This document shows, in pieces, positions 1 to 47,766 of a stretch of DNA of 47,766 bases. Below the pieces are notes generated by a model. It was not told the origin of the DNA and did not search any database. It saw nothing but the letters and a program-made list of their open reading frames with translations. The number at the start of each line of letters is the position of its first letter. Within the stretch, counting starts at the first letter, position 1. A program made the translations under genes and the position numbers. The stretch lies in assembly GCF_902833145.1 (NCBI RefSeq), contig NZ_CADFEN010000023.1:1-47766 (forward strand), written 5' to 3'. The stretch comes from Burkholderia sp. BCC0506 (lineage in GTDB: Bacteria; Pseudomonadota; Gammaproteobacteria; Burkholderiales; Burkholderiaceae).

Positions 1-29
1 CGCGGCTGCCCCCGTTGCCCGATGCCCGG

Positions 30-617
30 TCAGTAGTACCAGTACGTCTGCTGCCAGACGCCGTAGTACGGATAGCCCGAGTACCAGTAGCCGTAATAAA
101 CGTCACGCCACTGCGTGCGCCATTTCCAGTCTTCTTCGTCTTCCTTCTTCGCCTTGCGCGCGAGCTCGAGCAGCTTCTTCGATTCCTTGTCGCCGCGGCC
201 GGCCGCGATCGACAGCCACTTCTCCGCTTCGCGCGCATCCGAGCCCATTTCCTCGAGGCCGAACAGGTAGAAACTGCCGAGCGCCTTCTGCGCGTTCAGG
301 TCGCCGCGCTCGGCGGCCTCGCGCATCCACTTGAGCGCCTGGTAGCTGTCCTGGCGCACGCCGTCGCCGCGGAAATAGCGCAGGCCGAGGTCGTAGGCAG
401 CCTTCGGCTGGGTCTTCGCGGTTTGCTTGAGCGCGGCGATGCGCGGATCCTCGCGGTCTTCCGCGTCGTCCCTTTTTTGATAGGAGACCTGATCTTTAGG
501 TCGATCGGAACATCCTGTGTCGTCGCAGATCCGTACCGTGCCGGCGGTCACCGACGGATCCTGCGCGCACGCGGCCAGCAGCAACAGCAGCCCCGGTGCG
601 AGTAAACGGCGATACAT
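30..617 (-). CDS. Sel1-repeat lipoprotein
   Basis: A 195-residue exported lipoprotein of unknown role. The N-terminus is a short positive stretch, a leucine-rich core and a lipobox ending LLAAC at about residue 17, so it should be lipidated and membrane-anchored. Residues about 70-150 form two Sel1/TPR-like helical repeats (AAYDLGLRYFRGDGV, then KALGSFYLFGLEEMG), which usually mediate protein-protein contacts. A charged helix (KKEDEEDWKW) follows, then a C-terminal tail extremely rich in Tyr and Trp. The ATG at 617 is chosen because GAGGAAAG sits at proper distance; an in-frame GTG at 632 would overlap that ribosome-binding site. It is transcribed away from the TetR gene at 1039. The family call is firm; the function is unknown. 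Confidence 0.85.
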   Translation of the reverse strand: MYRRLLAPGLLLLLAACAQDPSVTAGTVRICDDTGCSDRPKDQVSYQKRDDAEDREDPRIAALKQTAKTQPKAAYDLGLRYFRGDGVRQDSYQALKWMREAAERGDLNAQKALGSFYLFGLEEMGSDAREAEKWLSIAAGRGDKESKKLLELARKAKKEDEEDWKWRTQWRDVYYGYWYSGYPYYGVWQQTYWYY

Positions 618-632
618 GGGTACTTTCCTCAC

Positions 633-1038
633 GTTTCATTGGCGCCGTGTTGCTTCGCGCGTTCGTCCGCGAGCATGCCCCCGGCCGGTGCGGGGCGCCG
701 CGAAGACCGCTCGCCGGCCCGCCCGCATGCCAAGGCTCTCTCAGGTTCTCTTTTCGGCTTGAAACATCGTTGCAGCGTCTGATGCGGCAGACGGCGGAAA
801 ACGGGGACACTACCCGCCATTCCGTCTCTTTAACCCACGCAATATCGATCGACGCTTACAGGGTTCAAATGATACATATCGGTCTATCTAATAGTCAAGA
901 TAACTTGATAATCCCTCGAAAGCGAATATCGCGGCGGCGGCAATGCCCTCGTCCGGAGCCACGAGGCCGGCTCCATCGCGCAGCCCGATGCTAGAATAAT
1001 CGGTCTATGCTGCTGAAATATCGAGGAGGAAGCCGTTC
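633..1038. other. Divergent intergenic region, AT-richer than its surroundings
   Basis: No gene is seen here. It separates the lipoprotein gene from the TetR gene, so promoters for both are expected inside. It holds a 14-base inverted repeat TCAAG-ATAA-CTTGA at 895-908 and two copies of ATCGGTCTAT (878-887 and 999-1008), the second directly before the TetR gene. Confidence 0.6.
992..1007 (+). promoter_or_regulatory. Candidate TetR operator
   Basis: TAGAATAATCGGTCTA has the form TAGA-N8-TCTA. It matches the TAGACC-N4-GGTCTA pattern described for NemR-type TetR regulators at 10 of 12 specified positions (from memory). It lies 31 bases before the TetR start, as expected for autorepression, and its GGTCTAT half recurs at 881-887. 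Binding is inferred. Confidence 0.4.
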
Positions 1039-1644
1039 GTGCGAGCCAACAAACGCCAGCTGGTGGTAGACAAAGCGACCGAACTGTTCTCGAAGCACGG
1101 ATTTCACCCGGTGGGCGTGGACTGGATCATCGACGATTCCGGGGTCGCCCGGATGACGCTGTACCGGCATTTTGCGAGCAAGGACGAGCTCATCCGCGAA
1201 GTGCTGGTCCAGCGCTACGACCTGATCGTCGGCAGCATCGATGCGCAGTTGCAGCACGTCGTCGATCCGGTCGAGCGCGTCAAGACCATCTTCGACTGGT
1301 ATGCCGCGTGGTTTCGCACACCGGAATTTGCCGGCTGCCTGTTCGAGCGTGCGCTCGCCGAATTCGGCACCGCTTATGCGCCGATCTCGGATGTCGCGAT
1401 CCGCTATCGCCGCAAGATGGTCGAATGGATCGCCGAACTGATCGAGGAGGCCCTCGTGCCGGCCGACACCGCCAACCGGCTGGCGACCGTCTTCATGATG
1501 CTGCTGGACGGCGCCACGGTCGAAGCGCGGGCGTTCAACGATTCGGCGGCGGCCGCGCGCGCGTGGCAAGCCGCGCATGCCCTTCTCGAACAGGCGATGC
1601 ACGCGGCGGCACCGCCCGCGGACGGCGCCGGCAACCCGACGTAA
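1039..1644 (+). CDS. TetR/AcrR-family transcriptional regulator
   Basis: A 201-residue one-component repressor. The N-terminal helix-turn-helix is clear (ELFSKHGFHPVGVDWIIDD then GVARMTLYRHFASKDEL, residues about 12-50). The ligand-binding C-terminal part is of the type found near reductases and detoxification genes. The start is GTG at 1039, supported by GAGGAGG at 1023-1029. The next gene in the same direction is a small hypothetical, and no efflux pump or oxidoreductase adjoins, so the target beyond its own promoter is not evident. Autorepression is likely from the GGTCTA-containing site just upstream. Family certain, ligand unknown. Confidence 0.88.
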   Translation: MRANKRQLVVDKATELFSKHGFHPVGVDWIIDDSGVARMTLYRHFASKDELIREVLVQRYDLIVGSIDAQLQHVVDPVERVKTIFDWYAAWFRTPEFAGCLFERALAEFGTAYAPISDVAIRYRRKMVEWIAELIEEALVPADTANRLATVFMMLLDGATVEARAFNDSAAAARAWQAAHALLEQAMHAAAPPADGAGNPT

Positions 1645-1684
1645 CGTACGTCGCGCGGCAATCGCATGTGCCGGCTGCAAGCCC

Positions 1685-2068
1685 GTGAACGTCAGTCGAT
1701 ACGCAATCCGGCAGCGGGACCGGAACGGCCTCACGATCGTTGCGTACACGTCGGAAGACCTGGCGTCGCTCGACAGAACGCCGCGGGCCGACCGCGTCCC
1801 TCTCCGCTACGCCGTCACGCCGGTCACCCGCCGCAAGCGATTCGATGCGGGTGCAACCGATATCGAAGACTACCCGTTCTCCGCGCGGCGGCTCGACATC
1901 CGCGCCCGCTGCCCGATCCCCACGTCGGCGTTCTGCTCGTCCTGGTTCATTCCGTTCCATGATCGCGCGGGGTGGCATGGCCCGGACTACGTGTCCGGAC
2001 TCGATGCAAACGAACCGGCGCGCGTGAAGTTGTGCATCGGCGGCGGAAGCATGGCCAGCGCCCGTTGA
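1685..2068 (+). CDS. Small hypothetical protein
   Basis: A 127-residue reading frame starting at GTG 1685 that I do not recognise. Codon third positions are strongly G/C, as in neighbouring real genes, and composition is unlike a shadow frame, with natural-looking stretches such as LTIVAYTSEDLASLDR and WFIPFHDRAGWHGPDYVSG. There is no signal peptide or membrane segment. It follows the TetR gene by 40 bases in the same direction and could be co-transcribed. No strong ribosome-binding site was seen, and internal starts are possible. A chance open frame cannot be excluded. Confidence 0.42.
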   Translation: MNVSRYAIRQRDRNGLTIVAYTSEDLASLDRTPRADRVPLRYAVTPVTRRKRFDAGATDIEDYPFSARRLDIRARCPIPTSAFCSSWFIPFHDRAGWHGPDYVSGLDANEPARVKLCIGGGSMASAR

Positions 2069-2213
2069 TGTCGAAGGAACACGCGATCAAGGTCGACGCA
2101 GGCGATATGGCGAAGCCGAACGGGCCATGATGGACGTGTGGGCCCTCGGCGCGAGACGCCGCTCGGGCAGGCACGGCGATTGCGCCTGCTGCATTCCCGG
2201 GAGGCCCGCCATC

Positions 2214-3506
2214 ATGAACGACAACGATTTTCTGCAGCCCGAACCGACGGAACCGGCTCCGAACGCGGTCACGTGGGTGCGGCGTCTCGGCCCCGGCCTG
2301 ATCACCGGCGCGGCGGACGACGATCCTTCCGGCATCGGCACGTACTCTCAGGCGGGCGCGCAATTCGGCTTCGAACTGCTGTGGGCGCTGCTGCTGACGT
2401 ACCCGTTGATGACGGCCATCCAGCTGGTCAGCGCGCGAATCGGCCGCGTGACGGGCAAAGGCCTCGCGTCCAACATGCGCGCGCACTACCCGCGTTGGCT
2501 GCTGTACGGGACGGTCGTGCTGCTGATCGCGGCCAACGTGATCAACATCGCGGCCGACCTGTCGGCGATGGGCGCGGCCGTCAACTTGCTGCTGCCCGGC
2601 CCGCAGCAGCTCTACATCGTGTGCCTCGGCGGCGTGTCGGTCGTGCTGCAGGTTTTCGTCCCCTACGACCGCTACGCGCGCCTGCTCAAATGGACTGCGC
2701 TGACGTTGCTGGCCTATGTCGCGGTCGCCCTCATCGTGCCGGTCAACTGGGCCGATGTCGGTCGCGCGATCGTGCAGCCGCATGCGCAGTTGAGCGCCGC
2801 TTACCTGACCACGGTCGTCGCCGTGCTCGGCACGACCATCAGCCCGTATCTGTTTTTCTGGCAAGCGTCGCAGGAAGTCGAAGAGTTGCGCGCCGCGCCG
2901 AACCAGCGACCGCTGCGGCGCGTACCGCGTCAGGCGCCCGCCCAGTTGCGCCGGATCAACTTCGATACGTGGTTCGGCATGGGCGTCTCGAACGCGATTG
3001 CCTTCTTCATCGTGCTGACGGCAGCGGCCACGCTCCACGCGCATCACATCGACGTGAAAACGTCGGCGGATGCCGCGCGGGCGCTCGAGCCGCTCGCCGG
3101 TCGCTTCGCGTACGTGCTGTTCGCGCTCGGCATCGTCGGCACCGGCCTGCTGGCGCTGCCGGTGCTCGCGGGATCGGCCGCCTATGCGGCCGCGGGCACG
3201 TTCCGCTGGCGCAACAGTCTCGCGCTGCAGTTGGGTGTCGCGCCCGAATTCTATGCGGTGATCGTGTTGGCGATCGTCGGCGGAATCGCGTTTACGTTCA
3301 CGCATTTCGACCCGATCCGCGCGCTTTACTGGAGCGCCGTCATCAACGGCGTGAGCGCCGTGCCGATCATGGTCGTGATGATGCTGATGGCGAGAAGCAG
3401 ACGGGTCATGGGCGAGTTTGCCGTCAGAGGCGCGCTTGCGTGGGGCGGATGGATCGCGACGCTCGCGATGGCGATCGCGGCGATGGGCGTGTTCGTGCCG
3501 GGATGA
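2214..3506 (+). CDS. Divergent Nramp-family metal ion transporter
   Basis: A 430-residue inner-membrane protein of the Nramp (SLC11) fold with about eleven membrane segments. The family's first-helix block is recognisable (GAQFGFELLWALLLTYPL). The canonical metal-binding DPGN motif reads DPSG at residues 37-40, and the sixth-helix MPHN motif reads SPYL near residue 211 (GTTISPYLFFWQ). Canonical Nramp proteins import Mn(II) or Fe(II) through those Asp, Asn and Met residues; only the Asp remains here. The protein therefore belongs to a divergent branch, possibly with different substrates, as known for magnesium- and aluminium-type relatives. The start at ATG 2214 has GGGAGG upstream; longer in-frame starts lack this. 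No Mn riboswitch was seen before it. Confidence 0.85.
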   Translation: MNDNDFLQPEPTEPAPNAVTWVRRLGPGLITGAADDDPSGIGTYSQAGAQFGFELLWALLLTYPLMTAIQLVSARIGRVTGKGLASNMRAHYPRWLLYGTVVLLIAANVINIAADLSAMGAAVNLLLPGPQQLYIVCLGGVSVVLQVFVPYDRYARLLKWTALTLLAYVAVALIVPVNWADVGRAIVQPHAQLSAAYLTTVVAVLGTTISPYLFFWQASQEVEELRAAPNQRPLRRVPRQAPAQLRRINFDTWFGMGVSNAIAFFIVLTAAATLHAHHIDVKTSADAARALEPLAGRFAYVLFALGIVGTGLLALPVLAGSAAYAAAGTFRWRNSLALQLGVAPEFYAVIVLAIVGGIAFTFTHFDPIRALYWSAVINGVSAVPIMVVMMLMARSRRVMGEFAVRGALAWGGWIATLAMAIAAMGVFVPG

Positions 3507-3536
3507 AACCGGCAGCGTGGATGCCGCGCGTTGCGC

Positions 3537-4541
3537 TCACTTCAGTTCGCCGCGGCTTATCGCGGTGCCGACTGCATGGCGCAGCATGTCCGCGAGCCGC
3601 TGGTTCTCGTCGATGCGGGCCTGTTCGATCGCGACGTCCTCGGCGTTACCCGTGCGGCGCGCCCATTCCTGGCGCTCGCGCGCAAAAATCATGCGTTCGT
3701 GAACCGCGCGGATCGCCGCCCATATCGCATCCTCCGCTGTCCGCGCCTGCGCGTCGCCGAGAGAAAGCGCGGAGAACGCGTGCCCGGTATGGCATCGGTA
3801 TCGCAACGGACGATCGTCGCGCATGCGCCAGAGCACGCCGTTGCAACTGGGGCACGTGAGCGCCGAACGCGTGCCGATTTCGTCGAGAAGCCCGGGGGCG
3901 GCGAGGCCGCCCTCGGCAATCCGGCTCTCGTGATCCAGGTCGCGCAAGTCTGCCATCGTTCGCTGCTCCTTCGCACGTGCGCCATGGACCGCTGCATGGA
4001 TGGCCCGCGGCAGTTCTCCGGCCCGTGCGACCGCATCGGCGCCCGCCGCGGCCAGCGCGCTGCGCGGCATCGACGGCGCTTCGCATTCGTCGGGATCCTG
4101 AACGATACCGTACCCGCCTCTCGCGCGAATCGCCGCGAGGCCGGCCGCGCCGTCATCGAGGTCGCCGCTGAGCACCACCCCGATCGCGCCGGCGCCGTAT
4201 TCGCGTGCGGCCGACCGGAACAGCGGATCGGCGGCCGGCCGGGCGAAGTTCTCGGCGGCCGTATCGAGCAGCCGGAGATCGCCGTCGCGCACGATCATGT
4301 GCCTGTCTGGCGGCGCCACGTAAATTCTGCCGGCTTGCGGCGGTTCCCCGTGTCGCGCCTCGCTTGCATCCAGCCTGCCCCATCGCGACAACAGCTCGGG
4401 CAAGATCGTCCGATGTCGACCAATGTGCTGCACGATGCAAATCGGCACCGGAAAATCCGCGGCGATGCCGGCCACCAACGTCCGGAGGACCGGGAGACCG
4501 CCTCGGGACGATGCAATGACGACGATATCTCGACGATCCAT
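3537..4541 (-). CDS. Stand-alone CheB-type methylesterase with C-terminal cysteine motif
   Basis: A 334-residue protein with a CheB methylesterase domain at residues about 1-185 and no receiver domain. The catalytic triad positions are visible: Ser in ASSRGGLP near residue 11, His in VQHIGRH near residue 40 and Asp in SGDLDDGAAG near residue 135. A second region has CPSCNGVLW and RCHTGHAFS, a possible small zinc site, followed by a helical tail. CheB removes glutamate methyl esters or amides from chemoreceptors, but no chemoreceptor gene is nearby. It lies 136 bases downstream of the CheB-CheR hybrid kinase in the same direction and may be co-transcribed. The start at 4541 follows a G-rich ribosome-binding site. 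Confidence 0.85.
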   Translation of the reverse strand: MDRRDIVVIASSRGGLPVLRTLVAGIAADFPVPICIVQHIGRHRTILPELLSRWGRLDASEARHGEPPQAGRIYVAPPDRHMIVRDGDLRLLDTAAENFARPAADPLFRSAAREYGAGAIGVVLSGDLDDGAAGLAAIRARGGYGIVQDPDECEAPSMPRSALAAAGADAVARAGELPRAIHAAVHGARAKEQRTMADLRDLDHESRIAEGGLAAPGLLDEIGTRSALTCPSCNGVLWRMRDDRPLRYRCHTGHAFSALSLGDAQARTAEDAIWAAIRAVHERMIFARERQEWARRTGNAEDVAIEQARIDENQRLADMLRHAVGTAISRGELK

Positions 4542-4677
4542 GGTGCCCCCCCCTTTGCGGACACAGCCGCAAGCCGGGTTCCTGAACCGCGATCCCGTCA
4601 CGGGCGGTCGCAGACGGCGTAATACGGGTCGAATGGCGGTCACGGCAAAGCGCCGACCGGCAATGCGCGGGCCGTCG

Positions 4678-7600
4678 CTAGGGCCTGTTCACGTCGCCGA
4701 GTGCCGCGAGCAACATCCCGAAATCCAGCGGTTTGGACAGATGGCTGTCGAAACCGGCCTCCGCCGCGGCCCGGACATCGTCCTGGCGATTTCGGCCCGT
4801 CAGCGCCACGGTACGGAGATCGGCCCAGCGCGGTTCGGCCTTGACCCGGCGAATCAACTCGTAGCCATCCATGTCGGGAAGCCCGATGTCGGACACGATG
4901 GCGTCGACGGGCGTCCCGGGCAGCCTCTCCAGCGCCTCGCCCCCGCTTTCCGCGATCGTGACCACCGCCCCCGCGAGTTCCAGCAACGTCGTGAGCGACA
5001 GCGCCGTTTCCCGGTCGTCCTCGACCAGCAGCACGCGAAGGCCGGCGATATTGCCCTCCGGCACGCCGTGGTCGGAAGACACGGCGCGATGGTCCGATGC
5101 CGCCGGCAGCCATACCGTCATCGTGGTGCCGGACCCCGGCCCATCGGAGGCCGCGGTGATCCGGCCGCCGTGCATTTCCACGAGCTGCCGAACGAGGGCC
5201 AGGCCGATGCCGAGACCGCCCCGGGTCCGGTCGCGCGGCGCTTGCCGGAACATGTCGAAGACATGCGGAAGCGTATCGCCGTCGATTCCCTGCCCGTCGT
5301 CGACGACGTCGACACGCAGCATGGTGCCCTCGTGCGCGAGACGCACGACGATCTCGCCGTGCGGCTGCGTGTACTTGAGCGCGTTGGACATCAGGTTCCA
5401 GAAGATCTGCTCGCATCGCACCGGATCGGCGAGCGCGATAGCCGGCTCGGCCGGCAACTCCGTTCTCAGCACCAGGCCGCGCGCGTGCACGTCGAACTCG
5501 CAGGTGTCCGCGATGCTGCGCAATATCGCCGTCAGGTCGACCCGGTCCAGCTCGAGTGCAAGCTTGCCGGTCTGGATGCGCGACAGGTCGAGCAGATCGT
5601 CGATGATCTGGGCCTGGGCGCGCACGGCCTGCCGGATCGAATCCGCGGCTTCCCGCACGGCGGGAATGTCGCGCGTCTCCGGCAGGCGCGGCAGCATTTC
5701 CGACTTCACGCCGATCAGGTTGAGCGGATGCCTCAGCTCGTGGGACAGCACGGCGATGAACTCGTCCTTCAGCTGGTTCGAACTGAGCGCCTGCTCGCGT
5801 GCCGCCTGTTCCCGCGCGAGCGCTTCGCGATTCGCATCGTCGCTCTGCTTGCGCTGCGTCATGTCGCGCACGATCTTCGCGAAGCCGCTGAACGACGTAT
5901 CGGAAATCGGCGTGACGACGCCGCTACAGAAGATCCGCCGCCCGTCCTTGGTCCGGTGCCAGCGCTCGTCGTCCGCGCGGCCTTCGCGGGTCGCGACCTC
6001 GCGCTCGCGCATCGGCACGAGCGCCTGCCGGTCGTTCGGCTCGTAGATCAGTTCCACGTCCTGACCGATCATCTCGTCTTCCGTATAGCCGAATATGCGT
6101 TCCGCACCGGCGTTCCAGCTTACGATGGACCCGTTGCTGTCCTGGATGATGATCGCGTAGTCCTTGGTCGATTGAGCGACCAGACGCAGGCGCTGCTCGC
6201 CTGCCCGCGCCGCCTCTTCCGCGTGATGACGGTCGGTGATGTCGATGAGCGTGATCACCGCGCCGTCGATGTGATCGTCGGCCGTCCGATAGGGCAGCAA
6301 CCGCATCAGGTACCACCGGCCGGCCTCGCTCTCGATCTCGCGCTCGATCAACCGCAGCGACTGGAACGACTGCCGGACATCGTCGGCCAGCGTCGGATAC
6401 CGCAGCGCGTGGGTGATGTGGAACAGCGACCTGCCCAGGTCCGTATCGATCAGGTTGAAAATCGCGGTGGCGTTGGGCGTAAACCGCTTGACCCGGATTT
6501 CCTTGTCGACGAACACGGTCGCGATCTCGCTCGACGCGATGATGTTGTGCAGGTCGTCGTTCGCCTTCGCGGTGTCTTCGATCCTTGCCTGCATTTCGGC
6601 ATTGGCCGTGGTCAGCTCCTCGTTGACCGATTGCAGTTCTTCCTTGCTGCTTTCCAGCTCCTCGCTCGTGGAGCGCAGCTCTTCGTTGATCGCCTGCAAC
6701 TCCTCGTTCGACGCCTTCAATTCCTCGACGGACGTTTCGTACTGCTCGATGATCGTCGCGAGTTGCTCGCGGCTGTGCTGCAGCTCCTGTTCGAGCTGCG
6801 CCAGAACCGGATCCTGCCCGCTCGTCTCGACCTGGTCCTCGTCGGTCATGCGGCCGGCCACCTCGTCGAACACGACGAGAAGGAATTCCGCATTCGCGAC
6901 CTTGTCGTGAAACGGCCTGACCGTCATGTTGATCCACGACACGCTGCCGTCGTGGACCCACTTCACCCGGCGCGCCTCCACGCTCATGCCCGTTTGCAGC
7001 GCACGGAAAATCGCCGTGCGCAAGTCGAGCCGCAGATCGGGCAGCACCAGCGTCATGATGTTGCTGGACAGTTCGCCGCCGACATGCCTGAGGAACCGGC
7101 CGGCGTTATCCGACAGATGAACGACGTTCGATTCCTTGTCGATGATGACGCTCGGCGGCGAATACGTTTCGAGCGCGCGCTGATGGAGCTCCGCATAGGA
7201 GAAGTTGCGTTGCGCCGGGCTGGCCGGCACCCGCAGCGGGGGCTGCGGCGCGGCCCGCTCGTCGGTCGCGCCGGATTCGACCTGGAACAGCGGCGGAAAG
7301 CCCGTGGCCGGCTTCGCGCGATGCGTGACCACGCGTGCGCGGTAGATCCGGCGTTTCTTGTCCACGACGACAAACAGATCGTCCGCCGCGTCGGCCGATT
7401 CCGCGGTGCCGAGGAACAGGTAGCCGTTGGGACGCAACGCGAAATGGAACAGCTCCAGGATTTGCCGCTGCACCGCCCGTTCCAGATAGATCAGCACGTT
7501 GCGGCACGAGATCAGGTCGAGATGCGAGAACGGCGGATCGCGCAGCAGGCTGTGCGCGGCGAACAGAATGCGCTCGCGCACCGCCTTGGCGATCACGTAG

Positions 7601-8826
7601 TGCGCGCCGTCCCGCGTGAAATACCGCTGCAGCAGCGCGGCCGGCACGTCGCTGGCGATCGAAAGCGGGTAGGAGCCCGTTCGCGCACGGACGATCGCCG
7701 CTTCATCGATATCGGTCGCGAATACCTGGATGGCCTGGCTCGACATCGCCGCCTCGCGCGCCCGCGTCAGCAACAGCGAGATCGAGTACGCCTCTTCGCC
7801 CGTCGCGCATCCGGCCACCCACACGCGCACCTGATCCTCGCCGGACTCCGACGCGAACAACGAGCCGATCACTTCCCGTTCGAGGAAATCGAAGGCCTCG
7901 CGATCGCGGAAGAACTGGGTCACGCCGATCAGCATGTCCGCCAGCAGCGCGTTCGCTTCTTCGGGCGCGGCCCGCAGGAAATCCCGGTACGCGAGCAGAT
8001 CGCGTTGCCCGTTGACCTGCATGCGCCGCTCGATGCGCCTCAGCACGGTCGCCCGCTTGTACAGCCGGAAATCGTGGCCGGTGCGCACCCGCAGGTGCAT
8101 CAGAATGTCGGACAGCGCCCGCTCGGGATCGTTGACCGTCGGCCGATCGACGCTGTGCAGCGACTGCGCGAATTCGAGGCCTTGCTGTTCGATGCGGCGC
8201 GCATTCGACCAGAGTTCGAGCAACCGTTGCGGCATCTCGGCCGCCGGCAGCACGATATCGACACGCGCGAGGGCAATCGCGTGCTGCGGCATCTCCGCGT
8301 ACTCGGCGTCATCTGGCGTCTGCGCGAGCGTGATGCCGCCTGCCTCCTTGATGCGGCTCAAGCCCGCCGCGCCGTCGGAGCCGGTGCCGGACATCACGAT
8401 GCCGATCGCGCGCCAGTCGTGCGCGTCCGCCAGCGTCCGGAAGAAGTGGTCGATCGTGAACGGGACTTCGTCGGACGGATCCCGACCGTGGCAGCGCAGG
8501 CAACCGTCCGACATCTCGAGTTGCATGCCCGGTGCGATCACGTAGATATGGTTTTTTTCGATCGGTACCGTGGACGTCACCTGATGCACCGGCATGCCCG
8601 TCGTGCGCTGCAGGACCGCGTCCATATGACTGACCTGTTCCGGCGCGAGATGGACGACGACGACGAACGCCATGTCCATGCCCGTCGGCGCGCTCTCGAA
8701 AAAGGTCTGCAAGGCCGTCGTGCCGCCTGCCGACGCACCGATGCCCACTACCGGAAACGACAGATCGCTCTTCAACGTGGCGGGTGACGGAGGCCGCTCC
8801 TTGTGCGCAGGCGCTTGCCGTGCCAT
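4678..8826 (-). CDS. CheB-CheR-PAS hybrid histidine kinase with C-terminal receiver
   Basis: A 1382-residue multidomain signalling protein. In order: CheB methylesterase with Ser in GIGASAGG near residue 30 and Asp in SGTGSDGAAG near 150; CheR methyltransferase with the SAM motif GCATGEEAYS near 340; a PAS-like segment; a long Glu-rich coiled coil at about 675-750; two PAS domains; HisKA with SHELRHPLNL near 1025; a HATPase domain with NLMSNALKYT and GGLGIGLALV; and a receiver with its phospho-Asp in VSDIGLPDMDGYEL near 1310. All catalytic motifs appear intact. Such fusions are thought to link reversible methylation to a phosphorelay. AGGAG precedes the chosen ATG at 8826. The input signal and output partner are not encoded nearby. 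Confidence 0.93.
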   Translation of the reverse strand: MARQAPAHKERPPSPATLKSDLSFPVVGIGASAGGTTALQTFFESAPTGMDMAFVVVVHLAPEQVSHMDAVLQRTTGMPVHQVTSTVPIEKNHIYVIAPGMQLEMSDGCLRCHGRDPSDEVPFTIDHFFRTLADAHDWRAIGIVMSGTGSDGAAGLSRIKEAGGITLAQTPDDAEYAEMPQHAIALARVDIVLPAAEMPQRLLELWSNARRIEQQGLEFAQSLHSVDRPTVNDPERALSDILMHLRVRTGHDFRLYKRATVLRRIERRMQVNGQRDLLAYRDFLRAAPEEANALLADMLIGVTQFFRDREAFDFLEREVIGSLFASESGEDQVRVWVAGCATGEEAYSISLLLTRAREAAMSSQAIQVFATDIDEAAIVRARTGSYPLSIASDVPAALLQRYFTRDGAHYVIAKAVRERILFAAHSLLRDPPFSHLDLISCRNVLIYLERAVQRQILELFHFALRPNGYLFLGTAESADAADDLFVVVDKKRRIYRARVVTHRAKPATGFPPLFQVESGATDERAAPQPPLRVPASPAQRNFSYAELHQRALETYSPPSVIIDKESNVVHLSDNAGRFLRHVGGELSSNIMTLVLPDLRLDLRTAIFRALQTGMSVEARRVKWVHDGSVSWINMTVRPFHDKVANAEFLLVVFDEVAGRMTDEDQVETSGQDPVLAQLEQELQHSREQLATIIEQYETSVEELKASNEELQAINEELRSTSEELESSKEELQSVNEELTTANAEMQARIEDTAKANDDLHNIIASSEIATVFVDKEIRVKRFTPNATAIFNLIDTDLGRSLFHITHALRYPTLADDVRQSFQSLRLIEREIESEAGRWYLMRLLPYRTADDHIDGAVITLIDITDRHHAEEAARAGEQRLRLVAQSTKDYAIIIQDSNGSIVSWNAGAERIFGYTEDEMIGQDVELIYEPNDRQALVPMREREVATREGRADDERWHRTKDGRRIFCSGVVTPISDTSFSGFAKIVRDMTQRKQSDDANREALAREQAAREQALSSNQLKDEFIAVLSHELRHPLNLIGVKSEMLPRLPETRDIPAVREAADSIRQAVRAQAQIIDDLLDLSRIQTGKLALELDRVDLTAILRSIADTCEFDVHARGLVLRTELPAEPAIALADPVRCEQIFWNLMSNALKYTQPHGEIVVRLAHEGTMLRVDVVDDGQGIDGDTLPHVFDMFRQAPRDRTRGGLGIGLALVRQLVEMHGGRITAASDGPGSGTTMTVWLPAASDHRAVSSDHGVPEGNIAGLRVLLVEDDRETALSLTTLLELAGAVVTIAESGGEALERLPGTPVDAIVSDIGLPDMDGYELIRRVKAEPRWADLRTVALTGRNRQDDVRAAAEAGFDSHLSKPLDFGMLLAALGDVNRP

Positions 8827-9319
8827 TGAATTCTCCTGATGGTGTTGCGGGGCGTCGTGTGCCGGCCGCCGATCGATACCGGGTCGCATCGCCCTCGTCC
8901 GGTCATCCCATGATCGCGCTCACGATACTTCCCTCTGTGCTTCCGTGCGCATTGTACGGCACCGCCAGGCGCGCGACCGCCCCCTGACGGGAGGCTGCGA
9001 TCGCGGCCAGGATGTCGCGCACGGACCATCGCGCCCACGCACGGAGGCGTCACCGGAACGTCATCCGTGCCGACATACTCTGCTCCTCGGTGCGCGAAAA
9101 CGCGATGCTTCCCTCGAACGAGACCGGGAACGAATCATGCTCCTGCGTCGACCAGCCGGATCCAATTTATTTTCTTTGACGAATGCCGGATTACCGGCGA
9201 ATATTCGCGTCGATCAAGCGGTGAGTACCGCTCAAAACAAGACCAGACAATGCTCGCTCATGCAGTCGGGGACGTTACGCTGCTTCGCCAACAGATACGT
9301 GATCGAAGGGGAAGAAGAA
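8827..9319. other. Divergent intergenic region
   Basis: No convincing gene lies in this 493-base stretch between the hybrid kinase and the small gene at 9320. The only notable content is the palindrome-rich promoter-like block at 9176-9208. Confidence 0.6.
9176..9208 (+). promoter_or_regulatory. Candidate sigma-70 promoter overlaid with palindromes
   Basis: TTGACG at 9176-9181 and AATATT at 9200-9205 are separated by 18 bases. The spacer contains GCCGG-ATTA-CCGGC (9185-9198), and the -10 region lies inside the perfect 12-base palindrome GCGAATATTCGC (9197-9208). This layout suits a repressed promoter for the gene at 9320. It is inferred from pattern only. Confidence 0.35.
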
Positions 9320-9601
9320 ATGACGCCGTTTTCCCAGGATGTGAGCATCAAGCAAACCGCTGCCGTCTCCAAGGCAGCCACGCCGTCGCCCGTTTTCTGG
9401 AAAGCGGGGCCGCTCGTCGAAGCCGCGCCGCCCGAGCCCAAATCCGCGACGCCGGACCTGCGCGATTTCTTCGCCGCCGCCGCGCTGCAAGGATTGCTGT
9501 CGCGCGACGCCGGGCGCAACGTGTCGACGATCGCCGACTACGAATCGAAGCGCGCGGTGAGCGCCTATCGCCTCGCGGACGAAATGCTGAAAGCGCGATG
9601 A
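9320..9601 (+). CDS. Small hypothetical protein
   Basis: A 93-residue protein that I do not recognise. The first half is Ala/Pro-rich and probably flexible. The second half (DLRDFFAAAALQGLLSR to the end) looks helical and ends YRLADEMLKAR. There are no Cys residues, signal peptide or membrane segment. The start at ATG 9320 follows GAAGGGGAAG, a good ribosome-binding site. It lies between the hybrid kinase and manganese catalase genes with a possible own promoter at 9176-9208, suggesting a stress-related accessory role (inference). Confidence 0.6.
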   Translation: MTPFSQDVSIKQTAAVSKAATPSPVFWKAGPLVEAAPPEPKSATPDLRDFFAAAALQGLLSRDAGRNVSTIADYESKRAVSAYRLADEMLKAR

Positions 9602-9890
9602 CCCGGCGGGCCGGCCGGCGCCGGTCGACCTGTCGGCAAAACGCCCTTCACCGCCACCGCGACGGACAGCACGACCTGTGCTGATCGCGAGCACCGACAT
9701 CGAATCGCGCGCGTTCCGACGACGAACGCGACCGACATCGTGCCGGGCCGTCGTGCGGACAAATGACAACCGCTTGAAAATCCGGCAACGGCCGGCATCG
9801 CGCATACGCGGAATCTTCCGGCCGGCCACGGGATCGATTCATGCTGGTTCGACACGGCGAATCCCGCGCAACCCTTTCCACGGAGATGCC

Positions 9891-10796
9891 ATGTTCATCC
9901 ACAACACACGGCTTCAGTACACGGTGCGTGTCGGCGCGCCGAATCCCGGGCTCGCCAACCTGCTGCTCGAGCAGTTCGGCGGCCCGCAGGGCGAACTCGC
10001 CGCCGCGATGCGCTATTTCACGCAGGCGATCACCGAGGAAGACCCCGGCCGCAAGGACATGCTGCTCGATATCGCGACCGAGGAGTTGAGCCACCTCGAA
10101 GTGATTGGCTCGATGGCCGCGATGCTCAACCGCGGCGCCAAGGGCGAACTGGCCGAAGCGGTCGACGAACAGGCCGAGCTGTACCGCAAGCTGCACGGCG
10201 CGGGCAACGACAGCCACGTGACCCAGGTGCTGTACGGCGCGGGCGCGCCGTTGACCAATTCGGGCGGCGTGCCGTGGTCGGCCGCGTACATCGACACCAT
10301 CGGCGAACCGACGGCCGACCTGCGCTCGAACATCGCGGCCGAGGCACGCGCGAAGATCATCTACGAGCGGCTGATCAACGTGACCGACGACCCGGATATT
10401 CGCGACGCGCTCGGCTTCCTGATGACGCGCGAGGTGTCGCACCAGATGTCGTTCGAGAAGGCGCTGTACGCGATCACCGCGAACTTCCCGCCGGGCAAGC
10501 TGCCGCCGAAGGCGCCGTACGATCACGTGTACTTCCGGATGCAGCCGGACGCGGCGCCGCTGGTCGGACCGTGGAACCACGGCGGCGAACTCGAAATCCG
10601 CCCCGCCGAGCCGGCGGTCGATGGCGGCAGCGGAATTCCGGAAGGCATGCTCGACGCGCAGCAGGCGCAGGCCATCGAAGCGATGGCGCAGCGACTCGCA
10701 TCCGATCCGAACAGCGACCCGGTGACGGGTGCCGAACTCGGCGCGGGCCCGCCGGCCCCTCAGGGCGGCAAGCCGGGCAAGCCGGACGGTGCCTGA
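9891..10796 (+). CDS. Manganese catalase
   Basis: A 301-residue non-haem catalase that disproportionates hydrogen peroxide at a dimanganese centre in a four-helix bundle. The expected ligands are visible: Glu in GPQGELAAAMRYF, EExxH in ATEELSHLEV, Glu in AEARAKIIYE and His in REVSHQMSFEKAL. The C-terminal tail is Gly/Pro-rich and low in complexity. Length is normal for the family. It starts at ATG 9891 after CGGAG. It is a single gene in a block of stress genes and converges with the small gene at 10818. Expression control is not visible. Confidence 0.92.
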   Translation: MFIHNTRLQYTVRVGAPNPGLANLLLEQFGGPQGELAAAMRYFTQAITEEDPGRKDMLLDIATEELSHLEVIGSMAAMLNRGAKGELAEAVDEQAELYRKLHGAGNDSHVTQVLYGAGAPLTNSGGVPWSAAYIDTIGEPTADLRSNIAAEARAKIIYERLINVTDDPDIRDALGFLMTREVSHQMSFEKALYAITANFPPGKLPPKAPYDHVYFRMQPDAAPLVGPWNHGGELEIRPAEPAVDGGSGIPEGMLDAQQAQAIEAMAQRLASDPNSDPVTGAELGAGPPAPQGGKPGKPDGA

Positions 10797-10817
10797 ACGG
10801 ACGCCCGCCGGCGCGTA

Positions 10818-11105
10818 TCACGCGCCCGTTTCCCCCGGCCCGGTCTGGTCACCCTGGTCCGCCATCAGATACTGGATGACCAGCGTCGGGTCGGCGATGT
10901 CGAGAATCAGGCGGCGCATCACGCGCTTGCGCATATGGTCGTCATCCAGCGTCCACGGCCCCGCCGCGTCGCCGAGGTAGCGGCCGATCGTGCCGCGATG
11001 GTCGCCGTCCGGAGACAGGCCGAGCCGCGCGGCGAGCAGGCCGGCGATGACGTCGTCGAGTTCGACGCTCAGCGGCCTGGAATCGATCGAGAGTTCGAGC
11101 TTCAT
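10818..11105 (-). CDS. Small hypothetical protein
   Basis: A 95-residue, mostly acidic protein that I do not recognise. It contains SIDSRPLSVELDDVIAGLLAARLGLSPDG and a later MRKRVMRRLILDIADPTLVIQYL helix, with no Cys or membrane segment. It is downstream of groEL on the same strand but separated by a terminator-like hairpin, and it converges with the manganese catalase gene. The start at 11105 was chosen because MKLELS begins the folded-looking part; an in-frame start exists six codons upstream. No strong ribosome-binding site is present. Confidence 0.55.
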   Translation of the reverse strand: MKLELSIDSRPLSVELDDVIAGLLAARLGLSPDGDHRGTIGRYLGDAAGPWTLDDDHMRKRVMRRLILDIADPTLVIQYLMADQGDQTGPGETGA

Positions 11106-11124
11106 GGTCGGTCTCGCAAACACG

Positions 11125-11175
11125 AAAAAGCGGCGCGGCGCGCCCCCACTGTCGCGCGCGCCGGCAAAAGCCGCT
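11125..11175 (-). terminator. Intrinsic terminator after groEL
   Basis: On the minus strand, outer arms AGCGGC/GCCGCT enclose a second GC-rich pair (GGCGCGC/GCGCGCC) and are followed by five T residues. It lies about 50 bases after the groEL stop. Confidence 0.6.
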
Positions 11176-11221
11176 CCGGCCAGCGGCTGTTCGGCGATCG
11201 CAGGCGAGCCTGCGACGCAGG

Positions 11222-12925
<1,704 letters not shown>

Positions 12926-13243
12926 TCAGGCCGCTTTCCTGGCGGGCTGCGATTCGGGTTCGAGTACGCCCATGACGTCCTCTTCGCGCATGACGAGCAG
13001 CTCCTCGCCGTTCACCTTCACGGTCTGGCCTGCATATTTGCCGAAGAGAACCTGGTCGCCGACCTGGAGCTGCAGCGGGCGCTGCGAGCCGTCCTGCAGC
13101 AGCCGGCCGCTGCCGACTGCAATCACTTCACCCTGCTCGGGCCGTTCGGCGGCCGAATCGGGAATCACGATGCCGGAGGCCGTCGTCCGTTGCTGTTCGA
13201 TTCGCTTGACGATAACCCGGTCGTAGAGGGGACGAATCTGCAT
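12926..13243 (-). CDS. groES: Co-chaperonin GroES
   Basis: A 105-residue lid protein of the chaperonin. It begins [17 protein letters not shown], has the mobile-loop region [18 protein letters not shown], and ends with the usual EEDVMGVLE block plus a short basic tail. AGGAG is placed six bases before the ATG at 13243; a second ATG two codons upstream abuts the ribosome-binding site and is less likely. It is the first gene of a groES-groEL operon. Confidence 0.95.
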
Positions 13244-13686
13244 TTTCATCTCCTGAGCGATGAGATCACCTGGAAAAGGGAATCCGTCGGCGCATGTCCG
13301 CGCAAGGGCTGCGCTGCACCGGCGTGCCGTCGATTGGCGAAAAGCGAAATAGTGGCGCAGGGAGCGCGCTTCAAGAGGGGGATAAAAGCACATATGTAAC
13401 AAAATGTTTCACGCCGGGCACCGCGTTCTGCCGGTCGGCGAACGTCTCGCGATGCCCGGTCAAGAGCGGCAACACGGCCTCGACGGTCGCCGCTCCGGGC
13501 CGCGAGAATCGTTGTGCAACGGGCGCTTGAAATCCGCGCGGCCCATCCTATTTTGGTAACGCTCGAGCAGCTGCGGCTAACGCGCTGCGTGTTTCGATTT
13601 GTTTGTCAGCGAGACCTTCGCGGATCGACGAACTGGAGCGCGTAGTCCGGTTCGTCCTCCGTGCGAGGTTCAACCGGGAGCGAATC
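13244..13686. other. Divergent intergenic region
   Basis: No gene is seen. It carries the groES heat-shock-like promoter at 13347-13375 and must hold the promoter for the genes starting at 13687. Nothing else stands out. Confidence 0.55.
13347..13375 (-). promoter_or_regulatory. Candidate heat-shock (sigma-32) promoter of groES
   Basis: On the minus strand, CTTGAA (13375-13370) is a perfect sigma-32 -35 element. After 14 bases comes CCACTATTT (13355-13347), similar to the CCCCATNT -10 element. It lies about 100 bases before groES. Confidence 0.55.
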
Positions 13687-14010
13687 ATGAACGATCCTTT
13701 CTTTCTCTTCGATCGGCTGCCGGAGGTCGGCCGCCGACCACGACGCGTCGTCCGCGTCATCAAGGGTCTGCCGGCCGGCCTGCGGATGGTGCGCAACGGC
13801 ACCGGGCGCTTCGCGCCGATCGGCGCGCGGGTACGCGGAGCGCGCAAGCCGTTCGCGCTGCGCGGCGTGGACCGGACGGCCCAGATCGGCCGACCGAAGC
13901 CGCCGCGGCGCCGGGTCGCCACACCTGGACGCGTGCTGCACCATGTTTCGTTTTTCGGCGCTACGCCTGCTGGCGGCACTTCCGTGCGCGACGGGAGGCG
14001 GCCATGCTGA
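13687..14010 (+). CDS. Small basic hypothetical protein
   Basis: A 107-residue Arg-rich protein starting MNDPFFLFDRLPEVG, which I do not recognise. It is highly basic throughout (RRPRRVVRVIKG, KPPRRRVATPG), compatible with nucleic-acid binding or ribosome association, but no known fold is evident. GGGAG precedes the ATG at 13687. Its last seven bases overlap the start of the next gene, suggesting translational coupling. Codon use fits the chromosome. Confidence 0.55.
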   Translation: MNDPFFLFDRLPEVGRRPRRVVRVIKGLPAGLRMVRNGTGRFAPIGARVRGARKPFALRGVDRTAQIGRPKPPRRRVATPGRVLHHVSFFGATPAGGTSVRDGRRPC

Positions 14011-14282
14011 GCCCGCACGAATTCGCGACACTGATGCTGGTGTACCAAGCGCCGGATCAGCTCGACATGAATCGCGCCGAACTCGATGCGCTGCTCGAAC
14101 GGCAACTCGTCATGCTGGAACATGGCGCCCCCGGCCGCCGACGCGCGCATCTGACGAAAAAGGGTCGATCGATTCTCCATGCGCTCGGGGCCGACATCGC
14201 TTTCCGTCGCAGCCACGAGTCCACCGCGCAGCGCGGCAGTCAAGGCGAAGCGCCTGTCGCACTATCGGACGAGGCCGGATGA
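14004..14282 (+). CDS. Small hypothetical protein, possibly winged-helix
   Basis: A 92-residue protein beginning MLSPHEFATLMLVYQAPDQL. The pattern ELDALLERQLVMLEHG followed by RRRAHLTKKGRSILHALG resembles the recognition helix and wing of MarR-type regulators (a family resemblance I infer), but the protein is shorter than a full MarR. GGGAGGCGGCC precedes the ATG, and the sequence ATGCTGA shares the stop of the upstream gene, so the two are probably co-translated. Confidence 0.6.
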   Translation: MLSPHEFATLMLVYQAPDQLDMNRAELDALLERQLVMLEHGAPGRRRAHLTKKGRSILHALGADIAFRRSHESTAQRGSQGEAPVALSDEAG

Positions 14283-14454
14283 TGCGGAGTGTGGGGCAAC
14301 GCCCCAACGACCGGGCGGCGCGCGGCAAGGCTCGTCGGCGTGACCGTGATCGCGTCGGAGATCACCTCCGGCGCATCCGCCGACGTGAAGCTCTCGCGCC
14401 CCGTCGCACGTTTCAGCGCCTCGCCAACGTTCGGTCGCGGCTTGCGCAGCGCGA

Positions 14455-15297
14455 TCAGGCCTTGCGCGCGACGACACCCACCGGCGAAGCGTGCGCGCGT
14501 TTCGGTGCGGTCTTGTAGTGCGTGCTGTACAGCGCCGCGCCGACGAACACCAGCCCGCCGACCAAGTTGCCGAGTACCGTCGGGATCTCGTTCCACAGCA
14601 GATAGTCGACGATCGTGAAGTGGGCGCCGAGCATCAGTCCGGACGGGAACAGGAACATGTTCACGACCGAGTGCTCGAAGCCCATGTAGAAGAACACGAG
14701 GATCGGCATCCACATCGCGATCACCTTGCCGGGTACGGACGTCGACATCATCGCGGCGACCACGCCGGTCGACACCATCCAGTTGCACATCACGCCGCGC
14801 ACGAACAGCGTGAGCATGCCGGCGGCGCCGTGCGCCGCATAACCGAGCGTGCGTGCTTCGCCGATGCCGCCGATCTTCTGTCCGATCGCGTTCGGCGCTT
14901 CCGAAAAGCCGAATGTGAAGATGATCGCCATGAACAGCGCGACCGTCAGCGCGCCCGCGAAATTGCCGAAGAACACCAACGTCCAGTTGCGGAACACGCC
15001 CCCCCAGGTCGCGCCGGGCCGGCGATCGATCACCGCGAGCGGCGCGAGCGTGAAGACGCCGGTGAGCAGGTCGAAGCCGAGCAGGTACAGCATGCAGAAT
15101 CCCACCGGAAACAGCAGCGAACCGGCCAGTGCGTTGCCGGTGTTGATGGTGATGCTGACCGCGAAGGCGGCTGCGAGCGCGAGGATCGCGCCCGCCATGT
15201 ACGCGCGAATCAGCGTATCGCGGGTCGACATCGACAGCTTCGATTCACCGGCGTCGACCATCCTGGTGACGAATTCGTTGGGCATGAGGTAGGCCAT
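14455..15297 (-). CDS. Formate/nitrite transporter (FNT) family channel
   Basis: A 280-residue inner-membrane channel with six membrane segments, homologous to FocA and NirC, which conduct formate or nitrite. Family hallmarks include FPVGFCMLYLLGFDLLTG, the GVFRNWTLVFFGNFAGAL block and the central-pore His in MGFEHSVVNMFLFPSG. No formate or nitrite enzyme is adjacent, but the upstream regulator senses nitrate/nitrite and the leader looks antitermination-controlled, so nitrite (or nitrate-linked) transport is the better guess. The start at ATG 15297 is chosen over an in-frame TTG five codons upstream. Transcription probably begins near 15444. Confidence 0.9.
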   Translation of the reverse strand: MAYLMPNEFVTRMVDAGESKLSMSTRDTLIRAYMAGAILALAAAFAVSITINTGNALAGSLLFPVGFCMLYLLGFDLLTGVFTLAPLAVIDRRPGATWGGVFRNWTLVFFGNFAGALTVALFMAIIFTFGFSEAPNAIGQKIGGIGEARTLGYAAHGAAGMLTLFVRGVMCNWMVSTGVVAAMMSTSVPGKVIAMWMPILVFFYMGFEHSVVNMFLFPSGLMLGAHFTIVDYLLWNEIPTVLGNLVGGLVFVGAALYSTHYKTAPKRAHASPVGVVARKA

Positions 15298-15324
15298 GGT
15301 GTGCGCTCGCAAAGTTGGACGTGC

Positions 15325-15371
15325 AAAAAAAACGCGCCAGGCACTCGCTCGACATGCGAGTGCCTGGCGCG
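15325..15371 (-). terminator. Intrinsic terminator in the FNT leader
   Basis: A perfect 16-base-pair stem (arms 15333-15348 and 15356-15371) with a 7-base loop is followed on the minus strand by eight T residues (15332-15325). It ends 27 bases before the FNT start, so without antitermination it should block FNT expression. Confidence 0.9.
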
Positions 15372-15444
15372 GACGCTGTTATCCACGTGATCGGCCGCCA
15401 CGGTTCGACATGGCGTGATCGTCAGGCCGCCATTAGCCCGACGA
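15368..15444 (-). ncRNA. Candidate ANTAR antiterminator leader (two hairpins)
   Basis: Hairpin 1 (15444-15419) has ten pairs (two G-U) and the hexaloop AATGGC, with the conserved A1 and G4 of ANTAR targets. Hairpin 2 (15387-15368) has seven pairs and the loop AACAGC, and its 3' arm shares bases 15371-15368 with the terminator stem, so the two exclude each other. Both loops fit the pattern T-AA-Y-R-GC-G including the closing U-G pair. The linker is 31 bases and contains a possible middle hairpin. This matches the established two-hairpin mechanism of NasR and EutV. That the adjacent NIT-ANTAR protein binds here is inferred. Confidence 0.75.
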
Positions 15445-15454
15445 GCGAGATGTT

Positions 15455-15471
15455 TGCAACTTTCATACCAG
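15455..15471 (-). promoter_or_regulatory. Sigma-54 promoter of the FNT gene
   Basis: CTGGTATGAAAGTTGCA on the minus strand has GG-N10-GC and matches the consensus YTGGCACGRNNNTTGCW at all specified bases except two C-to-T changes. The predicted transcription start is near 15444, exactly where the first leader hairpin begins. Confidence 0.75.
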
Positions 15472-15546
15472 TGACGGGAATATCGCGATGCAGGCTGGCC
15501 GGACGCGAAATGCCGGGAGAGAAAGCCGCAACCGATCGCAGCGAAT

Positions 15547-15579
15547 CGCACTCGCGCGGTGCAAACTGCACTTCGTGCA
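15547..15579 (-). promoter_or_regulatory. Candidate NtrC upstream activator sites
   Basis: On the minus strand, 15563-15547 reads TGCACC-GCGCG-AGTGCG, 10 of 12 positions of the NtrC-type TGCACC-N5-GGTGCA. A 13-base palindrome TGCACGAAGTGCA lies just upstream at 15579-15567. Both sit about 100-135 bases before the predicted start, the usual position for sigma-54 enhancer sites. Confidence 0.5.
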
Positions 15580-15625
15580 TGCGCTTCGGGCGCCGCCGCG
15601 GTGCGTGAAGCGCGGTGCGTTCGGG

Positions 15626-16981
15626 TCAGGTCGTGCCGTCGTCGTGCGGTGTCTCCGGCGCGCTTCGCTGCATACGGCGTCGCGCGGAAGGTTGCGCGTG
15701 CTCGTCGACGAATCGCTCGGGCGACGTCAGCGCGTCTTCCGCGATATCGGCAAGCGGCCGATTGCCGTCCATCGACGCTTTCTGCAGCATCCGATACGCT
15801 TCGTCCTCCCGCAGGCTGAAGCGCGTCATCAGCGTCTTTTTCGCGCGCTGCACGAGCTTTCGTTCATAGAGCGCGCGACGTGCCGCGTCGAGCTCGACCT
15901 CCGCGCCGGCCAGGCGCGCCGATTGCGACTCCAGCAGGGATTTCAGGCTGGCGAGCGTCCCCAGGTCGGAGCCGGAGAGGCGTCCCGGCAGTTCGTGAAC
16001 CGCCGTGCGCGCCGACAACGGATCGCCGGCGAAGAACTGGGCGAGGGCCTGGATATGCGGGGGCGGATTGTTCCGCAACTGCGCCATCAGGCGCTCGGAG
16101 TCGCGCAGCGTTCGATGCGCGTCGTCGATTCGCGCGTCGCACGTCTCCTGCACCTGCAGCGTCAGCGCGATCTGAAGGTGCCAGAGATCGTCGATGCGGG
16201 CGCTCGCGGCGTCGAACCATGCTTCGCTCAGGCCGGCATCGAGCGCATCGCCGGCGTGCGCCGTGCACAGTACGCGGCGCAGCTTCTCGAGCGCCGCCAT
16301 GTGCGGCTCCGTCATGCGGGTTTCCCACCATGCGTTTTGCGCCGTGCTCGCGAAGCTCGCGAAGACTTCGAGATTGCGCTCCTGCGCGGCTATCAGATAC
16401 AGCAGGCGCTGCTGCTGGTCCGCCGAAAACGTGCCCGCCGCGAACATGTGCGCGCCGACGGCGCGTTCCTGTCCCGCTTCCTCCTTGCCCTCGACGACAT
16501 GGACGAGCGCAATCAGCATGCGCGACACCGACGGATCCGCCCCGCTGTCGGCAACCTGGAAAATCAGTTCCACCAGGCCGCCGATCACGGTACTGAACGC
16601 CTGGACGGAATCGGGCGCCGACAGCGCAAGATGGTCGATCTGTTCGCGCAGCACGTCCAGCGATTCCAGGTCGAGCAGCACCCAGGCGATCAGCGACAGC
16701 AGGCGCGACGTCGAGCCGCGCGCGGGCGTCAGTTCCAGATCCAGGCGCTCGCGCAACTGCGCGACGAGCGGCACCGATTCGGCGCGCGAAGCCGCGCGTT
16801 CGGCGACAAAGCGCTTGCCGCTCGACGCCAGATAGATGCTGCTGGCGCCGCGCTCGCGCTGCAGCGCATGGATCAGGCGGCCGAGCAGGTCAACCAATTC
16901 GATCTGCTCGGCCAGGTGGCGCAGGGACGCGATTTCCTGCTGCTTGGCGAGCAGCGCGAATTGCAGGGCAGTGGCGGGCAT
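15626..16981 (-). CDS. NIT-ANTAR transcription antiterminator (NasR-like)
   Basis: A 451-residue cytoplasmic regulator. Residues about 25-330 form a NIT nitrate/nitrite-sensing helical domain with the signature HALQRERGASSIYLAS. The C-terminal part (about 365-430) is an ANTAR RNA-binding domain preceded by a helical linker, with the typical block DEAYRMLQKASMDGNRPLADIAED. In Klebsiella NasR, nitrate or nitrite binding to NIT frees ANTAR to bind leader hairpins and suppress a terminator. The gene lies directly upstream of the FNT gene on the same strand, separated by a leader with matching RNA features. The start at ATG 16981 fits the family N-terminus; its ribosome-binding site is weak. Confidence 0.9.
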   Translation of the reverse strand: MPATALQFALLAKQQEIASLRHLAEQIELVDLLGRLIHALQRERGASSIYLASSGKRFVAERAASRAESVPLVAQLRERLDLELTPARGSTSRLLSLIAWVLLDLESLDVLREQIDHLALSAPDSVQAFSTVIGGLVELIFQVADSGADPSVSRMLIALVHVVEGKEEAGQERAVGAHMFAAGTFSADQQQRLLYLIAAQERNLEVFASFASTAQNAWWETRMTEPHMAALEKLRRVLCTAHAGDALDAGLSEAWFDAASARIDDLWHLQIALTLQVQETCDARIDDAHRTLRDSERLMAQLRNNPPPHIQALAQFFAGDPLSARTAVHELPGRLSGSDLGTLASLKSLLESQSARLAGAEVELDAARRALYERKLVQRAKKTLMTRFSLREDEAYRMLQKASMDGNRPLADIAEDALTSPERFVDEHAQPSARRRMQRSAPETPHDDGTT

Positions 16982-17374
16982 GGTGGATACTGACCGTCGA
17001 CAGGGACTCGGTGCAGTGTAGTGCGGACAATAATCGTTGTTTTTTACGCCTTGCATGTCAAGATTCGTGACGAAGGCCTGGTCCGCAACAAGGCGATCTA
17101 TCTGGCGCCGTTCAAAAACGAGCTTTACCCGCTCCCCGATCGTCCTGTTCTCTGGCGGGGCAGGCCAGCCGTGATAAGCAGGCTTGTGCGAAACCCGAGT
17201 TCGACCGGGCAATCGGAGCATAGAGATAAGGTTCCCATCTCGTTATCATGCTGTAGGAGTTCACAATCAATGCTAGCCGTGCCCAAAGGAGTGCTAGCAA
17301 TGTTGCACCTGAGACGTTTCTTGTAGCCATTGGGCAAGTGAGTTCTCTTTTATCCTAGAGGCAAGGGGAACTCG
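16982..17374. other. Intergenic region before the IS, AT-richer on the right
   Basis: No gene is convincing. The left part must contain the promoter of the NIT-ANTAR gene. The right part, from about 17220, is lower in GC and has a 7-base inverted repeat TGCTAGC/GCTAGCA (17271-17277 and 17293-17299); it probably includes the left end of the insertion sequence. Confidence 0.45.
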
Positions 17375-17633
17375 ATGAAGAAGCGATTTACCGACGAGCA
17401 GGTCATCCGGATCTTGCGCGAGGCCGAGAGCCGGGATGAGCCGGTGAAGGATCTATGTAAGCGCCACAACATCTCGGAACAGACGTTCTATCGTTGGCGC
17501 AACAAGTTCGGCGGCATGGACGTGGCGGACGCGCGTCGGCTCAAGGAACTGGAATCGGAGAACGATCGGCTCAAGCGCCTGATCGCCGAGCAGATGCTGG
17601 TAATCGACGGCCTGAAGGCGTTCAGCCGAAAAA
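17375..17633 (+). CDS. IS3-family transposase OrfA
   Basis: About 86 residues, beginning [18 protein letters not shown], with a helix-turn-helix ([22 protein letters not shown]) and a Leu-zipper-like helix ([20 protein letters not shown]). OrfA binds the element's ends. Its usual stop after FSRKK is missing because the A-run at 17629-17634 has six A residues where seven would give a stop. Its frame therefore stays open into the orfB region, down to 18472. Confidence 0.8.
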
Positions 17634-18472
17634 ATGACCACCCCGACGGGCCGGCGCGAGGCGCTGGAAGTCCTGACTCGGCGGGGGCTCTCGCAACGCA
17701 AGGCATGTCGCTACTTGGGATTGAGCCGCCGAGTGGCGACCTATACGCTCAAGCAACCGGAGAAGGATCGGCGTCTGGGCGAGAGGCTGATGACGGCCGC
17801 GCAAGAGGTGCCGCGCTTCGGCTATCGCCGGATGTCGGCCTGGCTGGCGTTGAGCGAATCGCGCGTGCGGCGAATGTGGCGGGCCCTGCAGCTCAACATT
17901 CCGCGCCGACGTCCTCGCCGACGTCGTTGCGGCGACGACATACGCCTGCCCGGTGCACACAGCCCAATTCGGTCTGGAGCGATGACTTCGTGCACGATCA
18001 ACTGGTGGATGGCCGGGCGTTGAAGATGCTATGCGTGATCGATGAATACACCCGCGAATGCTTGGCGATCGAGGTTGGCGCCAGCCTGCGGTCGCAGGAC
18101 GTGATCTTGGCGCTATCGCGACTCATACGGCTGTACGGCAAGCCCGCGTTTATTCGGTCGGACAACGGCGCAGAATTTACCGCGGCCAGGGTCATGCGTT
18201 GGCTGCGGGACGCTGCAATCGGTCCGGCCTTCATTGCGCCTGGCAGTCCATGGCAAAACGGATTCGTCGAAAGCTTCAACGGCAAACTGCGAGACGAATT
18301 GCTAAACCGCGAATGGTTCCGCAGCCGCGCCGAGGCCAAGGTGCTGATCGAACGCTGGCGGCAGTTCTATAACGAGCGCCGGCCTCACAGCGCTCATCGC
18401 TACCAACCTCCGGCCACGATCCGTCGAGCGTGGCTGGATTCCGATAATATCGACGCGAGACTCACTGCCTGA
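17634..18472 (+). pseudogene. IS3-family transposase OrfB, frameshifted
   Basis: The DDE integrase subunit. The first part (from ATG 17634, starting [18 protein letters not shown]) is in one frame up to about 17957, and the catalytic part is in another. The join reads ...IRLPGA then [11 protein letters not shown] if one A is restored near 17957. The DDE residues are visible in [13 protein letters not shown] and SFNGKLRDE. One frameshift inactivates orfB unless it is a sequencing error. Confidence 0.8.
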
Positions 18473-18496
18473 TTGGTCACAGAATTCCGCCGCAGG

Positions 18497-18595
18497 TCAG
18501 TCGTAGCGAATCTGGAACTTGTCGCCTTCGGCGCGGTTGCGCACGGCAAACTCCCTGCAGTAGTTGAAGAACAGGAAGTTGATCAGTTCACCCAT
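18497..18595 (-). pseudogene. Possible gene remnant (32 codons)
   Basis: A short frame beginning MGELINFLFFNYCREF and ending GDKFQIRYD looks like real protein (aromatic-rich, natural composition). It begins just after the stop of the LLM oxidoreductase gene and ends next to the IS. I do not recognise the parent. It may be the surviving end of a gene cut by the insertion, or a small downstream gene. Confidence 0.3.
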
Positions 18596-18600
18596 GCTAT

Positions 18601-19644
18601 CTACACTTTCCGATCTGGCGCGTCTCGAAGCAGTGGCACGACTTTAGTGCCAAGCAACTCGATCGATCGCCGCATCGCCTCTGTTTCGAGTGCAGCGGGG
18701 CTCATCTGAAAGGTGATGCGGGACACGCCGCCCAACGCATGGCTGCACGCCTTCATTTTGGCAGCAACCGTTTGCGGACTGCCGACCAGGAAGGCTCCTG
18801 CGGGACCGCACATCGCCTCGAATTGAGCCCGCGTCGGCGGCGGCCAGCCCCGCTCCTTCGCGCCGGTGCTAAACGCCTGGAACCAGCCGGGAAAGAAAGC
18901 CTCCCTGGCCGCTTCATCGGTATCGGCGACAAAACCCATGGCATGGACGCCTACCCTTTGTTCGGCCAGTGGATGTCCGGCAACCTGCCAGGCGCGCCGG
19001 TAGAGGTCGACAGCAGGCCGGAAGCGCTCGAAGCTGCCGCCGATAATGGCGATCATCAGCGGCAGGCCAAGCGTACCGGCCCGCGCGAACGAACCGGGCG
19101 TACCGCCGACGCCGAGCCAGATCGGCAACCGCTCCTGATGCGGGCGAGGATAAACACCTTCACCCTTCAGCGCGGGCCGGAAACGGCCATTCCAATGGAT
19201 ATGAGGCCCCTCGTTGAGCTTGAGCAGGAGATCGAGCTTTTCGGCGAACAACGCATCGTAGTCGCGCAGGTCATAACCGAACAGCGGATAGGCTTCGGTG
19301 AAAGAACCCCTGCCAACCACAAGTTCGGCTCTCCCTTTCGAAATAAGATCGAGTGTCGCGAATTCCTGAAACACCCGTACCGGGTCGGCAGCGCTGATCA
19401 CCGCCACAGCGCTTGTCAGCCTGATAGCCTTCGTGCGCGCCGCCGCAGCCGCGAGAATAACGGCAGGAGCCGAGTCGAGTGCGTTCTCCCGGTGATGCTC
19501 GCCCATCCCGAAGACGTCCAGGCCGACCTGGTCGGCCAGTTCCACTTCAGCAAGCACGCTTTCCATGCGATCAGGGGCGGCCTGCAAACGGCCGGTCCGC
19601 GGGTCGATCGCAAGCATCGCAAAACTATCGATACCGATCTCCAA
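18601..19644 (-). CDS. LLM-class flavin-dependent oxidoreductase
   Basis: A 347-residue luciferase-like TIM-barrel oxidoreductase using FMN or F420-type flavin; the exact substrate is unknown. The family shows in VGLDVFGMGEHHRENALDS, the RAELVVGRGSFTEAYPLFG block and the [19 protein letters not shown] segment. Length is typical. The start is TTG at 19644, with AAGGAA spaced correctly before it; an ATG just upstream is out of frame. Decayed parts of a second, similar gene occur at 21950-22162. It sits in an accessory cassette with a DoxX protein and azoreductases, suggesting a role in redox detoxification (inference). Confidence 0.88.
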   Translation of the reverse strand: MEIGIDSFAMLAIDPRTGRLQAAPDRMESVLAEVELADQVGLDVFGMGEHHRENALDSAPAVILAAAAARTKAIRLTSAVAVISAADPVRVFQEFATLDLISKGRAELVVGRGSFTEAYPLFGYDLRDYDALFAEKLDLLLKLNEGPHIHWNGRFRPALKGEGVYPRPHQERLPIWLGVGGTPGSFARAGTLGLPLMIAIIGGSFERFRPAVDLYRRAWQVAGHPLAEQRVGVHAMGFVADTDEAAREAFFPGWFQAFSTGAKERGWPPPTRAQFEAMCGPAGAFLVGSPQTVAAKMKACSHALGGVSRITFQMSPAALETEAMRRSIELLGTKVVPLLRDAPDRKV

Positions 19645-19758
19645 TCTTCATTCCTTGCGAGGCACGATGCCGAGAACTCATGCGATCTGTAATCTCGACA
19701 ATGCGGTGTTGATCTCCAAAGGCATTCAGGAATGCCTGTTTTGAGCCCGACTTCGGTT

Positions 19759-20157
19759 TCAGCCTTGGTTCTGGAGGACGTTGGACAGACTGCGACGATG
19801 CAGCCATGCAACCGTCGAGGTGATCGCCAGCAGCACGATAGCGGGAATCGGATTTCCGCCGATCACCGCCAGATGGGTGAACACGGCGCAGACCATCGTG
19901 ACAGCCAGCAGAACGGCGCCGAACGCTACCGTCGCCGGGAGCAGGATGGCGATAGCGCCAGCGACTTCGACCAAGCCGGTGAGGATCCTGAACCACTGGC
20001 CGGCCCCGATCTGTTCGAAGATGGCGACCATCATTGGTACGCCCGCCAGCTTGGCGCCGCCGGCGGCAAGGAAAGCGGCGGCACTGAGCAGGCGAAGAAC
20101 CCACGAAGTGATCTTGACAGCTTTGGTGGGAGACTGTGAGTTTTGGGATGATGGCAT
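19759..20157 (-). CDS. DoxX-family membrane protein
   Basis: A 132-residue inner-membrane protein with four hydrophobic segments (WVLRLLSAAAFLAAGGAKL, the RILTGLVEVAGAIAILLP block, VLLAVTMVCAVFTHLAVIGG and PAIVLLAITSTVAWLHRRSL). DoxX-like proteins are often found with quinone or thiol redox genes, for example CatD in Bacillus. It is 114 bases upstream of the LLM oxidoreductase on the same strand and may share a transcript. The start at ATG 20157 was chosen for AAGGTG upstream and a short soluble N-terminus; an upstream extension is less plausible. Confidence 0.82.
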   Translation of the reverse strand: MPSSQNSQSPTKAVKITSWVLRLLSAAAFLAAGGAKLAGVPMMVAIFEQIGAGQWFRILTGLVEVAGAIAILLPATVAFGAVLLAVTMVCAVFTHLAVIGGNPIPAIVLLAITSTVAWLHRRSLSNVLQNQG

Positions 20158-20291
20158 AGAGCACCTTGAAACTGAGTGTTGCGGGACACTGCGCAACCCA
20201 GACGAGTTTGATTGCGCTTTTCAGTGCTGATCGTATCTATTCAGTATTGCTAATCGTCTTGATGGACCTGAGAGACAGCGTCGGCACCTGA

Positions 20292-20906
20292 TCAGACCAC
20301 CAGCGCCTTAATCTCGGCCTTCGCGGACGTGATCGCGGAGGCCTTTGCCTCTTCGCTGATCGCGAGGCCTTCCGCACGGATGATGCTGACATCAGTCAGC
20401 CCGATGAACGCGAGCGCCGCCCTCAGATAACCTTCCTGGAAATCGAGAGAGGCCGCGGGGCTGCCTCCGGTGTAGACGCCACCGCGCGTCGAAACGACAT
20501 AGACTTTCTTGCCCGCGGGCAGCAGGCCTTCCGCCCCATTCTCCGTGTAGCGGAACGTCCGCCCCGCCACGAGCACGCGGTCAATCCAGCTCTTCAACTG
20601 CGAGGGAACGGTGAAGTTGTACATCGGAGCGCCGATGACGATCACATCGGCCGCGAAAAGATCGTCGATATAGGCAGCGCCCCGAGCAATATCTTCGCCC
20701 AAAGCTGAGCTTTCGGGCGTTGCGCCCTGGAAGGCGGCAAGATGCTGGCCAGACAAATGGAGGGTCGAATCGGCAGCGAGGTCGCGGTGGACGATGGTCG
20801 CGCCTGGATGCAGCGCAACTTGGCGTGCAACGGTTTCAGCGGTTAGCTCGCGGCTGGCAGAATGCGCGCCGAGGATACTGGAATCGATTTGCAGGATTGA
20901 TGTCAT
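20292..20906 (-). CDS. azoR: FMN-dependent NADH-azoreductase (copy 1)
   Basis: A 204-residue flavodoxin-fold enzyme that reduces quinones and azo compounds with NADH. Its FMN-binding features are visible: IDSSILGAHSASRELTAE at the start, APMYNFTVPSQLKSWIDRV, and STRGGVYTGG. GGAGGT precedes ATG 20906. It is divergent from the LysR gene at 21005, sharing a 98-base promoter region, so LysR control is likely. A clearly related second copy lies at 22994-23605. Confidence 0.92.
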   Translation of the reverse strand: MTSILQIDSSILGAHSASRELTAETVARQVALHPGATIVHRDLAADSTLHLSGQHLAAFQGATPESSALGEDIARGAAYIDDLFAADVIVIGAPMYNFTVPSQLKSWIDRVLVAGRTFRYTENGAEGLLPAGKKVYVVSTRGGVYTGGSPAASLDFQEGYLRAALAFIGLTDVSIIRAEGLAISEEAKASAITSAKAEIKALVV

Positions 20907-21004
20907 GGCGTGACCTCCAGGTAAATTTTGCGAGGGCATGAAAGCCGATCGCGACATCACAATTCTCTCGCGGCCCTTGCCATCTGAAAAGCCGTTATTT
21001 TAAG

Positions 21005-21949
21005 ATGCATACCATCGGACAATCCAATGGATCATGCATGATGGACGGTTTATCGCTTGATCAGCTGCGCACCTTCATTGCTGCGGTCGACGAGGGGAGT
21101 TTTTCTGCCGCCGCGCGCAAGCTGGGTCGCGCCCAGTCCGCCGTCAGCGAACTCGTGCGCGCTCTTGAGCATCAGTTGCGCGTGGAGCTCTTCGACCGGA
21201 CCGGTCGCTACCCGCAACTGACGCCGGCCGGAAGCATGCTGCTCGCTGGCGCGCGCGAGGTGGTCGCCAAAGTCGATGCGTTCAAGTCACACGCGAAAGG
21301 CATGGCATCCGGGCTCGAACCCGAGCTGTCGGTCGTGATCGATGTCTTCTTCCCCATCAGCGTCATTGCCGAGGCCGCCCGGGATTTTCGGGACCAATTC
21401 CCAACCGTGCCTCTACGGCTCTTCGTCGAGGTTCTGGGTGGCACGGTTCTGCCGATCCTTGATCGCCGCGCTCATTTGGGCATCGTCGGTACCTTGCCTG
21501 TCATGCCCCCCGGCATCAGCACCGAGCCGCTCGGCGCCGTGGATTTTGATGTCGTGGCCGCTGCCAACCATCCGCTTGCGGCGTTCGATGCGCCAATCCC
21601 GCGCCGCGAACTCAGCAACCATATCCAGCTCGTCCTTACCGACCGTACCGAACTTTCGCAGGGACGGGAGTTCGGGGTCTTATCGTCGCAGACCTGGCGG
21701 CTGGCCGACCTTTTCGCCAAGCATACGTTCCTGCTCAACGGACTGGGATGGGGCGGCATGCCAAGCCATGCGGTCAAAGCGGATATAGAGGAAGGGCGCC
21801 TGTCTCGCCTGCGCATCGAAGGCATCGCCGCCAGCGACCTCAAACTGCCGATGTCCATCGCTTATCGCGCCGACGATCCCCCGGGACCGGCCGGCCGATG
21901 GCTTATCCAGCGATTGGGAACATGCGCACATCACCAGACAGGTTCCTGA
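21005..21949 (+). CDS. LysR-family transcriptional regulator
   Basis: A 314-residue regulator with an N-terminal winged helix-turn-helix ([22 protein letters not shown], then [27 protein letters not shown]) and a C-terminal effector domain of periplasmic-binding fold. It is divergent from azoreductase copy 1, the classical LysR arrangement, and probably activates it in response to an electrophile. ATG 21005 gives the longest form; ATGs at 21038 and 21041 are equally possible, as no clear ribosome-binding site distinguishes them. Confidence 0.9.
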
Positions 21950-22162
21950 CGAGGGCAAACGCGCCGGCGCGCGCGAACGACTGCGGCGTCCCGCCGACGC
22001 CGAGCCAGATCGGAAGCCGATCCCGGTGCGGGCGCGGACAGACACCCTGACCGGTCAGGGCCGGGCGATAGCGGCCTGACCAGCGGGGGGGCCTTATCGC
22101 GCAGCTTGACCGGTGGCGGGATCGGGCAAAATAGCCGCGAATCTGCCGATGCCGATGTCCAT
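21950..22162 (-). pseudogene. Decayed LLM flavin oxidoreductase fragment
   Basis: On the minus strand, an N-terminal piece from ATG 22162 ([18 protein letters not shown]) resembles the start of the intact LLM gene at 18601-19644. After an internal deletion and a stop comes [17 protein letters not shown] and [19 protein letters not shown], matching residues about 150-190 of that gene. Both ends are lost. It is a broken second copy of that family, diverged from the intact one. Confidence 0.8.
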
Positions 22163-22178
22163 GACGTGGTCCGCTCCT

Positions 22179-22880
22179 CTAATCTCGGGCCATCGTCACG
22201 AGGACGAGTTCGCTGTCGGCAAGCGCGTCGATCTCGATAGCGGTCTCCTCTTGGATCACCAGCCCCTCGCCCGCCTCGACCGTCTGGTCATTGACTCGAA
22301 CGGAGCCCCGAGCGGGTGCCAGATAGCCGCTGTGGCCAGGCAGGAACACAAACGTCGCTGTCGCTCCAGCGGGAACCCAGGCGCCGTAAACCTCCGCGTC
22401 GGATCGGATGGGTAGCGCTTCGGGCGCGCCATAGCCGCTGGCGAGGGGCACGAACCGGCCGGCGCGATCGGCCATGGGAAACGCCCTCGTGCCCCAACGC
22501 GGCTCGCCGCCTTCGGCGCGCGGCCGCAGCCAGATCTGGAACATGCGGGTGCGGCCCGCTTCCTCATTGTATTCGGAGTGGCGAATGCCCGTCCCCGCGC
22601 TCATGACCTGAACGTCCCCGGCTTGGGTGCGGCCCTTGTTGCCGAGGCTGTCCTCGTGGGTGACCGCGCCCATTTGCACGTAGGTAATGATCTCGACATT
22701 GGCATGAGGGTGCAGCGGCCAGCCGGATCCGCTGACAATTTCATCATCGTTGAAGAGGAACAGGGGCCCCACCGGACGATGCGCCTGATTGCCATGAGCG
22801 CCGAAGGCGAAGTGGTGGCGCGCCTTGAGCCAATCCAGGTCAACGCGGGCGATCTCGGCTAAGGGCTTGTGCTGGAGCAT
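22179..22880 (-). CDS. Pirin-family bicupin protein
   Basis: A 233-residue protein of the pirin/YhhW family, some of whose members are iron-dependent quercetin dioxygenases. The N-terminal cupin metal site is visible in HPHANVEIITYV and in IRHSEYNEEAG; the C-terminal cupin is degenerate, as usual. The start at ATG 22880 gives a normal length for the family. It lies between the broken LLM gene and azoreductase copy 2. Pirin genes often accompany azoreductases, which suggests handling of aromatic or quinone stress (inference). Confidence 0.88.
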   Translation of the reverse strand: MLQHKPLAEIARVDLDWLKARHHFAFGAHGNQAHRPVGPLFLFNDDEIVSGSGWPLHPHANVEIITYVQMGAVTHEDSLGNKGRTQAGDVQVMSAGTGIRHSEYNEEAGRTRMFQIWLRPRAEGGEPRWGTRAFPMADRAGRFVPLASGYGAPEALPIRSDAEVYGAWVPAGATATFVFLPGHSGYLAPARGSVRVNDQTVEAGEGLVIQEETAIEIDALADSELVLVTMARD

Positions 22881-22954
22881 GCTCAGTTGGCCCGCGTCGC
22901 GACGATGTTCATCGGGATGATCCTTGGATTGAATGAGGTTCGGGGCGTGTTCCG

Positions 22955-22980
22955 GAGGCCGGAATCGCGGTTCCGGCCTC
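22955..22980. terminator. Hairpin between azoreductase and pirin genes
   Basis: A perfect 10-base-pair stem (GAGGCCGGAA/TTCCGGCCTC) with a 6-base loop lies just after the stop of azoreductase copy 2. There is no T run, so it may be a weak terminator or a processing hairpin. Confidence 0.4.
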
Positions 22981-22993
22981 TGCGTCTTTCCGC

Positions 22994-23605
22994 CTAGGCG
23001 GCGAGCGCGGCGATCTCGGCCTTGGCCTTGGCGATCGCGGCGGCCTTGATCTCGTCGCCCATGTTGAGGCCTTCAGCACGCACGACCTTAATGTCGGTCA
23101 GGCCGATGAAGTTCAGCACGCTTCGCAGGTAGGTTTCCTGGAAGTCGAGACCAGCGGCCGGGCTGTCGCCAGTGTAGACGCCGCCGCGCGAGGAGGCGAT
23201 GAACACCTTCTTGCCCTTGGGCAGCAGGCCTTCGGGCCCGTTCGCGCCATATTGGAAGGTGCGGCCGGCAACGCAGACGCGATCGATCCAGCCCTTCAGC
23301 TGCGATGGAACGGAGAAGTTGTACATCGGCAGGCCGATGACGATGATGTCGGCGGCGAACAGGTCGTCGATGTAGGCGCCACCAGCGGCCAGGTCCGCCC
23401 CGAGGTCCGGGTCCGACACCGCGCCGCCCTGGAAGACGGCCATGTGCCGATCTGACAGGTGCAGGGCGGCGTCCGCCACCAGATCCCGGTAGATCACCTT
23501 GGAGTCCGGGTGCAGGGCCTGTTGTCGGGCCACGATGTCGGCAGAAAGCGAGCGGCTAACCGAGTAGCCCCCGAGAATACTGGAGTCGATGTGTAGGATC
23601 GTCAT
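22994..23605 (-). CDS. azoR: FMN-dependent NADH-azoreductase (copy 2)
   Basis: A 203-residue paralogue of the azoreductase at 20292-20906. It has the same blocks (IDSSILGGYSVSRSLSAD, LPMYNFSVPSQLKGWIDRV, SSRGGVYTGD) and would reduce quinones or azo compounds with NADH and FMN. GGAGGTG precedes ATG 23605; longer in-frame starts lack a ribosome-binding site. The two copies differ at many positions, so this is not a recent duplication; they may have come together with the cassette. Confidence 0.92.
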   Translation of the reverse strand: MTILHIDSSILGGYSVSRSLSADIVARQQALHPDSKVIYRDLVADAALHLSDRHMAVFQGGAVSDPDLGADLAAGGAYIDDLFAADIIVIGLPMYNFSVPSQLKGWIDRVCVAGRTFQYGANGPEGLLPKGKKVFIASSRGGVYTGDSPAAGLDFQETYLRSVLNFIGLTDIKVVRAEGLNMGDEIKAAAIAKAKAEIAALAA

Positions 23606-23843
23606 GGATTTCACCTCCAGCTTGCGCTCGGGTTTGGGCATTGGGCGGAACAGGAGTTTTCTGAGCGCTTCAAAACATGAGCGCATTATCCTGCCGCCTA
23701 CTCTCTCTGACTAGTCGCGATATTCCGAACCGATCCATCGGCTAGGCAGATGGATGGCAGGATCGCGCCCAGGACCGGGCTTCTAGCTGGCGGGATGGTC
23801 CACAATCACCCCACTTACTCATTTTGATCCCGGTCGATCACGC

Positions 23844-24631
23844 TCAAGCACATTGAAACACTAATAAGTTCGCGCTTTTTCGCCCTTGCGTACTGGGGGC
23901 GGTTTGGGCAAATTGGGAGCTGTAAGAGGGGTAATAAACGGCCTTCCGCTCCCAGCTAGCGATCCCTGTTTCTCCCCGACCGATCCCAGTTCCGGAAGGA
24001 GGAAGCAGCTGGCCGGTCCAATCGATCAGCAATCGCTTCCACGGCTGATTTCGTTCGCCCCACCGAATCATTTGCCGGATCGGGATCAACATCTCGACCG
24101 CTTGCCGGTTGTGTCTCCCGTCGGAAATCGCGGTAAGCAGCGGCAGAACGTTCGACGCAAACACGCCTGCGATCCTGTGTGTACGGAGAGACGGCAGCAT
24201 ATGTTTTTCCATCGCACTTCGAAGCGACTTACCGCCATCCTTCCGGCCTTTCCTGCCGCGCTTCTTGTTGATGGTCGCGAACCACGCGTCGAATAAGTCG
24301 CCGAACGTGAGGTCCGCCATCGCCGCTTTTTCAACCTTGGCCCGGCGTTCACGCTTCTTCGCTTCGAGATAGTCCACACCGTCGCGCGCTTGTGAACGAA
24401 TCGTCGCCGCGGCTGCGCGTGCATCCTCGAGGGACAGCTGCGCATCTGTGGTCGAGCGTGCCCACGCCTTGCCGAGCGGCTTGTCGAGCTGCTTGCCGTT
24501 GATGCTGACGCGAACAAATCAAGTCTTTCCGCCGGCCGGACACGCAGGAACAGTCCACGCCCATCCGACAGGAAATACCGCTTTCCGGTCGCCCTTGCGG
24601 CTTCGATCTGCCTGACCGTCAGTGCACCCAT
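23844..24631 (-). pseudogene. Truncated, frameshifted P4-type tyrosine integrase
   Basis: The N-terminus from ATG 24631 (MGALTVRQIEAARATGKRYF, then GLFLRVRP) is typical of island integrases. The frame breaks near 24525. The correct continuation (RVSINGKQLDKPLGKAWAR through DYLEAKKRERRAK) and the core-binding region (MEKHMLPSLRTHRIAGVF to MIRWGERNQPWKRLL) are in another frame. Homology stops near 24000 and the following open frame is unrelated. The whole catalytic domain with its Arg-His-Arg-Tyr residues is missing, so it cannot recombine. It marks the right edge of the accessory block. Confidence 0.8.
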
Positions 24632-24931
24632 GATCGCCCTCCATTGATTTCGTCATCGGGTCGGCTCGTGCATCCCAAGCAGAGCCTACCCCACACCACG
24701 AACACTAAAAAGACACTAAAAAATTGCGGCTCGTGCGGGATTTCCGCGGAAGTGGACGGACCACGAATACCCTGAAAACCCTTGTCAGACAGGGCTTTGA
24801 CGGATTTCACCGGACCTGGCCGGAACACCCGGAAAATGATCACGATTCATTTAACTTTCCGTGAGGACTTCGACACCGGCCGCTGCCTACGATGGGCGCA
24901 TGTTTTCAGCACCTGCTTCCAGGAGCCCATC
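24632..24931. other. Intergenic region at the island/core junction
   Basis: No gene is seen. It has a short direct repeat ACACTAAAAA (twice, near 24703-24726) and an imperfect hairpin around 24775-24802. No tRNA end or clear attachment repeat was found. The msrB promoter should lie near its right end. Confidence 0.45.
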
Positions 24932-25462
24932 ATGCCCACCCGCAGACATCTGCTGTTCGCCGGCGCGACCGGCCTCGCCGCGCTCGCGGCGCTGTCGTCC
25001 GCCGGCCGCCGCGCGCTGGTCGGCCGCGCGTTCGCCGCGCCGCCCGCCGGCTCGCCCAAGGCCGCCCCGTTCGAGATCACGCTCAGCGACGCCGAATGGC
25101 ATCGCCGGCTCACGCCCGCCCAATACGCGGTCCTGCGCGAAGCCGGCACCGAGCGTCCGTACAGCAGCCCGCTGAACGCCGAGCACCGGCACGGCACGTT
25201 CGCGTGCGCAGGCTGCGACCTCGCGCTGTTCTCGTCGGCCACCAAGTTCGACAGCCACACGGGCTGGCCGAGCTTCTGGAAGCCGCTCGACCACGCCGTC
25301 GCCACCGACACCGACGCGTCGTTCGGGATGGTCCGCACCGAAGTGCACTGCCGCCGCTGCGGCGGCCATCTCGGCCACGTGTTCGACGACGGCCCGGCGC
25401 CCACCGGCCTGCGCTACTGCATGAACGGCGTCGCGCTCGCCTTCCACCCGGCTGCCGCCTGA
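24932..25462 (+). CDS. msrB: Tat-exported methionine-R-sulfoxide reductase MsrB
   Basis: A 176-residue enzyme that reduces methionine-R-sulfoxide in proteins. A twin-arginine signal (PTRRHLLFAGATGLAALAAL) precedes the catalytic domain, so it acts outside the cytoplasm. Zinc ligands CAGC and CRRC and the catalytic Cys in LRYCMNGVAL are present; no extra resolving Cys is seen. AGGAG precedes ATG 24932; the upstream in-frame extension is not protein-like. It is followed by dipZ (31 bases) and msrA in one probable operon. Confidence 0.93.
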   Translation: MPTRRHLLFAGATGLAALAALSSAGRRALVGRAFAAPPAGSPKAAPFEITLSDAEWHRRLTPAQYAVLREAGTERPYSSPLNAEHRHGTFACAGCDLALFSSATKFDSHTGWPSFWKPLDHAVATDTDASFGMVRTEVHCRRCGGHLGHVFDDGPAPTGLRYCMNGVALAFHPAAA

Positions 25463-25493
25463 TCCGGCCCGCCGATCGACTGGAGAACGCATC

Positions 25494-27353
25494 ATGCTGC
25501 TCATCGTCCTTGCCTATCTCGGCGGCGTGCTCACGATCCTGAGCCCGTGCATCCTGCCCGTGCTGCCGTTCGTGTTCGCGCGCGCCGACCAGCCGTTCGT
25601 GCGCACCGGCCTGCCGCTGCTCGCCGGCATGGCGCTCACGTTCGCCGTCGTCGCGACGCTCGCCGCCGTCGGCGGCGGCTGGGTCGCGCAGGCCAACCAG
25701 GCCGGCCGCTGGATCGCGATCGTGCTGCTCGCGGTGTTCGGCCTGACGCTGCTGATGCCGCGCTTCGCGGAACATCTGACGCGCCCGCTGGTGGCCGCCG
25801 GCAACCGGCTCACCGGGTTCGCGCAACGCGACGGCCGCCCGGCCGGCCCGGCGTCGTCGCTGCTGCTCGGCGTCGCGACGGGCCTGCTGTGGGCGCCGTG
25901 CGCCGGCCCAATCCTCGGCCTCGTGCTGACCGGCGCCGCGCTGCGCGGCGCGAGCGTCGCCACGACGCTGCTGCTCGTCGCGTATGCGGCCGGCGCGGCG
26001 ACCTCGCTCGGCGTCGCGCTCGTGATCGGCGGCAAGGTGTTCGCGGCGATGAAGCGCTCGCTCGGCGCCGGTGAATGGATCCGGCGCGGGATCGGCGCGG
26101 CGCTTCTGGCCGGTGTCGGCGCGATCGCGCTCGGCCTCGACACGGGCGCCCTCGCGCAGTTGTCGACCGTCACCACGGGCGGGCTCGAAACGAAGCTCGT
26201 CGCTCGCCTCGGCGGGCGCTCGAACGGCGCGCCGGCAGCGTCGGCCGCCACCGGCGCGGCCGACGACGCGACGGGCGGCGCGATGATGGCCGCCGCGACG
26301 GATGGCGCGCAGGCCGGCGGCGCTGCAATGGCCGGCAGCGCGATGATACGCGCGGCCGGCGCGACCGCGGCCGCGCTGCCCGTCGAAGGCACGCTGCCGT
26401 CGCTCGACGGCGCGGTGCAGTGGCTGAACTCGCCGCCGCTGACGGCGGCCGGGCTGCGCGGCAAGGTCGTGCTGGTCGATTTCTGGACCTATTCGTGCAT
26501 CAACTGCCTGCGCACGCTGCCGTACACGACCGCCTGGGCCCGCAAGTACGCGCCGTACGGGCTCGTCGTGATCGGCGTGCACGCGCCGGAGTTCGCGTTC
26601 GAGCGTGACATCGGCAACGTGAAGAAGGCCGTGCACGACCTCGGCATCGACTACCCGGTCGCGATCGACAACGGCTATTCGATCTGGCGCGCGTTCAACA
26701 ACGAATACTGGCCCGCGCACTATTTCATCGATGCACAAGGGCGGATCCGCCATCACCACTTCGGCGAAGGCGAATACGCGCAGTCGGAACGCGCGATCCA
26801 GTCGCTGCTCGCCGAAGCCGGCCATCCGGACGCGCTGAACGTGCCGCTCGGGCTCGCCGGCGCACCCGCGAAAGGCGCGCTCGCGGCCGCCGATAGCGCG
26901 GACGTCCGTTCGCCCGAAACCTATGTCGGCTATGCGCGGGCGGAAAGCTTCGCGTCGCCGGGCGGCGTCGTGCGCGATGCGGCCCACCGCTACGACGTGC
27001 CGGCCCGGCCCGATCTGAACGACTGGGGTCTCGCGGGCACGTGGAACGTCGGCGCCGAACGCGCGTCGCTGGCCGCGCCGGATGGCCGGATCGTCTACCG
27101 CTTCCATGCGCGCGACCTGCACCTCGTGCTCGGCCCCGGCGCGAACGGCCGGCCTGTGCGCTTTCGCGTGACGCTGGACGGTGCGGCACCCGGCGCCGCG
27201 CATGGCGCCGACGTCGACGCGCAAGGCTACGGCACCGTCACCGGCCAGCGCCTGTATCAGCTCGTCCGTCAGCCCGGCGCGATCGCCGATCGCACGTTCG
27301 CGATCGAGTTCCTCGATCCGGGCGTCGATGCGTACGCCTTCACGTTCGGTTGA
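25494..27353 (+). CDS. dipZ: DipZ: CcdA-like membrane domain fused to a thioredoxin domain
   Basis: A 619-residue inner-membrane thiol-disulfide carrier. Residues 1-240 are a CcdA-type domain with its redox Cys in LSPCILPVLPF and LWAPCAGPILG. After a low-complexity Ala/Gly linker, residues about 300-430 form a TlpA/AhpC-like thioredoxin domain with the active site CINC (WTYSCINCLRTLP). The last 170 residues are a beta-rich domain typical of DipZ. It should pass electrons from cytoplasmic thioredoxin to extracytoplasmic partners. Its position between msrB and msrA makes the two reductases the likely clients. TGGAG precedes ATG 25494. Confidence 0.9.
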   Translation: MLLIVLAYLGGVLTILSPCILPVLPFVFARADQPFVRTGLPLLAGMALTFAVVATLAAVGGGWVAQANQAGRWIAIVLLAVFGLTLLMPRFAEHLTRPLVAAGNRLTGFAQRDGRPAGPASSLLLGVATGLLWAPCAGPILGLVLTGAALRGASVATTLLLVAYAAGAATSLGVALVIGGKVFAAMKRSLGAGEWIRRGIGAALLAGVGAIALGLDTGALAQLSTVTTGGLETKLVARLGGRSNGAPAASAATGAADDATGGAMMAAATDGAQAGGAAMAGSAMIRAAGATAAALPVEGTLPSLDGAVQWLNSPPLTAAGLRGKVVLVDFWTYSCINCLRTLPYTTAWARKYAPYGLVVIGVHAPEFAFERDIGNVKKAVHDLGIDYPVAIDNGYSIWRAFNNEYWPAHYFIDAQGRIRHHHFGEGEYAQSERAIQSLLAEAGHPDALNVPLGLAGAPAKGALAAADSADVRSPETYVGYARAESFASPGGVVRDAAHRYDVPARPDLNDWGLAGTWNVGAERASLAAPDGRIVYRFHARDLHLVLGPGANGRPVRFRVTLDGAAPGAAHGADVDAQGYGTVTGQRLYQLVRQPGAIADRTFAIEFLDPGVDAYAFTFG

Positions 27354-27414
27354 GCGCGCGCGCCGCCGTCATCCGGTCGCCGTCTTTTTTCAACGCATTC
27401 CGAAGGAGCAAAAA

Positions 27415-28158
27415 ATGATCCCGATCCCTCCCCGCGACGCCGCCGCACGACGGCGCGCGATCGTGCTGCGCCGCATCGGCGCCATCGCCGTCGCGGCGGC
27501 GGCCGTGTTCGGCTACCAGCGCATCGTCCAGTCCGCCGAGCCGATGCGCACGGTGCCCGCACCGACGCTCGACGAAACGCCCGGCGCGTCGCACGACGAG
27601 ACGGCCGTGTTCGCCGGCGGCTGCTTCTGGGGCGTGCAGGGCGTGTTCGAGCACGTGAAGGGCGTGAAGCAGGTCACCGCCGGCTATGCGGGCGGTGCGT
27701 CCGAAACCGCGCACTACGCGCTCGTCGGTTCGGGGCTGACGGGGCACGCGGAATCGGTGCGCATCGTCTACGACCCGACGCAGATCACCTACGGCCGGCT
27801 GCTGCAGGTGTTCTTCTCGGTCGCGCACGACCCGACCGAGCTGAACCGGCAAGGCCCCGACGAAGGATCGCAGTACCGCTCCGCGATCTTCCCGACCACC
27901 GCGCAGCAACGTGCCGTCGCGACCGCGTACATCGCGCAGCTCGGCGCCGCGCACGTGTTTCCGGCACCCGTCGTCACGCGCGTCGAGGCCTACAAGGGGT
28001 TCTATCCGGCCGAGGCCTATCATCAGAACTACCTCGAGCTGCATCCCGATGCGCCGTACATCGCGTTCAACGATCTGCCGAAGGTCGCCGGGCTGAAGCA
28101 GCGCTTCCCGGCGCTGTACCGGGCCGACCCGGTGCTGTGGCGCGAAGCGCGCTTATGA
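27415..28158 (+). CDS. msrA: Membrane-anchored methionine-S-sulfoxide reductase MsrA
   Basis: A 247-residue enzyme reducing methionine-S-sulfoxide. An N-terminal basic segment and a hydrophobic stretch (RRIGAIAVAAAAVFGYQRI) act as a signal or anchor, placing it in the periplasm. The catalytic GCFWG is near residue 70, and the family blocks GYAGGASETAHY and SQYRSAIF are present. It contains only that one Cys, so it has no resolving cysteine and must be recycled directly by a reductant, presumably DipZ. AAGGAG precedes ATG 27415. It is the last gene of the msrB-dipZ-msrA unit. Confidence 0.93.
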   Translation: MIPIPPRDAAARRRAIVLRRIGAIAVAAAAVFGYQRIVQSAEPMRTVPAPTLDETPGASHDETAVFAGGCFWGVQGVFEHVKGVKQVTAGYAGGASETAHYALVGSGLTGHAESVRIVYDPTQITYGRLLQVFFSVAHDPTELNRQGPDEGSQYRSAIFPTTAQQRAVATAYIAQLGAAHVFPAPVVTRVEAYKGFYPAEAYHQNYLELHPDAPYIAFNDLPKVAGLKQRFPALYRADPVLWREARL

Positions 28159-28199
28159 GCCGCTTGTGAGCCGCTTGTGAGCCGCTTGCGCGCCGCTCG
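28151..28199 (+). repeat. 11-base tandem repeat across the msrA stop
   Basis: GCTTATGAGCC, two copies of GCTTGTGAGCC, then the degenerate GCTTGCGCGCC and GCTCG. The first unit contains the msrA stop codon. It probably arose by slippage. Confidence 0.7.
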
Positions 28200-28426
28200 C
28201 GACCGTCTGCCCGCGGCATGACGGCATGCCGGCCGCCGTACAGCCGCGCCGTGCGCCGCCACGCGTCGGCGGCGACCGCTTTGCGCCGCATCAACGAACC
28301 GGCGGACGCGATGCCGGGGCAAACCCGCATCGCGTCCGCCGCGGCCGGCAACTTCGCGTAGACTTCTCCTGATCCCCGCCGCACGATGCGGCACCCGGAC
28401 CACCGGCCAGCCAGGAGGCGTCACGC

Positions 28427-29542
28427 ATGCGCGCAGTGCCTTTGCCTGACAGCAATACCCTCGAAGAACCGTCCACCGGCACGGTCGTGCGCGACCTGCG
28501 CCGCGTGCCCATTCATCCCGATCACTGGTACCCGCTCGCCTGGTCGCGCGAGCTCAAGCGCGGCAAGACGCTCGGCGTGCGCTTCGCCGGCGAGCCGATC
28601 GTGCTCGTGCGCACCGAATCGGGCGCCGTGTATGCGCTCGAGGATCGTTGCGCGCACCGCCAGGTGCCGCTGCACGCGGGCGTCGTGAGCGGCGAAACGC
28701 TGCGCTGCTGCTATCACGGCTGGACCTACGCGTGCGACAGCGGCCGCTGCGTCGACGTGCCCTACCTCGGCCGCGAACGCTTGCCCAACGGCGTGCGCGC
28801 GTATCCGTGCCGCGAAGCGCACGGGCTGATCTTCGTGTTCCCGGGCGACGCCACGCTCGCCGACACGCGGCCGTTCCCCGCGCTCGAATCGGCGGACGAT
28901 CGAGCGTTCAAGACACGCCGTTTCGGCCGCGAGGTCAAGTGCCACTACTCGTTCATGCACGAGAACCTGATGGACATGAACCATCAGTTCCTGCATCGCA
29001 AGCAGATGGGGCAGATGCGCGCACGCTCCGTGGGCCGCCGCCGCGGCGACGACTGGGTCGAGGTCGACTACACGTTCGCGCGGATGGAAGGCAAGCAGCC
29101 GGTCGGCGAGGCGCTCGTGTTCGGTTCGAGCAAGAAGCCCGGCGACCAGGCCAACAAGAGCGTGATGACGGTGCGCACCGAGTATCCGTACCAGACGCTG
29201 CGGATCCGGTCGAGCGAAGGCACGCTCGTGATGGACCTGTGGATCGTCTACGTGCCGCTCGACGCGGAGCAGCGCACCAACCGCACGTTCGGGCTGCTGT
29301 CGATCCACAAGCCCGGCATCCCGTTCGCACTCGATCTCGCGTGGCCGCTGCTCGTGTGGTTCACCGAGCGCATCTTCCGCGAGGATCGCTGGATCGTCGA
29401 ACGGGAGCAGGAAGCGCATGACCGGCAGGGCGCCGACTGGAACCACGAGGTGTTCCCGGTCATCAACGAGCTGCGCGACCTGCTGCGCCAGTGCGGCGCG
29501 CGCACCGTGATCCCGATCCGCGACGCGCGTGACAGCGCATGA
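28427..29542 (+). CDS. Rieske non-haem iron oxygenase, alpha-type subunit
   Basis: A 371-residue oxygenase component. The N-terminal Rieske [2Fe-2S] site is C-x-H (RCAHRQVPLHAG, near residue 74) and C-x2-H (CCYHGWTY, near 96). The mononuclear iron site follows the D-x2-H-x3-H pattern in ENLMDMNHQFLHRK near residue 187. Such enzymes hydroxylate or demethylate aromatic or sterol-like substrates. No ferredoxin, reductase or beta subunit is adjacent, so its electron donor must be encoded elsewhere. AGGAGG precedes ATG 28427. It converges with the pyrimidine salvage operon; the substrate is unknown. Confidence 0.88.
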   Translation: MRAVPLPDSNTLEEPSTGTVVRDLRRVPIHPDHWYPLAWSRELKRGKTLGVRFAGEPIVLVRTESGAVYALEDRCAHRQVPLHAGVVSGETLRCCYHGWTYACDSGRCVDVPYLGRERLPNGVRAYPCREAHGLIFVFPGDATLADTRPFPALESADDRAFKTRRFGREVKCHYSFMHENLMDMNHQFLHRKQMGQMRARSVGRRRGDDWVEVDYTFARMEGKQPVGEALVFGSSKKPGDQANKSVMTVRTEYPYQTLRIRSSEGTLVMDLWIVYVPLDAEQRTNRTFGLLSIHKPGIPFALDLAWPLLVWFTERIFREDRWIVEREQEAHDRQGADWNHEVFPVINELRDLLRQCGARTVIPIRDARDSA

Positions 29543-29575
29543 GGCGACGCGCGCGGCTCGCCTCGGCGCGTGCGG

Positions 29576-29965
29576 TTACAGCATGAACGCACCCGGCAGC
29601 AACGCGCTGGCCGTCGTGATCTCGACGGCCCCTTTCAGGTTGGCGAGAATCACCTCGATGTCGGGCTTGCCGATCTCGACGATCACCTGGCGGCATGCGC
29701 CGCACGGCGCGATCGGGCCGTCCGTGTCGCCGACGACCGCGAGCCGCGCGAAATCCCCCGGCCGATAGCCGGCGGCGATCGCCGCGAACATCGCCGTGCG
29801 CTCCGCGCAATTGCACAGTCCGTACGACGCGTTCTCGACGTTGCAGCCGTGGAAAACCGTCCCGTCGCGCGCTTGCAGCGCCGCGCCGACCTTGAAGCGC
29901 GAATACGGCGCATACGCGCGTTCGCGCGCTGCCTTCGCCTGTTCGATCAGTTCGTCTCGTTCCAT
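29576..29965 (-). CDS. cdd: Cytidine deaminase
   Basis: A 129-residue enzyme converting cytidine and deoxycytidine to uridine and deoxyuridine in the cytoplasm. Zinc and catalytic residues are visible in FHGCNVENASYG (Cys, catalytic Glu) and PCGACRQV (two Cys). The length matches the tetrameric short form. It is the last gene of nupC-deoA-cdd, 24 bases after deoA, and feeds the uracil catabolic genes upstream on the same strand. Confidence 0.95.
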   Translation of the reverse strand: MERDELIEQAKAARERAYAPYSRFKVGAALQARDGTVFHGCNVENASYGLCNCAERTAMFAAIAAGYRPGDFARLAVVGDTDGPIAPCGACRQVIVEIGKPDIEVILANLKGAVEITTASALLPGAFML

Positions 29966-29989
29966 CTGTGATATCTCCCTGAGCAGAGG

Positions 29990-31306
29990 TCAGCCGATCT
30001 GCTGATAAAGGGTCGGCGGCGGCTCGCCCGTGTCGCCGAGCACGTAGCTGCGCGTAATCATGTCGATCGCATGCGCGGCCGTTGCGTCGTCGCGGGCGTG
30101 CACGAAGCCGAGCGGCTCGCCGGCCTCGATGCGCTGCCCGATCTCCGCGAGCGCCGACAGGCCGACGCTGACGTCGATCGCGTCCTCCGCGCGCGTACGG
30201 CCGCCGCCGAGCGCGACCACCGCCAGCCCGAGCGCGCGGCAATCGACACGCTGCACCACGCCGCTCGCGGGCGCCGGGACCGGCACGATCACCGCTGCGC
30301 GTGCCAGGTGCCGCGCGGGCGCGTCGATCAGGTCGGCCGGGCCGCCGAGCGCGACGACCATGCGTGCGAAACGCTCGGCCGCCGCGCCTGAATCGAGCGC
30401 CTGCTGCAGTTTCTCGCGCGCGTGCGCGGCATCGCGCGCCAGCCCGCCGGTCACGAGCAGTTCCGCCGACAGCGCCATCGTCACGTCGTGCAACCGCGCG
30501 GGACGCGACTTGCCCGTCAGGTAGTCGATCGCGCACGCGACCTCGAGCGCATTGCCCGCGCACGGCGCGAGCGACTGGTTCATGTCGGTGAGAATCGCGG
30601 TCGTCTTCATGCCGGCGCCGTTGCCGACGTCGACGATGCTGCGGGCCAGTTCCGCCGATTTCTCCGCGGTCGGCATGAACGCGCCGGAGCCGACCTTGAC
30701 GTCCATCACGAGCCCGTCGAGCCCCGCGGCAAGCTTCTTCGACAGGATCGACGCGGTGATCATCGCCACCGATTCGACGGTCGCCGTCACGTCGCGGATC
30801 GCATAGATGCGCTTGTCGGCCGGCGCGAGCCGCGCGGTCTGCCCGATGATCGCGACGCCGACCTCGCGCACCGTGCGGCGAAACGCGTCCGTATCGGGCA
30901 TCACGTCGTAGCCGGGAATCGCGCTCAGCTTGTCGAGCGTGCCGCCGGTGTGACCGAGCCCGCGCCCCGAGATCATCGGCACGTAGCCGCCGCACGCGGC
31001 GACCATCGGCCCGAGCATCAACGACACGACATCGCCGACGCCGCCCGTCGAATGCTTGTCGATCACCGGGCCGCCGAGATCGAGCGCGCGCCAGTCGAGC
31101 ACGTCGCCCGAATCGCGCTGCGCGAGCGTCAGCGCGACGCGCTCGTCCGTGCTCAGGTCGTTGAAATACACGGCCATCGCGAACGCGGCCACCTGGCCCT
31201 CGGTCACGCTGCCGTCGGTCACGCCGCGCACGAACGCGGCCATGCCGTCGCGATCGAGCGGCTGCCCGTCGCGCTTCCTGCGAATGAATTCCTGCGGTAG
31301 AAACAT
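29990..31306 (-). CDS. deoA: Thymidine phosphorylase
   Basis: A 438-residue enzyme that splits thymidine or deoxyuridine with phosphate to the base and deoxyribose-1-phosphate. Family blocks are [16 protein letters not shown] and the signature [17 protein letters not shown], with [12 protein letters not shown] later. Length is typical. GAGG precedes ATG 31306; an upstream in-frame start adds unlikely residues. It lies between nupC (78 bases) and cdd (24 bases) on one likely transcript. Confidence 0.95.
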
Positions 31307-31384
31307 CGTTGCCTCGTTTCGATCGGTCGGGGTCGACTGCACGGTTTCGGGCCTGTTCACGCCAATAACGGGTTTGCGCTGGCC

Positions 31385-32659
31385 CTAATGCAGCGAGAAA
31401 AACAGGCCGGCAATCGCCGCGCTCATCAGGTTCGACAGCGTCGCGGCCGTCAGCGCGCGCAAGCCGAGCCGCGCGACGTCCGAGCGGCGCTCGGGCGCGA
31501 CCGCGCTGAAGCCGCCGGCGAGAATCGCGATCGACGAGAAGTTCGCAAAGCCGCACAGCGCGAACGACACGATCGCGAGCGTCTTCGGGTCGAGCACCTG
31601 CAGGCCGGCCGCCGCCGCGTGCGCGCCGCCCTTCAGGTACGGCGACAGGTCGCCGTATGCGACGAATTCGTTGAAGATCAGCTTCTCGCCGATGAAGTTG
31701 CCGGCCAGCGCCGCGTCGTGCCACGGCACGCCGATGATCCACGCGAGCGGCGCGAACAGGTGGCCGATGATGCCGACCAGCGTGACTTGCGGGAAGCCCG
31801 CGAACGCGGCCGCGCCGCCGACGATCAGGTTCATCAGCGCGATGAGCCCGACGAACGCGATCAGCATCGCGCCGACGTTGATCGCGATGCGCAGGCCGAC
31901 CGATGCGCCGGACGCCGCGGCCTCGATCACGTTGGCGGCACGCTTGTCGTCGAAATCGAGGCCGTCGACCACCACGCGGCTCGGCTCGACGGTCGGAAAC
32001 AGCAGCTTGCCGAACAGCAGCCCGCCCGGCACCGCCATGAACGACGCCGCGAGCAGGTACTCCATCTTCACGCCGAGGCCGGCGTAGCCGACCAGCACCG
32101 AGCCCGCGACCGACGCCATGCCGCTCGCCATCACCGTGAAGATCTCGGCGCTCGTCATGTTGCGCACGAACGGCTTCACGAGCGCGGGCATCTCGCTTTG
32201 CCCGAGGAAGATCGTCGCGACGGCCGAGCACGCTTCGATGCGGCTCACGCCCAGCACTTTCGCGAGCCCCGCCCCGAGGATCGCGACGATCCACTTCATC
32301 ACGCCGATGTAGTACAGCACCGAGATCAGCGCGGTGACGAAGATGATCATCGGCAGCACGCGCAGGCCGAACACGAACCCGCCGTCGCCGAACAGCTGGA
32401 ACATGCGCGCGTCGACCAGCCCGCCGAACACGAACGCGATGCCGTGATTGCCCATGTCGAGCACGCGATTGACGCCGTTCGCGGCCGCGGCCAGCGCCGT
32501 GCGGCCCGACGGCACGAACAGCACGAGCGCGCCGATCGCGAACTGCGTGAGCAGCGCGGCGATCATGGTCCGCGCACTGACCGCGCGGCGGTTGTTCGAC
32601 AGCAGATACGCGACCAGCAACAGAAACAGCATACCGAGGAGACTGCGCAGAATATCCAC
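31385..32659 (-). CDS. nupC: NupC-family concentrative nucleoside transporter
   Basis: A 424-residue inner-membrane cation-coupled nucleoside importer with the CNT core (LGQSEMPALVKPFVRNMTSAEIFTVM region) and gate motifs (KLIFNEFVAYGDLS, SFALCGFANFSSIAILAGG). The GTG at 32659 is chosen because AAGGAG lies six bases before it; the upstream GTG at 32677 would put that site inside the gene. First gene of nupC-deoA-cdd. The region before it has an inverted repeat CAACT-TGATC-AGTTG (32821-32835) that could be an operator. Confidence 0.92.
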   Translation of the reverse strand: MDILRSLLGMLFLLLVAYLLSNNRRAVSARTMIAALLTQFAIGALVLFVPSGRTALAAAANGVNRVLDMGNHGIAFVFGGLVDARMFQLFGDGGFVFGLRVLPMIIFVTALISVLYYIGVMKWIVAILGAGLAKVLGVSRIEACSAVATIFLGQSEMPALVKPFVRNMTSAEIFTVMASGMASVAGSVLVGYAGLGVKMEYLLAASFMAVPGGLLFGKLLFPTVEPSRVVVDGLDFDDKRAANVIEAAASGASVGLRIAINVGAMLIAFVGLIALMNLIVGGAAAFAGFPQVTLVGIIGHLFAPLAWIIGVPWHDAALAGNFIGEKLIFNEFVAYGDLSPYLKGGAHAAAAGLQVLDPKTLAIVSFALCGFANFSSIAILAGGFSAVAPERRSDVARLGLRALTAATLSNLMSAAIAGLFFSLH

Positions 32660-32852
32660 CTTATGCTCCTTTCTCACTATTTGAACTGTCCGGCGGGCGG
32701 CCCGTGCCCGCGACCCGCGTGATCGGGTGGGTGGATGTTACTCGCTCGGCATGCACGCCGGCAACGTCGCCAAAATCGCCGCGATCAACGACGTCGATCG
32801 TTTCCTTTTTCGTTCTTCACCAACTTGATCAGTTGTTCTACCTACCCCATCG

Positions 32853-32897
32853 AAAACGCGCGCGGGGCGTGCCGTTCGAACGGGCACGCCCCGCGCG
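32853..32897 (-). terminator. Intrinsic terminator of the uracil catabolic operon
   Basis: A perfect 15-base-pair GC-rich stem (arms 32859-32873 and 32883-32897) with a 9-base loop, then a TTTT tract (minus strand). It begins 13 bases after the dihydropyrimidinase stop. Confidence 0.75.
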
Positions 32898-32909
32898 ACA
32901 CGCGTTCGT

Positions 32910-36041
<3,132 letters not shown>

Positions 36042-37358
36042 TCAAGCCGCCTTCGCGTGCTTCTCGGGCGCGGCCGCCGGGCCGCCGCTCGAACCGGCTT
36101 CCGCGCTCGCCGGATTGTTCGGATGCGTGGTCCAGTTCGCGTAGTCGCCCGAGTCGACGCGCTCCATCGTGATGCATTGCTCGACCGGACACACATGCAT
36201 GCAAAGATTGCACCCGACGCATGCCGAATCGACCACTTCGAAATGCCGCACGCCGTCCTTCGTCGCCGTGATCGCCTGGTGCGACGTGTCCTCGCACGCG
36301 ATATGGCACAGCCCGCACTGGATGCAGCGGTCCTGGTCGATGCGCGCCTTGATGTCGTACTTCAGGTTCAGGTATTTCCAGTCCGTCACGTTCGGCACCG
36401 CGCGGCCGCGGATGTCGTCGAGCGTCGCGTAGCCCTTCTCGTCCATCCAGTTCGCCAACCCATCGACGAGATCCGACACGATCCGGAAACCGTAGTGCAT
36501 CGCGGCGGTGCACACCTGCACGCTGCCGGCGCCGAGCACCATGAACTCGGCCGCGTCGCGCCACGACGAGATGCCGCCGATGCCCGAGATCGGCAGATTC
36601 GGTGTTTGCGGATCGCGTGCGATCTCCGCGACCATGTTCAGCGCGATCGGCTTGACCGCCGGGCCGCAATAGCCGCCGTGCGTGCCCTTGCCGTCGACGG
36701 TCGGCATCGGCGCCATCTGGTCGAGATCGACCGCGACGATCGAGTTGATCGTGTTGATCAGCGACACGCCGTCCGCGCCGCCCTTGTACGCGGCGCGCGA
36801 ACCCATCCGGATGTCGCTGATGTTCGGCGTGAGCTTCACGAGGCACGGCAGCTTCGTGCCCTCCTTCACCCAGCGCGTGACCATCTCGACGTATTCGGGC
36901 ACCTGCCCGACCGCCGCGCCCATCCCGCGCTCGCTCATCCCGTGCGGGCAACCGAAGTTGAGTTCGACCGCGTCGGCCCCGGTATCCTCGACGAGCGGGA
37001 GGATCCATTTCCAGTCGCGCTCGTTGCACGGCACCATCAGCGACACGATCAGCGCACGGTCCGGCCAGTCGCGCTTCACCTGCGCGATCTCTTTCAGGTT
37101 CACGTCGAGCGGACGGTCGGTGATCAGCTCGATGTTGTTCAGCCCCGCGATGCGCTGGCCGTTCCACTGCACCGCGCCATAGCGCGAACTGACGTTGACG
37201 ACGTGCGGATCGAGCCCGAGCGTCTTCCACACGACGCCGCCCCAGCCCGCCTCGAACGCGCGATTGACGTTGTAGGCCTTGTCGGTGGGCGGCGCGGACG
37301 CCAGCCAGAAGGGGTTCGGCGAAGCGATGCCTGCGATGGTGCAGCGAAGGTCGGCCAT
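36042..37358 (-). CDS. preA: NAD-dependent dihydropyrimidine dehydrogenase subunit PreA
   Basis: A 438-residue catalytic subunit reducing uracil or thymine to the dihydro form. The dihydroorotate-dehydrogenase-like FMN barrel carries the active-site Cys in LNFGCPHGMSERGMG. The C-terminal ferredoxin domain has two [4Fe-4S] motifs (CIQCGLCHIAC and CVGCNLCMHVC). It works with PreT, encoded 55 bases upstream. The start at ATG 37358 gives the family's usual N-terminus (MADLRCTIAGIASPNPFW). It is the first committed enzyme of the pathway. Confidence 0.95.
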   Translation of the reverse strand: MADLRCTIAGIASPNPFWLASAPPTDKAYNVNRAFEAGWGGVVWKTLGLDPHVVNVSSRYGAVQWNGQRIAGLNNIELITDRPLDVNLKEIAQVKRDWPDRALIVSLMVPCNERDWKWILPLVEDTGADAVELNFGCPHGMSERGMGAAVGQVPEYVEMVTRWVKEGTKLPCLVKLTPNISDIRMGSRAAYKGGADGVSLINTINSIVAVDLDQMAPMPTVDGKGTHGGYCGPAVKPIALNMVAEIARDPQTPNLPISGIGGISSWRDAAEFMVLGAGSVQVCTAAMHYGFRIVSDLVDGLANWMDEKGYATLDDIRGRAVPNVTDWKYLNLKYDIKARIDQDRCIQCGLCHIACEDTSHQAITATKDGVRHFEVVDSACVGCNLCMHVCPVEQCITMERVDSGDYANWTTHPNNPASAEAGSSGGPAAAPEKHAKAA

Positions 37359-37413
37359 GTTCGGCTCCGTGAGAATGGGGTCGTGTTCGGTGTGCTGACG
37401 ATGCGTCGCGCGT

Positions 37414-38751
37414 TCAGGCCGCCTTCGCGTCGCGCGCCGCGAGCGTCGCGTCGATCGACGCGGCCGCGCGCTTGCCGTCCTGCACGGCCTGCACCGTCAG
37501 GTCGATGCCGCCCGTCGCCGCGCAGTCGCCGCCGGCCCATACGTCCGGCAGCGCCGTGCGCCCGTCCGCGTCCACCGCGATGCGCGTGCCGTCCGCGGTC
37601 AGCAGCGCGGCCGCGATACCGTCCGGCGCCAGCGTCTGGCCGATCGCCTTGAGCACCATGTCCGCGTCGACGGTGAAGCGCTCGCCCGATGCGGCTTCGA
37701 ATTCGACAGCGGTCACCTGCCCGTTCGTCCCGGCCATCCGCACCGGCTTCGCGTGCGTGACGAGCGTGACGCCGCTCTTCTGCGCGAACTCGCGCTCGGC
37801 CCACGTCGCGCTCATCGCGTCCACGCCGCGCCGGTACACCATCGTCACGCGCTCCGCGCCGAGCTTGCGGCTCTGTACCGCCGCGTCGATCGCCGTATTG
37901 CCGCCACCGATCACGACCACGCGCCGCCCGACCGGCACGTTCTCGAGCCCGTCGGCCTGCCGCACCTGCTCGATGAAATCGACCGCGTTCATCACGCCGC
38001 TCAATTGCTCGCCGTCGATCGCGAGCGTCCGCACGCCGCCCAGCCCCATCGCGAGAAAGACCGCATCGTGCTGCTCGCGCAATGCATCGAGCGTCACGTC
38101 GCGTCCGATCGCCACGCCCGTTTCCAGCGCGATGCCGCCCACCGACAGCAGCCACTCGACTTCGCGCTGCGCGAAATCGTCGACCGTCTTGTACGCGGCG
38201 ATCCCGTATTCGTTGAGGCCGCCGGCCTTCGGGCGCGCATCGAACAGCGTGACGCGGTGCCCGGCGAGCGCGAGCCGGTGCGCGCACGCGAGCCCGGCCG
38301 GCCCCGCGCCGACCACCGCCACATGACGGCCCGTCTCGGGCGCGCGCCGGAACTGCACGGCGCCGGTCTCCATCGCCCAGTCGGTCGCGTGCCGCTGCAG
38401 CGCGCCGATCGCGACCGGCTGCGCATCCTGATGGTTGCGCACGCACGCGCCTTCGCACAGGATCTCGGTCGGGCACACGCGTGCGCACATCCCGCCGAGC
38501 GGATTCGCGGACAGGATGTCGGTCGCGGCGCCCTTCAGGTTGCCGTTGCCGATCTTGCGGATGAAGCTCGGGATGTCGATCTGCGTGGGGCACGCGTGCA
38601 CGCACGGCGCGTCGTAGCAGTAATGGCAGCGGCTGGCCGCCGCGGCCGCGGCAGTCGGATCGAGCAGCGGCGCGATATCGGCGAATTCGCACGAGAGTTG
38701 CGTGGACGACAGACGATGCGCGGCGATATCGCCGGTTGGCTGGGTGGTCAT
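37414..38751 (-). CDS. preT: NAD-dependent dihydropyrimidine dehydrogenase subunit PreT
   Basis: A 445-residue electron-transfer subunit resembling the small subunit of glutamate synthase. N-terminal Cys-rich motifs (CHYCYDAPCVHACP and CARVCPTEILCEGAC) bind Fe-S clusters. Two nucleotide folds follow: FAD in VAVVGAGPAGLACAHRLA and NAD in VVVIGGGNTAIDAA. It delivers electrons from NADH to PreA. AAGGA precedes ATG 38751. It follows the carbamoylase gene by 127 bases. Confidence 0.95.
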   Translation of the reverse strand: MTTQPTGDIAAHRLSSTQLSCEFADIAPLLDPTAAAAAASRCHYCYDAPCVHACPTQIDIPSFIRKIGNGNLKGAATDILSANPLGGMCARVCPTEILCEGACVRNHQDAQPVAIGALQRHATDWAMETGAVQFRRAPETGRHVAVVGAGPAGLACAHRLALAGHRVTLFDARPKAGGLNEYGIAAYKTVDDFAQREVEWLLSVGGIALETGVAIGRDVTLDALREQHDAVFLAMGLGGVRTLAIDGEQLSGVMNAVDFIEQVRQADGLENVPVGRRVVVIGGGNTAIDAAVQSRKLGAERVTMVYRRGVDAMSATWAEREFAQKSGVTLVTHAKPVRMAGTNGQVTAVEFEAASGERFTVDADMVLKAIGQTLAPDGIAAALLTADGTRIAVDADGRTALPDVWAGGDCAATGGIDLTVQAVQDGKRAAASIDATLAARDAKAA

Positions 38752-38878
38752 ACGCGTTCCTTCGACTGGGTGGAGACAAAGCCGCCCCCGCCGGCTGCGG
38801 ATGCACAGTCGGGGCGGTCATGCTTAGGAATGCAAATGCCTGATGCGATGCAGCCTCGCGGCTGCTACGGGCGGCCCG

Positions 38879-40159
38879 TCATGAGGCCGGCTCGCACGCA
38901 CGCGACAGCATCGCGTGCAGCAGTACGTTCGCGCCGGCCTCGATCCATGCGGGCGTCGCGTCCTCGATCTCGTTGTGGCTGATGCCGTCGACGCAGGGCA
39001 CGAACACCATCGACGTCGGCGCGACCTGCGCCAGATAGCACGCGTCATGCCCCGCGCCCGACACGATGTCGCGATGCGAGTAGCCGAAGCGGTCGGCCGC
39101 ATCGCGCACCGCGGCGATGCAGGCGGGATCGAATGCCACGGGCTTGTAGTAGAAAATCTGCTCGAGTTCGGTGTCGAGCCCGATGTCGCCCGCGATGCGC
39201 GCGACGCCGTCGCGCAGCGCCGCGTCCATCTTCGCAAGCACGGCGTCGTCCGGATGACGGAAATCGACGGTGAAGAACACGCGCCCCGGAATCACGTTGC
39301 GCGAATTCGGGTGGACCTGCATCATGCCGACCGTCGCGCAGCCGAACGGCGCATGATCGAGGCCGATCCGGTTCACGAGATCGACCACGCGCGACGCGCC
39401 GAGCAACGCGTCGCGGCGGCGCGGCATCGGCGTCGGCCCCGCGTGCGCTTCCTGCCCGATGAACGTGATCTCGTACCAGCGCTGCCCCTGCGCGTCGGTC
39501 ACGACGCCGATCGTCTTGCATTCCGCTTCGAGAATCGGCCCCTGCTCGATATGCAGTTCGAACGCCGCATGCAGCTTGCGCCCGCCGCACGGCACGTCGC
39601 CCGCGTAGCCGATGCGTGCCAGTTCTTCGCCGATCGTCTTGCCGTCGACATCCTTGCGCGACAACCCGTATTCGAGCGGGAACACGCCCGCGAACACGCC
39701 CGATGCGACCATCGCGGGCGCGAAGCGCGAACCTTCCTCGTTGGTCCAGATCACGACCTCGACCGGATGCTCGGTCTCGACGCCGTGATCGTTCAGACTG
39801 CGAATCACTTCCAGGCCGCCGAGCACGCCGTAGATGCCGTCGAAACGCCCGCCGGTCGGCTGCGAATCCGCATGCGAGCCCGTGACGACCGGCGCCGCGT
39901 CGGCCACGCGGCCCGCGCGGCGCATGAACACGTTGCCCATCGTATCGACCGTCACCGTGCAGCCGGCGGCCTTCGCCCAACTGACGATCAGGTCGCGGCC
40001 GGCCTTGTCGAGATCGGTCAGCGCGAGGCGGCACACACCGCCTTTCGGCGTCGCGCCGATCTTCGCGACTTCCATCAGGCTCTCCCACAATCGCTTGCCG
40101 TCGACCTTGATCGACGTGTCGAAAGCTGCCCGCTTCACTGTTTCCGATACCGCGTTCAT
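38879..40159 (-). CDS. Zn-dependent N-carbamoyl amidohydrolase (beta-ureidopropionase type)
   Basis: A 426-residue M20-family hydrolase releasing ammonia and CO2 from N-carbamoyl-beta-alanine to give beta-alanine, the third pathway step. Metal-site motifs are GSHADSQPTGGRFDG, VVIWTNEEGSRFAP, FELHIEQGPIL and SGAGHDACY. The L-carbamoylase and allantoate hydrolase families are close, so the precise substrate is assigned by neighbourhood. AGGAG precedes ATG 40159. First gene of the operon, divergent from the TetR gene at 40479. Confidence 0.9.
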   Translation of the reverse strand: MNAVSETVKRAAFDTSIKVDGKRLWESLMEVAKIGATPKGGVCRLALTDLDKAGRDLIVSWAKAAGCTVTVDTMGNVFMRRAGRVADAAPVVTGSHADSQPTGGRFDGIYGVLGGLEVIRSLNDHGVETEHPVEVVIWTNEEGSRFAPAMVASGVFAGVFPLEYGLSRKDVDGKTIGEELARIGYAGDVPCGGRKLHAAFELHIEQGPILEAECKTIGVVTDAQGQRWYEITFIGQEAHAGPTPMPRRRDALLGASRVVDLVNRIGLDHAPFGCATVGMMQVHPNSRNVIPGRVFFTVDFRHPDDAVLAKMDAALRDGVARIAGDIGLDTELEQIFYYKPVAFDPACIAAVRDAADRFGYSHRDIVSGAGHDACYLAQVAPTSMVFVPCVDGISHNEIEDATPAWIEAGANVLLHAMLSRACEPAS

Positions 40160-40478
40160 TCGTATCGCTCCTGTGGGGTCGTGATGTCGTCAGCCCGGTC
40201 CGTGCCGGTGCATGCAAGGCCTGTTTCGGGGCACGCCGCGCGGTTGCGGTGCAAGCCCCATCGGTTCGTGAAACGCATCAAATCCTGTCCGATTGGACAG
40301 GTTTTAGACGATCAAAATGACCAGCGCAACGTCTTTCTTGCGTGATGCGGCGGAGCGAGAAACGTGCCACCGCAACGCAGCATCGTCGCGAACGCGCGGT
40401 ATCGCCATGCGTGCGTGCGACGTGAATCAGCGGCTAGAATGAAGCCCAACGCGGCATGGCCGCCGCGCGAGGGTAACG
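40160..40478. other. Divergent regulatory region of the pyrimidine operon
   Basis: No gene is seen in these 319 bases. It must hold the promoters of the catabolic operon and of the TetR gene, and it contains the CCTGTCC palindrome at 40284-40301 near its centre. Confidence 0.65.
40284..40301. promoter_or_regulatory. Candidate operator for the RutR-like regulator
   Basis: CCTGTCC-GATT-GGACAGG is a perfect inverted repeat with seven-base arms. It lies between the divergent carbamoylase and TetR genes, the expected place for a TetR-type site. It differs from the Escherichia coli RutR sequence. Confidence 0.6.
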
Positions 40479-41171
40479 ATGAGACATGACGAGGCGGCAA
40501 TCGAAGCCACCGACCGGGACGAAACGCCGGTGCCTTTGCGGCGACGCAAGGCGCACATTCGCGAGTCCAACGAAGCACATCTGCTCGCCTGTGCGGAGGC
40601 CGTCTTCGCGGAACGCGGGCTCGCCGGCGCCAGCACCGCGATGATCGCGGAGCGCGCCGGCCTGCCGAAGGCGAATGTGCACTACTACTTCCCGACCAAG
40701 CTTGCGTTGTACCGCCGCGTGCTCGACGACCTGTTCGAGGAATGGCATCGCGCGGCCGGCTCGTTCGAGACCGACGACGATCCGGTCGAAGCGATCGGCA
40801 GCTACGTGCGCGCGAAGATGGCGCTGTCGCAGCGGCGCCCGCTCGGCTCGAAGGTCTGGGCCAACGAGATCATCCACGGCGCGGAGCACATGCAGGACAT
40901 CCTGTCGCAACGCGTGAAGCCGTGGTTCGAGGCGCGCGTCGAGGTGATCGAAGGCTGGATCGCGCGCGGGTTGCTCGCGCCGATCGACCCGCACGCGCTG
41001 ATGTACCTGATCTGGGCGACCACGCAGCACTACGCGGATTTCGACGCGCAGATTCGCGCGCTGAGCGGCAAGCGCGCGTTCACGAAGAAGGCGTTCGACG
41101 ACAAGACCGAACAGGTCGTGCAACTCGTGATTCGCGCGTGCGGCGCGGTGTCGCCGCATGTGAAGCCGTAA
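40479..41171 (+). CDS. RutR-like TetR-family regulator of pyrimidine catabolism
   Basis: A 230-residue one-component regulator. The N-terminal helix-turn-helix is AEAVFAERGLAGASTAMIAE then AGLPKANVHYYFPTKLALY. The C-terminal part (SKVWANEIIHGAEHMQDIL, LIWATTQHYADFDAQI) resembles the YcdC/RutR domain, whose E. coli member binds uracil or thymine. It is divergent from the uracil catabolic operon, so it probably represses that operon until pyrimidine appears. GAGGGT precedes ATG 40479. Followed by a strong bidirectional hairpin. Confidence 0.9.
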   Translation: MRHDEAAIEATDRDETPVPLRRRKAHIRESNEAHLLACAEAVFAERGLAGASTAMIAERAGLPKANVHYYFPTKLALYRRVLDDLFEEWHRAAGSFETDDDPVEAIGSYVRAKMALSQRRPLGSKVWANEIIHGAEHMQDILSQRVKPWFEARVEVIEGWIARGLLAPIDPHALMYLIWATTQHYADFDAQIRALSGKRAFTKKAFDDKTEQVVQLVIRACGAVSPHVKP

Positions 41172-41200
41172 CGCGATACGGCGATCCGCCGAATGAAAAC

Positions 41201-41246
41201 GGGCGGCGCGTACCGCACGGCATGATCCGTGCGATACGCGCCGCCC
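41201..41246. terminator. Bidirectional terminator hairpin
   Basis: Twenty-base arms (41201-41220 and 41227-41246), 19 of 20 complementary, flank a 6-base loop. It lies between the convergent TetR and thiolase genes, with a TTTT tract on the minus strand. Confidence 0.7.
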
Positions 41247-41295
41247 TTGATGCCACGTGCCTGCGTGTGAACGACGCGATACGTGATGCGACGTG

Positions 41296-42486
41296 TTACG
41301 CGATGCGCTCGATCGCGACCGCCGTCGCTTCGCCGCCGCCGATGCACAGCGATGCGATGCCGCGCGTCAGCCCGTACGTTTCGAGTGCGGCCAGCAGCGT
41401 CACCATCACGCGCGCACCCGATGCGCCGATCGGATGCCCGAGCGCGCACGCGCCGCCGTGCACGTTCACCTTTTCGTGCGGCAGGTCGAGGTCGCGCATC
41501 GCGGCCATCGGCACCACCGCGAACGCTTCGTTGATCTCGAACAGGTCGACGTCGCGCAGGTTCCAGCCGGTTTTCTCCGACAGCTTGCGCAGCGCGCCGA
41601 TCGGCGCGGTCGCGAACAGGCCGGGCTGGTCCGCATAAGTCGAATGCCCGACGATCACGGCCTTCGGCGTGAGGCCGAGACGCTCGGCTTCCGAGCGGCG
41701 CATCATCACGAGCGCGGCCGCGCCGTCCGAGATCGACGATGCGTTCGCGGCCGTCACCGTGCCGCCGTCGCGGAACGCCGGCTTGAGCGTCGGGATCTTG
41801 TCGAGCTTCGCCTTGCCCGGCTGCTCGTCGATCGACACGACGCTTTCCGTCTTGCCGGCCTTCACGGTCACCGGCGCGATCTCCGACACGAAACGCCCTT
41901 GCGCGATCGCGCGCTGCGCCCGCGTCAGCGACGCGATCGCGAACGCGTCCTGCGCTTCGCGCGTGAACCGGTACGCCTGCGCGCAGTCCTCGGCGAAGGT
42001 GCCCATCAAGCGGCCTTTTTCATACGCGTCCTCGAGCCCGTCGAGGAACATGTGGTCGAGCACCTGCCCGTGACCCATGCGCATGCCCGCACGCGCCTTC
42101 GGCAGCAGGTACGGCGCATTCGTCATGCTCTCCATTCCGCCCGCCACGGCCACGCCCGCCGAACCCGCCAGCAGCAGGTCGTGCGCGAACATCGCGGCCT
42201 TCATCCCCGAACCGCACATCTTGTTGACCGTGGTCGCGCCCGCCGCGAGCGGCAGCCCGGCCTTCAGCGCGGCCTGACGCGCGGGCGCCTGCCCCTGGCC
42301 GGCCGGCAGCACGCAGCCGAACACGATTTCGTCGATACGCTCGGCCGGCACGTTCGCGCGCTCGAGCGCCGCGCGAATCGCCACCGCGCCGAGGTCGCTC
42401 GCGCTGGCCGCCGCCAGGTCGCCCTGAAAACCGCCCATCGGCGTGCGCGCCGCACCCACGATTACGATCGGATCCTGAGTCGTCAT
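41296..42486 (-). CDS. Acetyl-CoA C-acyltransferase (thiolase)
   Basis: A 396-residue thiolase that cleaves 3-ketoacyl-CoA or condenses two acyl-CoA molecules. The nucleophilic Cys is in VNKMCGSGMKAAM near residue 90; the second-site blocks are NVHGGACALGHPIGASG and the C-terminal ASLCIGGGEATAVAIE. GGAGG precedes ATG 42486. It is the last gene of an acyl-CoA ligase-SDR-thiolase operon, suggesting degradation of a short or branched acyl chain. PhaA- and BktB-like roles cannot be separated by eye. Confidence 0.93.
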   Translation of the reverse strand: MTTQDPIVIVGAARTPMGGFQGDLAAASASDLGAVAIRAALERANVPAERIDEIVFGCVLPAGQGQAPARQAALKAGLPLAAGATTVNKMCGSGMKAAMFAHDLLLAGSAGVAVAGGMESMTNAPYLLPKARAGMRMGHGQVLDHMFLDGLEDAYEKGRLMGTFAEDCAQAYRFTREAQDAFAIASLTRAQRAIAQGRFVSEIAPVTVKAGKTESVVSIDEQPGKAKLDKIPTLKPAFRDGGTVTAANASSISDGAAALVMMRRSEAERLGLTPKAVIVGHSTYADQPGLFATAPIGALRKLSEKTGWNLRDVDLFEINEAFAVVPMAAMRDLDLPHEKVNVHGGACALGHPIGASGARVMVTLLAALETYGLTRGIASLCIGGGEATAVAIERIA

Positions 42487-42504
42487 GATTCGCTTCCTCC
42501 AGTG

Positions 42505-43272
42505 TCAGCGCGGTGCCATGCGCAACGCGCCATCGAGACGGATGACTTCGCCGTTCAGCATCGTGTTCTCGGCGATATGGCGCACCAGCGCCGCAAATTC
42601 TTCCGGGCGGCCGAGCCGCGGCGGGAACGGCACGCTCTTGCCGAGCGCGTCCTGCACGTCCTGCGGCATGCCGGCCATCATCGGCGTCGCGAAGATGCCG
42701 GGCGCAATCGTCACGACGCGAATGCCGAAGCGCGCGAGCTCGCGCGCGATCGGCAGCGTCATGCCCACCACGCCGCTCTTCGACGCCGCATACGCGGCCT
42801 GTCCGATCTGCCCGTCGAACGCCGCGACCGACGCCGTATTGACGATCACGCCGCGCTCGCCTTCCGCGTCGGCGTCCTGCTTCGACATCGCTTCGGCGGC
42901 CAGCCGGATCATGTTGAACGTGCCGACGAGGTTGATCGACACCGCACGCGCGAAGCGGTCCAGCGAATGCGGGCCGTCGCGGCCGACGACCTTCTCGCCC
43001 GGCGCGACGCCCGCGCAGTTGACGAGCACGTCGACGCGGCCGAATGCGTCACGCGCGGCCGCGACGGCCGCCTGGCCGTCCGCTTCGCTCGTGACGTCGG
43101 TCTTCACGAAGCGCGCGGCCGCGCCGAGTTCGTTGGCAACGCCTGCGCCCGCCTCTTCATTGATGTCCAGCAGCACGGCCTTGCCGCCTTGCGCGACGAC
43201 CATGCGCGCCACCGCGGCGCCGAGGCCGGAACCTGCGCCCGTAATCAGAAAAACGCGATCCTCGATATTCAT
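42505..43272 (-). CDS. SDR-family 3-hydroxyacyl-CoA dehydrogenase
   Basis: A 255-residue short-chain dehydrogenase. The NAD-binding motif is [15 protein letters not shown], with Asp after the second strand favouring NAD. The catalytic Ser is in [10 protein letters not shown] and the YxxxK is in AAYAASKSG. It resembles HSD10-type 2-methyl-3-hydroxybutyryl-CoA dehydrogenases, which would suit the thiolase 18 bases downstream. It starts 13 bases after the ligase gene, so the three are one operon. Confidence 0.9.
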
Positions 43273-43285
43273 TCGCAGTCCGTAT

Positions 43286-44953
43286 TCAGGGTTGAGCGGC
43301 CTTCTCGGCTTCCATCTTGCGCAACACGAAGCGCTGGATCTTGCCGCTCGGGGTTTTGGGTAATGCGTCGACAAAGTCGATCGCACGCGGATAAGCGTGA
43401 GCGGACAGCCGCCGCTTCACATGCTGACTCAATTCCTCGGCCAGTTCCGGCGTGCCGTCGAACCCTTTCGACAGGACGACGAACGCCTTCACGATCTCCG
43501 TGCGCTCGGGGTCCGGCACGCCGATCACGGCGACTTCGCTGACCGCCGGATGCTCGATCAGCGCGCTTTCCACGTCGAACGGGCCGATCCGGTAGCCGGA
43601 CGACGTGATCACGTCGTCCGCACGGCCGATGAAGCTCACGGCGCCGTCCGGCTCCAGCTCGACGTTGTCGCCGGTCCGGTAGTAGCCGCCCGCGATCGCC
43701 GGCGTGTCCTGTTGCCAGTAGCCGCGGAACCACAGCAGCGGCGAGCGCGCGATGTCGACCGCGAGGTCGCCGGGCTCGCCCGGGCCGAGCTCGCGGCCCG
43801 CTTCGTCGAGCACCGCGACACGGTAGCCCGGCATCGCGAAACCGGCGGACCCGACGTGCACCACGTGCGCGAGGCCGTGATGGTTGTTCACGACCATCCC
43901 GAGTTCGGTCTGGCCGTAGTGATCGTGGATCGGCGCGCCGAGCGCCGTGTCGAACCAGCGCACGACTTCCGGATTCAGCGGTTCGCCCGCGCTGCTCACG
44001 ACGCGCAGCTTGCCCTTCACGCGCGCGGCCGCTTCCGGCCCGGCCGCCATCAGCATGCGGAACGCGGTCGGCGAGCCCGCGAGGCTCGTGATGCCGAGCC
44101 GTTCGATCACGTCATACGTGCTGTCGACCGTGAAGCTGCCCTCGTAGAGCGTCGTCGCATGGCCGAGCACCAGCGGGCCCGTGATCGCGTAATAGAGGCC
44201 GTACGCCCAGCCCGGATCGGCGATGTTCCAGAACCGGTCGCCGGCGCGCAGGTCGACCGCTTCGCGCATGTACGCGCCGAACGCGAGCAGCGCGTACAGC
44301 GGCACCGGCACCCCCTTCGGCAAGCCTGTCGTGCCCGACGTCGACATCATCATGAACAGGTCCGACCCCTTGCGCGGCACGGGCTCGAACGTATCGGGCT
44401 GCGCGTCGAGCGCGGCCCGGAAATCGATGTCGCCGTCCGCCAGCGTGGCGCCCGCTTCGCACACCGTCGCCACCGGCGGGCAATCGACGATTTCGTCGAG
44501 CTTCGCGCGATTCGCGACGTTGGTCACGACGAGCCGCGCGCCGCTCATGCGCAACCGGTGCTCGATCGCCTTCGGGCCGAATGCGGTAAACAGCGGCTGG
44601 TACACGGCGCCCGCGCGCCACGTGCCGAGGATCGTCGCGACAAGCTCCGGCGTGCGCGGCAGCAGGCCGGCCACCACGTCGCCCGGCTTCACGCCCTGCG
44701 CGGCGAGCAGGTTCGCGACCCGGGCCGACAACGCCTGCATCCGAGCGAACGTGAAGCGGTGGTGCTCCCCGCCGGCGTCGATCCAGTCGAGCGCGATCGC
44801 ATCCGCCTTCGCGTGCCGGTCGCAGCATTCGACACAGGCATTCAGGCCGCGCTCCAGGTCGCCGCCCAGGTGTGCGGCGGCGGTCTCGATACTGAACCGG
44901 GCCACGGCGTCGGCGTAGGCCGGCACCGCCCGGGCGGTAGCTCCTTCAGGCAT
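43286..44953 (-). CDS. AMP-forming acyl-CoA synthetase
   Basis: A 555-residue enzyme that activates a carboxylic acid with ATP and CoA. Its motifs are [13 protein letters not shown] (phosphate loop), [27 protein letters not shown] and the catalytic Lys in [11 protein letters not shown]. Size and motifs suit a short/medium-chain or aryl acid ligase. AGGAG precedes ATG 44953. First gene of the operon with SDR and thiolase; an AraC gene is divergent 143 bases away. The acid is unknown. Confidence 0.92.
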
Positions 44954-45096
44954 GCGTGTCTCCTGTACGTTATGGCCGCCGGCGAGCCAAGGGCGCGACG
45001 GGGATACATCGATAGTAGACAGCCCCCACATTGCAATCAATGACAAACGGAATCTAGAATCGTGATCGCTTTTGCCATGTCGGGGGACGCTGAAAA

Positions 45097-46101
45097 ATGG
45101 GGCCGCAGATGATTTCGCCGGATTTCGTCGACGATGCGCTCGCGTGCCTGCGCCGGCGCGGCCTGCCGACGGCGCCCGTGCTGCATGCCGCGGGGCTGCC
45201 GCTCGCCGTGCGCGAGCCCGTCACGCCACAGCAGTACGGCCGGCTGTGGCTCGCGATCGCCGGCGCGCTCGACGACGAATTTTTCGGGCTTGCCGCGCGC
45301 CCGATGCGGCGCGGCAGCTTCACGCTGCTGTGTCACGCGGTGCTGCATGCCGGCACGCTCGACAAGGCACTGCGGCGCGCGCTGCAGTTCTTGCGGATCG
45401 TGCTCGACGAGCCGCATGGCGAACTCGTCGTGGCCGACGGGCAGGCGCAGATCGTGCTGGCGCAATCCGGGGCGCCGTACCCCGCGTTCGCGTACCGGAC
45501 GTTCTGGCTGATCCTGCTCGGCGTCGCATGCTGGCTGATCGGCCGGCGCATCCCGCTGCAGCGCATCGATTTCGCGTGCCCGAGCCCCGGCCAGCGCAGC
45601 GACTATCACCAGTTCTTCGGCGTACCCGTGCATTTCGACCGGCCCGACAGCCGGCTCGCGTTCAACGCCGCGTATCTCGCGCTGCCGACGATCCGTTCGG
45701 AGCAGGCGCTGAGGACTTTCCTGCGCGGCGCACCCGGCAATCTCCTCGTGCGCTACCGGCACGACACTGGCTGGGTCGCGAAGACCCGCGCGCACCTGAA
45801 GGCGCTACCGGCCGCCGAATGGCCCGATTTCGACACGCTGGCCGCGCGCCTCGACACGACGCCCGCGACGCTGCGGCGGCGGTTGCGCAGCGAAGGGCAA
45901 AGCTTCGCGGGGATCAAGGACGAGTTGCGCGGCGCGCTCGCCCAGTCGCTGCTGCGCGGGCACGCGCTGAGCGTCGCGGAGATCGCGGCCGAACTCGGCT
46001 TCACCGAGCCGAGCGCGTTTCATCGCGCGTTCCGGAAATGGACGGGCACGAGCCCCGGCGCATTTCGGCGCGACGTGCATGCGGCGAAGGCCGAGTCTTG
46101 A
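45097..46101 (+). CDS. AraC-family transcriptional regulator
   Basis: A 334-residue activator with an N-terminal arabinose-binding-like domain of the OruR/ArgR type (about 1-190) and a C-terminal double helix-turn-helix (LAARLDTTPATLRRRLRSEG, then EIAAELGFTEPSAFHRAFRK and GTSPGAFRR). It is divergent from the acyl-CoA ligase operon and is its probable regulator, with the operon's substrate or CoA product as a possible inducer. ATG 45097 is used; ATG 45109 is an alternative. Confidence 0.92.
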   Translation: MGPQMISPDFVDDALACLRRRGLPTAPVLHAAGLPLAVREPVTPQQYGRLWLAIAGALDDEFFGLAARPMRRGSFTLLCHAVLHAGTLDKALRRALQFLRIVLDEPHGELVVADGQAQIVLAQSGAPYPAFAYRTFWLILLGVACWLIGRRIPLQRIDFACPSPGQRSDYHQFFGVPVHFDRPDSRLAFNAAYLALPTIRSEQALRTFLRGAPGNLLVRYRHDTGWVAKTRAHLKALPAAEWPDFDTLAARLDTTPATLRRRLRSEGQSFAGIKDELRGALAQSLLRGHALSVAEIAAELGFTEPSAFHRAFRKWTGTSPGAFRRDVHAAKAES

Positions 46102-46212
46102 CTGGCAGGGGGACGCGGAGCGTCTCGTCATGTGTCGTCGTTACGCGTAGGTCTGGTTTCGTCTGCGTGTCGGTGCGAATCTGCGTGGCGCTCATCGCAC
46201 CGCGGAGCGCAC

Positions 46213-46875
46213 ATGACGTTGCGCCCTGTTCCGTCCGACCACATACTGATCGGCAACCCGAACAAGGTGGCGTCGATGGTGAATGTCGATGGAAGCGCCG
46301 CTTCGATCTTCGGCGTGATCGGAACGGCCGTGTCGCTGCTGGCAGCGATCCCTTACGCGCTCGCGATCTGCCGGCGCATCGTTCGCCCGCATCTGTTCAC
46401 GTGGCTCGTGTGGTCGGTCGTCACGGCGATCGCGGCCGCCGGCCAGTTCGTCGCGGGCGCGGGGCCGTCCGCGTGGTGCACGGCGGCGATTGCCGTCACG
46501 TGCTTCCTGACGCTGATTGCCAGTGTGTTTCGTGGCGAGCGCGGCTGGACAGGTCTCGACTGGCTGTTCCTGTGCGCGGCACTGTCGGCCATTCCGCTGT
46601 GGATGCTGACCGACGATCCGACGGTGTCGATCTGCCTGGTCACGCTGATCGAGCTTGCCGGCCTCGGCCCGACCGTGCGCAAGACGATCCGCGACCCATG
46701 GAGCGAGAGCCTCGCCTATTTCGCGCTGTGCGTGCTCAAGTACACGCTGGCGTTGCTGGCATTGAGCACGTGGAGTGTCGCGGTCGCGTTTTACCCGAGC
46801 GTCAACCTCATCGCGTCGGTCGGCATCTGCATGGTGATGCTGGTCCGGCGTCAGTCGTTGTCGAACGCGCGGTAG
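46213..46875 (+). CDS. Multi-pass membrane protein of unknown function
   Basis: A 220-residue inner-membrane protein with about six or seven hydrophobic segments, beginning FGVIGTAVSLLAAIPYALAI. The first half has a weak PQ-loop/SWEET-like look (RRIVRPHLFTWLVWSVVTAI), which I cannot confirm. GGAG precedes ATG 46213; ATG 46276 has AAGGTGG upstream and would drop 21 soluble residues, so either start is possible. No functional context with its neighbours. Confidence 0.75.
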   Translation: MTLRPVPSDHILIGNPNKVASMVNVDGSAASIFGVIGTAVSLLAAIPYALAICRRIVRPHLFTWLVWSVVTAIAAAGQFVAGAGPSAWCTAAIAVTCFLTLIASVFRGERGWTGLDWLFLCAALSAIPLWMLTDDPTVSICLVTLIELAGLGPTVRKTIRDPWSESLAYFALCVLKYTLALLALSTWSVAVAFYPSVNLIASVGICMVMLVRRQSLSNAR

Positions 46876-46928
46876 GCTGCGTTTGTCGCCGCCGCGCCGC
46901 TTCCTTCCGAAATGATGCGAGGCCTGAC

Positions 46929-47300
46929 ATGGATGCAATCCGTACCGTCATCGAACCCTGCGAAACCGCGCTGCGGGCGGCAATGCTGACCAACGATGTC
47001 GCGGCGCTCGATGCGCTGCTGGACGACGATCTGATATTCACCGTCCCGACCGGCCAGGTCATCTCGAAAGAGGACGACCTGGCCGCACATCGCGCGAGGC
47101 TGCTGCGTCTCGACACACTCGACGTTCTCGGGATGCACGCCTGTGCGATCGACGAGATGATCCTGACCACGACGCGAGCGACCCTCTCCGGCCATTTCGA
47201 TGGCGCGGCATTCGCCGGCACGTTTGCCTATACGCGCCTCTGGCGTCGATCGGGCGCCAGCTGGCGCGTCGTCGCCGGACATGCGTCGCAAGTTTCGTAG
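46929..47300 (+). CDS. NTF2-like (SnoaL/DUF4440-type) protein
   Basis: A 123-residue protein of the cone-shaped NTF2-like fold. It has an N-terminal helix pair (LRAAMLTNDVAALDALLDDDLIF), the typical TGQVISKEDDLAAHRA segment and a beta-rich end (YTRLWRRSGASWRVVAGHASQ). Family members are varied: some are isomerases or hydrolases, many unknown. It starts at ATG 46929, 53 bases after the membrane protein gene in the same direction, and may be co-transcribed. Confidence 0.82.
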   Translation: MDAIRTVIEPCETALRAAMLTNDVAALDALLDDDLIFTVPTGQVISKEDDLAAHRARLLRLDTLDVLGMHACAIDEMILTTTRATLSGHFDGAAFAGTFAYTRLWRRSGASWRVVAGHASQVS

Positions 47301-47400
47301 CCACGTCGGGGGCGCGCGGCTGAACGATGTCGCTCAGCGCCGCGGCGAGCGAGCAGGCGGCCGATTGGGTGGTGAAACGCTGCTGTCCGGACACGAGGTG

Positions 47401-47614
47401 ATGTCGGTAATGACGGGGAACGAAATGCACAAGCTATTTACCGTGCGTGCTGCGCATCGCGCGGACGCCGACGAACTCACGCGACTGGCACGCCTTTCAA
47501 AAGCCCATTGGGGTTATCCGAAGGAATGGCTCGACTTGTGGCAAAACGATCTCACGATTTCGCCGGAGACGATCGAAGGGGCGATCGGATACGTCGCGGA
47601 ATCTGGCGAGTCGA
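47401..47614 (+). pseudogene. GNAT acetyltransferase interrupted by an IS
   Basis: The first 71 codons of a GNAT-type N-acetyltransferase are intact (FTVRAAHRADADELTRLARL, then KAHWGYPKEWLDLW). The coding sequence ends at GYVAESGE, where the IS boundary at about 47615 begins; the acetyl-CoA-binding half is absent. GAGGTG precedes ATG 47401, and ATG 47425 (GGGGA upstream) is an alternative. The rest of the gene may lie beyond the IS outside the window. Confidence 0.8.
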
Positions 47615-47766
47615 TGACCTTACCCCGCCGAGTACACCATTCGTAAGTTAGTGGGCTCTCCGGTTTTCGGTTGATGCAATTGCCGGAATTGGTCCGGCGC
47701 CAACTGCCCCAAGGCGCTATGCGGGCGCACCGAGTTGTAGTCAGTGCGCCAGGCCTCGATGCGCAT
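47615..47766 (-). mobile_element. IS3-family insertion sequence, terminal part
   Basis: The end of an IS that continues beyond the window. Its tip is TGACCTTACCCCGCCGAG, fitting an IS3-family inverted repeat beginning TGACC. The transposase is encoded on the minus strand (47620-47766, partial at its 5' side), with MRIEAWRTDYNSVRPHSALG and a terminal NLRMVYSAG. It differs from the IS at 17301-18500. Confidence 0.85.
47620..47766 (-). CDS. IS3-family transposase OrfB, C-terminal fragment
   Basis: The last 48 codons of a DDE transposase. The conserved EAWRTDYNSVRPHSALG end of the integrase core is present. The stop TAA at 47622-47620 lies within the IS tip. The upstream part, with the catalytic residues, is outside the window. 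Confidence 0.88.
   Translation of the reverse strand: MRIEAWRTDYNSVRPHSALGQLAPDQFRQLHQPKTGEPTNLRMVYSAG

Follow-up and report, generated by a model that had tools for sequence, protein, structure and literature searches.

The nas genes of Klebsiella oxytoca are under Ntr nitrogen control and also under nitrate/nitrite-responsive antitermination by NasR (PMC5424462, PMC7496416). The leader described below is built like the NasR/nasF system, with its NIT-ANTAR regulator, two hexaloop hairpins and intrinsic terminator (PMC7496416), and is set apart from it, as nasF is described, by its target, which is one FNT gene instead of the nasFEDCBA operon. It also resembles the nalA leader of Pseudomonas nirBD, where σ54/NtrC dependence and ANTAR antitermination are known, but there the sensor is the two-protein system NasS-NasT and the target is nirBD (PMC12830290). 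In Paracoccus denitrificans an FNT orthologue (76%) likewise belongs to an ANTAR-antiterminated operon, nasABGHC, in which, unlike here, nasH stands fourth and NasT is the regulator; nasH was upregulated 186-fold on nitrate relative to ammonium (PMC5424462). A further likeness is with the EutV-controlled eut leaders of Enterococcus faecalis, whose dual hexaloop motif overlaps the terminator, with A1/G4 in both loops and a response-regulator ANTAR protein activated by phosphorylation (PMC3369931).

The stretch that we analysed, 47,766 nucleotides from Burkholderia sp. BCC0506 (the window), is best explained as carrying a putative nasF/nalA-type design on a stand-alone NasH-type channel gene. 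An earlier note on this DNA had called a single FNT channel as target a new use of the design. This is too strong, since a 2012 study already described ANTAR elements before nitrate/nitrite transporters (PMC3369931) and the Paracoccus operon that contains nasH is controlled by NasT (PMC5424462). Ramesh et al. 2012 also reported ANTAR RNAs in Burkholderia (PMC3369931), and the window leader may be among their predictions. In the literature searched (titles and beginnings of abstracts, with few subscription papers) we found no case of an FNT gene served by an ANTAR leader of its own, no U.G closing pairs and no spacer hairpins; as far as these searches go, the stand-alone leader of an FNT gene and its departures in sequence are new.

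Anatomy of the leader and its neighbouring genes

The leader lies on the minus strand (15444–15325) and consists of a 10-bp hexaloop hairpin (H1), a 7-bp hexaloop hairpin (H2) and a 16-bp terminator with eight U residues (Table 1). The minus-strand letters are TCGTCGGGCT-AATGGC-GGCCTGACGA for H1 and CGTGGAT-AACAGC-GTCCGCG for H2, the latter with a U.G closing pair, and on this strand the coordinates, pairs, loops, eight T residues and H2 overlap given in the earlier note are all correct. H2 and the terminator are mutually exclusive structures, four nucleotides (15371–15368) being common to the terminator base and the 3′ arm of H2. H1, the terminator and one more hairpin all appear in the minimum-energy fold of 15470–15297, and the whole leader folds with a z of −4.4, none of 200 shuffles folding equally well. 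When the 149-nt leader was dinucleotide-shuffled 3000 times, 24 shuffles gave a hexaloop hairpin of at least 10 bp and 55 gave two or more that reached 7 bp; none had a terminator of 12 bp and six T residues, and hence none had all three features together. Across the whole window Rfam returned no match at the gathering score, and for 15200–15700 only sub-threshold miRNA and hairpin-ribozyme matches.

Table 1. Features of the leader and its surroundings, in window coordinates except for the fusion genes, which are given in the coordinates of their loci.
Feature	Position	Strand	Description
FNT channel gene	14455–15297	−	280 aa, NasH-type, probable nitrite channel; PF01226, E 6e-63
Intrinsic terminator	15325–15371	−	stem 15371–15333, 16 perfect pairs, 7-nt loop; U8 15332–15325
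H2, second ANTAR-type hairpin	15368–15387	−	7 bp, two pairs G.U (one closing), loop AACAGC
Third hexaloop hairpin in H1–H2 linker (spacer)	15396–15415	−	7 bp, loop UCGAAC
H1, first ANTAR-type hairpin	15419–15444	−	10 bp, two pairs G.U, loop AAUGGC, closing pair U.G
σ54 promoter element	15456–15470	−	TGGTATG-N4-TTGC (GG-N10-GC), 9/11 consensus letters
NtrC-like site	15547–15563	−	TGCACC-N5-AGTGCG, 10/12 consensus letters
NIT-ANTAR regulator gene	15626–16984	−	452 aa if start is 16984; PF08376, E 4e-51; PF03861, E 4e-16
Phosphatase/kinase fusion, L051	7815–9548		
Phosphatase/kinase fusion, L057	7884–9629		
Phosphatase/kinase fusion, L062	7826–9616		
Phosphatase/kinase fusion, L257	6822–8552		

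Upstream of H1 lies an element absent from the list in the earlier note, TGGTATGAAAGTTGC (15470–15456), which scores as a σ54 promoter element against the σ54 consensus. Since its GC ends 11 nt before H1, transcription would start at about 15444, close to the 5′ end of H1 and in agreement with the start assumed in that note. In all 33 other leader rows (three of them duplicates) an equally spaced element that matches the consensus in 8 or more of 11 letters precedes H1 by 7–20 nt, and 8 of 59 leaderless FNT loci reach that score anywhere in 260 nt, a longer stretch. The candidate NtrC site further upstream, scored against the NtrC consensus, is suggestive only; best scores for such sites in the other leader loci range from 5 to 11 of 12.

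The leader is flanked by a NIT-ANTAR gene upstream and an FNT gene downstream, as the earlier note had it and as Pfam matches to PF08376, PF03861 and PF01226 confirm. In the regulator, whose start was picked at the beginning of homology, the NIT domain precedes the ANTAR domain, and the nearest solved relative is the K. oxytoca nitrate regulatory protein NasR (4akk, E 8e-38). Among the NasR RNA-contact residues, with numbering fitted to the 4akk alignment, R340 and K347 are kept, K345 is replaced by R and W362 by Y; NasR with the K345-to-R change behaved like wild type (PMC7496416). The FNT protein has the channel LCIA (9v2a, E 9e-33) as its nearest PDB sequence, ahead of FocA and NirC, a 99% identical copy in B. 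cenocepacia, and 76% identity to an FNT protein encoded on a Paracoccus denitrificans plasmid. That plasmid stretch carries no annotation, and its order (ANTAR/NasT-like, NarK-like (26%) and NirB-like (39%) matches, FNT, an 874-codon frame) fits the published nasTSABGHC, in which nasH is the nitrite transporter gene (PMC5424462), so that the Paracoccus FNT is apparently NasH. The window's FNT product is, judged by homology, most likely a nitrite channel for assimilation. An Azoarcus olearius nirC gene, which may be an orthologue, was upregulated more than 50-fold under nitrogen deficiency (PMC8467165). Further out, a groES/groEL-like pair (Cpn10, Cpn60; 11222–13402, minus strand) lies downstream of FNT, and an IS3-like transposase gene (HTH_Tnp_1 and rve; 17375–18472, plus strand) is divergent from the NIT-ANTAR gene, about 390 bp upstream of its start.

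Distribution and conservation of the leader

FNT matches occur in 59 of 299 genomes of the family, with at least 83% identity in 17 of the 299 (the window's included) and one further partial match at 72%. A NIT-ANTAR match lies upstream of FNT in 11 of the 17 fetched non-window family loci (in L048 with an internal stop), with none upstream in L038, L040, L043, L045, L047 and L049. Scanning 80 named FNT loci with the leader model R1 (E 1e-5 or better) identified the leader in 21, and 18 of these have NIT-ANTAR directly upstream, the three without being L051, L055 and L070. Only one of the 59 leaderless loci has NIT-ANTAR in that position (L079, with a weak R1 match, E 0.012); the remaining 58 of the 80 have neither, though three of these 58 (L060, L062 and L077) have a NIT-ANTAR match elsewhere in the locus. 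A count made before the model was built gave at least one A1/G4 hexaloop hairpin within 260 nt before FNT in 17 of 19 loci with NIT-ANTAR directly upstream and in 13 of 61 others. The search for two-hairpin motifs before FNT genes of relatives, which the earlier note had proposed as a check, thus finds an element that recurs before FNT orthologues and goes with NIT-ANTAR. By their record titles the leader loci belong to Burkholderiales, Rhodocyclales or unplaced MAGs.

The window element scores 70.6 bits with R1 and the next of 17 window matches 16.8, the model containing the window's own H1–H2 letters through the identical row L050. Because R1 was built from most of the leaders, its E-values for most of them are not independent; leaders outside the training set were also found (L116, E 7e-8; L257, E 9e-11). 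A pair test of leader against NIT-ANTAR on the FNT tree gave five well-supported independent pairs (median p 0.125), on average 4.4 agreeing, 0.0 disagreeing and 0.6 not differing. The tree has 97 rows and low resolution, with only 13 of its 94 inner branches starred. Two loci, L044 and L046, keep NIT-ANTAR and have H2 and a terminator-like stretch, with no recognisable H1 in the 260 nt before FNT.

The earlier note had pointed to loss of hairpin complementarity in orthologous leaders as evidence that would speak against it; H1 pairing is kept, in 96% of cells across 22 leaders. Both-side changes fall in 3 of 7 H1 pairs, a number reached by 135 of 500 shuffles. H1 and H2 together are paired in 97.5% of cells, compared to 95.0% for shuffles and 25–49% for slid structures, and the overall covariation score is 0.259 against 0.203 for shuffles, 0 of 500 reaching it. 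The H2 core gives no covariation evidence because three of its four pairs never vary; this invariance is partly built in, since the leaders were collected with a pattern in which some of the core was already set. Alignment A2 does not contain L051, L045, L059, L116 and L038, and the near copies L118, L119, L033, L034, L036 and L037 were removed from it afterwards. In folded leaders the terminator starts in or beside the 3′ arm of H2, though the sequence of that arm varies between groups; L116 has no clear terminator and L059/L042 a poor U-tract. Of the genomes examined in the same genus, G011 alone combines a full FNT orthologue with the lack of any NIT domain match; a NasT-type ANTAR is retained. 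Its FNT leader is decayed, with loop 1 changed to AATCGC, a broken U-tract and a terminator region of −23 kcal/mol compared to −36 to −45 in other Burkholderia rows, the U.G pairs being still present.

NIT-ANTAR matches were also found in 123 of 369 gamma-proteobacterial genomes, and of the regions around ten of the best that were fetched, nine were examined. L249 and L251 carry a nas-type leader with C-G pairs downstream of NIT-ANTAR, and the nas-type leader descriptor found none downstream of NIT-ANTAR in L247, L248, L250, L252, L253, L254 and L255. L247 has a more distant FNT gene (65%) beside a convergent NIT-ANTAR gene, and in the 300 nt before FNT on the minus strand one can make out by eye a σ54-like element, an AATGGC hairpin closed by U.G, and a terminator. 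In a Hydrogenophaga MAG (L062) a weak leader match (2590–2648, E 8e-4) stands just after the NIT-ANTAR gene, where the nasF-nasE-nasD-like genes ahead of FNT begin. FNT orthologues of 75–76% identity occur in two records named as actinobacteria (L120, L128), where horizontal transfer or a binning error is possible. A PP2C-phosphatase/Ser-Thr-kinase fusion gene, its domains checked in L051, L057 and L062, follows FNT directly in 19 of the 21 loci with the leader and in 49 of the 59 without it; there is none among the window genes scanned downstream of FNT, and in B. pyrrocinia the gene after FNT is on the opposite strand. The annotated order in Ideonella is nirB-nirD-NIT-ANTAR-FNT-kinase, with the leader before FNT (L257, E 9e-11).

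Loop letters, closing pairs and linkers

Loop 1 (AAUGGC) has A1 and G4 and fits the ANTAR rule, whereas loop 2 (AACAGC) has A4 and does not. We call the window leader an ANTAR variant, because loop 2 breaks the rule while the leader is homologous to rule-fitting elements. All Burkholderia leader rows have A at position 4 of loop 2; the remaining FNT leader rows compared have G there, with A or G at position 1. Known ANTAR loops have A1/G4, and a G-to-A change at position 4 lowered eutP induction (PMC3369931). When RNAs were selected with NasR, those with a terminal C:G pair and A1/G4 were favoured (PMC7496416), in contrast to the U.G pairs and the A4 of loop 2 found here.

We compared closing pairs in FNT leaders with NIT-ANTAR in the locus (n=30): U.G closes both loops in 25, three are mixed (L067, L097, L257) and two have C-G in both (L115, L118). 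Counted among the 30 are nine closely related Burkholderia rows, L055, whose NIT-ANTAR gene lies 6.6 kb downstream, L048, which was read by eye, and L116, whose H1 has just 3 pairs; L044 and L046, which have H2 alone, and L038, which has lost NIT-ANTAR, are not among them. The FNT leaders of NIT-less genomes have C-G in both loops in 3 of 3 cases, as do the other leaders of the family in 25 of 25 readable cases (L209 may be misread) from 32 loci examined; L051/L043, L070/L045 and L059/L042, being the same organisms, were counted once. In that scan of 32 loci L177, L182, L184, L185, L201 and L213 gave no element and L210 gave one on the wrong strand.

The linkers of eut leaders are 5–12 nt long (PMC3369931, PMC8934654), and a 14-nt linker failed there (PMC3369931). 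Here H1 and H2 are separated by 31 nt, of which 3 + 8 = 11 nt stay unpaired if the spacer hairpin (15415–15396), which was missing from the earlier list of features, folds. Among leaders with linkers of at least 25 nt, 26 of 27 fold better than the shuffle mean (mean z −1.69, several rows being near copies) and 13 of 27 are individually at 5% or below; in the three leaders whose linker is only 7, 9 or 12 nt long, it contains no hairpin. The window linker is not significant alone, 12.5% of shuffles folding equally well (row L050, same letters). The unpaired remainder of the 27 long linkers is 5–12 nt in 12, 2–3 nt in 8 and 13–20 nt in 7. These figures suggest that the predicted spacer hairpin may compensate for the long linker.

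Readings of the leader and the ANTAR proteins of the genome

With a probability of about 0.8, we read the leader as a nitrate/nitrite-responsive transcription attenuator. The σ54 RNA polymerase would start at about 15444, probably activated by NtrC under nitrogen limitation; when no signal is present the 16-bp terminator would fold and transcription stop near 15325. On nitrate or nitrite, a NIT-ANTAR dimer from the adjacent upstream gene would bind the loops of H1 and H2, which the spacer hairpin may bring close. H2 would then retain its 3′ arm, four terminator base pairs by the U-tract would be lost, and the polymerase would continue past the blocked terminator into the FNT gene. Counting against this are A4 in loop 2, a linker beyond 5–12 nt and an H2/terminator overlap of just 4 nt, as well as the loci with NIT-ANTAR and no H1 (L044, L046), the one with no clear terminator (L116) and a second ANTAR protein as possible regulator. 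The claim that an ANTAR leader controls FNT, with the adjacent NIT-ANTAR as likely regulator, is well supported by comparison, through the recurrence of the element, its association with NIT-ANTAR, the H1 pairing and the decay in G011, and needs correcting in two parts, loop 2 being off the A1/G4 rule and NIT-ANTAR not being the sole candidate regulator.

A rival reading makes the structure no more than a terminator for the NIT-ANTAR gene, or else the origin of a small RNA some 120 nt long, with FNT expressed otherwise. A strong terminator downstream of NIT-ANTAR is what one would then see, and the terminated transcript could be a stable RNA. We consider this reading very improbable: a σ54 element recurs between the NIT-ANTAR gene and the hairpins, a terminator needs no two hexaloop hairpins with a common loop sequence, and the leader is present in L051, L055 and L070, where NIT-ANTAR is not the gene directly upstream. 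It would take a good deal to make us believe that the signal is something other than nitrate or nitrite, or that the leader acts on translation; the nitrate response is predicted from domains, but the NIT Pfam score is strong, the best solved match is NasR and the terminator lies ahead of the start codon. An ANTAR attenuator governed mainly by NasS-NasT, and not by the neighbouring NIT-ANTAR, is unlikely. In its favour, a second ANTAR gene, apparently of NasT type, is present in the window's genome (G000:C4:225104-225262, 210-aa frame); three genomes with FNT leaders (G220, G251, G165) lack any NIT domain match and encode a single ANTAR protein, of NasT size, and NasT controls the nasH operon in P. 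denitrificans (PMC5424462). Because that NasT-size ANTAR is their only one, NasT probably serves the FNT leader in these three. Against a main role of NasT in the window stand NIT-ANTAR directly upstream in 18/21 leader loci, the C-G closing pairs in the leaders of the three NIT-less genomes where the window has U.G, and G011, which keeps a NasT-type ANTAR and a C-G-paired second leader, yet has a decayed FNT leader.

The window's genome also has a second leader at G000:C4:227086-227162 (L179, L189; E 8e-5), with a σ54 element, two hexaloops closed by C-G pairs and a terminator. It lies about 1.8 kb from the NasT-type gene and before a nirB-like gene and an MFS transporter gene, the latter labelled narK-like by us. 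NIT-ANTAR is the only ANTAR in G190, G089 and G069, the first two of which carry a narK-type leader closed by C-G pairs as well; if NIT-ANTAR serves these leaders, it accepts both closing forms. A rule that NasT needs C-G and NIT-ANTAR tolerates both would fit, as would affinity tuning or plain ancestry. The decay in G011, a single case, is as expected if NasT cannot use a U.G leader. The C-G leaders of the NIT-less genomes are close on the FNT tree (L051=G220, L047=G165, L070=G251) and may represent one event, and when closing pair is tested against NIT-ANTAR in the same way as the leader, just two supported pairs are available and the test has no power.

We put forward only tentatively, as rather doubtful, that two ANTAR circuits are insulated by the closing pair, NasT reading C-G and the U.G class being read by NIT-ANTAR and not by NasT. 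On this reading FNT leaders turn C-G where the genome has NasT without NIT-ANTAR, and the U.G class has A4 in loop 2 in Burkholderia. The contrast between the U.G pairs of the FNT leader and the C-G pairs of the leader beside nasT may also be ancestry, few independent changes being resolved. The locus, as a sensor-antiterminator plus one channel gene, offers a compact two-gene module for the ANTAR mechanism. Homologous leaders that differ in closing pairs, loops, spacers and regulators form a natural data set, which lets one test how co-resident ANTAR proteins discriminate between RNA targets and whether the short-linker rule of EutV is relaxed when the spacer folds into a hairpin.

Two residues were considered as a code for the closing pair. 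W362 was rejected, the position being Y or F in NIT-ANTARs and NasTs alike. A code via NasR R366 is not claimed, because there are exceptions (L057 and L061, U.G yet R; the gamma-proteobacterial L252, Q) and the pattern follows phylogeny. The R366 position is R in the two C-G NIT-ANTARs and in 13 of 14 NasTs found, and Q in 18 of 20 NIT-ANTARs of the U.G group, which includes two with mixed and two with H2-only leaders.
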